A DNA stretch of 47,610 bases from a virus. Below are positions 1 to 47,610 of this stretch, in pieces. Below the pieces are notes generated by a model that saw nothing but the letters and a program-made list of their open reading frames with translations, ran no database searches and had not been told where the DNA came from. The DNA is taken from the IMG/VR virus record IMGVR_UViG_3300044641_006018, positions 1 to 47,610 of that record; one strand, given 5' to 3'. Within the stretch, counting starts at the first letter, position 1. The number at the start of each line of letters is the position of its first letter. A program made the translations under genes and the position numbers.

Positions 1-1273
1 TTGTATTATAATTTAATTTATTAGTTTGATAGGGTTCGTTATATATTTCTAAAATATGATTACCAGACTTAATTTCTGATAATAAAGAAATTTGTGAATA
101 TGATAAAGATTTTAAAAAATTAACATCCTGATTAAATAAAACATTTCCAGTAATTTGAAAAAATGGTGTACAACTTTGTCCAGTAATATATACATATTCA
201 ACTCCAGTAATTGGTCCTGATAATGGAATTTGGTTATAACCAGTTGTAATAATTAACCCAGTTAAATTTATTGCCCCTGTGTAAGTAATCGTTATTAAAC
301 CAGAAAGCGGAGTTTGTCCAAAAATTTCTTGTGTATTTCCGCACCCATCATTAAAAAACCCCAAAGATATATTTGAATACCCTGTAACTCCACTATATGA
401 ACTTCCAGTTATATTTCGGTTAATAGTTCCAGTAACCCCTGTTCCGGTAGTTAAAAATGGTTGGTTTAGATATCCAGTTACCCCCGTAAATGAAAATCCA
501 GATCCGGAAAGATATCCAGTAAAAAAACAATTTTCGCCTGTTAAACCTTCTGCCCCTGTAGGTGAATAAACCAAACCACTAGCATAATAATTTTTATATA
601 AAAATGATGTATTTTTAAATATATAAAAATTATCTATATATCCGCTAAAATTATTAGTATCAGAATTTGCCCATGAAATAGAATTCGGCATTCCACCAAT
701 AATTAATTTGTTACTTTCCCTGAATGCGTTATTTTTAAATTTAAAATTTTCTAACTCAAAATCAAATAAATTATTATTAAATTTACCAATCGTAAGATCG
801 TCATTATTTTTATTCAATATGATTAAATTTTTATCAGCTAAATTTTTACCAAAAGTAAATGTGAAGGGGCCTTCTACTGGATTCCAATATTTAAAATATA
901 ATTTATTTGCATTATTAACACCTAGACAAAAACCTGAATAATTATTAAAATTTGTTCCTGAAATTGAAGACATTATAATTTCGTCTCTTGCGTTTGTTTT
1001 TTCGTATGAAAATAAAATAGCTGAATTATTATCAAAAGTAAAGGGTTTACTTAAATTCATATAAGTAGAACCGTTAAAATGCCCCGTTCCCCGAAATTGG
1101 AAAAATACCCCAGTTTGGTTTAAAACTCCACTCGAAGATCCTGTTGCCCAACTTTCTGCATATACTGAATTTGGAGAGTTTGTGTTTTGGCCGCTTATAA
1201 AATTAAAAGCCGCTTCTATATTTTGATAATCAATAGAAAGTAAATCTATAAAATATTTCATTCCCGTTCTCAT
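1..1273 (-). CDS. Partial tail adhesion protein with N-terminal lectin-like domain
   Basis: The frame is open from an ATG at 1273 to the left edge, about 424 codons, with no stop, so the C-terminus lies outside the window. The ATG overlaps the TGA of the upstream gene (ATGA), which supports translational coupling. The first 200 or so residues contain FNGSTYMNL and FTFDNNSAILFSY, the pattern of a LamG/concanavalin A-like jelly roll that binds sugar. After this comes a Gly/Thr-rich stretch with many short ITG or VTGY units, resembling fibre-shaft sequence. Its place at the end of the distal tail genes suggests a host-adhesion or baseplate protein. The lectin assignment is by pattern only; the exact role is unknown. 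Confidence 0.7.
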   Translation of the reverse strand, partial: MRTGMKYFIDLLSIDYQNIEAAFNFISGQNTNSPNSVYAESWATGSSSGVLNQTGVFFQFRGTGHFNGSTYMNLSKPFTFDNNSAILFSYEKTNARDEIIMSSISGTNFNNYSGFCLGVNNANKLYFKYWNPVEGPFTFTFGKNLADKNLIILNKNNDDLTIGKFNNNLFDFELENFKFKNNAFRESNKLIIGGMPNSISWANSDTNNFSGYIDNFYIFKNTSFLYKNYYASGLVYSPTGAEGLTGENCFFTGYLSGSGFSFTGVTGYLNQPFLTTGTGVTGTINRNITGSSYSGVTGYSNISLGFFNDGCGNTQEIFGQTPLSGLITITYTGAINLTGLIITTGYNQIPLSGPITGVEYVYITGQSCTPFFQITGNVLFNQDVNFLKSLSYSQISLLSEIKSGNHILEIYNEPYQTNKLNYNT

Positions 1274-2880
1274 AACACGACTCCTTCAAATGACCATATT
1301 TCATTTATAGAATAACTTTTCGAAACATCATTTATTGTATAATTTCTATCTTGTAGCAATTTATATTGGCTTTTTTCTAGTTGATAATTAGATTTTATTC
1401 TATTAATTTCATTTTGAACTTGTTCTATTGCAAAATTTATTGATTTATTTGGTTTGGGTATAGCCGAAACACTTATGTCTAAAATAGAAAGATTAGCACA
1501 GTTTAAATTTTGAATGTTATGTTCCCTAGATACAAAGGCAGACGTGTTTGATACATAGATATTTACCGAAGGGGTATATTTTACAGAAGATGTCATATTT
1601 AATACATTATCAGAAAAAGATTTTCTTTTATCCGACCATGATGCATTATATTCAATTTCTGCGTTATATTCATTAAATGTTACTGATTCTGTTAATGGGG
1701 TAGAATATAAAATTCTATTTTTAATTTCTTTTTGATATTCGGTATTAGCCAACGAAAAAGCATTAAAAGAACCTGTATAATAAGATCTTACTAAAGACCA
1801 ACGATTATTTACATCTCCATATTTAGCAAAAATTTTAGAATTTAAATTTACATTCGTAATATTTTTAATATTGTCTGTTTCGATATCTACCGTATAGTCA
1901 TTTATAACATTAGAAATAAGATCATTGTTATATGATATATTAAAGTTTAATACATTATTATTTTGTTCTTCTGTTACTGATTGTGATACCGGTGACTGGT
2001 TTAAAATAATATTAAAAGTTTGTAACGCCGCAGTATTTGCTATATTGTAAAAATTATATTGTAAAAAACCTGATCTTAAATTATTATCATTGATTCCACT
2101 AATTTGATTATTTCTAAAAGATCCTTGTAAACCTACAGTAATAAAACCATCTTGACCAGAAGATAAATCAATGGTATAATTTAAAATACCACTTTTAAGA
2201 GCCTCACTTGAAGTAGATCTAGTATATTGATTATTAACACTATATGTACCATTAAACCTATCAATAGATTCTGTTGTTGAATTTAAAAGAAAATCAGATC
2301 CGATTCCAGTTTGAATAAAAATAGGAAATATCTTATTATAAGACCCCGTTCGATTTAGAACCCAATTTTTTGCATTTTCGATCGCTGTTTTGCCCAGCGT
2401 ATTTAATCCGCGAGCAGAAAGTTTATGTGTTAAATTAACAATTAAACCATCTTCTTCAGAAAAATCAAAATTTTCTTCTGGCTCAATTATGCCAAAATAA
2501 TTTTGGAATAACCCTGTTTCATATATTGTAAAATTAATTGTAAAAGGTAAAATTCCATACCAGTAATCCTCATCTGTTGTAATAGAATCAACTACAACAT
2601 TTTGACCTGAAAATAGTGTTTCAGAATTTTCATTAATTAGCAAAGACCCATAATTATTATTTAGCCTATTTAATAATAAATTAAAACCACTTGTTAATTC
2701 GTAGTATGATAATTGACCTAAATACCTTCCGGTTAATTGGCCATTCATTGTCATTTTAGTAACTTGATTCCAGCCGGTATTATAATCAATAAATTCTTGA
2801 TCAGTAGTGACAAAAGGTGTTGGGCAAAGGCCGCTAAACAAGTTTATATTATTATATAATATTTGAATATTATTATTCAT
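1270..2880 (-). CDS. Distal tail protein, second of a tandem pair
   Basis: 536 residues with no recognised enzyme motif; rich in Asn, Ser, Thr and aromatic residues, as expected of a beta-rich virion protein. The start overlaps the TAA of the preceding gene by one base (TAATG) and its end overlaps the next gene by ATGA, so it sits in a coupled tail operon. It looks like a diverged paralogue of the preceding protein: both have a D-E-x-x-W segment followed by a hydrophobic beta strand near residue 105, a segment with L-N-T and alternating small residues near 160, and Asn-rich strands ending in Y-N-A. Position after the tape measure points to a distal tail, hub or baseplate protein. That role is inferred from gene order. 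Confidence 0.65.
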   Translation of the reverse strand: MNNNIQILYNNINLFSGLCPTPFVTTDQEFIDYNTGWNQVTKMTMNGQLTGRYLGQLSYYELTSGFNLLLNRLNNNYGSLLINENSETLFSGQNVVVDSITTDEDYWYGILPFTINFTIYETGLFQNYFGIIEPEENFDFSEEDGLIVNLTHKLSARGLNTLGKTAIENAKNWVLNRTGSYNKIFPIFIQTGIGSDFLLNSTTESIDRFNGTYSVNNQYTRSTSSEALKSGILNYTIDLSSGQDGFITVGLQGSFRNNQISGINDNNLRSGFLQYNFYNIANTAALQTFNIILNQSPVSQSVTEEQNNNVLNFNISYNNDLISNVINDYTVDIETDNIKNITNVNLNSKIFAKYGDVNNRWSLVRSYYTGSFNAFSLANTEYQKEIKNRILYSTPLTESVTFNEYNAEIEYNASWSDKRKSFSDNVLNMTSSVKYTPSVNIYVSNTSAFVSREHNIQNLNCANLSILDISVSAIPKPNKSINFAIEQVQNEINRIKSNYQLEKSQYKLLQDRNYTINDVSKSYSINEIWSFEGVVL

Positions 2881-4583
2881 TATGAATATTTATAAACCTC
2901 CTCATAAGTTACGGTTTGCTCTATCTCATCTGATGAGTAGCTTGCAGATTCTAAATATGGATCTTTTTCTGAGCCAGTAATAAAAAGCCCTTTAGCAAGA
3001 TCTTTGACATAACCTGTTATAGCATTACTACCTGTAAAATATCGATATCCATCAAATATACTATTTTGACCTGTTAAAGAAATTTCAGCTGTTGCGGAAA
3101 TTGACAATGACCCTTGTTGTTTTAAATATCTATTTTGCACTAATGTATATTTATTATTTGGTATAATAAATTCTTTATATATTGGATTTAAACTTAAACC
3201 AAAATTTCCGTTATCACGATATTCAACATTTAATTTTTTAATATCTCCAAGATCATTTCTATAGGTAGGGTCATCTGTATATGTATATGTATAAGCTATT
3301 TGACCTTGATATGGAGATCTTGATATACGTTGACTAATTTGGTTTAAATTATTAGATGCTTTTTCTTTCGCATATAAAAACCATAAACCGGAAGATCTCG
3401 AATAAATTCCTGTTTTAGTATTATTCCATCCACTTTCGGCATTAAAATATTTTAAACTTAAGTTCTCAGAAATTTTATTTTGTCCTCCGAGGCCAATAAT
3501 AGTACCCTGTTCAGAAACAGTCCAAATAAAATTATCATTTTTATCTAATGTTGAAGTGTTTTCTACAGTATATAGTTGATTTGCAAATTTTTTGTCTGTT
3601 GTGTAACCTATTTCATAATTGATGACTCCATCAAACTTGTTAATATTAATATTTTTTTGTATTTCGGTACTATATAAAACACCGCTAATGTTAAATTTAT
3701 TCTTATAAATATTAAAAACTTCGTTGCACCTATTAAAAGATCCTGTTATTTGCTCATTTAATCCAATTAGCGCATTTGAATATAAACTAGGCACATTATT
3801 TTCTGCTTTTACTTGGCAGTCTTCTTTTGAGTTTCCAATACCATCTTCAGATATTTCTATTGAAATACTTCTTTCTATAGAATATGGCCGATTTGAATTA
3901 TTAGTATTATAAGAAAATGTTTTTGTGAAACCACATTTCCCATTAATTAAATCATAAGATTCATTGTATAAGACTTTGTAGGAATTATTTGCCCTTACAG
4001 TATAATTTAATTCAGATAAATTTGATGGCAAAGTATTAGAAAGTAAATCTGCCGCAAGAGATTGGGCTAATGCGACAGTATTAAGATTTCGATTATCTGC
4101 ATTATATTCGATCTCTATAGAGTGCGTGCCTTCAAAATTTTTTGTGTTGGAATCAAAATTTGATTCGAAAGATTCTGTAAAATTTTTAATTAATTCAAAC
4201 CTTTCATTTTCTAAATTTAAATTATTAAATTCTTTAGAGTTAATATTTGTAATTGGCACTTTTACAATAACTTCAATATCAGCATTAAATCTAGTAGTTT
4301 TGACCCAATTACCTTCGTCAAAAGATAAAGAAGTGAATTTACCTATACCAAAATTTTGACCATTGATAATAATATTATGGAAATTTTGTGCTATTGATTT
4401 TATTGCTGTAGTATCATTAAATACGTCTTTAACGCCAACAGAATTTGTCAAATCAAGAACGTAACCACGAACAGAAAGTATTTTTGTTGCAGAGTAATTA
4501 ACCGCATTTTCTCCCAAAAAATTATTTTGATGAGAATACCCAAGAACTTCTATATTATTTAGAACTAATGTTTGTATAGACAT
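2880..4583 (-). CDS. Distal tail protein, first of a tandem pair
   Basis: 567 residues when started at the ATG at 4583 (MSIQTLVLNN), one base after the tape-measure stop at 4585-4587. A start 13 codons upstream at 4622 is possible but would overlap the tape measure by 38 nt. The N-terminal 140 residues form alternating beta strands (for example KILSVRGYVLDL and GIGKFTSLSFDEGNW), resembling distal tail proteins that sit under the tape measure; the rest is Asn-rich beta structure with a few Cys. Gene order tape measure, this gene, paralogue, adhesin is typical of the tail tip. No catalytic motif was found, so the call rests on context and general composition. Confidence 0.65.
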   Translation of the reverse strand: MSIQTLVLNNIEVLGYSHQNNFLGENAVNYSATKILSVRGYVLDLTNSVGVKDVFNDTTAIKSIAQNFHNIIINGQNFGIGKFTSLSFDEGNWVKTTRFNADIEVIVKVPITNINSKEFNNLNLENERFELIKNFTESFESNFDSNTKNFEGTHSIEIEYNADNRNLNTVALAQSLAADLLSNTLPSNLSELNYTVRANNSYKVLYNESYDLINGKCGFTKTFSYNTNNSNRPYSIERSISIEISEDGIGNSKEDCQVKAENNVPSLYSNALIGLNEQITGSFNRCNEVFNIYKNKFNISGVLYSTEIQKNININKFDGVINYEIGYTTDKKFANQLYTVENTSTLDKNDNFIWTVSEQGTIIGLGGQNKISENLSLKYFNAESGWNNTKTGIYSRSSGLWFLYAKEKASNNLNQISQRISRSPYQGQIAYTYTYTDDPTYRNDLGDIKKLNVEYRDNGNFGLSLNPIYKEFIIPNNKYTLVQNRYLKQQGSLSISATAEISLTGQNSIFDGYRYFTGSNAITGYVKDLAKGLFITGSEKDPYLESASYSSDEIEQTVTYEEVYKYS

Positions 4584-4584
4584 A

Positions 4585-7500
4585 TTAGATTGTATTTCTA
4601 ACAGCTGGTGGAACTTTTTCACCCATTGCTAAACGTACTTTTTCAACAATAGCTGGGATACTTCGTTGAACTGCTTCGCCAACTGCGTTAGCAATATCTG
4701 ATGCGGGGGTATTTGCTTGAACTATAACACTAACAGGAGCAGATGTTTGATTCGTTATAGTTGGGGTATTATTTTGTGGCGCTGTTTGGTTATTGACTTG
4801 CGGTTGATCTATGGAAGATTTTAAAGAAGCAATCGCGCCCGTTAAATTACTTATTGCCGTAGTATTTTGTGAAAGAGCTGTTATTTGACTAACAATTGAT
4901 TTTTCTAAAGGAGCTGTTTGTCTAGCGGCTTGAACAGCATTTTGTTGTCTATTTGTTGTTGGCGTCTCTTGATTATTTTGAGCATTTTGACTTGTAGGCT
5001 CTGGAACCATATATGGTTTGATATTTTTAGCATCTCCAACGCCAGTCTTAATTATAGCGTCTTGTATACCAGCTAAAAATCCTATCATTTGAACTTGATA
5101 ACTAGATTGTAATTGCGCTTCATTTAATAATGGGTTATCTTGTGTAAACCCTGTGTTTTGAGCAACAGCTTTCGCAATTTCTGGACCAATACCAGGAAGT
5201 TTTTCTAAAGCTTTTAATGATTCACTCCCATATTCTTTAAATATTTTTTCAAATTGAGCTTGGGTACCAGTTCCCGTTGCGCTTGCTGCTTGTAATTGGG
5301 CTACATTTTCAATACCAAGTTTTTTAATAGAATTCACAAAATCTTGTAAATCTCTAGCAAGAACCTTGTCTCCACCTGGGCGAGATTCTGTTTTTATTCT
5401 TGTTTCAAATTCTTTGATTTGGCTTTCTAAATCAGTTCGTATACCTTTTACAATATCTCCAAATCCACCTGTTTCGCCTCTCATGCCGCCACGCCCTCGT
5501 GTTGGTTCGGTGACTCCACTTTCAATACGTTTTTGTAATATGCCTCTAAAAGCACCTCCAGAAAATTCGTTTAATGTTTGATATAATTGAATAAATCCCC
5601 TACCCAAAGCTGGGGCCATTTTTTCTTGCTCTTTAATTGACCCTCTATTATTATATCTAAATTCTCCACGACCACGAATTTCTGAAATTTTATCAATAAC
5701 CGGAGTTATTTGTTTTAATGGAGATTTTTGATCAGGTCTTTCTAAAAATCCTTTGAAACCACCAAAAACACCAAGAGCTTGCCCAATTTTTTCTTGTATA
5801 ACTTTTTGTACCGCTTCTGTCGCTAACTGTTTTCTTCTTTGTTGCGCTGCCTGGGCAGCACCCAATAATTTCGCGCCACTTGTTGCTACAGCTAATTGGA
5901 TATCACTACCAATTTTTTTTGATTCCCCCGTTAGAACTCCAACATTTTGTAAAGCAGTTATAGATTTTTGTTGAAATTCTTTATCATCAATTTGACCACT
6001 AATAAACTGTTGCATTAAAGTTTCAACAGAAGACATAGTATTATTTAATTTTTTTTGTTCTTCGAAAGCTTTTGTTCTTTCTTCCCCACCCTTGGTTTTG
6101 ATATTATCAGTAGCAACACCTTCAAAAGTTGTTGCGCTTAAATTATCAGAAATTTTAGCAAAAGCCTCATCGAAAGGCGTTTGAATATTATCTCTAATTG
6201 ACGTTTTAAATTCACTAAATATAGTATTTATTGTTCCGGTTAATTCATTTTGAATTTCTGCAAATCCCCCGCCTAATTCAAGAGTTTTTTCAAGACTTGA
6301 TGTTCCTTTAACCCCAGGAGTCTCTGAGAAAATATCTGACAAAAATTCTTTTGGAGCCGTAAATTCTTGACTAATTCTTAGGGTTTCTTCAAAACTCCTT
6401 GCACTTTCAGCAAATTGTTCTAATGCTGAAGTAAAAATATTTGTTGAAGCAATACTTGTTTGGATAGCTTTAATTGTCGCCTCTATCGCAGATTTTTCTT
6501 GTTTTAATAATTGTATTCTTCTAATTCTATCTTTTTCACCAATAGCTTCTGATTTAATAGCTCCTGTTGTTTTTGTTTTTTGTCCTTGTGCACCCCCAAC
6601 TATTATAGAAGCAACTTCTTGAACAGCTTTTTTTCTACTGGCGTCATCTGTTAAACCGGTAGTTGTTGCTTTAGTTATTCCTTCTATTAATTTACGCGAA
6701 CCAAAACTATCACCTAAAGCATTTGTTAAAGCTCCTTTAAGGTCATCTGCTGTTTGTATATTATTAACATCACCAATTGCTTGTAAAACTTTATCAATTT
6801 TTTCTATTTGTTTCGCACCACTAGTACCAGCTAATGCTAAATCTAAAAATGATTGTTCTAAAATTTTTGCATTTGAAGAAGCTGGATCAAATGCCGTTTT
6901 TGGAGTATAAGCTTCAACAGCATTTTTAAAAAAGTCATTTTGTTCCATTCCTAATGCGTCTCTAATTGTACTAGAAAATGCATCACCTGCTTTTGCAACA
7001 ACACGCGGAACGCCACCAACAAATCTTTTTAAAGATTCGCCTGTTATATTACCAGTTACGGCTGTTTCTACAGCTAACGCAGCTTGGGCACCTTTATCCT
7101 CAGCAATTTTTTTGTCTAAAATCTCGGCGTATTTTTCTTGAGCATTTCCAAGTTTTTCTGCTTGTGTTAGGGCTTTTTGATCTGCAACAGATAAATCACT
7201 TAAAGCCTGAATATATTCGTTACGTGCTTGCGCTATAAGCTTTTCATTTCTTCCCCCATCTTCACCTATAGCGTTATTCAATTTTTCTAAAGAGGTAAAA
7301 TATCTTTGACCAGCTTCTGAAAATTTTGTTAAACTTTCGCTCGCTTGTTGCGAAGCTTTTGTTAATTCTGGAACATTAGATACAAGTTGGTTTACAACCT
7401 CTGGAATTGCCAATATTGCACCAACGGCAGTCCCAATGGCTGCGCCCTTACCTTTTCCAATTAAAGCCCCTATACCAGCAAAAGACCCAACCTGTCCTAA

Positions 7501-10500
7501 TCCGGCACCAACAGCCCCAGTAACTCTTCTTTCTTTTGTCTCCGTTCCTGCTAAATTTTTAATTGTTTCTCCAATAATTGGAGCGGCAAAACTTAATCCA
7601 AAAGCATTAGCTCCAGCAAAAGCCTTGCCTTTGGTCAAGATGCTGGGAGTAGCAGATGCTCGAAATCTTTTAGATGCATCTTCTCTTGCCGTTGTTGCGA
7701 AATTACCCAAACCTCTTTGCTCTAATCTTTTAGCTTCAAGTCTTGATTGTTTTAATTGTTCTTTTGCTGTTTTAAGATTAGCTTGTGTTAATTGTTTTAA
7801 ACTATCTTTATATTGTCCAGCATTAAAGGCAAAAGCAAAAGCTAGCCCAGATAATTGTGCCGTTAATGTTCCAATTGTAGTACCCAAATCACCACCTTGA
7901 GAGTCTTCAACTGCAAAATTAGGAACAAATCCGCGAGCGAAACCCTTGCGCCGCATTACGTCTTTTCTAGATTTTTTTGTCGGCTCGTCACGTTTATTAA
8001 ACACGCCAATGCCCATTGGGTTTGCACTTGTTAGAGCTTTTTCTTGTGCAACATAAATTTGACTCGATGGAACGCCAGCGCTACGTTCACGATTTACTGC
8101 ATCTTGTATTGCGGCAAAATTTGGAATAAAACCAGCGGCTTTTCCTACAATACCGAATCTATCTTTTAAAGCTTGTCTTATCGCAACACTTCCAGTGACC
8201 CCTTCTTTTCTTAATTGTGTGACAGCTTCGGATCTTCTTTTTAAATAATCAGTGCCAGCTTTCCCACTAGTTTTTTGAACTGTGGCTCCAGGTTTAGTTT
8301 CATTAAGTAATTTTTGTAAAACTTCGTTCGTCAATTCTGGAGATCTTTTAGCATCATATATTCCAGGAGCATTATTAAATATTGATCTTAGTCTTGGTGT
8401 GATATTACGAAAATCAATACCAGCATTTTGTTTTCCAACTTTTTGTTGTAATAACGTTTGAACGCCACCTTCAAAAGCAACGCCCACAGCACCTTTTGCA
8501 GCCCCGTAATTTGGGAGTTCTTCTGGAGATTTAAGGAAATTAAAACCACCCAATGCTTGTCCAAACTGATTTGCTTCTTTGACTAAAAGATTACCTATAT
8601 TTTTATCTAAATCAGGAAGTTGAGATTTAAGTTTTTGTTTATTTATCCCAGCAACTGGAATATTGCCTCTATATTGTTGTTTTAAATATGTCGCAGTGGC
8701 TGGTTGTAATGTATAACCATCAGACAATCCAGGATAAACAAGAGATAAAACTTTTTTACCAAGCTCGTTTGGAATCTTATCTAAATTTCCCAATTGGATT
8801 GGCGGATTTTTTGTTTGTGCAAAGTTTGGGATGAAACCAGAAGCGGAATTTTTAAATGGCGCGTAAGATAAAATAATATTTTTTAATTTAACTTCATCTA
8901 TTGTTCTATTTTTATATTTACCTCCAGCTGTTTTACCCTCATATTGCAAAGCTTTTGCAATAAGGATATTATCAGGAATTTTTCTTTGTGTTATTTTTGA
9001 TTCTACTAAATAATTTCCACCTTGTTTTTTAACAACAAAATCGGCACCGAACAAATCTCCTTGTTTTTCTGCTGTACGACGACCCGATCCAAAACGCTTT
9101 TGAGAGTCAATTTCTCCCATTGCTCCTTTAATATTAGTATTATTAAAACGATCTTTTTTAGGGTCAAGTAAAGTTTCTGGTTTAATTTTATCTGTAAATT
9201 TGTAAATTGGAATACCACCATATTTTAAATTTTGAAATACTTTATTAATAGAAGACGGATTAGAAGAAGCTTTTTCTCTAGCATTTTTAATATAACTATC
9301 AGCCTCTTTAGTATATTGAGATACGTTTTTTTGTAAAGCAACTCGTTTTATTGTGGGTCTGAAATATTCATCACGAATACCTTTATCTTTTAGATCCCCA
9401 ACATTATATAATTGATTTAATAATCCAGCTGATTTTGACGCCTGTTTTTGTAAATTTGCGACAGTATCAACAGTCGCAAAATTTGGAACAAAACCCATCG
9501 CTTTATTTCTATCACTTTTGTCTAAAACTGAACCGCTTTCGCCACGCGCAATCATTTGAGCAGCTTCTTTTATTCCATTTCCATATTTTGGAATAACTGC
9601 GGTTTCGCCAGTTCCTGCAAAATTTCTTAATTGAAATTCTTGATTATTAGCTTCAAAAGGCTTTCCACCAATTTTACCTATGCCGCGAACAGCTTTAACA
9701 TTAGATTTTGCACCAAGTTCTTTAGCTTGTAATTCTTCTGCAAAATTTGGAATGTAACCAGCGGCTTTACCACTTTTTCCAGTTGGGACAACTGGTATCC
9801 CACCGGCAACACGTACGCCAGCTTGTGTCGCAAATGCTTTTGCAATTCTTGCTGCTACTTTTTCTTGATTTTGTAATTCTACAGTTTGATTTTTTAAATT
9901 TGCTAGTAAAGCGTTAGCGGCTGTATTGAGCCCCTCTGTTCCCTGTAATGCTAATTTTAAAAGATCTGGATTTTTTGATAAAATTTGAGTAATACTTTGT
10001 TGTAAATCTTTTTGCTGTGTTGCCGCTGTATTTAAACCTAATAATTGTTGAAAACTTCCTGTAGCAAATTTGCTCAGATCGCTAAATAATTTTAATAATA
10101 CGCCGCCAATTAAAACAAGACCTGGGCCAGCTATAAATTGGCCAAGGCCATCAATGATTCCTTTACCTAATTGAGCACCGATGCCTTGACCATCTCCTTC
10201 ATTTATACCACCTAAAATTGCATTAGTTCCACCAACAAGGCGATCAATTGATGGCCCTAATAATCTTTCTCCTCCGGCTGCCGCAAGTTGTCTGGCATTT
10301 TCTTGTAATGCGTTAATTTGTGCTGCATAAGATTTATTTAATTCCTCATTACGACGAAGAGCTTGGTCTGTTGCACCAGCAGAAACTTTTAATGCGCTAT
10401 TATATATTGAGAACTCTTTTCCTAAATCAGCAAGAGCAGCTTTTAAAATGTTAATTTGGAAAACGCCACCAACCTGTTCGGCAACATAAGCTTGCTGTTG

Positions 10501-11385
10501 AGAACCTAATGTATCATAAACTTTACCAAGATCTGTTAAAAGTTGAATTGTAGATTTTACTTGACCATTCGCGTCTGTGTTACTAATTCCCAAACTTTCT
10601 AAAAGATCTACAACTTTTTCTCTTTGCAGTCTCGTAAAAATTGTTTTAAATGAGTTACCAATTACAGCACCACCACGAGCAGTAGTTTGTTGAGCAGATG
10701 TAACAATAGCAATAAGTTCATTTAAACTAACACCAGATTGTGCAGCACTGCTACCAACACGCGAAATAGCATCTGCTAGATCTGCCGAACTCACAGCAAA
10801 AGCAGCGTCAACTGTGGCAAATTTGTTTACAACTTCTGTCGCTGTAACTGCTTGGTCTGCAAAGGAGTTAACAGCAGCAGTTAAAGTTTCTACACTCGCG
10901 GCTGTATCTAAACCACTTAAACGTGCAAGGATAAGGGCTTCATTAGTTCTTTTTAAAGTTTCTGTGACCCCTAACCCTTGACGAGAAAATTCAGTTGCTG
11001 CTTTAGCAACTTCTTGAAATGACTGTCCAGTATTACGAGCGATACTAAAAAGTCCAGATCCGAATTTTTGTAACTGCTCGCTAGAAACATTTAGAATAAC
11101 ATTAATATCCTGGAGTGATTTTTGAACTTCTATCGTGGATCTAACTAATGCACCAAAAGCTCTTTCTAAACCAAATATAATCCCAGCACTAGCACCGAAC
11201 GCAATAACACGAGCGTTAGACGCATCTAACGATTTATTAAATTCATTTACTTTGCCAGTAATACGTCCCAAAGGTTGGTCTCCTTTGGTTTTAAGATTTA
11301 TAGAATAGACCTTATTGACAGTTTTTTGTATATCCCTGTCTAAACGCCTAGTATTACCGCCAATATCTAAATTAATTGCAGCCAT
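4585..11385 (-). CDS. Tail tape measure protein with GFIPNFA linkers and embedded modules
   Basis: 2266 residues; the longest gene of the window, and such proteins set tail length. Residues 1-330 match the TP901-type tape measure domain: a helical region with FGASAGIIFGLE, QEVAKAATEFSRQG and TTARGGAVIGNSFKTIF. Five near-identical linkers, [YF][IV]PNFA preceded by A-G, M-G, S-G or R-G, lie near residues 543, 630, 849, 1084 and 1152. The segments between them are unlike ordinary helical tape measure sequence; two have nuclease-like residue patterns (see separate entries). Residues 1290-1400 hold Gly/Ala-rich hydrophobic helices that may cross a membrane, and the C-terminal half is helical, ending in a Gln/Asn/Thr-rich tail. 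Upstream are a purine-rich AAGGAT and a GTGTAA box. Confidence 0.95.
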   Translation of the reverse strand: MAAINLDIGGNTRRLDRDIQKTVNKVYSINLKTKGDQPLGRITGKVNEFNKSLDASNARVIAFGASAGIIFGLERAFGALVRSTIEVQKSLQDINVILNVSSEQLQKFGSGLFSIARNTGQSFQEVAKAATEFSRQGLGVTETLKRTNEALILARLSGLDTAASVETLTAAVNSFADQAVTATEVVNKFATVDAAFAVSSADLADAISRVGSSAAQSGVSLNELIAIVTSAQQTTARGGAVIGNSFKTIFTRLQREKVVDLLESLGISNTDANGQVKSTIQLLTDLGKVYDTLGSQQQAYVAEQVGGVFQINILKAALADLGKEFSIYNSALKVSAGATDQALRRNEELNKSYAAQINALQENARQLAAAGGERLLGPSIDRLVGGTNAILGGINEGDGQGIGAQLGKGIIDGLGQFIAGPGLVLIGGVLLKLFSDLSKFATGSFQQLLGLNTAATQQKDLQQSITQILSKNPDLLKLALQGTEGLNTAANALLANLKNQTVELQNQEKVAARIAKAFATQAGVRVAGGIPVVPTGKSGKAAGYIPNFAEELQAKELGAKSNVKAVRGIGKIGGKPFEANNQEFQLRNFAGTGETAVIPKYGNGIKEAAQMIARGESGSVLDKSDRNKAMGFVPNFATVDTVANLQKQASKSAGLLNQLYNVGDLKDKGIRDEYFRPTIKRVALQKNVSQYTKEADSYIKNAREKASSNPSSINKVFQNLKYGGIPIYKFTDKIKPETLLDPKKDRFNNTNIKGAMGEIDSQKRFGSGRRTAEKQGDLFGADFVVKKQGGNYLVESKITQRKIPDNILIAKALQYEGKTAGGKYKNRTIDEVKLKNIILSYAPFKNSASGFIPNFAQTKNPPIQLGNLDKIPNELGKKVLSLVYPGLSDGYTLQPATATYLKQQYRGNIPVAGINKQKLKSQLPDLDKNIGNLLVKEANQFGQALGGFNFLKSPEELPNYGAAKGAVGVAFEGGVQTLLQQKVGKQNAGIDFRNITPRLRSIFNNAPGIYDAKRSPELTNEVLQKLLNETKPGATVQKTSGKAGTDYLKRRSEAVTQLRKEGVTGSVAIRQALKDRFGIVGKAAGFIPNFAAIQDAVNRERSAGVPSSQIYVAQEKALTSANPMGIGVFNKRDEPTKKSRKDVMRRKGFARGFVPNFAVEDSQGGDLGTTIGTLTAQLSGLAFAFAFNAGQYKDSLKQLTQANLKTAKEQLKQSRLEAKRLEQRGLGNFATTAREDASKRFRASATPSILTKGKAFAGANAFGLSFAAPIIGETIKNLAGTETKERRVTGAVGAGLGQVGSFAGIGALIGKGKGAAIGTAVGAILAIPEVVNQLVSNVPELTKASQQASESLTKFSEAGQRYFTSLEKLNNAIGEDGGRNEKLIAQARNEYIQALSDLSVADQKALTQAEKLGNAQEKYAEILDKKIAEDKGAQAALAVETAVTGNITGESLKRFVGGVPRVVAKAGDAFSSTIRDALGMEQNDFFKNAVEAYTPKTAFDPASSNAKILEQSFLDLALAGTSGAKQIEKIDKVLQAIGDVNNIQTADDLKGALTNALGDSFGSRKLIEGITKATTTGLTDDASRKKAVQEVASIIVGGAQGQKTKTTGAIKSEAIGEKDRIRRIQLLKQEKSAIEATIKAIQTSIASTNIFTSALEQFAESARSFEETLRISQEFTAPKEFLSDIFSETPGVKGTSSLEKTLELGGGFAEIQNELTGTINTIFSEFKTSIRDNIQTPFDEAFAKISDNLSATTFEGVATDNIKTKGGEERTKAFEEQKKLNNTMSSVETLMQQFISGQIDDKEFQQKSITALQNVGVLTGESKKIGSDIQLAVATSGAKLLGAAQAAQQRRKQLATEAVQKVIQEKIGQALGVFGGFKGFLERPDQKSPLKQITPVIDKISEIRGRGEFRYNNRGSIKEQEKMAPALGRGFIQLYQTLNEFSGGAFRGILQKRIESGVTEPTRGRGGMRGETGGFGDIVKGIRTDLESQIKEFETRIKTESRPGGDKVLARDLQDFVNSIKKLGIENVAQLQAASATGTGTQAQFEKIFKEYGSESLKALEKLPGIGPEIAKAVAQNTGFTQDNPLLNEAQLQSSYQVQMIGFLAGIQDAIIKTGVGDAKNIKPYMVPEPTSQNAQNNQETPTTNRQQNAVQAARQTAPLEKSIVSQITALSQNTTAISNLTGAIASLKSSIDQPQVNNQTAPQNNTPTITNQTSAPVSVIVQANTPASDIANAVGEAVQRSIPAIVEKVRLAMGEKVPPAVRNTI
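8152..8823 (-). other. PD-(D/E)XK-like module 2 inside the tape measure
   Basis: Residues about 855-1078, bounded by linkers 3 and 4. It has GVAFEGGVQTLL (E972), NAGIDF (D991) and GIYDAKRS (D1011, K1013), the same order and similar spacing of acidic and lysine residues as module 1, with D-A-K replacing E-S-K. A second, more diverged endonuclease-fold domain is the simplest reading. Low overall identity to module 1 means independent acquisition or fast divergence is possible. Confidence 0.4.
8851..9468 (-). other. PD-(D/E)XK-like module 1 inside the tape measure
   Basis: Residues about 640-845 of the tape measure, bounded by linkers 2 and 3. It contains GAMGEIDSQKRF (E758), then GADFVV (D782), then YLVESKI (E795, K797). 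An acidic residue on a helix followed by D-x(12)-E-x-K on adjoining strands is the signature of restriction-endonuclease-fold nucleases. The assignment is by pattern only; no structure or profile was computed. Confidence 0.5.
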
Positions 11386-11416
11386 AAATTATCCTTAATC
11401 CTTGTAATATAATTAT

Positions 11417-11422
11417 TTACAC
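11417..11422 (-). promoter_or_regulatory. GTGTAA box before the tape measure gene
   Basis: GTGTAA on the minus strand, 31 nt before the ATG at 11385, in the only sizeable gap of this stretch. It is the longest spacing of the set. Confidence 0.45.
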
Positions 11423-11425
11423 TAA

Positions 11426-12436
11426 TTAATTATTTATACGCGCATTTAAATAGTCAGATTTTTCTAGAGTACCGCCTTTTTCTTCTACCATCTGTAATAG
11501 GCTTTTGCCTTTAATTTTTTCCACTTTTACACCTAATTCTTTTAAATCTTCGCGTGTCGCCCCAACATAACTACTAACGGCATTACTTTTATCTGTTTTT
11601 TGGTTTTTTACCGTATTACCACCCTGTTTATTTTCAACCCAATCTACAAATTTTTCTGGATTATAAAGCACCTCTTCATTTATTGGTTTACCGTCTTCTG
11701 CATAATTTTTAATAATTTGTTTATACATTTTACCATATAATAATAAATCAATTTGATATTTCGAACATTGAACGGTAGGTCTACCCCAAAATTCATAAGA
11801 TGATTCGCTTAAATAAATTAAATTTTGAAAAAATCCACAAGAAGCTGTCATTTTAATATTTCTTTCATTCAAAAAAGAAGAATAATTAAAATAAGTATTT
11901 TTAATTTTTTCTATTATATCTTCATTATTCTCATAATAATCTTTTATATCTTTAAAAAATTTATTTTTACATTCGCAATCTTGATATGTAAAAAATATTA
12001 ATAATTGTTCAGTCAACCTATTGTTAATAAAATCTTCTAGACTATAACTGATAATATCCCTTCTTTCTTTATTATAACTCATTAGAATAGCCTTATTTTT
12101 TAAAATTTGGCTATCGATATCCTTTTTTTGTGAAAGGAATTGTAATTTTTCTTTTGTTTTTATTAAATTAGATATAGTTTTTTCTAATAAGGAAATTTGA
12201 CTTTCTTTTTGTCGTGACCACCAACCTCCATTGATAGCCTCGTCAATAATTTCAGATTCAGAAGATAGGCCTTTACTTTTACCAATTTTAGCTAATAAAT
12301 CATAACTAGCGTAATTTTCAAAATGTTCGGCTATAGTGGGATGTTTAAAATAAATTATCTGATTATTAATTTCTGCCTGTGAAAAACCTTTGCTAATTTC
12401 ACTATATATTTTACCATATTCGCTATGCTCTTGCAC
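11426..12436 (-). CDS. Putative tail assembly protein upstream of the tape measure
   Basis: 336 residues, unrecognised. The start appears to be GTG at 12436, one base after the TAA (12438-12440) of the preceding gene. The protein is charged and mainly helical, with a possible coiled coil at 85-130 and an FFTYQDCECKNKFF segment near residue 150. In many phages the gene or genes between tail tube and tape measure encode tape-measure chaperones, sometimes joined by a ribosomal frameshift; position fits that job. I see no convincing slippery heptamer at the junction of the two ORFs. Residues about 290-330 (EDLKELGVKVEKIKGKSLLQ) could form a small helix-turn-helix. The function is inferred from position only. 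Confidence 0.6.
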   Translation of the reverse strand: MQEHSEYGKIYSEISKGFSQAEINNQIIYFKHPTIAEHFENYASYDLLAKIGKSKGLSSESEIIDEAINGGWWSRQKESQISLLEKTISNLIKTKEKLQFLSQKKDIDSQILKNKAILMSYNKERRDIISYSLEDFINNRLTEQLLIFFTYQDCECKNKFFKDIKDYYENNEDIIEKIKNTYFNYSSFLNERNIKMTASCGFFQNLIYLSESSYEFWGRPTVQCSKYQIDLLLYGKMYKQIIKNYAEDGKPINEEVLYNPEKFVDWVENKQGGNTVKNQKTDKSNAVSSYVGATREDLKELGVKVEKIKGKSLLQMVEEKGGTLEKSDYLNARINN

Positions 12437-12437
12437 A

Positions 12438-13226
12438 TTATTCAGGCTTTATTTCTACGATTTCTTGTATATTATTTACTTCTTGTAATGGCTCTTCTTC
12501 TTTTTTACTTTCAGAAGGCTCTTCTGTATCTTTTAAAAATGCCTTGTCGTAATTTTTAAAATCGTCCTCTGACTCAGCTCTACCTAAAAACCATAGAGTA
12601 ATTAAATAAGTAATTCTGCGAATTACGCCAAGAATAAATTCATATTTATCTTCATTATCTTCATAATTATCATACATAGATAATTTGTCAGAAAAGGATT
12701 CTCCATTAAAAATTGGTAAATATTCTTGATCATTTTTTTGATAAGCGATATGTAATATCCACCATAAAATTGCACGATTTCTTGCTTTTGCTTCAGCTGT
12801 ATTTTCAAAAATGGATATTTGAGAAGTTTCAAATGAATGAATTTCTTTTCTAATATCTTCCAATTCAGAAGTAAGTTCATCAACACGAGCTTTCTCTTTT
12901 TCGCTTTTTTCAGATTCGCCTTTAATTAAAATAGATTGTAATTCAAATGATAAATCTCTAAATTTTAATAATAATTGACCGTAAACTTCACGATCATTTT
13001 CGCTGATACTTCCACCGCCATTTGATAAAATAGTATTCCATGCGGCTTTAGGCAATACTCCAGCTTTTGCAAATCTTGATGTTTCAGCTGCATAAAATAA
13101 ATCAGCCTCTTCACGCATTCTTCTATTTGGTTTTAATAGGGCAAAATTGTGTTCAATTTTATTAGTTGATCCGTCATCTTTTTTTACAATTTCAAAAGAT
13201 TTAAATTCGTATAGCCATTTATTCAT
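12438..13226 (-). CDS. Putative tail assembly chaperone
   Basis: 262 residues. The N-terminal 60 residues (basic, aromatic, with NFALLKPNRRMREEADLFYAAE) look like a structured domain; residues 85-140 form a probable coiled coil rich in Glu, Lys and Leu, followed by a hydrophobic helix and a very acidic tail (EEEPLQEVNN). Proteins that begin with a short beta segment plus an R-R-x-R-E-E-A motif and sit between tail tube and tape measure are usually tail assembly chaperones. No enzymatic motif was found. Confidence in a real gene is high; confidence in the role is modest. Confidence 0.65.
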   Translation of the reverse strand: MNKWLYEFKSFEIVKKDDGSTNKIEHNFALLKPNRRMREEADLFYAAETSRFAKAGVLPKAAWNTILSNGGGSISENDREVYGQLLLKFRDLSFELQSILIKGESEKSEKEKARVDELTSELEDIRKEIHSFETSQISIFENTAEAKARNRAILWWILHIAYQKNDQEYLPIFNGESFSDKLSMYDNYEDNEDKYEFILGVIRRITYLITLWFLGRAESEDDFKNYDKAFLKDTEEPSESKKEEEPLQEVNNIQEIVEIKPE

Positions 13227-13235
13227 ATAATTATG

Positions 13236-13460
13236 TTATTTTTTATTTAATACTAAATCAAAATTATTTAACTGTTCTTCTATATTTCTATAGGAATCAT
13301 TGCCAGTATCTAAAACACGCTTTCTTAAACGTTGGTATTCATCATAAGAAATTTTTTGTTGATCTCGCAAATCTTCAAGAATATATAAAAAACTTAAATA
13401 TAGTTTTTTGATATCACGAGAAATAATACCTTTTATAAAATTATTAATATCAATATCCAT
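13236..13460 (-). CDS. Small helical protein between tail tube and chaperone genes
   Basis: 74 residues, predicted helical with alternating charges (ILEDLRDQQKISYDEYQRLR). It starts its own segment after the tail-tube terminator, with a GTGTAA box 30 nt upstream and AAAGGT just before the ATG, and it stops 10 nt before the next gene. No family recognised; an assembly cofactor is possible from position. Confidence 0.6.
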   Translation of the reverse strand: MDIDINNFIKGIISRDIKKLYLSFLYILEDLRDQQKISYDEYQRLRKRVLDTGNDSYRNIEEQLNNFDLVLNKK

Positions 13461-13490
13461 ACCTTTAAAATACCTTTGCCTTATAAAGTT

Positions 13491-13496
13491 TTACAC
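13491..13496 (-). promoter_or_regulatory. GTGTAA box before the 74-residue gene
   Basis: GTGTAA on the minus strand, 30 nt before the ATG at 13460 and directly after the terminator of the tail-tube gene. A new promoter is expected exactly here if transcription stops at the hairpin. Confidence 0.45.
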
Positions 13497-13500
13497 TTTA

Positions 13501-13530
13501 TAAAAAAAATGGGCACCTTTTGGTGCCCAT
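13501..13530 (-). terminator. Rho-independent terminator after tail tube gene
   Basis: Nine-base-pair stem ATGGGCACC/GGTGCCCAT (13509-13517 and 13522-13530) with a TTTT loop, followed on the minus strand by a run of eight T. It lies 23 nt after the tail-tube stop, separating this abundant product from the lower-copy tail genes. Confidence 0.9.
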
Positions 13531-13552
13531 TTAATTATAATTTAATATTTAA

Positions 13553-14680
13553 TTATACAACAACCGTGAATGGATCATAAGATCCAGAAATAAAGATACC
13601 ACGATCAGTTTGCTGGGCACTACCAACTTGAACTTCAAATGTAGCACTCATTGTGGCATTGTCACCGATTGCAGAGCTAAAGCTTTGCGATGTTAGTTTA
13701 GCGCCTTTAAATTCATATGTCAAGGCTGCTGTTCCAGTACCACCACAAGCTTGTCTTCTCATTGTAATAGTGAAGTTGTTCAAGTTTTGATCGCAAAGTA
13801 AACTAGATAAATCTCCAGTTCCTTGGATATCACCAACTTCAGCATTCATTTCTAATGTAGCCGTAACTGGGAAATCGATTTCACGAGAGAAGGCGAAGCG
13901 AGAACCCATTCTTTGTAATGGTGTTCTTGCTAAGTCAACTGTTAAAGTAAAATCTTGAACTTTAAGGTCAGTATTATCAAAACCTAAGATACCAGTAGGA
14001 GTAAAAGTAATGTCACCAGGAAGTAATGCGGTTGGAATATTGACTCCAGTAACAGCAGAAGCTTGTGGCAATCTAAAACGGGAACCCGTTAAAAGCTGAC
14101 CATTAATTGGATCTACTGCTGGAGAAGGAGTACCACGAAGTGTTGCGCTTGCATCTCCAAGATTTGAATAAATACGAACATTCAAAGCTTCCAAATCTAC
14201 GGTCGCAGTTGGGATATCACCAATTGCAGCATTAACACTATATGATGTAATATAAGCATTACCAACAGCAATAACACCACTTCTTGCGTTTGTATATCCG
14301 GCGGCATCGTTACCTTCGTCAGCAATTAATAAATAGTAATTTTTTTCATCTGTGGTTTTAGTTAATAGCCCAGAAATACAAGAAGAATTTGATGCAGAGC
14401 CGGTCGTTGCGGCAGTTAAACCAAGAAGTCTTTCGTTAAGACCGTCTGTTAAATAGTAAGACATGCTTGCATTTACAGTGGGCGCCTCTGTTTCAATACG
14501 GTCAATAGAGGCTAAGTTACCAAATTGGTTTACATCTGTGAAATTTCTACTAAAATCTTCATCAAAAGATTGGACACGGCCTAACTGTCTAACAGTATTA
14601 ATTCCAGTTTGCATTCCACTTGCTGGTACTTGGCTAGCATAGAGAGCCAACACGTTATAAATTGTTCTATTTCTTGGCAT
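13553..14680 (-). CDS. Major tail tube protein
   Basis: 375 residues. The N-terminal half (GRVQSFDEDFSRNFTDVNQF, TEAPTVNASMSYYLTDG) is the pattern of phage tail tube subunits, in which a two-sheet barrel polymerises into the tube. The second half repeats a similar beta pattern (FSREIDFPVTATLEMNAEVG, MSATFEVQVG), so it may hold two tube-like domains. A strong terminator follows, the capsid/connector block precedes, and tape-measure genes come next, all fitting a highly expressed tail subunit. A degenerate ATGTAA box lies 8 nt before the ATG. Confidence 0.8.
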   Translation of the reverse strand: MPRNRTIYNVLALYASQVPASGMQTGINTVRQLGRVQSFDEDFSRNFTDVNQFGNLASIDRIETEAPTVNASMSYYLTDGLNERLLGLTAATTGSASNSSCISGLLTKTTDEKNYYLLIADEGNDAAGYTNARSGVIAVGNAYITSYSVNAAIGDIPTATVDLEALNVRIYSNLGDASATLRGTPSPAVDPINGQLLTGSRFRLPQASAVTGVNIPTALLPGDITFTPTGILGFDNTDLKVQDFTLTVDLARTPLQRMGSRFAFSREIDFPVTATLEMNAEVGDIQGTGDLSSLLCDQNLNNFTITMRRQACGGTGTAALTYEFKGAKLTSQSFSSAIGDNATMSATFEVQVGSAQQTDRGIFISGSYDPFTVVV

Positions 14681-14688
14681 AAGTATAA

Positions 14689-14694
14689 TTACAT
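14689..14694 (-). promoter_or_regulatory. Degenerate ATGTAA box before tail tube gene
   Basis: ATGTAA on the minus strand, 8 nt before the start at 14680: one mismatch to the GTGTAA box, at one of the preferred distances. Weaker than the other members. Confidence 0.3.
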
Positions 14695-14725
14695 CATTAA
14701 TCTATTCCAGACACCTAAAATTCTT

Positions 14726-15574
14726 TTAGTTTCTGGGTTGTCTTATGCTTTCTAACTCAAAATCAACGATAGCTGCCACGCATTTTTTATTAATTTTAGA
14801 ATTATCAATTTCATCTAATTTTGAGACAGTTACTTTATTAATATTTACTAAATTATAATCTGGCTGATTTTTACATAAATCATTATAATTAAAACTATTT
14901 CCCGTTTTAAAATCTCCAAGATAATTAAATGGAAAATCTTGCGCATTTAATATTGGAAATACCTTTCGAGCGCTATCATTTAATATAGAAATTAATCCAT
15001 CTAATGAAAAACTATTTGAAGCCAATATAATACATCTAATTATTGTTTGAGTGGTATCTTCCCCGCCAAAAGCAAAAGGTATATTTTCGCCCATGCGATG
15101 TTTTATAAAAACACATGGGTAAGGAGTATCTAAATAAGTTAGCCCTCCAGTAATTTGGGTTATTTTAGGTGTTACGTTATATGCTTTTTCAAATAACAAT
15201 TTTTCCTCACGTTCATCTGTATAATAAATATTATATTCTTTAAAACTATAATTTACCGTAACATTATTAGAATTTGTATTATTATTTAAAATTGCCCTAC
15301 CTTTATTAAAATCAATATTTAATCCACTTGTACCACGCGCAATGTAATTTCCATTAAGAAAAATACCAGAAGGAATATTTGAATTTTGTATACTACTATC
15401 ATAAACCCATTGACGAAATGGCGCGCTATAAACAGAGTTCGTTGGAAAATTTGGATCTGGTGAGTTATAAAGTTTCCCACTATAATTTATAAAAGCTTCT
15501 CCCTTATGTAAAATTTCATGATCTAGCCATAAATAAAAACTAGACATTAAATTATTGATATATGTAGCTTTCAT
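14726..15574 (-). CDS. Neck or tail-completion protein
   Basis: 282 residues, unrecognised family. It is the last gene of the connector series and directly precedes the tail tube, the usual place of a tail terminator or tail-to-head joining protein. The start overlaps the stop of the upstream gene (4-nt ATGA). Sequence is mixed alpha/beta with FPFNYLGDFKTGNSFNYNDL near residue 215 and a C-terminal strand VAAIVDFELESI, which recalls terminator proteins ending in a beta strand. The role is positional inference. Confidence 0.6.
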   Translation of the reverse strand: MKATYINNLMSSFYLWLDHEILHKGEAFINYSGKLYNSPDPNFPTNSVYSAPFRQWVYDSSIQNSNIPSGIFLNGNYIARGTSGLNIDFNKGRAILNNNTNSNNVTVNYSFKEYNIYYTDEREEKLLFEKAYNVTPKITQITGGLTYLDTPYPCVFIKHRMGENIPFAFGGEDTTQTIIRCIILASNSFSLDGLISILNDSARKVFPILNAQDFPFNYLGDFKTGNSFNYNDLCKNQPDYNLVNINKVTVSKLDEIDNSKINKKCVAAIVDFELESIRQPRN

Positions 15575-16149
15575 TTAACCCCCAATCTTTTAATAAATTT
15601 ATTATACATTTGACTAAAATATTTTACATTTCTAAACACGCGGTTCGAATAATTATATTTACTTTGAATACCACTACCAGAACGAGAACTTGTAAAACGT
15701 CCATATAAAAATGCACCAAGTCCAGAAATTCCACGCTCGACATCTAGTAACCAACTACGCCCACCTTCCCATGGTAAAGGTGTTACAGCACCAAATTCAT
15801 CTTTAGATGGGATATTAACTTTTATTTTAAAACCATTTTTACTTACCTGGACATTACGATCTAATAAAATTTTTTGAATTAAAATTTTTACGGGTGTTGT
15901 AGGATTTGTACCCCTACTAAAACCCAAAAAAGAAAACAAATTACCATAGCCACCAAGAGTATTAGAAATATTAGATGCATTTTCTCCATCTTCTAATTCT
16001 TGAGTTACGGGGTGAGATTCAAATTCTGCACGAAATAACGCTTTTTCTTTTTCAACTTCTTGTTGCACAAGGTCTCTAACTATTTTTTTTACATTTCGAT
16101 TATTAAAAATTTCTTTTTGAATTAATCTTTTATTAATTTGTCCGGCCAT
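15571..16149 (-). CDS. Connector or neck protein
   Basis: 192 residues. The N-terminal 60 are basic and helical (KRLIQKEIFNNRNVKKIVRD, then QQEVEKEKALFRAEFESH), followed by a Gly/Ser-rich middle and a strongly basic, aromatic C-terminus (SKYNYSNRVFRNVKYFSQ). Order and length match the HK97 gp10-like or neck proteins that connect head and tail. One-base overlap with the preceding gene and ATGA with the next indicate coupled translation. No specific family recognised. Confidence 0.6.
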   Translation of the reverse strand: MAGQINKRLIQKEIFNNRNVKKIVRDLVQQEVEKEKALFRAEFESHPVTQELEDGENASNISNTLGGYGNLFSFLGFSRGTNPTTPVKILIQKILLDRNVQVSKNGFKIKVNIPSKDEFGAVTPLPWEGGRSWLLDVERGISGLGAFLYGRFTSSRSGSGIQSKYNYSNRVFRNVKYFSQMYNKFIKRLGVK

Positions 16150-16580
16150 TACTCGCTCTCCTTAAAAAATAGGGTATAAAAATCTATATTAAAAAGTCCA
16201 TGTGGACGATTTGTGCCCATAGATTGTACTGGGCGACCATCGATTTCAATTTTCTCTGCATCGCTAATAAAATCTACAAAGTCTTTTTTAGCTTTTACGC
16301 GACATAGGTTTCCGCGAATTTCTTCACGAATTTCCCCCCAACCCATCATTTTGGAAGGGTCTTGCCACTCAATACGACAATCAAACTGTCCACTAATTGG
16401 AACGTATGTTACTTCGATAGATTCCTGATCATTATATAAAAAATTATAATTGTTGTCAGTAGAGATAACAACTCTTTCGGGCGTTTTATAAACAGTTACT
16501 AGTCTAGAAAAAGTATCGTGAAGGTCATTAAATTCACTACTTAATAATAATTTTTCAGAATTTGAAACTAAACTTGCCAT
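16149..16580 (-). CDS. Head-tail connector or head-completion protein
   Basis: 143 residues, beta-rich with SIEVTYVPISGQFDCRIEWQ in the middle and a C-terminal strand GLFNIDFYTLFFKE. Small beta-barrel proteins at this position close the portal vertex (stopper proteins). The gene starts one base after its neighbour's stop and ends overlapping the next start. The role is inferred from position and length. Confidence 0.6.
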   Translation of the reverse strand: MASLVSNSEKLLLSSEFNDLHDTFSRLVTVYKTPERVVISTDNNYNFLYNDQESIEVTYVPISGQFDCRIEWQDPSKMMGWGEIREEIRGNLCRVKAKKDFVDFISDAEKIEIDGRPVQSMGTNRPHGLFNIDFYTLFFKESE

Positions 16581-16581
16581 A

Positions 16582-17118
16582 TTAATTTAATGTTCTTTGG
16601 TAGTCTTGAATTATATAATGGGTGACCCCCTCCGTATCGTCCCCAGCAATTTGATCTGGAATGGCATTATATTTAAGATACATTTTAACAGCTTTATCTA
16701 AGTCTTCTTTTGCGTCTCTAGACATAGTTCTTAAATTCTTTGAAATTTCATTCTTATTAATTTTTTTAATACTACTATCACCTTCTCTTAAATCTGTCCA
16801 ATCACTACCTTTCGTAGCTGAGCTTTTTGCCACATTTCTAGCCTCGCCTTTGAAATATTCATAATCAAATAGCATTTTATATATAGCTAATTGATCAGAT
16901 TTAAAATATGGGTAAATTTCATACCCAGTAACGTTACAATGGTTATCTTGAAGTTCTTTAATTTCAAAACATGTGCCAATTAAATTATTTAATTTACCTA
17001 TATTTGAAATATCTAAAAACCAAGCCGATACTCTAGATACAGAATAATCACTTGGCTCACCGATATCTAAATATACATTATTAAAAAATTCTTCTAAATT
17101 TTGTATTTCAGTACTCAC
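16582..17118 (-). CDS. Head-tail adaptor-like protein
   Basis: 178 residues starting at GTG (17118), with a GTGTAA box 8 nt before it. The protein is alpha-helical (FFNNVYLDIG, AIYKMLFDYEYFKGEARNVA) like adaptor proteins that bind below the portal (gp6/gp15-type). It is the first of five tightly packed connector genes. An ATG lies two bases upstream but in another frame. Confidence 0.6.
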   Translation of the reverse strand: MSTEIQNLEEFFNNVYLDIGEPSDYSVSRVSAWFLDISNIGKLNNLIGTCFEIKELQDNHCNVTGYEIYPYFKSDQLAIYKMLFDYEYFKGEARNVAKSSATKGSDWTDLREGDSSIKKINKNEISKNLRTMSRDAKEDLDKAVKMYLKYNAIPDQIAGDDTEGVTHYIIQDYQRTLN

Positions 17119-17126
17119 ATGATAAT

Positions 17127-17132
17127 TTACAC
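17127..17132 (-). promoter_or_regulatory. GTGTAA box before the adaptor gene
   Basis: GTGTAA on the minus strand, 8 nt before the GTG start at 17118. If it is a -10 element, the mRNA would begin at or next to the start codon. Confidence 0.45.
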
Positions 17133-17137
17133 AAAAA

Positions 17138-17509
17138 TTAAGCCCCTTCTCTTAAGATCTTTTGTGCTTTATTATCTAATTCTGTAATAGATTGAATATT
17201 AACGTTAGAATCTGGTGACTGAAATCTAGAATTCCATTTAATAAATTCATTGACAAGCCTATCAGATAGAACTTTTCGGTCTTGTGTCGGAATTAAACCA
17301 ATCTTATAAGCATGGGCTTGTAAATCAGTCATATTCATTTCTGCTAATTGTCCACGATATTCATCTGTACTTTTAGCCGTATAAATTGATAATTTTTCAC
17401 CTAAAATTTCATCTAAAGATGACGAAATATTACTAGGAAGAGAATTTTCATCTTTACCATGGACTTGCATGATTTTTGGTTTACGCCCACGCTTTTTAGC
17501 ATTATTCAT
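17138..17509 (-). CDS. Small basic protein downstream of capsid gene, SAP-like helices
   Basis: 123 residues. The N-terminus is Lys/Arg-rich (KKRGRKPK, an AT-hook-like patch); residues about 60-95 (MTDLQAHAYKIGLIPTQDRK) resemble SAP/Rho-N helix-extended-helix DNA-binding segments often found in small proteins beside capsid genes. It follows the capsid terminator and precedes the adaptor gene. It could be a head-completion or DNA-contact protein; the function is not established. Upstream is TATAAAATA-rich DNA but no GTGTAA box. Confidence 0.55.
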   Translation of the reverse strand: MNNAKKRGRKPKIMQVHGKDENSLPSNISSSLDEILGEKLSIYTAKSTDEYRGQLAEMNMTDLQAHAYKIGLIPTQDRKVLSDRLVNEFIKWNSRFQSPDSNVNIQSITELDNKAQKILREGA

Positions 17510-17540
17510 AATAATGATATTTTTTATTTTATAAAAAATC

Positions 17541-17572
17541 TAAAAAAAAACCGCCCCAATTAAGGGGCGGTT
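17541..17572 (-). terminator. Rho-independent terminator after major capsid gene
   Basis: Stem AACCGCCCC/GGGGCGGTT (17549-17557 and 17564-17572), six-base loop, followed on the minus strand by about nine T. It lies 24 nt after the capsid stop. Confidence 0.9.
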
Positions 17573-17596
17573 TAATTTTTAAACTATTTAATTTAA

Positions 17597-18718
17597 TTAG
17601 ACAATTAAACCAACAGCTGCACGAGCATCAACAGCCACGCGGCCTTCTTCTACAAAACTATAGAAGCCGACTTTTTGACTACGGGCTAAGAATTGATCAT
17701 CAGGAAGAACCTGAACTTGACCACGACTTTCGCTTTGGATAGCTACTGGGCGTAAGAACGCATTGCGGCTTGCATCAACACCAATCAATAATTCTTGCGA
17801 GGAACTTGTGAAAGATCCAGGCGAAGAAGAACCATCAAATTGAGTATATGATGTTACTCCGGCTAAACTTTGGAATAAGTCGTTATATTTACGACTTTTT
17901 CCGAGTTCTAACAATTCATGAATTGTTACACCAAAGATTTCGCTCGTTCCTGCCGAGCGGTAGATTTCTTCACGAACGCTATCAGGAAGAGCAACGTTAC
18001 CAGCACTTGTTCCGCCACCACTTCTTGTGTTCATTGGCTGATAAGCAAATGCGCGAATTTGAGCTTTGATTTCAGGACTTACAAATAAATCTGTTAATCC
18101 ACGGCTTTGAAGAGCTTGTGGGGTACCAGTTGTGTAAGCAGCGTTTAATCTGCGGACTAAAGTCCAGAGATTGTTCATATCGTCCAATTGGAACGTACCA
18201 GCTGTTCCTGTTTTAAATACGTGTTTTTTACCTTGTGTTGTGGCATCAGCAAGCAATTTAAGAACTACAGCCCATGCATTACGTTCTTGTTTAACAAGAA
18301 GTTCATTGGCCATGCGCTCTAAACCAGCAGCAACAACATCAAGACGTGCTCTACGAACATAACGTTTGTCCATAGAAATAGCACTGTCAAGACGATACGT
18401 ATTGATCTTCATTTCTTGAAGACCTTGTACGAAATTGGTTGGTAAACCACCACCAACTGTTTGTGACCAAACAGTAATAGTGCCTTCATTCATTCCATAG
18501 TATAAGTCGAGAGGAATCGATGGTGAGTCATCTTCGTCAAATTCTACGTCACGATAAATCATTGATGCTGTGCCAGCTTGTAAAAGAACTTGCTGTACAA
18601 CTTCACTTATAAATGCTGCGAAAGCTTCTTGGGCTTCCATAGCAACAGTTTTATTATCAGAAGCAAGAGCTTTGATAAGCTCAATTTGTTCTGGATTTTT
18701 TTCGAATTGTATTTTCAT
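17597..18718 (-). CDS. Major capsid protein
   Basis: 373 residues. Composition and pattern are those of HK97-fold capsid subunits: helical N-terminus (AQEAFAAFISEVVQQVLLQA), an extended strand region with an SIPLDLYYGMNEGTITVW segment, a long spine helix near residues 125-160 (VVAAGLERMANELLVKQE), and a C-terminal P-domain strand ending VDARAAVGLIV. It follows protease/scaffold and decoration genes and has its own strong terminator, as expected for the most abundant virion protein. It uses more GC-rich, apparently better-adapted codons than its neighbours. T number and cleavage site are unknown. Confidence 0.9.
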   Translation of the reverse strand: MKIQFEKNPEQIELIKALASDNKTVAMEAQEAFAAFISEVVQQVLLQAGTASMIYRDVEFDEDDSPSIPLDLYYGMNEGTITVWSQTVGGGLPTNFVQGLQEMKINTYRLDSAISMDKRYVRRARLDVVAAGLERMANELLVKQERNAWAVVLKLLADATTQGKKHVFKTGTAGTFQLDDMNNLWTLVRRLNAAYTTGTPQALQSRGLTDLFVSPEIKAQIRAFAYQPMNTRSGGGTSAGNVALPDSVREEIYRSAGTSEIFGVTIHELLELGKSRKYNDLFQSLAGVTSYTQFDGSSSPGSFTSSSQELLIGVDASRNAFLRPVAIQSESRGQVQVLPDDQFLARSQKVGFYSFVEEGRVAVDARAAVGLIV

Positions 18719-18743
18719 ATTTTTAAATTTCTATCTTTTTTTA

Positions 18744-19277
18744 TTATAATTCAACTTTCAATAAAGCAAAACCTTCGTTATCTTTTGGACCGAGGAACTT
18801 ACCTACTGTTTTTTGTGAATATTCAACTACTTTATAATTTCCACCACCATTATTAGCAACAGCTGCGCCACTACCAAAGTTTGGTTCTCCAGAGATACCG
18901 CTAACGAGAACTAAACCTTTTGTAAGAATTGGGCATGCTTGTCCACTAATAATAACATCCATTTCGGCTGCCTTGCGTGGATTGTGCATTAATCTTTCTC
19001 CATTTTCATCAACTTCACGAACATCTTTAAGAAGAAGTCCAACGATTTTTCCGCTAGCTCCAGAAGGTGCTGCGCTAACCGTCCAAGGAACATTAAATTG
19101 TGCCGAGTACGTATTTGAATAAGGTGAAAGATTATCTAATATTGAAGGATTACGAAAATCAACGCCATTGCCATCAGCTACAACAACACTACCTTTATTA
19201 AGGCTTGAAGAGTTGACAGCAAATAAGTTGATTACATCGTGCTCATCATAATCTCTAAACGGTTTTAAATTTGCCAT
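18744..19277 (-). CDS. Capsid decoration or head-fibre-type protein
   Basis: 177 residues, beta-rich with Gly/Asn/Ser, between protease/scaffold and capsid genes where decoration proteins usually lie. Motifs such as LNKGSVVVADGNGVDF and GKIVGLLLKDVREVDENGE give a small barrel pattern seen in head-stabilising proteins. No membrane segment or signal. Spacing of 25 nt to the capsid gene with no terminator suggests co-expression at high level. Confidence 0.6.
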   Translation of the reverse strand: MANLKPFRDYDEHDVINLFAVNSSSLNKGSVVVADGNGVDFRNPSILDNLSPYSNTYSAQFNVPWTVSAAPSGASGKIVGLLLKDVREVDENGERLMHNPRKAAEMDVIISGQACPILTKGLVLVSGISGEPNFGSGAAVANNGGGNYKVVEYSQKTVGKFLGPKDNEGFALLKVEL

Positions 19278-19292
19278 ATATTTATTTTTCTA

Positions 19293-21131
19293 TTATTTAA
19301 TTTTTACGCTATTTTTATTGAAAGCAGCACTAATTTTTTCAACTAATGTTGCTTCTTGAGGAGAGGAAGCATTTGGAAGAACTTCTTCCTTGACCTCTGC
19401 ACTCGAAATTACTTCTTCTACTGTTTTAGTTTCTGTCGCGGCTATTTCGGAAGCTTTTTCTTCTTTCATTTCTTCTTTTTTCATTTCTTCCTTTTTATAT
19501 TCAGCTTTTGCTGATTTCTTTTTAGCTGCGGCGAATGTAGAGAACTTTTTATACCATTTTTCGAATTGTTCATCGTTTTCAATGGCGTTTAAATCTTCTG
19601 CAATAATACTACGATCTTCATCAGTAAGATCAAATTCTTCATCAAGTAAGCTCATTCTGCGTTGAAAATTGGCTTCAATTTCTTTGGCCTTGAGGTCTTC
19701 TTGAATTTTATTGAATTCTTCTTTTACTTTATCACTATCAGCTTTGATTGATTCGAGGTCAACCTTTAATGCAGAAATTTGATCTTCTGCGGCTTGTAGT
19801 GCAGTTTCTTTTTCTTCAACTTTTAATTTCCATTCTTTAGCAAGATCTGCGATGCGGTTCGAAATAAATTCACGAACTTCACTAGCAGCAACTTCTTTCA
19901 TGGAATCTTCCGTAATATCATCAATATTTTTTAGTTGCATATTAATTTTTACATTTTTATTTACGGTTTGGACACTTTTTTTATTTATTTTAATTTCAGA
20001 AGATTCTAATTCATTTTCTTCTTCATCATCTTCTTGTTCCATTTTTACATAATCTTCGGCTTCTTTTTTAGTTTCAAAGCATTTATATAATTCACCATCT
20101 TCTAAAACAGCAAACCCATTACATCCTTCAAAACCTTCTTTAACTTCATACATAGAAGCTTTGGATTCTTTTTCTACTTGTGGTTTATCATAAGAAATAA
20201 CAACACCACTAACTTCAGCAGCAGGAGTATTTGTAAAACCAATACCCAAAGGGAGAACACTCCCTTGAAGATTTAAAAGAATTATTTCACCATCTTCACT
20301 AAGACCATTACCACCAAAAACTTTTAAACGATCTTTAAGTTCTATAATATCTTCTTCATTTTCTATAATACTTGCATCAGCTAAGTTCTTATTACCTTTA
20401 GCAACATTAAATTCATTAAACCCAAGTTCCCAACTAGCACTAACTGATAAATATTTATTAGAAGATGGATCGCTACTCTCAACAAGCTCTGAAGCAAATT
20501 CTGGATTTACAATTTTCCATACATAACCAGAAAGAACAACATTAAAAGGATCTTTCATTGCTTTTACTTCCTCAAGAGTTAATGGCTTACTACTACCAAA
20601 TTCACTAAATCCATAACCAGTACAGACACCAACTACAACTTTACGATTATGTTCGATGTTAAATGGTTTATTAATAAAATTTTCAACCATTGCCAAAGCA
20701 ACGTCTGTACTAATTATATGGCCATTCTTATTTCCACGATTAACAACAAAAGCGTCAAAAGCAACGCCCATTAAATCACGGTTAACGTCAAGATCAACAT
20801 TTTTTGGAAGATATTCTTTTAATTGATCAACCGAGGCGACTGCTAAATATTTATCTTCATCAGATGAAACCATTGCTTGTACAATGATACCATCAAAACG
20901 AATTGAGTATTTAAAATCTTTCATTTTATCCATTTGTAAATTTACACTTTGTTCGGCTAACAGCGCAACATTTTTGAGTTTATTGCTAATAACAATTTTA
21001 TTGTTTTCGAATTTATCTAACTCCATGGCGCACAAGGAGATGGGGCGAGAGAAAGAAAAAAGTAAATCAGACAAGTCAAACCCAGTTAGGGGATCAACAT
21101 TTTTTACTGGCTCATCTTCGTAAGTCGGCAT
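19293..21131 (-). CDS. Prohead protease fused to scaffold
   Basis: 612 residues from the ATG at 21131 (MPTYEDEP), chosen because a start at 21203 would overlap the endolysin gene and because a GTGTAA box lies 19 nt upstream. Residues 110-345 resemble herpesvirus/HK97-type prohead serine proteases: FINKPFNIEHNRKVVVGVC supplies the candidate catalytic His161, and KYLSVSASWE the candidate Ser (229 or 231). Residues about 420-520 form a long Glu/Lys coiled coil, then a charged tail, as in delta-domain scaffolds. Known families use such fusions to assemble the prohead and then digest the scaffold. Catalytic residues are assigned by eye. Confidence 0.8.
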   Translation of the reverse strand: MPTYEDEPVKNVDPLTGFDLSDLLFSFSRPISLCAMELDKFENNKIVISNKLKNVALLAEQSVNLQMDKMKDFKYSIRFDGIIVQAMVSSDEDKYLAVASVDQLKEYLPKNVDLDVNRDLMGVAFDAFVVNRGNKNGHIISTDVALAMVENFINKPFNIEHNRKVVVGVCTGYGFSEFGSSKPLTLEEVKAMKDPFNVVLSGYVWKIVNPEFASELVESSDPSSNKYLSVSASWELGFNEFNVAKGNKNLADASIIENEEDIIELKDRLKVFGGNGLSEDGEIILLNLQGSVLPLGIGFTNTPAAEVSGVVISYDKPQVEKESKASMYEVKEGFEGCNGFAVLEDGELYKCFETKKEAEDYVKMEQEDDEEENELESSEIKINKKSVQTVNKNVKINMQLKNIDDITEDSMKEVAASEVREFISNRIADLAKEWKLKVEEKETALQAAEDQISALKVDLESIKADSDKVKEEFNKIQEDLKAKEIEANFQRRMSLLDEEFDLTDEDRSIIAEDLNAIENDEQFEKWYKKFSTFAAAKKKSAKAEYKKEEMKKEEMKEEKASEIAATETKTVEEVISSAEVKEEVLPNASSPQEATLVEKISAAFNKNSVKIK

Positions 21132-21150
21132 TTTGTTTATTATAAATATA

Positions 21151-21156
21151 TTACAC
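21151..21156 (-). promoter_or_regulatory. GTGTAA box before protease/scaffold gene
   Basis: GTGTAA on the minus strand, 19 nt before the ATG at 21131. It lies in the 41-nt gap after the endolysin gene and helps to choose the start. Confidence 0.45.
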
Positions 21157-21172
21157 TCATTTTTATAATTTA

Positions 21173-21868
21173 TTATAAATAAGCTGCTTGAAAGTGCATC
21201 CAATCAAAATTACGGGCGCGACCTAAACTAGTCCAACCTTCTGCTTCTACTATTTTCCAAAAATCATTATAAACTGGTTTTCCAAAAGAAGCTTTATCTT
21301 TGCCCATTTTTAATTGGTTATTATCTGGGTCTAAATCAACAGCCGCACCCCATGAATGAATCGACCAAGACGAACCGCCTCTTTTTCTTCTCACATTAAC
21401 ACACCCACCAAACAAATCTAGTTTTAATTTTACAATTTCTTTTTCACCATATGTTTTTAATGTGTTTTCAAATATAGTATATAAAGATTTTGCAACTTTT
21501 TCATGGCACGAAATTTTAGTTAATGTAGTTGTGGATGACCATGCAAGTTTTAATTTATAAGGGATTTCTAATCTAGTTATATTTTCACCAACTGGTCCAT
21601 AAAAATTTACCATACTATTATAGTCTTGTTTCGGCCACTTTTGAGAAAGCGGTGTATTCGTAGAAATATTTGTAACAAATTTCCATGTTTTAGGACCTAC
21701 AACACCATCTGGTTTTAATCCATTTTTAATTTGAAATTTTAAAGTTTCTCTCTCGGTTGCAGGGCCAAAAGCTCCATCTACATATGGAATTTTATAACCA
21801 GCACTTTGTAAAAACAATTGCCATTGTTTGACTTCCTCATTCACATCTCCTTTTTGTAAAACTTTCAT
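21173..21868 (-). CDS. Endolysin: peptidoglycan-binding domain plus M15 peptidase
   Basis: 231 residues from the ATG at 21868 (MKVLQKGDVN), one base after the upstream stop; a TTG start seven codons earlier is possible. Residues 3-65 are a peptidoglycan-binding type 1 domain (three-helix, DGAFGPATERETLKFQ and GVVGPKTW). Residues about 100-231 are an M15 (VanY/D-Ala-D-Ala carboxypeptidase-like) zinc peptidase: SIHSWGAAVDLD gives H171 and D178, and DWMHFQ gives D222 and H225, the expected zinc and catalytic ligands. It would cut peptide cross-bridges in the cell wall. No signal peptide, so release probably needs one of the adjacent membrane proteins. Confidence 0.92.
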   Translation of the reverse strand: MKVLQKGDVNEEVKQWQLFLQSAGYKIPYVDGAFGPATERETLKFQIKNGLKPDGVVGPKTWKFVTNISTNTPLSQKWPKQDYNSMVNFYGPVGENITRLEIPYKLKLAWSSTTTLTKISCHEKVAKSLYTIFENTLKTYGEKEIVKLKLDLFGGCVNVRRKRGGSSWSIHSWGAAVDLDPDNNQLKMGKDKASFGKPVYNDFWKIVEAEGWTSLGRARNFDWMHFQAAYL

Positions 21869-21869
21869 G

Positions 21870-22346
21870 CTACCTAATTTCCTGATCAAAGACCCATTCT
21901 ATTGGCGCATATGAGATATCGTCTTTAAATTTGTCTGCATATACAATAGTTTGTTCTTCTATAATTTTTTCTTCTCTTTGTTCTGATGTTAAAATAGAAT
22001 CTAAATTTGTATTTGAAGAACTTCCGTATTTAAAATCAATAGCCGCTTGGACACCAATATAAGACGCGACAATTATGGCGACAATCTCGACTGTTTTTGT
22101 AAAAATAGTTACGTAGCCTGCAATTAATTCATTCTTGCTTGGTAATAAAAAAAGAATTGCAACAGATAATAAATAAAAGCCCAATAGCCCAATAAAGGAA
22201 GAAAATGCTAAGAAAAATTTTTTAGATTTAAAATGGTTTTCATTCCTCATCGAATTTTGTAATTCGATTGGCGTATTTGGCGGAACCTTATTCGAGCTTA
22301 AAAAAGCCGCTGCATTGCTAGCAATATTTTTTACATTCTCCCACAT
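21870..22346 (-). CDS. Holin-like membrane protein
   Basis: 158 residues with two clear hydrophobic helices at about 45-70 (FFLAFSSFIGLLGFYLLSVA) and 80-105 (GYVTIFTKTVEIVAIIVASY), soluble N- and C-terminal arms, and an acidic C-terminus. It starts directly after the stop of the 39-residue gene (TAAATG) and ends one base before the endolysin start. A two-helix membrane protein next to an endolysin is a candidate holin. The long C-terminal arm is unusual for a holin, so another membrane role is possible. Confidence 0.6.
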   Translation of the reverse strand: MWENVKNIASNAAAFLSSNKVPPNTPIELQNSMRNENHFKSKKFFLAFSSFIGLLGFYLLSVAILFLLPSKNELIAGYVTIFTKTVEIVAIIVASYIGVQAAIDFKYGSSSNTNLDSILTSEQREEKIIEEQTIVYADKFKDDISYAPIEWVFDQEIR

Positions 22347-22466
22347 TTAAAATAATATTGCGCCAAATAATAATCCAGCGGCAAATATTCCAATTAATGT
22401 AGCCTTACCAGGGTTAGCTTGAACCCAAGCGACTGTTTTTTCATAGTATTCTGTTATCTTGTTCAT
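22347..22466 (-). CDS. 39-residue single-helix membrane protein in lysis cassette
   Basis: Very short gene found by reading the gap. Begins MNKITEYYEKTVAWVQANPG and ends with one hydrophobic helix (ATLIGIFAAGLLFGAILF). Its TAA is immediately followed by the next ATG and it starts 4 nt after the upstream stop, so it is packed into the lysis operon. A one-helix pinholin, antiholin or regulator is plausible; nothing in the sequence decides which. Confidence 0.65.
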   Translation of the reverse strand: MNKITEYYEKTVAWVQANPGKATLIGIFAAGLLFGAILF

Positions 22467-22470
22467 AATT

Positions 22471-22986
22471 TTATAAAAAGAACCAAACTAATGCTCCAAA
22501 GAGTCCAGCGCCACCAATTGGCACAAGTAAATTATATGGCGGGGGTACGAATCCCATAATTTGTAATCCTAATAAAACGCCACCAGCAGCAGCTATCAAA
22601 GCAGCAATCCATTTCAAACGATGATATCGTTTAATCGCATTTGTATATTTTTCAAGCCATTTTTGCGCCTCGGCCTGTTGGACAACACCCCATTCTTTTA
22701 AAGTAGAAATATCTTTATTAAGCTTATCAATTTCTGCAAAACTTTGATCAAGATCTAAACGTGCTTGATTTAAGCTTTGTGTTAATTTAGAATTCTCAGT
22801 TTTAGCGACATTTAATTCATTTTTCAATTCTTTAATAATTAATTTAGCATCTTGAACGGGTGTTTTTGTTTTTTCAACAACTACAGGGGTAGGTTTTGGT
22901 GTTGCTTTGGGTTTTGGTTTCCAGAATTGTCCATAACTTGTTATAGGTAAAACTAGCAATATAATTAATGGTAATAATTTTTTCAT
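22471..22986 (-). CDS. Spanin-like protein: signal sequence, coiled coil, C-terminal membrane helices
   Basis: 171 residues. Residues 1-19 are a signal-like helix (KKLLPLIILLVLPITSYGQF); residues 25-40 are Lys/Pro/Thr-rich; 45-100 form a coiled coil (LIIKELKNELNVAKTENSKL); two hydrophobic stretches follow at about 125-145 and 150-171. It overlaps the lipoprotein gene by ATGA, the arrangement of Rz/Rz1 pairs, so it may be the inner-membrane partner. Rz usually has only an N-terminal anchor; the C-terminal hydrophobic stretches are unusual and leave the topology unclear. Confidence 0.55.
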   Translation of the reverse strand: MKKLLPLIILLVLPITSYGQFWKPKPKATPKPTPVVVEKTKTPVQDAKLIIKELKNELNVAKTENSKLTQSLNQARLDLDQSFAEIDKLNKDISTLKEWGVVQQAEAQKWLEKYTNAIKRYHRLKWIAALIAAAGGVLLGLQIMGFVPPPYNLLVPIGGAGLFGALVWFFL

Positions 22987-23252
22987 TTAATTGGGTCCTT
23001 TACTATCTTTGGTTCTGATTGTTCTATTTGTTCTAACAATTTTTCTAAACGCTCAGCGAGAGTCAACGCTTTGTCAACTTTTTCACCGACTAAAGTGTTT
23101 GACTCGCCAGCTTTTTCTAATTCCGTTTTTGTTTTTTCTAACGAACTAATTACTTCTCCAGTATTAGCAATTGGGGGCGCAGATTTTTTATGATCTGGGT
23201 TCAAACAAATACACCCAGTTAAAAACACGCTAAATATTAATAAGTATCTCAT
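22983..23252 (-). CDS. Outer-membrane lipoprotein, probable o-spanin
   Basis: 89 residues. A signal peptide ends in the lipobox LTGC (cysteine 14), marking a lipoprotein. The mature part is mostly helical, with heptads of Leu/Val (VGEKVDKALTLAERLEKLLE) and a C-terminal charged end. A short lipoprotein beside a coiled-coil membrane protein and an endolysin is the usual form of an Rz1-type spanin, which joins inner and outer membranes at lysis. A spanin would imply a Gram-negative host. A related GTGTAT sequence lies 8 nt before the ATG. Confidence 0.65.
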   Translation of the reverse strand: MRYLLIFSVFLTGCICLNPDHKKSAPPIANTGEVISSLEKTKTELEKAGESNTLVGEKVDKALTLAERLEKLLEQIEQSEPKIVKDPIK

Positions 23253-23260
23253 ATATTTAT

Positions 23261-23266
23261 ATACAC
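23261..23266 (-). promoter_or_regulatory. Degenerate GTGTAT box before lysis cassette
   Basis: GTGTAT on the minus strand, followed by ATAAATAT and then the ATG at 23252: 8 nt spacing, one mismatch to GTGTAA. Its place at the head of the lysis cassette makes it a plausible promoter element. Confidence 0.3.
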
Positions 23267-23290
23267 ATGAAATAAATTATAAAAACTTTA

Positions 23291-23536
23291 TTATTCAAAA
23301 GTATGATTATAACCTGTATTAGAAATTATACCGCTTACATTTCCGTCACCCCAATTTGCGAATACATTTCCATTATTATAAACCACGCTAAAACCCAACA
23401 AAGTTTTATTAAATGGATTAGCTATAAATTGCCAAAGATTTCCACTTGGAACTGGCCAAACCAGTGTTTCGCCCATGTATAAACGATTGACAATTCCAGT
23501 TCCTAAAAGAAAATTATCGGCTTCTTGTAATAACAT
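23291..23536 (-). CDS. Short fibre-tip protein with fragment of a PKD-like domain
   Basis: 81 residues. The N-terminus has VNRLYMGETLVW, the IY-x-G/N-x-x-L-(I/V)-W anchor motif also found in the 187-residue protein at 36548-37111. The C-terminal half reads like the beginning of a PKD/Ig-like fold (VFANWGDGNVSG) but ends at NHTFE, before the strands that would complete it. It may be a reduced or truncated receptor-binding protein. The upstream fibre gene ends one base before it starts. Confidence 0.5.
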   Translation of the reverse strand: MLLQEADNFLLGTGIVNRLYMGETLVWPVPSGNLWQFIANPFNKTLLGFSVVYNNGNVFANWGDGNVSGIISNTGYNHTFE

Positions 23537-23537
23537 A

Positions 23538-23996
23538 TTAGCCTACAATTACATAGAAAGTTGTTGGGTCTTTTAGTGAAAGAGCATTATATTGAGATTG
23601 CGTTAGTTTTACCATCGTATTGATTGTGCCATTGCTTCTAACTGCTTCACCGCTTAAAAGAACGCCAGTTCCATTAACAGTTGGGTGAGACGCGAAATTT
23701 TTAATACCACTAATAGTTTGATCTCCAGTAGTTCGGACGGTCGAACTTAAATCCGCTTGTGCGACCTCACCGCTTAAAAGAACGCCAGTTCCATTAACAG
23801 TTGGGTGAGACGCGAAATTTTTAATACCACTAATAGTTTGATTGCCAGTATTGTAAACTAAATTTGAACCAAGTACTGGAAAATCCGAATTAATTACAAG
23901 ATTTCTTAAAAAAATACCAGACACATCATCTTTAAGATAAAATCTTTGTCCAGATGATATTCCCGTATTTGAAAAATGAAATACTTGATTACTCAT
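23538..23996 (-). CDS. Small tail-fibre protein with duplicated VNGTGVLLSGE module
   Basis: 152 residues. It contains two copies of TISGIKNFASHPTVNGTGVL followed by LSGE, encoded by an exact 76-bp DNA repeat, and ends in the short motif LTQSQYNALSLKDPTTFYVI that closes many phage fibres. The same modules recur in the 989-residue fibre and in 37111-37818, so domains are shared across at least three loci. Probably a shaft or adaptor piece of a composite fibre. Confidence 0.6.
   Translation of the reverse strand: MSNQVFHFSNTGISSGQRFYLKDDVSGIFLRNLVINSDFPVLGSNLVYNTGNQTISGIKNFASHPTVNGTGVLLSGEVAQADLSSTVRTTGDQTISGIKNFASHPTVNGTGVLLSGEAVRSNGTINTMVKLTQSQYNALSLKDPTTFYVIVG
23647..23722. repeat. Exact 76-bp direct repeat, copy A
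   Basis: Identical to 23767-23842, 120 bp apart, within one fibre gene. Absence of any change suggests recent duplication or ongoing conversion. Confidence 0.9.
23767..23842. repeat. Exact 76-bp direct repeat, copy B
   Basis: Partner of 23647-23722. A related but diverged copy lies at about 37664-37710 in another fibre gene. Confidence 0.9.
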
Positions 23997-23997
23997 T

Positions 23998-24261
23998 TTA
24001 ATACCTTACTTGTTTATGATCTCCTTTAGAGTTTCTATAATTTAAAATACCACCAAGATCTTCAATATTATTTACATCAAAACTTATTAAAGTTTCATAA
24101 TCATTTAAATTTGCGGTTATATTATTGTAATGGTTTTCTAAAATAGAAGACTCCTCTGAAGATGGGTCAGATTCTTCCCTTTTGGGTTTATTGTCTTCGC
24201 CTTTTGAAACATTTATTTTTTTAAAGGTTACATTTTTTTGTGTTTTCGTATATATTGTCAT
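23998..24261 (-). CDS. Small acidic protein between fibre genes
   Basis: 87 residues, unrecognised; hydrophilic with an EESDPSSEESSILEN stretch and a basic C-terminus. It is translated between two fibre genes with gaps of 1 and 6 nt. Position suggests a fibre chaperone or adaptor, but no motif supports that. Confidence 0.5.
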   Translation of the reverse strand: MTIYTKTQKNVTFKKINVSKGEDNKPKREESDPSSEESSILENHYNNITANLNDYETLISFDVNNIEDLGGILNYRNSKGDHKQVRY

Positions 24262-24267
24262 AATTTA

Positions 24268-27237
24268 TTATAAGTTAAAAGAGCCGTTTCCTCCAATACA
24301 ATCTTTGAAAGTTCCGCTTGCGGTTCCACCATAGCCACCAAATGCATAATCTCCGCCAGTGCAATTTTTGAAAATTCCGTTTGCGGTTCCACCATCGCCA
24401 CCGAATGCGCCATCTCCACCAGTACAATCTTTGAAAGTTCCGCTTGCAGTTCCATTAGATCCGAATACGCCATCTCCACCAGTACAATCTTTGAAAGTTC
24501 CACTTGCAGTATAACCAAATGCATAATTTCCACTAGTACAATTTTCGAAAGTTCCACTTGCATCATAGCCGAATGCGCCGTCTCCACCAGTACAATCTTT
24601 GAAAGTTCCGCTTGCGGTTCCAATATCCCCGCCAAACGCATAATCTCCACCAGTACAATTTTCGAAAGTTCCACTTGCGGTTCCATAGCCACCAAATGCA
24701 TAATCTCCGCCAGTACAATTTTCGAAAGTTCCACTTGCGGTTCCATAGCCACCAAATGCGCCATCTCCACCAGTACAATTTTTGAAAATTCCGCTTGCGG
24801 TTCCACTATCGCCACCGAATGCGTAATCTCCACCAGTACAATTTTCGAAAGTTCCGCTTGCGGTTCCAATACCCCCGCCAAATGCGGCATATGTACCAAT
24901 GCAATCTTTGAAAGTTCCGCTTGCGGTTCCAAGATCCCCGCCAAATGCGGCATATGTACCAATGCAATTTTCGAAAGTTCCGCTTGCGGTTCCAAGACCC
25001 CCACCAAATGCATAATCTCCACCAGTACAATCTTTGAAAGTTCCGCTTGCGGTTCCAAGACCCCCACCAAATGCATAATCTCCACCAGTACAATCTTTGA
25101 AAGTTCCACTTGCGGTTCCATAGCCACCAAATGCGCTATATCCACCAGTACAATTTTCGAAAGTTCCACTTGCAGTATAACCAAATGCATAATTTCCACC
25201 AGTACAATCTTTGAAAGTTCCGCTTGCGGTTCCAAGATCCCCGCCAAATGCGGCATATGTACCAATGCAATTTTTGAAAATTCCGTTTGCGGTTCCACCA
25301 TCGCCACCGAATGCGTAATCTCCACCAGTACAATTTTTGAAAATTCCGCTTGCGGTTCCACCATCGCCACCGAATGCGTAATCTCCACCAGTGCAATCTT
25401 CGAAAGTTCCGCTTGCGGACCCAGTGGCCCCGAAAGCAAAATCCCCACTAGTGCAATTTTTAAAAGTTCCCGAATACTCTATGGATAAACGCATCGACCA
25501 AATATTAACGCTTCCAATTAAATTTATATTCTCTAAATATGTATTATTTAAATTAGAACTGGGAAAATATGCGGCCGGATCTGATGCGGCATAGTTTTTA
25601 ATATAAGTATTATCTACATTTTCTATTGTTAAATTATATAACTTAACATTGTTTGCAGTTTGTTGGATAGTGCCCCTATTTGTTATCCCAATATCGCTTT
25701 TGATATGATGTTTGCTTCTATCTGGAGTGGAACCAATAATATCAATATATTGAGTATCGAGAGTTAAACTTTGCGTCCCAAGATCATAAATCGCCGGTGG
25801 TAAAATAATTGCTAACCTATTTGTCGCAGAAAGTGCGCTACCATTAGGTAATGTTGTTTTTGCTTTAGCATAAGCTGCTAATAAATTTGTTCCATTAGTC
25901 ATAGGATTATCAGTTACTGGAACAGTAATATAATTAGCAGTTGAAAGTGCGGAAGTTTCATTTTGAAATAGTACGCCAGAACTTCCTAAAAATAATCTAT
26001 TATCACGAGCTTCTAATCTTATTTCATTGTTAACGCCAAAATTTCCAGAAACATTAACAGATGGTAATAAGCCGCCACCCCCTACATATCTTATAATAAA
26101 TCTATCATATTCTCTAGGTAAGAACCCAGAAACAGAAATGGTTTCTGGACCAACATTAACAAAAGCCGCTTTAAAAGGTGTATTACCAGAATATAAATTA
26201 AAAGATATTCTATTAGATAAATCATTTTTATTTGGAATAGCTTCCCAGGTTACATTGCTGCCGCCGCCAGCAGGTTGATTAATGGTAACTACAGTATAAC
26301 TACCATTACTTAATTTTATACTTCGACTATCATCAGAAGGATTGATTGGCGCTAAATTCCATCCTGTAAATAAGAAACCAGTTGGCCCAAAGTTAAAGAA
26401 CTGATTACTAGTAAAATTATAAGGTGTTCCCGTCGCTCTAAAATTTCTTATAAAATCAACGCTGTCAACATGAGTTGTATTTACGAAAGTTTTAACGCCA
26501 CTGATTGTTTGATCGCCAGTTTTATAAACGGCGCTACTTGAAACTAAGTCAAGCTCATTACTTAAAACGAATCCAGTCCCATTAACAAGTGGGCGCTCAC
26601 TAAACATTTTTAAACCAATAATAGATTGAGTTCCAGTTTGTGTCCAAACGTATCTATCATCTAATGGTAAACTAGTAGATGGTGTTCTTTCTGTAAACAA
26701 ATACTCGTCAACAGGTTGAAATGAAATAGTATTATTTAATAAAGTAAATTCTAGTTGGCGATTTTTAGATCCTTCTTGTACGGTTGAATATAAAATTTTC
26801 GGAACAATCGTTAATGGGGGTGTTGGTGCTGAGAGTCCGCTCGCGTATATATTCAAAGTCGTGCGCGCTAACCCTATAAACTGAAAAACATATTTTGACC
26901 CGATTGCTGTTTTAGTCTGTTGTTCTAAATAAATATTACCAGTCCCGCCATAACAATTGAGATATAAAATATAATTATCATTCGAACCAGTTAAATAATA
27001 ATTTTTTAATCCGAATTGCGATTCTTGTATACTATTTTCTTTTGGAATTTGATTTTGCAAATGTCCGCTAGTAGCAACAATACTAACATTTTCAACATTG
27101 CTTAAACCAATAGTATTTTTATCAACAATAACATTACCAGTTTCACCATTAACCGAAAGAACTTGATCAAATTCTGCGACTTGAACAAGAATATCATTCG
27201 AGTCTTCGTTTACATTAATATAAATTTCATCAGACAT
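24268..27237 (-). CDS. Large tail fibre with beta-helix and twenty 21-residue repeats
   Basis: 989 residues. The N-terminus carries LSVNGETGNVIVDKNTIGLS, the collar motif of many fibres. Middle segments have TGDQTISGVKTF and VNGTGFVLS modules shared with other fibre genes here. Residues about 440-590 (NRLAIILPPAIYDL, LDTQYIDIIGS, NVKLYNLTIENV) look like a pectate-lyase-type right-handed beta-helix. From about residue 590 to the end come twenty units of type SGTF-(K/E)-(D/N)-C-TGGDYAFGG-x-GTA with one Cys per turn. This should form a regular solenoid with a ladder of Cys and aromatics. Probably host-binding; no catalytic residues identified. Confidence 0.8.
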   Translation of the reverse strand: MSDEIYINVNEDSNDILVQVAEFDQVLSVNGETGNVIVDKNTIGLSNVENVSIVATSGHLQNQIPKENSIQESQFGLKNYYLTGSNDNYILYLNCYGGTGNIYLEQQTKTAIGSKYVFQFIGLARTTLNIYASGLSAPTPPLTIVPKILYSTVQEGSKNRQLEFTLLNNTISFQPVDEYLFTERTPSTSLPLDDRYVWTQTGTQSIIGLKMFSERPLVNGTGFVLSNELDLVSSSAVYKTGDQTISGVKTFVNTTHVDSVDFIRNFRATGTPYNFTSNQFFNFGPTGFLFTGWNLAPINPSDDSRSIKLSNGSYTVVTINQPAGGGSNVTWEAIPNKNDLSNRISFNLYSGNTPFKAAFVNVGPETISVSGFLPREYDRFIIRYVGGGGLLPSVNVSGNFGVNNEIRLEARDNRLFLGSSGVLFQNETSALSTANYITVPVTDNPMTNGTNLLAAYAKAKTTLPNGSALSATNRLAIILPPAIYDLGTQSLTLDTQYIDIIGSTPDRSKHHIKSDIGITNRGTIQQTANNVKLYNLTIENVDNTYIKNYAASDPAAYFPSSNLNNTYLENINLIGSVNIWSMRLSIEYSGTFKNCTSGDFAFGATGSASGTFEDCTGGDYAFGGDGGTASGIFKNCTGGDYAFGGDGGTANGIFKNCIGTYAAFGGDLGTASGTFKDCTGGNYAFGYTASGTFENCTGGYSAFGGYGTASGTFKDCTGGDYAFGGGLGTASGTFKDCTGGDYAFGGGLGTASGTFENCIGTYAAFGGDLGTASGTFKDCIGTYAAFGGGIGTASGTFENCTGGDYAFGGDSGTASGIFKNCTGGDGAFGGYGTASGTFENCTGGDYAFGGYGTASGTFENCTGGDYAFGGDIGTASGTFKDCTGGDGAFGYDASGTFENCTSGNYAFGYTASGTFKDCTGGDGVFGSNGTASGTFKDCTGGDGAFGGDGGTANGIFKNCTGGDYAFGGYGGTASGTFKDCIGGNGSFNL
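24286..25470. repeat. Tandem 63-bp coding repeat, about 20 units
   Basis: Units of 63 bp (some 3-6 bp shorter) with over 80% identity between many pairs by eye. Variation is concentrated in a few codons (E-N/K-D, T-G-G-D/I-G-T-Y). The array encodes the C-terminal solenoid of the large fibre. Copy-number change by slippage or recombination is likely, and short-read assemblies may miscount units. Confidence 0.95.
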
Positions 27238-27241
27238 ATTT

Positions 27242-27589
27242 TTATAAATCTGTTATATCTCCTTCTATAGGAAACTTTCCTTTGACATATGTTCTTGTTT
27301 TATTTCCGGAACTGAGTTGCAAATCAAAATTATAAATACCAGGAAAAATTTTCATACAATCACCATTTTTGGGCAATAAAGTTACTTTATTGCCACTAAT
27401 TGTCATTGAGCTATCTGTTGTGTACCAACCAATTACCGTATTAGAACTTTCAAATTTTTTAACTTGTAACGCTCCAGTATAATTATGAAAACTTATACCG
27501 CTACCGCTATTATTTAAAAAATAAAAAGATATTGGGCCATAAGTATCGCCTCTATAACCAGTTGGTAAATTATAATTTCCAGGAACCAT
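27242..27589 (-). CDS. BppU-like N-terminal domain protein
   Basis: 115 residues. It begins PGNYNLPTGYRGDTYGPISF and continues with the pattern of beta strands, FPGIYNFDLQLSSGNKTRTY near the end, then KGKFPIEGDIT. This matches the small Ig-like domain found at the N-terminus of baseplate upper proteins and related tail-fibre anchors. Standing alone just before the large fibre, it may be the adaptor that docks it. A GTGTAA box lies 8 nt before the ATG. Confidence 0.6.
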   Translation of the reverse strand: MVPGNYNLPTGYRGDTYGPISFYFLNNSGSGISFHNYTGALQVKKFESSNTVIGWYTTDSSMTISGNKVTLLPKNGDCMKIFPGIYNFDLQLSSGNKTRTYVKGKFPIEGDITDL

Positions 27590-27597
27590 AGGATACT

Positions 27598-27603
27598 TTA
27601 CAC
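27598..27603 (-). promoter_or_regulatory. GTGTAA box before BppU-like gene
   Basis: AGTGTAA on the minus strand, ending 8 nt before the ATG at 27589; the gap after the portal gene is 38 nt. Confidence 0.45.
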
Positions 27604-27627
27604 TAAATAATTAATTATATTAATAAT

Positions 27628-29529
27628 TTATATTTTACTGTGATAAAGTAAAATAGCTGTTTTGTAATCTAAACCAAACTCTTCAGCAATTTTATTTATT
27701 TCTTGCATATTGACATTATATTGGACTGGTTTATTAATATAATCGGTAATCTTATTTATCCAATCTTTAGGGTTTTCATTTGTTGCGATTGTCTCTGCAA
27801 CAGTTTGAATAATTTCTTTTTGTTCTTTAGTTAGTCTTTTACGATCAAATTTTTCTTTTAAAGAATTTTCAATTGATTCTATTAAATTATCAAATTTGGC
27901 TAAATTTTTAGCAACTAAATCTGCATTAATTTTAGATTTATCTTCAGAAGCTTGAACTGTAGGCGTTGATCTCGGAGCTTTATTTGCTTGAGGAGCGTCT
28001 GTACCAGATGGGCGCCCAACAGGTTGTTGTTGAGGTTTATTTAAAAGAGGTTGATATAAGCCATCTTCTTGAAGAGTTTTAAATTGTTCTTGCGATTTAA
28101 TACTTTCTTCCGGAAGAGGTAAGCGCCCAGTATCAATAGCTGTGATTCCCTCTTCTGGAGTTAATACTCCTAATTCAATTAATCTGGAATAAATACGAGT
28201 TAAGTTTGTATCATTTTTAAAATCCGCATCTTTAAAACGTGCTGTTGGTAAATTTTTAAATCCAAGATTTTTACCGATTTTTTTCATTTCTGGAAGTAAA
28301 AAATCATTCATGAATGTCTCACGTGCATGTTTTAAACGAGAAAGAAATACTTCAATTTTAGTATTAGTATTAGCATATTTTTCTTCACCAAAAAGAACAT
28401 TATTAAGACCGTAACGAATATCACGATCTACAACTTCATATTTTTTAGGATCTAAAATATTACTAATTTCAGGAATAATAAATTTAATATCTGTCGTATA
28501 ATCACTAACTAAAATTCTACCAACACTTTCGTTTTCAAAAATTTTTCTTAATGTTCCGATTTGTTCTTTGGTCGGCATACCAACTTCATCATTTCCCATT
28601 GTAACCAATAGGACTGCTTGCTGTATAGTACGGCTGATTGCCATATCCATATTTTTAAGTTCCTGCTTCCAGTTAATATCTTCGAGAACTGGGAAGCCCA
28701 TTGGGACACTGAATGGTTCATAATCTTGTTTTTTATAAAAAACTGGTATAAATTTATCTGACTCTAGTTCAAAAACCATGTATTGATTTGTTGGTGTTAT
28801 ATTGCTTGTATTTTTTATATCTTTTAAATTTTTTACACGCTGAGCCAATTGTCGATCTTGTTCATTATCTGGGTTTACTAAAACCTTCATTTCAAAATCA
28901 TTTAAAACTTTAACATATTGAGGAGTAATAAATGAAGCTGATCCGATAGCTTGAATATCAGCAGGGTTTAACATGATATACCTAACTGGAATTTCCCCAG
29001 TCCTTGCTTCTGTTGTGATTAAGTCCGATAAAACACGCATATCTTGTTTTGTAAATTCAGCATTTAATTTATAAAGAAAAACATTTCCGCTACGGAAAAA
29101 CTCACGGAAAAACATATCTTGTAAACGCCATAAATTAATTCTATCACCCCATGCTTGAAAGAATTTCCTTGACTGCTCGCTTCCACCGGTAAAATAAACT
29201 GGAGAGCAACTAAATTCAGTCATTAAATCAATAGTATTCCTAAATATTGAAAAGTTATAATAGGCTTTTTGACATAAAATAATAGTATCTTTAACACTAA
29301 TATTAGAAGTATACTTTCCGTACCCACCACCATAAATAAAAGGAATAACTCCACCCTCAATATTTTTATATTTATCTGTTCTTGAAATAGTAGACGCTCG
29401 ATTTCTTCTTACAGAAGTATTAACCTCTCCACGACTTGCTTTTAACTCTATAGTGTCTTTTGACTTTATAGATCCTTCTATTACCTGTGGTTCTGGAAAT
29501 TTAATATTTTTATTATTATTTCGTGCCAT
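27628..29529 (-). CDS. Portal protein
   Basis: 633 residues directly downstream of the large terminase, the usual place. It begins with a basic disordered N-terminus, then NISVKDTIILCQKAYYNFSI typical of the portal stem/wing entry, FSVPMGFPVLEDINWKQELK in the wing/stem region, and a helical crown; the last 150 residues (PQQQPVGRPSG and the coiled KFDNLIESIENSLKEKFDRK) form a flexible extension. Portals form a 12-subunit ring through which DNA passes. Assignment rests on position, length and overall pattern. A GTGTAA box is 19 nt upstream. Confidence 0.85.
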   Translation of the reverse strand: MARNNNKNIKFPEPQVIEGSIKSKDTIELKASRGEVNTSVRRNRASTISRTDKYKNIEGGVIPFIYGGGYGKYTSNISVKDTIILCQKAYYNFSIFRNTIDLMTEFSCSPVYFTGGSEQSRKFFQAWGDRINLWRLQDMFFREFFRSGNVFLYKLNAEFTKQDMRVLSDLITTEARTGEIPVRYIMLNPADIQAIGSASFITPQYVKVLNDFEMKVLVNPDNEQDRQLAQRVKNLKDIKNTSNITPTNQYMVFELESDKFIPVFYKKQDYEPFSVPMGFPVLEDINWKQELKNMDMAISRTIQQAVLLVTMGNDEVGMPTKEQIGTLRKIFENESVGRILVSDYTTDIKFIIPEISNILDPKKYEVVDRDIRYGLNNVLFGEEKYANTNTKIEVFLSRLKHARETFMNDFLLPEMKKIGKNLGFKNLPTARFKDADFKNDTNLTRIYSRLIELGVLTPEEGITAIDTGRLPLPEESIKSQEQFKTLQEDGLYQPLLNKPQQQPVGRPSGTDAPQANKAPRSTPTVQASEDKSKINADLVAKNLAKFDNLIESIENSLKEKFDRKRLTKEQKEIIQTVAETIATNENPKDWINKITDYINKPVQYNVNMQEINKIAEEFGLDYKTAILLYHSKI

Positions 29530-29548
29530 AATTTATTATAACAGGTTA

Positions 29549-29554
29549 TTACAC
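29549..29554 (-). promoter_or_regulatory. GTGTAA box before portal gene
   Basis: TTAGTGTAA on the minus strand; 19 nt separate the box from the ATG at 29529. Confidence 0.45.
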
Positions 29555-29571
29555 TAAAATCTTATATTTTA

Positions 29572-31476
29572 TTAGATTAATTCTGCGACAAACTCTGTAT
29601 TTTTCTTTGCAAAATTTTCTGGAGCCATTATATCAAAATAAGCTTTAACCCCCCAGTTTCCTAACATAAGAGTAGTATAGTTATCTTTTCTAGCTCTATT
29701 TATACTTGTAGATTTTCTTAAATGTGATGGCAAATCAAAACTTTGGGTACCCCTAGATGTTGTGGTTACTTCAACATTAGCACATTGATCTTTCGTATCT
29801 TGAACAATGAAGTCCTGCTCTTCTATAAATTCGCGGACTGTCAATTTTTTTGTTTCATATTCGTTATCCGCTTTTTCTCCAATACCTCTAGGATATATAT
29901 ACTCCATCGGAAGATTCATTGTAAAAATATTTTCTAAAATATCAGGATGGTTGCTCGCGCGCGAGGCAAACCATATTTTTTTATGATCAATACAAGTTTG
30001 TAAATAAGAATTCGCGCGACCCAAAAAGAAGCTTGTAAAATATTGTTTAATACATATATTGCCAAAATCTTTATTATATTGACGAGCGCAATCTTTTAAC
30101 ATTTTTGTATAATCTTCATTTTCTTTATCAGAATCAAAATCTACAAAGCCAACTTTACGATTCATGTCTTTAAAAAACTGAGAATTATTTACTGCATCTA
30201 TAAAAGTATCCGCACCCGCATGGTCAATAATAATCAAGGCAATATTAAAATTTTTATATAAATAATAAAAATATTTTATATGATCTTGTAATGATGACCC
30301 CGCAGCTTGGTATCCATGAACTAACACGCCTTGTTTTTTTTCTTCATCCAACTCAATCACACTCATGGCAAAATAGTCAGCAACTTTAGAAGACGAAAAG
30401 TTCGGGTCAATTGCTAAAATATATTTTTTATCACTATCACCAATTACCTTAGTAGTTGGATATTCTCCATCTGAAATCGTACATTCATGCATTTTTTTAG
30501 GTGAAAAATAACTATCCCCACCATCAATAAAACGGGCGCAATATTCACGTAAAAACGAATGGTGTGAACTCCCACCACTTTTAGCAACTTGGATAGCGCC
30601 TTGATCGACCATATGTTGCGGTAAGGCTTCATAACTTAATTGAGAAATAAAATATGTTCCAGGAAGCTCGCCTTCTTTAGACTCTTGCTCGTCTGGGTGT
30701 TCTACTAAATGTGACCATTGCTGATAAACACGAAATAAATGTTCAAAAGTATAGCTTGCTGAACTTAAACATAACATTTGAGATGTGTTCTCAAAAATAT
30801 GCCGATTATCTGGATGTAATAAACCCTTTTTTATTAATTCATCTTCTAATTTTCTAATACGAATACGCTCTCCTACGTCTCTTGGAGAACTCAAGAATGG
30901 AATAAGAACATTGTCAATAATATCCGGAGGTAAAAGTAAAAACTCATCCAAAATAAGTACGTTAGCGCGGATACCACGAATTTTTTCTCCAGTTAGTGGA
31001 ATAGCTGTGATGCTGCCACCATTAATTTGCCATTCGTATTGGTCATTCCGCTTACTTTTTAAACCAAAACATTGTCTGGCTAAGGCCGCGCCTGGAGACA
31101 TTAAAAATTTTTCAATTTCATTAAAAACACGGCGACTAGTACGAAAGTTAATAGACGCAATAAGTATTTTAGTCCCAGGCTCTAATATACATTTAAGAAT
31201 ACAATAGATTGCAGCGCAAAAACTTTTAGCGCCACCACGACCCCAAACTAACATGCAATAATTTCTATTAAAAAAAGAATTAAGTGTTAATTCTTGATAC
31301 GCTTCTAATGTTAAACCCATAGATAATTCCGTGGTAAAACCAAGATTATATCTTAGAAATTTAGCAAGACTAATCCTTGCCTCTTCGTCAGTTAAATCAC
31401 CTTTTAAATTCAGTAACTCTTTATTAACGTTAGCTAATGGTTTAGATTTTTTTTGATTTCCTACTATAAGTGCCAT
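29572..31476 (-). CDS. Terminase large subunit
   Basis: 634 residues. The N-terminal ATPase has Walker A WGRGGAKS (78-85) and Walker B VLILDE (173-178), followed by the SSASYT coupling motif near 238. The C-terminal RNase-H-like nuclease has AIDPN (D357) and LIIIDHAG (D418), acidic residues expected to hold metal ions. It packages DNA into the prohead through the portal. The start overlaps the upstream nuclease gene by 13 nt. The length and motif order fit T4/jumbo-type terminases. No small subunit is clearly recognisable; see the gene at 32408-33520. Confidence 0.95.
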   Translation of the reverse strand: MALIVGNQKKSKPLANVNKELLNLKGDLTDEEARISLAKFLRYNLGFTTELSMGLTLEAYQELTLNSFFNRNYCMLVWGRGGAKSFCAAIYCILKCILEPGTKILIASINFRTSRRVFNEIEKFLMSPGAALARQCFGLKSKRNDQYEWQINGGSITAIPLTGEKIRGIRANVLILDEFLLLPPDIIDNVLIPFLSSPRDVGERIRIRKLEDELIKKGLLHPDNRHIFENTSQMLCLSSASYTFEHLFRVYQQWSHLVEHPDEQESKEGELPGTYFISQLSYEALPQHMVDQGAIQVAKSGGSSHHSFLREYCARFIDGGDSYFSPKKMHECTISDGEYPTTKVIGDSDKKYILAIDPNFSSSKVADYFAMSVIELDEEKKQGVLVHGYQAAGSSLQDHIKYFYYLYKNFNIALIIIDHAGADTFIDAVNNSQFFKDMNRKVGFVDFDSDKENEDYTKMLKDCARQYNKDFGNICIKQYFTSFFLGRANSYLQTCIDHKKIWFASRASNHPDILENIFTMNLPMEYIYPRGIGEKADNEYETKKLTVREFIEEQDFIVQDTKDQCANVEVTTTSRGTQSFDLPSHLRKSTSINRARKDNYTTLMLGNWGVKAYFDIMAPENFAKKNTEFVAELI

Positions 31477-32396
31477 AGTGTATCAAAATAATATTGCAAA
31501 TCAAATTTACAAGCTTCTTCATTCATTGCTAAGATATGTAGAGTTTTAATTTTAGCATCTTCACGGTCATCACAAAAAATAAATTGTAAATTATCATATT
31601 GACGTAATAATTTTCTCATGTTATGAGCAATAAATTCACCAGAAGCTTTGCCAAATTTTTGTTTTTGATACATCATATTATTAAGAGTTGATTCAACAAC
31701 TACTACAATATATCCTTCTAATTTTTTAGCCTTTTGAATTTCGCGTTCGAATCTTTCACGACCGCCACTTAAAGTTCCATATAAATCACTCAAACTTTTA
31801 CGTTCAACTGCTAATTTATTATTAGGGTGTAGCGAATAATCACCATATTCTAATTTAGATTCAATTAAAGTATGACCTTCAAAATGAAATGGCTTTTGTT
31901 CTCGGCTATCTACAATAATTTGTGGAATGGGAGTAAATGGGATCTCTTCTGGAATTTCATAATTAAACCTGGAATGCAATCCATGTTTTTGATATAAATT
32001 CTTGTAACGCATTCCAGAAAATGACTCCATCGTACTAACTGGTAATAAGCAATTAATACTTTGACACTCTACCTGACTGGGCGCCATATCAAGAGTTTTT
32101 AAATCACAATATTGCCCTAACTTACTTTTAAAATAATCTCCACACTCTTCTTGGGTTAATGTTTTTAACCAGTTTTTATAATTTTTTTTGTCAATAAAAT
32201 CACAAGTAATATATTGATCGAATGACTTATATTCAATCTTTTTACCATCAAAACGATCAATGCGTTTCCAATAAGTTTCAAAATAAGTTTTACAAGAAAG
32301 CTTATGATAATATCTTAAATGTTTCTGAAGTTCAGCAAAATAATTAAATTCTTCGCCGCAAACTTTACATTTTAAGTAAATTTTATTCTTATTCAT
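31464..32396 (-). CDS. ERCC4-type nuclease with N-terminal C2H2 zinc finger
   Basis: 310 residues. Residues 10-31 form a C2H2 finger (C10, C13, H26, H31). Residues about 155-260 hold an ERCC4/XPF nuclease core: IIVDSREQKPF (D163), YGDYSL (185-190) and AVERKSLSDLYG with the E-R-K signature at 198-200, then GGRERFEREI. This family cuts branched DNA. Packed against the terminase gene with 13-nt overlap, it may help resolve replication or recombination intermediates before packaging, but that is inference. Confidence 0.88.
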   Translation of the reverse strand: MNKNKIYLKCKVCGEEFNYFAELQKHLRYYHKLSCKTYFETYWKRIDRFDGKKIEYKSFDQYITCDFIDKKNYKNWLKTLTQEECGDYFKSKLGQYCDLKTLDMAPSQVECQSINCLLPVSTMESFSGMRYKNLYQKHGLHSRFNYEIPEEIPFTPIPQIIVDSREQKPFHFEGHTLIESKLEYGDYSLHPNNKLAVERKSLSDLYGTLSGGRERFEREIQKAKKLEGYIVVVVESTLNNMMYQKQKFGKASGEFIAHNMRKLLRQYDNLQFIFCDDREDAKIKTLHILAMNEEACKFDLQYYFDTLWHL

Positions 32397-32407
32397 AATA
32401 TATTATA

Positions 32408-33520
32408 TTAACTATGAACCATTTCATCAATATCAATTCCACGAATAACAGCTTTTAATTCGTCCATAGAAGATAAACGTTTAGCCTCATCTTCGAGATT
32501 TTGTTTTTGGGCTTCCGCTAAATTGATAATACTTTTTCTACGTTCCTCATCTTTCCACGCCTGTACTAAGTTCAATATACTTGCATTTTCCTGTTTCCTC
32601 TCTTGTATTTTTTTAGACCTATCATCAACAAGAGATTTATATAATTTATTTTGCCTATTACGACATTGGTTATACTCAGTTTGTAAGCTACTAATCGCCT
32701 CGTTAAGACTCATTTTAATATTGCGCCCCTCATCCTCTTCGGAGGCTTGACGTAATAATTGACGCAAATCTTCAACTTGTTGTAAAATTGTAGAAGCCGT
32801 AACAACTTCTGTGCATAAAGTAATAAATTGATCTAATTCTTCTTGTGTTAAATCTTCCTTGTCATACGTATAACGAATAAAAGCATCCTCAAATAATTTA
32901 CGGTCATCTTCACGGCGATAAGTATTAATTTGATAGCAAAAACTAAAAGTATTCAAATATCTTTGAAGCATTTCAACCTGTTTAAGTTGCATAGCTTTTA
33001 ATTTCTTTTCTTCCCAGCCTAAATTAAGATATTTATTAATTCTATACAAAGTTTGATCCATACGGCGCGGTGGAAAATATTCCCCAATATGACTTTGTGC
33101 TGGCGCCTCTGATTCTTTAGGGACATAAGTAGTCATATCTAAATATGTAGGATCAGCCTTTTGTAGTTTGTTAACATATTTGTTAACTTCGCGCGATTCA
33201 AGACTTAAATGGGTTAAATTATTATTTTTAAATAAAATTTTTGCCATGTCTAAATAATGTTGATTTTTATAATTATTTTTTATAAATTCTTCTTGATCTT
33301 TAGTTAGTGAAACACGATCTCTTTGAAATATTGAACGATTTTTATATTCAATATTATTATCTAATAGATATTTTTTTAGTATACGTCCTTCTTTACTACG
33401 GCTATCAATATTTTCATTATTATAAGTGTAAGCGGTAATCTCTGTAAGGGTAGCTTCAGGATTTTTTTGCAAAAATTCTTTTAATCTATTTTGCTGTTCT
33501 AATGTCAGAATTTCTTCCAT
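32408..33520 (-). CDS. Helical DNA-packaging-locus protein, candidate small terminase
   Basis: 370 residues, almost wholly helical, with coiled-coil in 285-345 (KKIQERKQENASILNLVQAW, ADLRQ-like heptads). The N-terminal region has repeated small helices (LTEITAYTYNNENID and SLTKDQEEFIKNNYKNQHYL) that could form helix-turn-helix DNA-binding units. Position, between a sigma-like factor and nuclease/terminase, suggests a small terminase or packaging regulator. No family recognised; the small-terminase idea is positional. One-base overlap with the upstream stop (TAATG). Confidence 0.55.
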   Translation of the reverse strand: MEEILTLEQQNRLKEFLQKNPEATLTEITAYTYNNENIDSRSKEGRILKKYLLDNNIEYKNRSIFQRDRVSLTKDQEEFIKNNYKNQHYLDMAKILFKNNNLTHLSLESREVNKYVNKLQKADPTYLDMTTYVPKESEAPAQSHIGEYFPPRRMDQTLYRINKYLNLGWEEKKLKAMQLKQVEMLQRYLNTFSFCYQINTYRREDDRKLFEDAFIRYTYDKEDLTQEELDQFITLCTEVVTASTILQQVEDLRQLLRQASEEDEGRNIKMSLNEAISSLQTEYNQCRNRQNKLYKSLVDDRSKKIQERKQENASILNLVQAWKDEERRKSIINLAEAQKQNLEDEAKRLSSMDELKAVIRGIDIDEMVHS

Positions 33521-34230
33521 TATAAAACCTCCTTTACAACTTCACGCGCTTTTTGTAAAATTTTAGATTTGATTTTACTAATCTGTCTATAAGCTGGCCG
33601 CCCTTCTTTTAAACTTAGTTTATAACCCATTTTTTTTGCTACATCTGCCTCTCCCAAATGTTGAAGAAACATATAATCATAAACTTTCCATTCAATTGTA
33701 CTTAAATGTTTTTTCATCATTTCATGAAAAAGTGGCATCAAGCTTTCTATGTCTAGAATATACTCTGTATCATGTAATATATTTTCCAAAGTAGTTTCTG
33801 GGTTATCATGATTTGGACTATGAATACTTAATGGAAATTTAACATCATATGCAGATTTTTTACTTTTTTCCCATTTTTTATAATCTTTGCATGAATTATT
33901 TTGCGTACCATAAATTGAACATCCGTATTCTCCAGTATTAAATGGACATTTCAAACATGGGCGTGAAAAATTGGAATAATGATTTCTTAGCATATTAGTC
34001 ATTTGATGATTAATGACTTGATTTAACCAAGGACGCATAGGGCGAGCTGGGTCCCATTTCTCCCATTTTTTGTAAATATGTAGTCGTAGTCTTTGCGCGA
34101 TATCTTCAAAATCCATCCATGCAATTGCGGTAAGATGCCAACGATGTTTGCGTTTTTGTATTTCAGAATTGATTATTTCTATCGATTCTTCAAAAGAGGG
34201 TCTAACAATGCCTTTTTTCTTTTTTGGCAT
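33520..34230 (-). CDS. Sigma-like transcription factor with Cys4 insertion
   Basis: 236 residues. Residues 35-87 resemble sigma70 region 2 (DFEDIAQRLRLHIYKKWEKW, then PWLNQVINHQMTNMLRNHY). Residues 183-230 look like a region 4 helix-turn-helix (EADVAKKMGYKLSLKEGRPA). Between them lie four Cys (C92, C95, C104, C114) in CLKCPFN and NSCKDY segments that could bind zinc or an iron-sulfur cluster, unusual for a sigma factor. It is a candidate late sigma factor that could read the GTGTAA boxes. It is followed by packaging genes with one-base overlap. Confidence 0.7.
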   Translation of the reverse strand: MPKKKKGIVRPSFEESIEIINSEIQKRKHRWHLTAIAWMDFEDIAQRLRLHIYKKWEKWDPARPMRPWLNQVINHQMTNMLRNHYSNFSRPCLKCPFNTGEYGCSIYGTQNNSCKDYKKWEKSKKSAYDVKFPLSIHSPNHDNPETTLENILHDTEYILDIESLMPLFHEMMKKHLSTIEWKVYDYMFLQHLGEADVAKKMGYKLSLKEGRPAYRQISKIKSKILQKAREVVKEVL

Positions 34231-34236
34231 ATTAAA

Positions 34237-34662
34237 TTATTTAGATCTTAATGAACTCGCTTCTCTCTGAAATTCCGCTAAAATTTCTTCCTCTGTTTTT
34301 TGTTCGATTGGATTTTCATTATTTGATTTTATATCCTCAGAGGGATTTTCTAATAAAGAGGCAAAAGATTCGCCTTTATTTTGATAAATATCGATTTTAA
34401 AAGATGGTTTTATTTTTTTGAAATCATGAACTTTATAACCCCCCTCTTCAACATATTCGGAATTATATAAAATATCTTCTTCTATATTTATAGAGTTTAT
34501 ATTTTTCTTTAATTTTAATTCATTTAAAAATTTATTTCTTTTATCATCGGCTTCTACTGATGTAGGTTTACTGGCAAAAGACTGCCCACAAAATGCGCAA
34601 AATTTTGGCATTTCAAAACTATATTGAGTGGTCTTACCACATTTTGAGCAAAAATATTTCAT
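34237..34662 (-). CDS. Zinc-ribbon protein
   Basis: 141 residues. The N-terminus has two knuckles, C5-x2-C8 and C22-x2-C25 (FCSKCGK and FCAFCGQ), a zinc-ribbon. The rest is charged and mostly disordered. It is the first gene of the sigma/packaging operon, with a GTGTAA box 18 nt upstream, and lies 6 nt from the sigma gene. A transcription accessory role is possible. Confidence 0.65.
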   Translation of the reverse strand: MKYFCSKCGKTTQYSFEMPKFCAFCGQSFASKPTSVEADDKRNKFLNELKLKKNINSINIEEDILYNSEYVEEGGYKVHDFKKIKPSFKIDIYQNKGESFASLLENPSEDIKSNNENPIEQKTEEEILAEFQREASSLRSK

Positions 34663-34680
34663 ACACAGTATTTTATAGAC

Positions 34681-34686
34681 TTACAC
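34681..34686 (-). promoter_or_regulatory. GTGTAA box for sigma/packaging operon
   Basis: GTGTAA on the minus strand, 18 nt before the ATG at 34662; one of a divergent pair with 34733-34738. Confidence 0.45.
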
Positions 34687-34732
34687 AAAAAAATTCTAAA
34701 ATCTCTTCTATAAACTTTTTATAAATATATAT

Positions 34733-34738
34733 GTGTAA
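34733..34738 (+). promoter_or_regulatory. GTGTAA box on the plus strand
   Basis: GTGTAA on the plus strand, 10 nt before the ATG at 34749. Having the box in the opposite orientation with the opposite-strand gene is strong evidence that it is tied to gene starts. Confidence 0.5.
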
Positions 34739-34748
34739 ATAACTACTG

Positions 34749-35336
34749 ATGTCGTCTTTAATCAATTCCAAGGTGTTCGATATCATCAAGGAAGATGTCG
34801 AATCTCTTGATGGTCGTATTGTTTTATTAAAAGGAAATTATTGTGGTGGTAAGAGCAAATGCTCCGGCCTTTTTTATATGGATTCTAATGACGATCCAGT
34901 TATTAAAGTAGCAAAAGGAAATCTAGAAGAAGAAGAGTGGTTTGGCGTGCTTATTCATGAGTATTGCCACTTTATACAGTGGAGAGATGATTCAAAATTA
35001 TGGAATCGTTTTTGCGATTATGATGTAACCTATTCACAAATTATTTTAAAGCCACAAAAATATAAAAAAGAACTTGCGGCTCTAATGGAATTAGAAATTG
35101 ATTGTGAAAAATGCGCGGCAAATATAATTAAAAATAATAAACTTTTCGACCACAAAAAATATATACAAAGTGCCAATGCTATTTTATATAAATATGCAAT
35201 GCTTTATAAATACAATAAATGGCCGAGCGACAATAGAAAATATCAAAAAGTGCAGGATTTTTGCCCGACTAAAATATTAAAATCTTACAAAGAATATCTA
35301 GAAATACCAGAACGTGTTATTCAATATTATAAGTAG
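34749..35336 (+). CDS. Putative zinc metallopeptidase (HEYCH)
   Basis: 195 residues. LIHEYCHFIQW contains the HExxH zinc motif at 70-74; LEIDCEKCA (E116, D118, E120) lies 42-50 residues later and could supply the third ligand, as in gluzincin-like proteins. No signal peptide or membrane segment. It is one of few plus-strand genes in the late block and overlaps the 3' end of the converging minus-strand gene by 20 nt. Substrate unknown; anti-defence, host-protein cleavage or virion processing are all open. Confidence 0.7.
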   Translation: MSSLINSKVFDIIKEDVESLDGRIVLLKGNYCGGKSKCSGLFYMDSNDDPVIKVAKGNLEEEEWFGVLIHEYCHFIQWRDDSKLWNRFCDYDVTYSQIILKPQKYKKELAALMELEIDCEKCAANIIKNNKLFDHKKYIQSANAILYKYAMLYKYNKWPSDNRKYQKVQDFCPTKILKSYKEYLEIPERVIQYYK

Positions 35337-35580
35337 AGTCAAACTCTCTAGGTGGAAGAATTAACCCGTTATCTGTAATAAATTGATTTAATTCTTCTTC
35401 TGTATCTGCGATAACCATTGTGTATGGACTTGAAGTTCCTCCATAACATTGTAGTGGTGGTATAATTACTTTATTAGTGACCGCATCATAAATCATCCAC
35501 CATTCAACTTCATTAGTGAATACCCCATCTACCATGGGGACAACATCTGGTTTTTCTTGATTTGAATATATTTTAATCAT
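35317..35580 (-). CDS. Small protein after the LRR gene
   Basis: 87 residues when started at the ATG at 35580, which overlaps the TGA of the LRR gene. Sequence has WWMIYDAVTNKVI and TMVIADTEEELNQFI, a short alpha/beta pattern seen in small fibre-assembly or adaptor proteins. It is tied by coupling to the fibre genes. Function not recognised. Confidence 0.5.
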   Translation of the reverse strand: MIKIYSNQEKPDVVPMVDGVFTNEVEWWMIYDAVTNKVIIPPLQCYGGTSSPYTMVIADTEEELNQFITDNGLILPPREFDSTYNIE

Positions 35581-36542
35581 AGTAAAGCTGTTCCTGTTGT
35601 TACTGTCCATCCACGATTTCTTAGGGTTGTAACGTGTGTTACGCCTTGCCCCGTTGGTCTGGAATTAGTTGTTCCACCTAAATTTAATATACATGTTCCA
35701 TTTAATACTGGAGTTCCCGTTGTTCTTCCGGCAGCAACAAAAGATGCAAGAATCGAATTGACCGCACTAGCTCTTAATTGATTGCCTTGTGCTGAAAAAT
35801 CACCCAAAGTAATAGAAACAGAGCCGCCAGCAAAGCCTGTTATTTTGGATGTTCCCCGTTGATTTTGACATAAAAATTTAGCCAATCCAGTATTTGCACT
35901 AAGACTTGGTATAGAACCTGTTAAAAGATTATTATGAAACCAGCACTCCGTGAGATCTACATTATTTGTTAGATTTGGTATAGAGCCTGTTAAATTACAT
36001 GAAGCCAATAAAAACCTTTGTAATTGTCCGCATGCATTAATATTAGGAATAGACCCTGTTAAAGGGTTTTCATAACAAGAAAATACTGATATATTACTTT
36101 GATTGCTTAAAGATGGTGGAATTGGTCCTGTAAGATTATTATCATGAACCAAAAAGTTAGTCCAACCATTATTATTGGTTAAATCAGGAATTGTCCCAGA
36201 AAGATTATTATTAATGCATTGAAAGTTTCTTAATTGAGAATTATAATTTGGAATAGTTCCTGAATATAAATTACTACTATACACAGCAGTAACTAAATTA
36301 GGGGTTCCCGCAAAAGATGGTAAAGACCCTGTAATTTTATTATCAATAAGATTTATAAAAGTTAAATTTGCATTATTTTGATAACCACTAATAGCTGTAA
36401 TATCATTATTTTGACATCTAAAATCTTGCAAATTAGGAAAAGCAGATAAATCAATAGTTCCACCTAGTCTTGGAGAACTTGAGCCACAGTTGATTCCGGT
36501 AACGTTCGGACTATTTTGTAATATTAAACTAATTCCGGCCAT
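35577..36542 (-). CDS. Leucine-rich-repeat receptor-binding-type protein
   Basis: 321 residues from the ATG at 36542 (MAGISLILQN), five bases after the upstream stop; a start at 36608 would overlap by 61 nt. It holds about ten repeats of type N-x-L-T-G-S-I-P-x-L (for example NLTGSIPNLTNN, LTGPIPPSLSNQ), the LRR pattern of a curved solenoid, similar to plant and bacterial surface LRRs. No signal peptide. It closes with LRNRGWTVTTG. Located at the end of a fibre cluster, it may be an adhesin tip. Confidence 0.75.
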   Translation of the reverse strand: MAGISLILQNSPNVTGINCGSSSPRLGGTIDLSAFPNLQDFRCQNNDITAISGYQNNANLTFINLIDNKITGSLPSFAGTPNLVTAVYSSNLYSGTIPNYNSQLRNFQCINNNLSGTIPDLTNNNGWTNFLVHDNNLTGPIPPSLSNQSNISVFSCYENPLTGSIPNINACGQLQRFLLASCNLTGSIPNLTNNVDLTECWFHNNLLTGSIPSLSANTGLAKFLCQNQRGTSKITGFAGGSVSITLGDFSAQGNQLRASAVNSILASFVAAGRTTGTPVLNGTCILNLGGTTNSRPTGQGVTHVTTLRNRGWTVTTGTALL

Positions 36543-36547
36543 ATTAT

Positions 36548-37111
36548 TTAATTCAATGTTACAAAAACATTGGTAATTCCTGGGGAATGACCAGCCGCCC
36601 CTTTCCAAAAATTAATGCGTATAGTGTTTCCAGCAGGAACATTTGAAGCTGATAGAGTAACTGTTTGAGGAGTAGTTATACTTGTATTTGCTAGAGTAGT
36701 TGAGGTAGTTTGGTTTATTATGTTACATCCAAGAGCCCAAGCATTAGCATTAAAAGGATTAGACCCAAAAAATGTTAAAGTAACATTAGAAGTTGCTGGC
36801 ATTACTATATCTTGATAAAAAGGTAACAGTCCTCCTGCTTCCGCTGAAGATCTTGATAGAACATTAATATTTGCATAATAAACGCCATTGAGCAATCTTA
36901 CTACAAAATCATTTGTAGAAATATTTACGAAAGTATTCCATCCAAAAGGAACTGCTCTTCCCCACCAATTTGCAGAGTTAGTAGTCATTCCAGAGACATT
37001 AGAAAAATCTCCATTGACAACTAGATTAGTCCAAATTAAATTATTATTATAATAAATTTGTTTAGCAGATTTCGGGCCGTATTGAATTACTTTTGATTGG
37101 TTTAAAGTCAT
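36548..37111 (-). CDS. Fibre-tip protein with carbohydrate-binding-like jelly roll
   Basis: 187 residues. The N-terminus has KQIYYNNNLIW, the short anchor motif shared with the 81-residue protein at 23291. The rest reads as a jelly roll: NGDFSNVSG, WWGRAVPFGW, FYQDIVMPATSNVTLTFFGS, then NTIRINFWKG. This is the pattern of carbohydrate-binding modules (NGDFE-type start). One-base overlap with 37111-37818 supports a composite fibre. Specificity unknown. Confidence 0.6.
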   Translation of the reverse strand: MTLNQSKVIQYGPKSAKQIYYNNNLIWTNLVVNGDFSNVSGMTTNSANWWGRAVPFGWNTFVNISTNDFVVRLLNGVYYANINVLSRSSAEAGGLLPFYQDIVMPATSNVTLTFFGSNPFNANAWALGCNIINQTTSTTLANTSITTPQTVTLSASNVPAGNTIRINFWKGAAGHSPGITNVFVTLN

Positions 37112-37818
37112 TATATTAAAATATATAGCACTCCACTAATAGGAGTAAGAGAATTATATTCTCCAGTAGTCATTGCGCGAATTCCACTTACATTTCCTAA
37201 GTTTTGAGTATAACGATTATCCAATTCTCCAGTTGGCGTTGGAGAAATTTCTACATAATCATTTAACAAAGATATCCAGGCATAAATTTTTGAGGTATCC
37301 AGTGCCGTATAAACACGATTAACGTCTCCATTAACTGGAAAAGAAGACCTACCCGAAAAACTTGGAAAAAATGCAAGATGAGTTCTTTGATTAGCTAAAT
37401 TACTAGTTAATAAAGTTCTACCCGCCGCTGTGCTATCAGAGATTTGATTTGCGACAATTCCTTCTCCGCTTAATATAATCCCAGTCCCATTAACCGTAGG
37501 ACGATTTGTAAATCTCCATTCTCCACTAACGATACCCGTATTATTTACGAAATAAACGTTTGCACCATCAAAAAAATAATTGTCTGATTCAAAAGATAAA
37601 CTTCCGCTTATCGTTTGACCTCCAGTGGTATAAACAAGAGTATCTGGCAATTTTGCGGCTTCACCGCTTAAAAGAACCCCAGTACCATTAACTGTTGGAC
37701 GCGTATTAAAAGTTGCGCCACCAGATATATTACTGACTGCTTGTTTAATTGCATCTGTAATATTCTGATCAACTGGAAACTGTTTTTCCGCTTTTTCTAT
37801 AATGTTTTTAATTGGCAC
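37111..37818 (-). CDS. Fibre shaft protein with VNGTG modules
   Basis: 235 residues from a GTG at 37818, with a GTGTAA box 9 nt upstream. It carries two RPTVNGTG(V/I)(L/I)LSGE modules and TTGGQTISGSL, ending in MTTGEYNSLTPISGVLYILI, the short C-terminal motif of the 152-residue fibre. It is the first of a four-gene fibre operon; the downstream genes supply jelly-roll and LRR tips. Confidence 0.65.
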   Translation of the reverse strand: MPIKNIIEKAEKQFPVDQNITDAIKQAVSNISGGATFNTRPTVNGTGVLLSGEAAKLPDTLVYTTGGQTISGSLSFESDNYFFDGANVYFVNNTGIVSGEWRFTNRPTVNGTGIILSGEGIVANQISDSTAAGRTLLTSNLANQRTHLAFFPSFSGRSSFPVNGDVNRVYTALDTSKIYAWISLLNDYVEISPTPTGELDNRYTQNLGNVSGIRAMTTGEYNSLTPISGVLYILI

Positions 37819-37827
37819 TGTCTCTAA

Positions 37828-37833
37828 TTACAC
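37828..37833 (-). promoter_or_regulatory. GTGTAA box before fibre operon
   Basis: GTGTAA on the minus strand, 9 nt before the GTG at 37818; the whole gap to PhoH is only 16 nt, so the box occupies nearly all of it. Confidence 0.45.
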
Positions 37834-37834
37834 T

Positions 37835-38560
37835 TTATTTTCTATTATTTTCAAATTGTTCTATAATATAAGCAAGAATCTCTGATCTAACAATATCTTC
37901 TTTTCCAAATTCAAAAGTATAAATACCTCGTTTTTTAGCGTCTTCGTTATCAAACATCTCAAATACTTTACAAAATCCACTCTGTTTAATATCCGACTGT
38001 TGAGCATCACCACAAATAAACAGTGTAGAAAATTTTGCCATACGAGTCATTACAAGAAGAAAATCTTCTATACGACAATTTTGAGCTTCATCCATTATAA
38101 AACTTGCATTAGAAATATTCAATCCTCGCAAAAACCCCAATGGAATTCCCACAATTCTTTCATCAGCCATTAGCGCTTTAACATGCGGTTCGGTTAATAA
38201 TTCATTTAATTTATCAACCATTGGATGTGTATATGGAGACATTTTTTCTTCAGATGTACCTTTTATATATCCAATTCCGTGAACAGAAGCTTCTACTGGA
38301 ACGCGGCTATAATATATTTCACTAATTTTTTTATCTTTAATTTTTTGCAGAGAGCAATATACAGCAAGCAGTGTTTTACTAGTACCAGCGACACCTTTAG
38401 TGATAATTACTTTAGTATGTTTATCACTTGCTAACTTAATAAACTCTTTTTGTTTATCTGTCCATGGTAATTCTCTTATATTGAGTTCAATGTTTGATTT
38501 TGTTTTTTTCTTCTCCGTATATGGAGAAACGTCACGAGGTTTTTCTTTTTTAGACTTCAT
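37835..38560 (-). CDS. phoH: PhoH-family ATPase
   Basis: 241 residues. Walker A GVAGTSKT (56-63), Walker B FIMDEAQN (154-161) and the ICGDAQQSD motif (182-190) define the PhoH family, common in environmental phages. The P-loop ATPase may act on RNA or DNA; its exact role in phage is unknown. It is divergent from Hsp20 and has a GTGTAA box 17 nt upstream. The N-terminal 25 residues are basic and disordered. Confidence 0.92.
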   Translation of the reverse strand: MKSKKEKPRDVSPYTEKKKTKSNIELNIRELPWTDKQKEFIKLASDKHTKVIITKGVAGTSKTLLAVYCSLQKIKDKKISEIYYSRVPVEASVHGIGYIKGTSEEKMSPYTHPMVDKLNELLTEPHVKALMADERIVGIPLGFLRGLNISNASFIMDEAQNCRIEDFLLVMTRMAKFSTLFICGDAQQSDIKQSGFCKVFEMFDNEDAKKRGIYTFEFGKEDIVRSEILAYIIEQFENNRK

Positions 38561-38577
38561 GCAAAGAACATATATAT

Positions 38578-38583
38578 TTACAC
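38578..38583 (-). promoter_or_regulatory. GTGTAA box before phoH
   Basis: GTGTAA on the minus strand, 17 nt before the ATG at 38560, within the 105-nt region shared with the divergent Hsp20 gene. Confidence 0.45.
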
Positions 38584-38627
38584 TATATATAATATAGACA
38601 CTTTTTATTTAATCTATAAAAATTTTT

Positions 38628-38665
38628 TTGAACGTTCTTCATAATTGTGAGTCTAATCTAATACT
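38628..38665 (+). promoter_or_regulatory. Possible Hsp20 promoter
   Basis: TTGAAC at 38628-38633 followed 18 bp later by TCTAAT (38652-38657), 8 nt before the Hsp20 ATG. The alternative TAATCT at 38654-38659 ends exactly 6 nt before the ATG, though with a 20-bp spacer. GAACGTTC (38630-38637) is an 8-bp palindrome that may be an operator. Weak evidence. Confidence 0.3.
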
Positions 38666-39067
38666 ATGAACTTAAATTATTCACTTATACCCTTAAATAA
38701 TACTTTTGAAAGTTGGGACTTTATTGATGACATTGAACATCTTTGGCCCACACTTTCCAATAGTTTCAATATTGTAACAAGTCCTAAATATAGTTTTACC
38801 CAAACTTTCGGATTTAAAGATAACAAAGATTCTTATAGTTTGGAAATTGAACTTCCGCGTTTTCGAAAAGAAAATATTAAAATTAGTTCTGAAAATAATA
38901 TGTTACATATTAGTGCAGAACAAGATAATCTGAAATTTTATCATTCAGTAAGTATTCCACCAACCTTAGACACAAATAGAATTGACGCTAAACTTGAACA
39001 TGGTGTGCTCACGATCTCCGCTCAAAAAGCCGAACAAGCAAAACATAAAACAATTGAAATTAAATAA
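38666..39067 (+). CDS. Small heat shock protein (Hsp20/alpha-crystallin)
   Basis: 133 residues. Residues about 45-130 are the alpha-crystallin domain: SYSLEIELPRFRKENIKISS, then HISAEQ, FYHSVSIPP and GVLTISAQ, with the C-terminal IEIK as the I-x-I/V anchor. This family holds unfolded proteins and is found in many cyanophages and other environmental phages. It is plus-strand, divergent from phoH, and has its own terminator. Possibly used in capsid or tail assembly. Confidence 0.9.
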   Translation: MNLNYSLIPLNNTFESWDFIDDIEHLWPTLSNSFNIVTSPKYSFTQTFGFKDNKDSYSLEIELPRFRKENIKISSENNMLHISAEQDNLKFYHSVSIPPTLDTNRIDAKLEHGVLTISAQKAEQAKHKTIEIK

Positions 39068-39076
39068 TGTATAATA

Positions 39077-39102
39077 AAAAGCCCCTCTTTCAAGGGGCTT
39101 TT
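39077..39102. terminator. Bidirectional terminator between Hsp20 and 54-residue gene
   Basis: Stem AAAAGCCCCT/AGGGGCTTTT (39077-39086 and 39093-39102) with CTTTCA loop; T-tracts on either strand. It ends Hsp20 on the plus strand and the converging 54-residue gene on the minus strand. Confidence 0.9.
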
Positions 39103-39107
39103 CTGTT

Positions 39108-39272
39108 TTACAGAAACGAAGCTAAAACATTTTTAGCCCAACGAAATAATTTGGAAAAAGTCTGAGCGACTTTTTTCAAATCTTTCCGCTGTATCGTTCC
39201 AGCATAGCCAATTGAACCATAAGGTCCAAAAACAATACCTAATTGATTTGTTTGATAATGATTTAAACTCAT
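39108..39272 (-). CDS. 54-residue protein with strong promoter and Shine-Dalgarno
   Basis: Short gene, found by reading the gap. The sequence begins MSLNHYQTNQLGIVFGPYGS and ends with a basic amphipathic helix (KKVAQTFSKLFRWAKNVLAS). A full AAAGGAGGTG ends 3 nt before the ATG, and a sigma70-like promoter with 17-bp spacer lies upstream. This is unlike nearly all other genes of the AT-rich part, so it is probably an early or constitutively expressed gene. Function unknown; a small host-takeover or membrane-associated peptide is a guess. Confidence 0.75.
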   Translation of the reverse strand: MSLNHYQTNQLGIVFGPYGSIGYAGTIQRKDLKKVAQTFSKLFRWAKNVLASFL

Positions 39273-39293
39273 AAGCACCTCCTTTCATACTAT

Positions 39294-39322
39294 ATATTAC
39301 AGCAAAAGATGGGCCAATTCAA
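39294..39322 (-). promoter_or_regulatory. Sigma70-like promoter of the 54-residue gene
   Basis: Minus strand: -35 TTGAAT (39317-39322), 17-bp spacer, -10 TAATAT (39294-39299), then the AAAGGAGG ribosome site and ATG at 39272. Confidence 0.75.
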
Positions 39323-39338
39323 GTGACGATATTGTAAT
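39323..39338. promoter_or_regulatory. 16-bp near-palindromic operator, copy A
   Basis: GTGACGATATTGTAAT on the plus strand, abutting the -35 box. Aligns with copies at 41786-41801 and 43671-43686. Confidence 0.5.
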
Positions 39339-39379
39339 ATTTTAAAAAAGTTGATGTGATATTAGAATAAGTATATTAA

Positions 39380-41038
39380 TTATGGCACGGCTGGGTAATT
39401 AGTTGTTTTTACATATGTGGATGTAATTTTTGCCCCAACAAAATTATTAGTCCATGTTGCTAGCCATGGCCATTGAACATCATCATAGGAAATAGCAAAA
39501 GTTCTTCCAACTAAATCGTTTGTATATGCCCAGAAAGCACCATTCCACCTTACTTGCTCATCTCCGTAACTATATGTTTCTTTTCCATATGGTAGGTAAC
39601 CAATCGGAGCCATTTTCCTCCAGCTTTGTCCACCAATAAAACCAGAATTTTCGTCACTTTCGGTATTATAAAGCGGGCCATCCATTAATACCCATGCTGT
39701 AACATCTGGTTCTAGCGCATTATTTGGATCGTCATAACCGATTCCAAGAATTAATTGCGGTTTTAAAAATTTAATTTCTATTTGTGGCGCTGGGGATAAA
39801 ACTTTATTGGTATAAACCAGGGCTGCGCCAGCGTCTGTTCCGCCATCGCTATCCTTAATGCCACCAACCATTACAATAGTTCCGTCAACATTGGTCGCAA
39901 CGCTCGATCCAAAATTATCCGCACTATCATTGTTACCAGTAAGTTTTTGTTTGAATTGCCAGGTAGTATTTATATTTCCAGTGTATATAGATGCTGATCC
40001 CCTGGCTGGCGCATCATTTACTCCACCTACTATTAAAGTAGTTCCATTTGAATTTATATCAACACTTGTTCCGAGTTGATCAAATGGACTATCACCCATT
40101 AATTTTTGTTTAAATGTCCATCCATTGATTAAATTACCTGTATAAATTAATACGCCCCCCTCATCTACATTAAAATCATCAAAAGGTCCGCCCATAATTA
40201 TAATAGATCCATTTGCATCTGTTGCAACACTTTCGCCATAACGAGATGTAGCACTACCACTACCAGTAAGCGTTTGTTTAAGCACCCATTGAGATGAAAA
40301 ATCTCCTGTGTAAATTAAAGCACCACCTAAAAATCTTGACCTTCCTATCAATAACATACTACCACTTTCATTCATGTCCATACTTATTCCAAATTCTGCG
40401 CTATTTACCGAACCAATAATTCTTTGCTTTAATTGCCATCCATTTATAGCATTTCCAGTGTATAATGCAACTACCCCAGCATTTATTCCTCCTTCGTCAT
40501 TGTTCGGACCTGACATTGCTAAAATATTAGCATTATTATTAATTGCAACACTTGCCCCCATAGAATCACCAGCAGATCCTGTTAATTTTTGTTTTAACTG
40601 CCAGCCGTTTATAGCATTGCCCGTATATACAAATGCCGCGCCAGCACCACCCCCATTACCACTATCAGTGTTACCACCTATCATTAAAACAGACCCATCA
40701 TTATTCATTTTAGCGCTCACTCCAAATTGATCATTAGCACTATCGCCAGTCAATTTTTGTTTTAATTGCCATCCATTTATTGCACTACCCGTATAAATAA
40801 GTGCCGCACCAGCATTTGTTCCGCCATCATCATCTAATCTTGATGACATTAATAAAATAGTTCCAGAAGAATTCATAGAGACTATCTTACCAAATTGATC
40901 ACCAGCAGTATCACCTGTCAACTTTTGTTTAACGAAATAATTTTCTACGCCAGATTCTATAAACTTTTGTGTTTTTTGAGCAAATTTAATTTCTGATTCG
41001 GGGGCGTATAGGGATTTCTTTCCAAATATAGTGTCCAT
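39380..41038 (-). CDS. Seven-bladed beta-propeller virion protein (FG-GAP-like)
   Basis: 552 residues. Seven imperfect repeats of about 50-55 residues run from residue 35 to 430, each starting KQKLTGD-x-DQFG, then a G-T-I-L-x-x-G strand and ending YTGNAINGWQ. This pattern matches FG-GAP/integrin-like propellers, and seven blades suit a closed ring. The final 120 residues (WVLMDGPLYN, GGQSWRKM, DDVQWPWLATW) form a Trp-rich domain that may bind sugar or attach to the fibre. Probably an adhesin. A GTGTAA box is 10 nt upstream. Confidence 0.75.
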   Translation of the reverse strand: MDTIFGKKSLYAPESEIKFAQKTQKFIESGVENYFVKQKLTGDTAGDQFGKIVSMNSSGTILLMSSRLDDDGGTNAGAALIYTGSAINGWQLKQKLTGDSANDQFGVSAKMNNDGSVLMIGGNTDSGNGGGAGAAFVYTGNAINGWQLKQKLTGSAGDSMGASVAINNNANILAMSGPNNDEGGINAGVVALYTGNAINGWQLKQRIIGSVNSAEFGISMDMNESGSMLLIGRSRFLGGALIYTGDFSSQWVLKQTLTGSGSATSRYGESVATDANGSIIIMGGPFDDFNVDEGGVLIYTGNLINGWTFKQKLMGDSPFDQLGTSVDINSNGTTLIVGGVNDAPARGSASIYTGNINTTWQFKQKLTGNNDSADNFGSSVATNVDGTIVMVGGIKDSDGGTDAGAALVYTNKVLSPAPQIEIKFLKPQLILGIGYDDPNNALEPDVTAWVLMDGPLYNTESDENSGFIGGQSWRKMAPIGYLPYGKETYSYGDEQVRWNGAFWAYTNDLVGRTFAISYDDVQWPWLATWTNNFVGAKITSTYVKTTNYPAVP

Positions 41039-41048
41039 TACAGCTTAA

Positions 41049-41054
41049 TTACAC
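41049..41054 (-). promoter_or_regulatory. GTGTAA box before propeller gene
   Basis: TAGTGTAA on the minus strand, 10 nt before the ATG at 41038. Confidence 0.45.
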
Positions 41055-41069
41055 TATTTTTTAAAAAAA

Positions 41070-41720
41070 CTAAACAAATATAGTTTCGCGTTCCGAGGGT
41101 TTAACCACATCTGGTAATCCAAAAATCATATGCCAAATATATTCAAAAACCCTGGCAATTAAAAAATTATCATAATTTTCATTTATAGATAATTCATACC
41201 ATTTTTGAAAAGTTTCTAATGGAATTTTTTCTATAAGATAACTTTGAACTACAAATTGCGCGCAACATAAATGTCTTACATAATTCGGACAATCTCTTTG
41301 AAAATGTGGTTTAAAATATTCGTCCCAAAGTTCGCATAGTAAATCCATAGCGGGATTATGCCCCAAAATTCTATCATCATAATCGGTTGTATTTAAATTC
41401 ACATATGGATTCTTTTTTATAAAATTTGGCGACTCATTTAATTTTTGTTGCCATCTGATAATATTACGATTATTTTGATGCCACGCGGCTTCGTCGCCAT
41501 ATAAAAACATTATACTTTTTGGCAAATTATTATAATTATTACAAATAAATTTTAAGTAAGTAGATGCTTCTAATCCGTGAAATGGGACATCGGTACCTTT
41601 TCTATATAATATAATTGGAACATTAAAAAAATTCTTATATAACCAATCTCGACTTAATAAATCTTCTTCAAATAATTGTGAGACAATTATAAAATCAGTG
41701 TCTTTACTCCATGTATTCAT
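41070..41720 (-). CDS. DUF3431-like protein, glycosyltransferase-type
   Basis: 216 residues. The core FHGLEASTYLKFICNNYNNL then PKSIMFLYGDEAAWHQNN matches the pattern of DUF3431 proteins (G-x-E-x-x-T-Y-L-x-x-I-x-x-N-Y-x-x-L-P, then F-L-x-x-x-x-x-A-W-H), a family mostly seen in fungi and thought to be related to sugar-transfer enzymes. C-terminal VFEYIWHMIFGLP also fits. Activity is unproven. It lies between two virion adhesin genes and may modify host or virion glycans. Upstream is a sigma70-like promoter and operator copy C. Confidence 0.6.
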   Translation of the reverse strand: MNTWSKDTDFIIVSQLFEEDLLSRDWLYKNFFNVPIILYRKGTDVPFHGLEASTYLKFICNNYNNLPKSIMFLYGDEAAWHQNNRNIIRWQQKLNESPNFIKKNPYVNLNTTDYDDRILGHNPAMDLLCELWDEYFKPHFQRDCPNYVRHLCCAQFVVQSYLIEKIPLETFQKWYELSINENYDNFLIARVFEYIWHMIFGLPDVVKPSERETIFV

Positions 41721-41751
41721 ATTTAATTATATGAAATAAAAAAAATTTTTA

Positions 41752-41781
41752 AAATTAAAATTATAGAAAAAAAGGTGTCAA
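41752..41781 (-). promoter_or_regulatory. Possible promoter of DUF3431-like gene
   Basis: Minus strand: TTGACA at 41776-41781, then 18 bp to TAATTT. TATAAT occurs in the spacer but only 10 bp from TTGACA, so the true -10 box is uncertain. Confidence 0.35.
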
Positions 41782-41785
41782 AAAA

Positions 41786-41801
41786 GTTACAATATTGTTA
41801 C
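41786..41801. promoter_or_regulatory. 16-bp near-palindromic operator, copy C
   Basis: GTTACAATATTGTTAC, the most symmetrical copy; its complement reads GTAACAATATTGTAAC. It overlaps the stop of the upstream gene and lies 4 nt from TTGACA. Confidence 0.5.
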
Positions 41802-43204
41802 CTAGTTTCGCGCCATTGTAAACTAGCAAAAGTATTACTTGCATTAGTGCCAATTCCAGATCCAATTATAACAAAAACATTACTATCCGTGCTATCAATA
41901 TTTTGACTAATATATCCTCTTTTTGCGCTTGATAAATTTGCTATTTGAGATTGTGCGCTAAATTTTCCAGCACCCTGACCGCCAGCAATGCAATATCCTG
42001 CGTCTACTAGCATTCCACTTGTAAAATTAACGCTTGTTGCACTAATATTATATTGAACAACGCTATCATCATTTGCGCTTACCCAAGAACCACCAACTAT
42101 TTGCCCCGTGCTTGGAATTCTCCAAAGCTCATAAGTAATTGCATCTGTTACCGTAAAAATATTGGCCATGTTTGCTCTGACAACACTACGGTTTGGTTTT
42201 CCGTAATATCCAGTTTTTAATGCTATCGCAACTAAAGGAAGTTGACTGGTTGTAGTTACAGATCTTGCCACTGTATTTCTTGCTGAAAAATCTACACCTG
42301 CTTCATTGTAGCCACCCTCACTAATAACCGTTGCACAAATTTGATCCATCGTATCTGTACCAACTGCGCTGCTATAATTTCTAATTTCACATCTGACTGG
42401 AAGATTTGGATTACTCCAATAAACGGCGGGTTTATTATTACTATTATAGAATTCGTGAGCAATCACGCTTTCGCCATTATGAACAAACCCAGCGCGTACT
42501 CTTCCAACCCCAAGCCATTGAAAATCTGCTGTAAATAATTGAGTTTTAGTACGGTCTAAATTAAAAAGGGATGGTCCACTTCCATTGCATTTATCAACGT
42601 TCCAATTGTTTTGGGCGATTCTTTCTTCCGATACAAATCCAGAAACATCACCTCTTAAAACAAGTGATAAAGTCCCATCGCCGCTTTGTTCAAAAAAGAT
42701 TCCATTACGGTCATCAAAAAGACCAATTCTTTTATTTGTGCCATTACGATATCCTGTAAAATTAAAACTTTGGAAAGTTAATTCACTTTTACCTGGCATG
42801 TAGTGATGATACATGCGGCTTTGGTGGATGGTAAAATCATTTGCGCCAGTCCCAACTTGCAATATTGCTTTCGCTTGATTAATATTGAATGATACAGAAG
42901 CATTCGCCCCACTAGTTTTAGTTAATAGTTCTGTTTCTTCTCCATAAACATGGGAATAGTCAGCGAGGGTAAATGGGTTAGATATTCTTTGGCGACCAAA
43001 TGCATCTATTTGCGCTGATTGACTTGAAAAATTAGTTACATTAACATCAACTGGATTGATTACAGATACGTTACCAGTTACGTTTTGAACTGCTGGGAAA
43101 TTGTTTACTAAAACTCCATCAACAACCGAAACTTGCACAGGTGTATTTTGACCTTCTTGTTCGGCTTTATGTATTGTTCGGATCACTGATATACCATTAC
43201 ACAT
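41798..43204 (-). CDS. Virion structural protein with AFGRQRISNPF motif
   Basis: 468 residues from the ATG at 43204 (MCNGISVIRT). A start 20 codons upstream would overlap the plus-strand Cys-rich gene, and that leader (Lys-rich, low complexity) looks non-coding. IDAFGRQRISNPFTLADYSH near residue 85 is a hallmark of a structural family I associate with environmental phages. The rest is beta-rich (VGTGANDFTIHQSRMYHHYM, GLFDDRNGIFFEQSGDG). Likely a tail or capsid surface protein; the exact role is unknown. Confidence 0.7.
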   Translation of the reverse strand: MCNGISVIRTIHKAEQEGQNTPVQVSVVDGVLVNNFPAVQNVTGNVSVINPVDVNVTNFSSQSAQIDAFGRQRISNPFTLADYSHVYGEETELLTKTSGANASVSFNINQAKAILQVGTGANDFTIHQSRMYHHYMPGKSELTFQSFNFTGYRNGTNKRIGLFDDRNGIFFEQSGDGTLSLVLRGDVSGFVSEERIAQNNWNVDKCNGSGPSLFNLDRTKTQLFTADFQWLGVGRVRAGFVHNGESVIAHEFYNSNNKPAVYWSNPNLPVRCEIRNYSSAVGTDTMDQICATVISEGGYNEAGVDFSARNTVARSVTTTSQLPLVAIALKTGYYGKPNRSVVRANMANIFTVTDAITYELWRIPSTGQIVGGSWVSANDDSVVQYNISATSVNFTSGMLVDAGYCIAGGQGAGKFSAQSQIANLSSAKRGYISQNIDSTDSNVFVIIGSGIGTNASNTFASLQWRETR

Positions 43205-43243
43205 TTTTTTATTCTTTTTTTTATATATTAATATAATATTTAT

Positions 43244-43402
43244 ATGAAACAGTGTCAAATGCACATATCCCCAGCGCCCGAGTGTCTTGTTCCATGCCCA
43301 GAAGAAGCTACCGAAATACTAACATTAGGTAACCATACAGACATGTTCCTTTGTAAAGAACACTACAAGTCTTTTAATAATTTTCACAAACAAGAAGATT
43401 AA
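43244..43402 (+). CDS. 52-residue Cys/His-rich protein
   Basis: Short plus-strand gene found by reading the gap, divergent from the virion gene with 39 nt between. Four Cys and three His (C4, H7, C14, C18, H31, C37, H40) in C-x2-H and C-x2-H pairs at either end suggest a treble-clef-like zinc site (KQCQMHIS near the start, FLCKEHYKSF near the end). No Shine-Dalgarno; a terminator follows. Function unknown. Confidence 0.65.
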   Translation: MKQCQMHISPAPECLVPCPEEATEILTLGNHTDMFLCKEHYKSFNNFHKQED

Positions 43403-43416
43403 ATTAAAATTAAGAA

Positions 43417-43443
43417 AAAACCCCCTCATAAAGAAGGGGTTTT
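43417..43443 (+). terminator. Terminator after Cys/His-rich gene
   Basis: AAAACCCC/GGGGTTTT arms (43417-43424 and 43436-43443) with an 11-base loop. The T-tail is short (TTTTATAA), so it is a moderate terminator. Confidence 0.7.
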
Positions 43444-43492
43444 ATAACCAATGGATTAATTCCAAACGTGTCAACACACATTTTGAGTTAGT

Positions 43493-43618
43493 CTACTGTA
43501 TAAATTTATTAATAAATTTATCTATTTTCTCATAATGAGCCATAACAATGACGGCTTGACTAAATAAGACAACGGCTAAACCAATCATTTCAATTTTACT
43601 AGATAATAAATTTTTCAT
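43493..43618 (-). CDS. 41-residue membrane protein with strong promoter and Shine-Dalgarno
   Basis: Short gene found by reading the gap. One hydrophobic helix (MIGLAVVLFSQAVIVMAHY) between a short N-terminus and a basic C-terminus. AAAGGAGGT ends 6 nt before the ATG; the promoter and operator arrangement is the same as for the 54-residue gene. It may be an early-expressed membrane peptide, for example for superinfection exclusion, but no motif proves this. Confidence 0.7.
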   Translation of the reverse strand: MKNLLSSKIEMIGLAVVLFSQAVIVMAHYEKIDKFINKFIQ

Positions 43619-43641
43619 ATATTTACCTCCTTTCCTATTAC

Positions 43642-43670
43642 ATATTACAATAATATAAAGATTTAATCAA
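43642..43670 (-). promoter_or_regulatory. Sigma70-like promoter of the 41-residue gene
   Basis: Minus strand: -35 TTGATT (43665-43670), 17-bp spacer, -10 TAATAT (43642-43647). Spacing and hexamers closely match those at 39294-39322. Confidence 0.75.
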
Positions 43671-43686
43671 GTTACAATCCTGTCAC
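43671..43686. promoter_or_regulatory. 16-bp near-palindromic operator, copy B
   Basis: GTTACAATCCTGTCAC, abutting the -35 box exactly as copy A does. The centre CC breaks symmetry. Confidence 0.5.
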
Positions 43687-44034
43687 CATTAAAGGTTAAA
43701 TTAGAATATAGAAAAAAATAAAGCCCCCGAATTTTTTAGATTTGATCGTTATTATTTATTATCTTTTACTCTTAAAGTTTTAAAAAAGGGTAGGGGGTGT
43801 ACATATATAGAAGAATAGGGATATTTATATATAAACATAGTAATATGTATATAGGAATATATAGAATATAGACTTATAAGAATAATGGGTTAAATTAAAT
43901 TAATTAAAATAAAAGTCCAGGAGATTGAAATTTCACCCCCCCGGCACCTAAAATTCAAACGCCTGTTCGAATTTTTTCAAAAATGGGGAGGGGTTTGTCA
44001 ACAAAAATAGTTTTCAGAACCGCAAAAAAATCCC
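43687..44034. other. Gene-free AT-rich stretch before the small-gene block
   Basis: No coding frame with support. Contains short AT-rich segments (ATATATAG, TATGTATATAGG), a G-run GTAGGGGGTGT near 43790, a C-run near 43935, and from 43952 the sequence AATTCAAACGCCTGTT, which recurs at 47112. From about 43997 begins the upstream part of the leaderless promoter unit. Base composition changes visibly near 43.95 kb. It could be a contig joint or a control region. Confidence 0.4.
43952..43967. repeat. 16-bp direct repeat, left copy
   Basis: AATTCAAACGCCTGTT, identical to 47112-47127. A related AAACGCC lies at 47099. Confidence 0.6.
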
Positions 44035-44062
44035 TTGCGTTTTGCGTGATCTGTGGTAGAGT
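44035..44062 (+). promoter_or_regulatory. Leaderless-type promoter P1
   Basis: TTGCGT (44035-44040), 16-bp spacer, TAGAGT (44057-44062), then 6 nt to ATG at 44069. An A-tract (GCAAAAAAATCCC) directly upstream may be an UP element. Confidence 0.65.
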
Positions 44063-44068
44063 GTAGAC

Positions 44069-44251
44069 ATGAAGAAGAAATACTACACCAGCACAGAGAT
44101 CCTCGAATACGCCGAACAGAATAAGGCGATATGCACCTTCGCCAGCGTTAGCCTCCGTGTGTTCAAAGGATGGACGGCGAAAGGTTCTTACGAGGTCAAA
44201 TTCCACAGGATTGAACCCTGTGTCTGGCAGAAAAAAATCGTCAGAAAATAA
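44069..44251 (+). CDS. 60-residue basic protein, first of small-gene block
   Basis: Starts MKKKYYTSTEILEYAEQNKA; strong basic character, with one helix and then beta strands (SLRVFKGW, SYEVKFHRIEP). No family recognised. No Shine-Dalgarno; the -10 box ends 6 nt before the ATG, indicating a leaderless message. Higher GC than the late genes. A short gap leads to P2. Confidence 0.6.
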   Translation: MKKKYYTSTEILEYAEQNKAICTFASVSLRVFKGWTAKGSYEVKFHRIEPCVWQKKIVRK

Positions 44252-44260
44252 AAAAATCCC

Positions 44261-44288
44261 TTGACTCTCACCGCATCTCTGCTATCTT
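44261..44288 (+). promoter_or_regulatory. Leaderless-type promoter P2
   Basis: TTGACT (44261-44266), 16-bp spacer, TATCTT (44283-44288), 6 nt, ATG at 44295. It has the same AAAAAAATCCC upstream as P1, P3 and P5. Confidence 0.65.
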
Positions 44289-44294
44289 AAATAT

Positions 44295-44558
44295 ATGAAA
44301 GAAATAGACCAAACCTTCACCTTCAACGGAAACAACTTTCACCTCTGGGCGGAAGTCTACGTTGACTCTGACTACAACTTCGAAGCCGTGCAATTGCACA
44401 TCTTCAACGAAGACACTAAAACCGATGCGGTTAGCTTCGAAGCCGAATCCGTTCACTATCCTCTCGCCTTGGATCGTATCATCGAAGATGAGGCTTTCCT
44501 TGAGAAAGTCGAAAGCGTCATGCTTAACGAAGTCGATGAAGGCATTTTGGCTTGGTAA
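44295..44558 (+). CDS. 87-residue acidic protein
   Basis: Mostly acidic with aromatics (HLWAEVYVDSDYNFEAVQLH), probable beta sheet followed by a helix (LALDRIIEDEAFLEKVESVM). Not recognised. First gene of a two-gene unit; the next start is 5 nt after its stop. The other overlapping frames are shadows: this frame starts exactly at the ATG set by P2. Confidence 0.6.
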   Translation: MKEIDQTFTFNGNNFHLWAEVYVDSDYNFEAVQLHIFNEDTKTDAVSFEAESVHYPLALDRIIEDEAFLEKVESVMLNEVDEGILAW

Positions 44559-44562
44559 CACT

Positions 44563-44745
44563 ATGACAAAGATCCCTCTCGACATAGACACCACTCCACT
44601 TGCTCACGCAATCGAGCGCAGTAAGCGCAAGACTATGACAAAGCACGTTATGACAAAGGCACTCATCAATGTCATAGAAGGCGCGCTCGTCGGTCTCGCG
44701 GCTGTGGTCGCGTGGGCTATGCTGGTCACGCTCTTTTCTCTGTAA
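44563..44745 (+). CDS. 60-residue membrane protein sharing IDTxPLAxAIERS motif
   Basis: Start MTKIPLDIDTTPLAHAIERS, a middle KxMTK basic region, then a hydrophobic helix at 40-60 (GALVGLAAVVAWAMLVTLFS). The N-terminal IDT-x-PLA-x-AIERS-x-RKT is shared with the 51-residue gene at 45845-46000. Both sit at the end of an operon just before a hairpin module. Start chosen as the first ATG after the upstream stop. Function unknown. Confidence 0.6.
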   Translation: MTKIPLDIDTTPLAHAIERSKRKTMTKHVMTKALINVIEGALVGLAAVVAWAMLVTLFSL

Positions 44746-44748
44746 GTT

Positions 44749-44937
44749 GTTAATATTCAACGACTTACGCGGACGCGCCCCGCCGCGCAGCGTAAGTCCT
44801 TGACAATGAACGACTTACGCAATACGCTGTTCAAGAAGCGTGCCAACTTGCAGAATAAAACGCCCGTTTGAAAAATCATCAACAAAAATAATTTGCACAA
44901 TCGCAAAAAAATCCCTTGCGTTTTGCATGATCTGTGC
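44749..44937 (+). repeat. Hairpin module M1 plus upstream control region
   Basis: About 190 bp: TNAATATTCAACG, stem GACTTACGC/GCGTAAGTC (44762-44770 and 44790-44798) around a GC-rich loop, then a second CGACTTACGC (44811-44820), GCGTGCCAACTTG, TCAACAAAAATA and the A-tract leading to P3. The stem has no T-tract, so it is not a classic terminator. It contains no plausible ORF. Aligns with 46001-46172 and 47227-47396. Confidence 0.7.
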
Positions 44938-44943
44938 TACTCT
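44916..44943 (+). promoter_or_regulatory. Leaderless-type promoter P3
   Basis: TTGCGT (44916-44921), 16-bp spacer, TACTCT (44938-44943), 6 nt, ATG at 44950. Confidence 0.65.
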
Positions 44944-44949
44944 GTATGT

Positions 44950-45303
44950 ATGAAAGATAAAGAAAACACCACGTTCAACGTCAAAGGAACCCTCTGCACG
45001 CTAGTCGTCTCGCAAGATGATGATGGCGACTGCATCAAACTCTGGCACGATCTCGTCAACGTCAACACCAACGAGGTTGTCGCAACTCTCGGCTGGTCGC
45101 CTTACTCCTGCCCTACGGATGCAGAGGTTCAGCAACTCATTGACCTCGGCTTGCCCGATGGCTTGCGCTGGGCTAACTTCGACCCCTACTCTGGCTTTAA
45201 CTTCGACAGCGAAATGCTGGCGAAATACCTCGCTGGCTACGAGGGTGTCAATGGTGGAAAAATGGAACTGACCTTCCGTAAGCGTCCCGCCTTGGCCGCA
45301 TAA
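44950..45303 (+). CDS. 117-residue protein of small-gene block
   Basis: Start MKDKENTTFNVKGTLCTLVV, fixed by P3; an earlier start at 44893 would lie upstream of the promoter. Alternating strands, acidic middle (SQDDDGDCIKLWHDLV), then helix (FDSEMLAKYLAGYEG). No family recognised. Largest gene of the block, alone between P3 and P4. Confidence 0.6.
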   Translation: MKDKENTTFNVKGTLCTLVVSQDDDGDCIKLWHDLVNVNTNEVVATLGWSPYSCPTDAEVQQLIDLGLPDGLRWANFDPYSGFNFDSEMLAKYLAGYEGVNGGKMELTFRKRPALAA

Positions 45304-45311
45304 AATAATCC

Positions 45312-45340
45312 TTGCGTTCACTCTCAACCTGTTCTATTCT
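45312..45340 (+). promoter_or_regulatory. Leaderless-type promoter P4
   Basis: TTGCGT (45312-45317), 17-bp spacer, TATTCT (45335-45340), 6 nt, ATG at 45347. Confidence 0.6.
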
Positions 45341-45346
45341 TTAACC

Positions 45347-45616
45347 ATGAAAGACATCGACACCTACATCACCAACGCCCACTCCGACGACTTCGCTACC
45401 GAGGCGGAGGAGCGCGCCAACCTCAACACGTTCGCGGCCGAACTCGCCAACGAGGACGATTGCGCTGACGGCAATGATGTCAGTGAATACGCTGACGAAC
45501 GCGATGAGCCTTGGGATGGCTTCCGCCACGATGTCGAAGCCGATGCTGATACGCTCGCAAGTGCGGGTTATGGCACGGACGAGGACTATGGCTACTACGG
45601 GGAGGAATCACTATGA
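45347..45616 (+). CDS. 89-residue highly acidic protein
   Basis: 28 of 89 residues are Asp or Glu against four Lys/Arg, evenly spread (ELANEDDCADGNDVSEYADE). Such composition is typical of DNA-mimic proteins (Ocr-type) that block restriction or repair enzymes, but composition alone cannot prove that. First gene of a three-gene operon; its TGA overlaps the next ATG (ATGA). Confidence 0.6.
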   Translation: MKDIDTYITNAHSDDFATEAEERANLNTFAAELANEDDCADGNDVSEYADERDEPWDGFRHDVEADADTLASAGYGTDEDYGYYGEESL

Positions 45617-45843
45617 CACAACAAGACGGCATCATTAAATCACTACAAACTCTCATCAAGCATGAGAAGGCTATGCAGGAGCAAGATAGTGACATAAACG
45701 AACTGAAATTTTCAGTCTCTAAAGTTTTAGAAACTCTTTGCACTCATCATGAGAAAATGGAAATGTTATGTGCTGCAAATATCTTTCTTGCAAATGAGCT
45801 TCACGCACTGCGTAATCATAAATTCGCACAAGGAGTCAACTAA
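45613..45843 (+). CDS. 76-residue coiled-coil protein
   Basis: Helical with heptad Leu/Ile (IIKSLQTLIKHEKAMQEQ, FSVSKVLETLCTHHEKM). GGGGAGG precedes the ATG and the start overlaps the upstream stop, unlike the leaderless first genes. Could form oligomers or bind a host protein. No family recognised. Confidence 0.6.
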   Translation: MTQQDGIIKSLQTLIKHEKAMQEQDSDINELKFSVSKVLETLCTHHEKMEMLCAANIFLANELHALRNHKFAQGVN

Positions 45844-45844
45844 C

Positions 45845-46000
45845 ATGAGCAGAATAATTATGACAATCGACACGCGCCCACTCGCGCGCGCGATTGAGCG
45901 AAGCGTTCGCAAGACAACTTGCAAGCCTTCGTTCGCCATGCGTGTCAAGAAAAAATTCGCGCGCAAGGCAAAGTTTTTTCGCGGTTGGTCTGATCAGTAA
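45845..46000 (+). CDS. 51-residue very basic protein with IDTxPLAxAIERS motif
   Basis: MSRIIMTIDTRPLARAIERS then a Lys/Arg-rich tail (RVKKKFARKAKFFRGW). N-terminus matches the 60-residue membrane protein at 44563; the tail differs. AAGGAG lies 9 nt upstream. Nucleic-acid binding is plausible from charge. It ends the operon just before module M2. Confidence 0.6.
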   Translation: MSRIIMTIDTRPLARAIERSVRKTTCKPSFAMRVKKKFARKAKFFRGWSDQ

Positions 46001-46172
46001 AGCGTTGAATATCAACGACTTACGGCGGCGCGCCCCGCCGCGCGGCGTAAGTGCTTGAAAATAAACGACTTACGCAACATGCTACGCAGATGCCGTGCCA
46101 ACTCGCGTGTCAAGCGAAAAAAATAAAAAAATAAAAAATAAAAAAATCCCTTGCGTTTTTCTGGTTCTGTGA
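46001..46172 (+). repeat. Hairpin module M2
   Basis: AATATCAACGACTTACG, GC-rich hairpin (ACTTACG/CGTAAGT, 46018-46024 and 46046-46052), a second ACGACTTACGC (46065-46075), GCCGTGCCAACTCG and an A-rich stretch into P5. Same layout as M1. No ORF of its own. Confidence 0.7.
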
Positions 46173-46178
46173 TACCTT
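46151..46178 (+). promoter_or_regulatory. Leaderless-type promoter P5
   Basis: TTGCGT (46151-46156), 16-bp spacer, TACCTT (46173-46178), 6 nt, ATG at 46185. Confidence 0.65.
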
Positions 46179-46184
46179 GAATAC

Positions 46185-46364
46185 ATGGAAAAGAAAACAC
46201 CACAAAAGGGCCAACTCTGGGTGAGTGGCAATACAGTCTACCGCGTTATCCGTAACGAAGGAGACAAGACCCATGCCCATAATCATGGGAAGATGGGCCT
46301 GTTCTACACGCGCAATCTGAAGATTGCGACCCCTTCCCAAGTCGCAGAATACTTGGGAAAATAA
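46185..46364 (+). CDS. 59-residue protein of small-gene block
   Basis: Too short for most gene finders; the frame begins at the ATG set by P5: MEKKTPQKGQLWVSGNTVYR. His-rich middle (KTHAHNHGK) and C-terminal FYTRNLKIATPSQV then a helix. A strand-rich small-domain pattern. Not recognised. Confidence 0.6.
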   Translation: MEKKTPQKGQLWVSGNTVYRVIRNEGDKTHAHNHGKMGLFYTRNLKIATPSQVAEYLGK

Positions 46365-46368
46365 TCTC

Positions 46369-46397
46369 TTGACCCTAACCACAAAATAAACCACAAT
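46369..46397 (+). promoter_or_regulatory. Leaderless-type promoter P6 (weak -10)
   Basis: TTGACC (46369-46374), 17-bp spacer, CACAAT (46392-46397), 6 nt, ATG at 46404. The spacing is right but the -10 hexamer is poor. Confidence 0.4.
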
Positions 46398-46403
46398 AAC
46401 AAC

Positions 46404-46619
46404 ATGACAAAAAAACAATTCACCGCCATCGCTCACATCTTGGGCAAGCGTCTCGCTGAAAAACAACACGCTCCCATCGGGGAATATGAAGCTGTCGAAG
46501 TCCTCGCTTTTGACTTGGCGAAATACTTTGCCGAACAAAATCCTCGTTTCGACGAAGGTCGCTTTTTGGAAGCTGTCTCTAATCACACCCCTAACATTCC
46601 CGTGGGATCATATAAATAA
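46404..46619 (+). CDS. 71-residue phage protein with NPRFDxxRFLxA motif
   Basis: AIAHILGKRLAEK, VLAFDLAKYFAEQNPRFDEG and RFLEAVS reproduce a small helical family common in tailed phages (AIA...DYF..DNPRFDR..FL.A), mostly early-region genes of unknown function. This is the best recognisable family in the block and supports a phage origin for it. First gene of a five-gene run to 47226. Confidence 0.7.
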   Translation: MTKKQFTAIAHILGKRLAEKQHAPIGEYEAVEVLAFDLAKYFAEQNPRFDEGRFLEAVSNHTPNIPVGSYK

Positions 46620-46622
46620 ACT

Positions 46623-46709
46623 ATGTCAATCTGGGAACCACTCTTTTTCCTTTGCATCCTTCCATCAGCAGTGGGCTTTCTCCTTCTCTGGCTCGACTCA
46701 AAAAACTAA
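46623..46709 (+). CDS. 28-residue membrane peptide
   Basis: Very short; MSIWEPLFFLCILPSAVGFL then LLLWLDSKN. A single hydrophobic helix, placed 3 nt after the preceding stop and 4 nt before the next start. Real translation is likely from packing but not certain. Confidence 0.45.
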   Translation: MSIWEPLFFLCILPSAVGFLLLWLDSKN

Positions 46710-46713
46710 TCTC

Positions 46714-46893
46714 ATGAAAAAATACATCACATTCGACCGCATTGCCTACGCAATGTCCCTCTCCACATTCATCTTCATCGCGGTAACGCTTTGCGCTGCT
46801 TGCATTGACTTGCAAAACAGAACCAGCAAGAACCAAAAGCAAATGCAGGAAGAAGTCCGCGCAATGTTTGCCAGCATCGAGAAACCTCTATGA
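46714..46893 (+). CDS. 59-residue single-span membrane protein
   Basis: One hydrophobic helix at about 12-33 (AMSLSTFIFIAVTLCAACID), then a charged helical tail (SKNQKQMQEEVRAMFASI) that may be a coiled coil. Start is the first ATG after the 28-residue gene. Its TGA overlaps the next ATG. Confidence 0.55.
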   Translation: MKKYITFDRIAYAMSLSTFIFIAVTLCAACIDLQNRTSKNQKQMQEEVRAMFASIEKPL

Positions 46894-47078
46894 TCACACC
46901 CAACATCAAAAAAGCCCTTGAATCAAATGGCGTCCGCTTCTTTGCAAAAGACTTTCTCATGGAAGGTATGCGAAAAGACTGCGTTGACGCTGTGCATGAC
47001 GCGCAACTTGTTTACGAGTTGCTAAAAGAACGCATGGAAAAAATTCTCGGCACCGACGAAGAAGAATCGGTGTCATAA
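46890..47078 (+). CDS. 62-residue helical protein
   Basis: MITPNIKKALESNGVRFFAK and CVDAVHDAQLVYELLKERME form two helices; acidic C-terminus. ATGA overlap with the gene before it. No family recognised. Confidence 0.55.
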   Translation: MITPNIKKALESNGVRFFAKDFLMEGMRKDCVDAVHDAQLVYELLKERMEKILGTDEEESVS

Positions 47079-47082
47079 TACT

Positions 47083-47226
47083 ATGACAAACATAATCAAA
47101 CGCCTGCTCGGAATTCAAACGCCTGTTTCACTACTCGCCTTGAGCCTGTGGCACTACAACACCTCGACATGGCTTGAGCGCATCGAGGCAAACGGCCAGA
47201 TCAGCGACTACCTCGTAAAGCGTTAA
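47083..47226 (+). CDS. 47-residue protein before module M3
   Basis: MTNIIKRLLGIQTPVSLLAL then SLWHYNTSTWLERIEANGQI. It contains the right copy of the 16-bp direct repeat (encoding GIQTPV), so that repeat may be incidental to coding. Start context ACTATGACAAA matches those of 44563 and 45613. Ends directly before M3. Confidence 0.5.
   Translation: MTNIIKRLLGIQTPVSLLALSLWHYNTSTWLERIEANGQISDYLVKR
47112..47127. repeat. 16-bp direct repeat, right copy
   Basis: Identical to 43952-43967; lies within the 47-residue gene. Confidence 0.6.
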
Positions 47227-47396
47227 GTATCAACGACTTACGGCGGGGCGCCCCCCGCGCCAGCGTAAGTGCTTGAATATCAGCACTTTATGCATTATGA
47301 CATTCATGAAGCGTGCCAAGTTGAAAAGTTTTTTTTGTCAACAAAAATACTTTGCAGAACCGCAAAACTTTTCATTGCATTTTTGCGCGGCTGTGC
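47227..47396 (+). repeat. Hairpin module M3
   Basis: GTATCAACGACTTACG, stem ACTTACG/CGTAAGT (47236-47242 and 47264-47270) around a GC-rich core with GGGGCGCCCC, a diverged CAGCACTTTATG in place of the second direct copy, GCGTGCCAAGTTG, then GTCAACAAAAATAC and P7. The second half is the most diverged of the three modules. Confidence 0.7.
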
Positions 47397-47402
47397 TATT
47401 CT
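47375..47402 (+). promoter_or_regulatory. Leaderless-type promoter P7
   Basis: TTGCAT (47375-47380), 16-bp spacer, TATTCT (47397-47402), 6 nt, ATG at 47409. Confidence 0.65.
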
Positions 47403-47408
47403 TTAAGC

Positions 47409-47564
47409 ATGACAGAGAAAGAAAAACAAATCCAAGCCCTCGAGGAAAAACTCGAACAAATCGCAAACGACTTGATTGATCCTATGCTGGACGATCAAAC
47501 GACTGTTTTACTTCGCGCAATGAGAAAGGTGCGCGAAAAAATAAACGCTCTCGTCGCAGAATAA
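47409..47564 (+). CDS. 51-residue coiled-coil protein
   Basis: MTEKEKQIQALEEKLEQIAN then LLRAMRKVREKINALVAE; two amphipathic helices with a short acidic turn (DPMLDDQTT). Start fixed by P7; a start at 47352 lies inside the promoter. Function unknown. Confidence 0.55.
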   Translation: MTEKEKQIQALEEKLEQIANDLIDPMLDDQTTVLLRAMRKVREKINALVAE

Positions 47565-47567
47565 TCC

Positions 47568-47596
47568 TTGCAACCGAACCCAAAATCATAGAAAAT
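47568..47596 (+). promoter_or_regulatory. Leaderless-type promoter P8
   Basis: TTGCAA (47568-47573), 17-bp spacer, GAAAAT (47591-47596), 6 nt, ATG at 47603. Geometry matches the others; the -10 hexamer is weak. Confidence 0.4.
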
Positions 47597-47602
47597 AAAA
47601 TC

Positions 47603-47610
47603 ATGAAAAT
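47603..47610 (+). CDS. Start of the next small gene, cut by the window edge
   Basis: Only ATG AAA and two bases are present. Predicted from P8 spacing, since promoters P1-P7 are each followed by ATG after 6 nt. Confidence 0.35.

What the first reader, a model, noticed from the sequence alone, without database searches (positions are those of the whole stretch)
39294..43686. Shared 16-bp operator beside early-type promoters
GTGACGATATTGTAAT (39323), GTTACAATATTGTTAC (41786) and GTTACAATCCTGTCAC (43671) are near-palindromic. Copies A and B abut the -35 box in the same register; both control tiny genes with full Shine-Dalgarno sites. Three copies suggest a phage or host regulator that controls early genes, even though no repressor gene is in the window.
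Basis: seen in the sequence. Interest (0 to 1): 0.6.

Follow-up and report, generated by a model that had tools for sequence, protein, structure and literature searches.

The report
Host-regulator-like box before phage promoters
An uncultured phage lineage keeps a 16-base control box directly upstream of the promoters of a few tiny genes; the box matches the published binding site of the actinobacterial nitrogen regulator GlnR, so the phage probably lets a host regulator switch these genes on, which is untested.

Summary
The three 16-bp sites are real and not chance. A composite of box plus -10 occurs 3 times in the window against a mean of 0.01 in 300 shuffles.

Relatives (PhoH 70-100% identical) carry the same box in the same register, its end on the -35 and 20-21 bp before TGTAAT. 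It drives three unrelated tiny-gene families. Between families the box is 75% identical, the flank 30% and the spacer 44%. Whole relatives hold one or two copies.

The box looks near-palindromic because GTnAC is self-complementary, but fits an 11-bp direct repeat better: AC-n9-AC in 14 of 14, with a stronger promoter-proximal half. That equals the actinomycete GlnR box, GTnAC-n6-GTnAC (PMC3087709, PMC10704036).

Four of 14 promoters lost a recognisable -35 and none lost the box, so an activator is likelier than a repressor. None of six DNA-binding families was found in the window or seven relatives. The clade shows a leaderless-mRNA peak, common in actinobacteria.

Best explanation: a site for a host OmpR-family activator, most likely GlnR-type. 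Host unknown, binding untested. Closest precedent: cyanophage use of host PhoB and NtcA.

The parts
39323..39338 (-). Box A, ATTAC-n6-GTCAC on the promoter strand
   Evidence: same box in L005, L006, L169, L176
39294..39322 (-). Promoter A: -35 TTGAAT (39317-39322), 17-bp spacer, -10 TAATAT (39294-39299)
   Evidence: read directly; aligned with relatives
39108..39272 (-). gamma gene, 54 aa, Shine-Dalgarno AAAGGAGG just upstream (about 39278-39285)
   Evidence: family of 49 viral loci
39077..39102 (.). Terminator-like hairpin between HSP20 and the gamma gene, usable on both strands
41786..41801 (-). Box B, GTAAC-n6-GTAAC on the promoter strand
   Evidence: identical in L005, L006, L017, L018
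41760..41785 (-). Promoter B: TTTTTT in the -35 register, TATAAT (41760-41765) 20 bp after the box; a TTGACA lies 4 bp further down
41070..41720 (-). DUF3431 gene, 216 aa, at the place where relatives carry the 33-aa beta gene
   Evidence: PF11913, E 1.8e-28
43671..43686 (-). Box C, GTGAC-n6-GTAAC on the promoter strand
   Evidence: same box in L009, L011
43642..43670 (-). Promoter C: -35 TTGATT (43665-43670), 17-bp spacer, -10 TAATAT (43642-43647)
   Evidence: read directly
43493..43618 (-). alpha gene, 41 aa with one likely membrane span, Shine-Dalgarno GAAAGGAGG upstream (about 43626-43634)
43417..43443 (.). Terminator-like hairpin after the alpha gene, usable on both strands

Best explanation
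The three sites are one conserved transcription-factor box, nnnAC-n6-GTmAC (AC-n9-AC), that ends at the -35 of sigma70-type promoters (centre about -43). The promoters belong to single-gene cassettes set among late genes of a large, probably virulent phage. The box is most likely a two-unit, 11-bp direct-repeat site for a host OmpR/PhoB-family response regulator that activates transcription by contacting RNA polymerase next to sigma, most likely the nitrogen regulator GlnR of an actinobacterial host or a close functional equivalent. Under that regulator's inducing condition (nitrogen stress, if GlnR) the infected cell would make these tiny proteins, two families of which look membrane-spanning. 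Shown: the box, its register, its conservation and retention, its restriction to these promoters. Inferred: activation, host origin of the regulator, GlnR, an actinobacterial host.
For: Same box and register in relatives found through PhoH, not through the box. All 22 matches of an IMG/VR scan that specified only the -10, the Shine-Dalgarno start and the proximal half also carry AC at the right place in the distal half; 0 of 9 out-of-clade chance matches do. Identity between gene families: box 0.75, flank 0.30, spacer 0.44; AC-n9-AC 14 of 14; proximal half 0.91, distal half 0.67; -35 lost in 4 of 14, box in none. Published GlnR features agree: GTnAC-n6-GTnAC, AC-n9-AC with critical adenines, second repeat more conserved and fourth-position A irreplaceable. 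Mean match to the GlnR consensus 0.91 (background 0.25) against 0.80 (background 0.44) for WalR. No HTH_3, CRP, OmpR-C, TetR, RHH or MarR domain in the window or seven relatives. Leaderless-promoter peak in the clade, a trait frequent in Actinobacteria.
Against: Host unknown; no WhiB in the clade; tail, PhoH and terminase similarities point weakly to cyanophages and Firmicutes phages. The 14 sites share ancestry, so they are not independent. Unrelated phages with Firmicutes-like promoters carry GTAAC-n6-GTAAC in the same place, so the box need not mean GlnR. Most of the G005 Pfam families were not displayed, so a phage regulator of another fold is not excluded. Box prediction without binding data has failed before (PMC10976474).
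Confidence: 0.45

Rival explanations
1. A host OmpR-family response regulator other than GlnR (for example WalR, PhoP or an unnamed one) binds the 11-bp direct repeat and activates the promoters.
For: Direct repeat and position are general for the family; site B and several relatives match WalR at 11 of 12 positions; GTAACCAAATTGTAAC abuts strong promoters in phages G021 and G022 whose leader lengths are Shine-Dalgarno-like.
Against: C in the middle of the proximal half (GTCAC) in sites such as A and G004 is outside WalR's TGTWAH, and fit over all sites is lower; leaderless peak not Firmicutes-like.
Confidence: 0.25
2. A phage-encoded regulator binds the box, as an activator or as a repressor of early cassettes late in infection.
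For: The box is confined to phage promoters of this clade; the clade encodes two sigma-like factors and many proteins of unknown function.
Against: Six common DNA-binding families absent; a dedicated regulator for one promoter per genome would be costly; one box is kept in each genome while the gene behind it changes.
Confidence: 0.18
3. A dimeric repressor of host or phage binds the near-palindrome and shuts the promoters.
For: Positions 6 and 11 vary as purine and pyrimidine, and most boxes match as inverted repeats at 5-7 of 8 pairs.
Against: Box lies upstream of the -35 rather than over the promoter; four promoters kept the box after losing the -35; halves are unequal.
Confidence: 0.07
4. 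No regulator: the similarity is only shared ancestry of a copied promoter cassette.
For: Promoters look copied between cassettes: shared -10 and Shine-Dalgarno, GGCAC in the spacer of many beta and gamma promoters.
Against: Flank and much of the spacer have diverged towards random while the box stayed at 0.75, and the proximal half is more conserved than the -35 (0.91 against 0.65).
Confidence: 0.05

Closest known systems
GlnR box of actinomycetes (GTnAC-n6-GTnAC; PMC3087709, PMC3662644, PMC10704036)
   Same: 16-bp length, 5+6+5 layout, AC-n9-AC, more conserved downstream half, single box per promoter as commonest form in Streptomyces venezuelae
   Different: Found in phage promoters of an unknown host; no binding data; distal half looser; box ends at the -35
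Cyanophage promoters with host Pho boxes and NtcA sites (PMC10976474, PMC3037559)
   Same: Phage genes apparently wired to a host nutrient-response regulator
   Different: Different box, probably different host phylum; targets are tiny proteins rather than metabolic genes; here only sequence evidence
PeSL mobile cassettes of T4-type phages (cited in PMC4503421)
   Same: Host-like promoter and stem-loop around small exchangeable genes
   Different: An added regulator box; exchange by recombination not tested
WalR/YycF box of Firmicutes (TGTWAH-N5-TGTWAH; PMC9210968)
   Same: OmpR-family direct repeat with 11-bp period
   Different: Consensus met less well; promoter signature of the clade is not Firmicutes-like

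Membership tests
GlnR box | GTnAC-n6-GTnAC (S. venezuelae consensus) | tested here: met
   Sites B and C 8 of 8, site A 7 of 8; mean 0.91 over 14 sites
GlnR box | AC-n9-AC with critical adenines | tested here: met
   14 of 14 sites
GlnR box | Second repeat more conserved than the first | tested here: met
   0.91 against 0.67 between gene families
GlnR box | Host has GlnR | not testable with these tools
   Host unknown; leaderless peak fits Actinobacteria only indirectly; no WhiB
GlnR box | GlnR binds it and regulates the gene | not testable with these tools
   Needs gel shift and reporter assay
WalR box | TGTWAH-N5-TGTWAH | tested here: inconclusive
   7 to 11 of 12 per site, mean 0.80 against background 0.44; none complete
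NtcA site of cyanobacteria | GTA-N8-TAC | tested here: not met
   Read directly in boxes A, B and C on both strands; consensus from PMC3037559
Sigma54 promoter | TGGCAC-N5-TTGC at -24/-12 | tested here: not met
   Present in a subset of beta and gamma promoters, absent from alpha promoters and from site B
Phage lysogeny operator | Repressor gene of the HTH_3 type in the genome | tested here: not met
   No match in eight records, positive controls worked
PeSL cassette | Early promoter plus stem-loop flanking exchanged small genes | tested here: inconclusive
   Promoters and terminator-like hairpins at the alpha and gamma genes; gene behind site B differs between relatives; recombination not tested

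The most novel reading that the evidence does not exclude
Large freshwater-type phages of actinobacteria wire exchangeable tiny-protein genes to the host's nitrogen-stress regulator GlnR, a case of phage promoters driven by GlnR for which I found no earlier report in the library searched.
Probability: 0.33. Interest if true: 0.65.

Novelty: new variant of a known kind. Interest (0 to 1): 0.45.

Why it matters
Phage use of host nutrient regulators is documented for cyanobacteria. A GlnR-type box in a phage clade of unknown host would extend it to another phylum, give a testable host prediction for an uncultured phage group, and link unstudied tiny phage proteins to the nutrient state of the cell.

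Tried and rejected
Palindromic repressor operator: the direct repeat and retention without a -35 fit better. Sigma54 promoter: only in a subset. NtcA: wrong register. HLR1/RpaB of cyanobacteria: from memory its repeats are 10 bp apart, here 11. The 38763 copy: inside HSP20 coding sequence, no promoter. Searches for isolated relatives or a host: only distant hits. Gamma family in bacterial genomes: one weak hit in a Rikenellaceae MAG contig, not followed. A bulk IMG/VR scan for GTAAC-n6-GTAACTTGA gave no more stretches than the n5 control (109 against at least 120), although more of the examined ones were intergenic with a -10 (11 of 112 against 2 of 83); the n6 set includes clade members and several copies per contig. 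Accessions KU886271, KU886273 and NC_001335 are not held. A literature search for the 16-mer letters gave chance strings; the consensus form led to GlnR. Structure prediction was not used: 33-54 aa proteins with few homologues would give little.

Full report
What was checked. The window is a 47.6-kb virus record of a large phage with a terminase-like gene, ERCC4 nuclease, a sigma70 region 2 protein, PhoH, HSP20, an endolysin and a predicted structural gene. A fourth look-alike at 38763 is inside the HSP20 gene. The sites exceed shuffles: exact GTnAC-n6-GTnAC 2 against 0.17, box plus -10 composite 3 against 0.01. The composite was shaped on the known sites, so its number is illustrative; the GTnAC pattern comes from the literature.

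Relatives. PhoH found 80 loci, 34 of them at 70% identity or more. Boxes recur there upstream of the same kind of promoter: box, -35, 16-17-bp spacer, TAATAT preceded by TG, then a near-perfect Shine-Dalgarno. Seven relatives of 57 to 178 kb were fetched and scanned with a profile built from the sites: promoter boxes score 18 to 23 bits, everything else 17 or below. Six hold one such box, G007 two, the window three. These records are linear and may be incomplete.

Test of the distal half. A scan of IMG/VR for the -10, the start of the Shine-Dalgarno and the promoter-proximal half gave 21 stretches with 22 matches; every one also has AC at the right place in the distal half, which the pattern did not ask for. 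A second scan for half-site, -35 and -10 without Shine-Dalgarno returned nine matches outside the clade; none has the distal half.

What the promoters drive. Three unrelated tiny-gene families: alpha (41 aa) and beta (33 aa), each with one likely membrane span read from the sequence, and gamma (52-78 aa). Every homologue found in the PhoH relatives has the box. Gamma also occurs in other phages (49 loci), many without the box, so the box belongs to this phage clade and not to gamma as such. L186 and L188 keep a diverged box. At site B the window has a DUF3431 gene where L017 and L018 have beta.

Selection on the box. Comparing promoters of different gene families, identity is 0.75 in the box, 0.30 in the 18 bp before it (random 0.28), 0.65 in the -35, 0.44 in the spacer and 0.88 in the -10. 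Four of 14 promoters lack TTG in the -35 register; none lacks the box. This favours an activator, although a shifted -35 in site B (TTGACA 4 bp downstream) cannot be excluded.

Which regulator. GTnAC is self-complementary, so two copies look palindromic and direct at once. The unequal halves, the 11-bp period and AC at the next 11-bp step in 6 of 14 promoters (related promoters, not independent) favour an OmpR-type direct repeat; on its own does not separate the two symmetries cleanly. The consensus form, searched in the literature, led to GlnR. Published features agree: GTnAC-n6-GTnAC (PMC3087709), AC-n9-AC with critical adenines (PMC3662644), second 11-nt repeat more conserved and fourth-position A irreplaceable (PMC10704036). 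WalR (TGTWAH-N5-TGTWAH, PMC9210968) fits less well.

Host or phage regulator. HTH_3, CRP, OmpR-C, TetR, RHH and MarR families are absent from the window and seven relatives, while the control genomes ring. A Pfam survey of 121 proteins of G005 displays only 25 of 97 families, so other regulators are not excluded.

Host. Unknown. Promoters of the clade show a peak of TAnnnT exactly 6 nt before ATG (24 in G003, 27 in G004, 22 in G005; weaker in G002 and G006), which implies leaderless transcripts. Stretches of a cyanophage, a Bacillus phage, an Acidobacteria phage, a Microcystis phage and a Streptomyces phage show no such peak. The Streptomyces phage is an actinophage, so absence does not exclude an actinobacterial host. 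Leaderless genes average 19% in Actinobacteria and 4% in Firmicutes, with high values also in Deinococcus-Thermus, Aquificae and Acidobacteria (PMC3160421). No WhiB was found, although isolated Nanopelagicales phages carry it (PMC10202952).

Box in other phages. GTAACCAAATTGTAAC or a near copy abuts strong TTGAC promoters in two other long phages (two in G021, four in G022), and GTAAC-n6-GTAAC does so three times in G023. G021 and G022 show leader lengths near 30 nt. So box-before-promoter is not unique to the clade, and the inference to GlnR is weakened, because those phages may use another OmpR-family regulator.

Precedent and caution. Cyanophages carry predicted NtcA sites (PMC3037559) and genes under host PhoBR with gel-shift evidence; the same study found box prediction alone unreliable (PMC10976474). 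This report has no binding data and should be read in that light.

Noticed in passing
L031 9090, L033 9139, L034 2515, L035 8656: Box-like GTTACAATATTGAGAC (L033: GTTACAATAATGAGAC) about 11 bp farther from a TGTAATAT -10, before a metallophosphoesterase-like gene that starts at or near the transcript start.
   Followed up: partly
window 44000-47600: GC-richer right end (44-51% against about 33%) with small genes behind TTGCGT/TTGACT-16/17-TAnnnT-6 nt-ATG promoters, which implies leaderless mRNAs; the spacing peak recurs in all seven relatives.
   Followed up: partly
window 44746-44810, 46002-46075, 47222-47290: Recurrent intergenic element with inverted GTAAGT-type arms (CGACTTACG...CGTAAG) around a GC-rich core between the right-end genes.
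   Followed up: no
window 39108-39272; L184-L232: The gamma family (GIVYGPYGSIGY core, about 41-78 aa) occurs in 49 viral loci, mostly behind a near-perfect Shine-Dalgarno; no match in isolated phages.
   Followed up: partly
L483 (G022), L484 (G021), L485 (G023): Other phages with several GTAAC-n6-GTAAC boxes abutting TTGAC promoters, next to many early promoters without the box.
   Followed up: partly
window 41070-41720: A DUF3431 gene stands behind site B where relatives have the 33-aa beta gene; no tblastn match in isolated phages at E 0.001.
   Followed up: no
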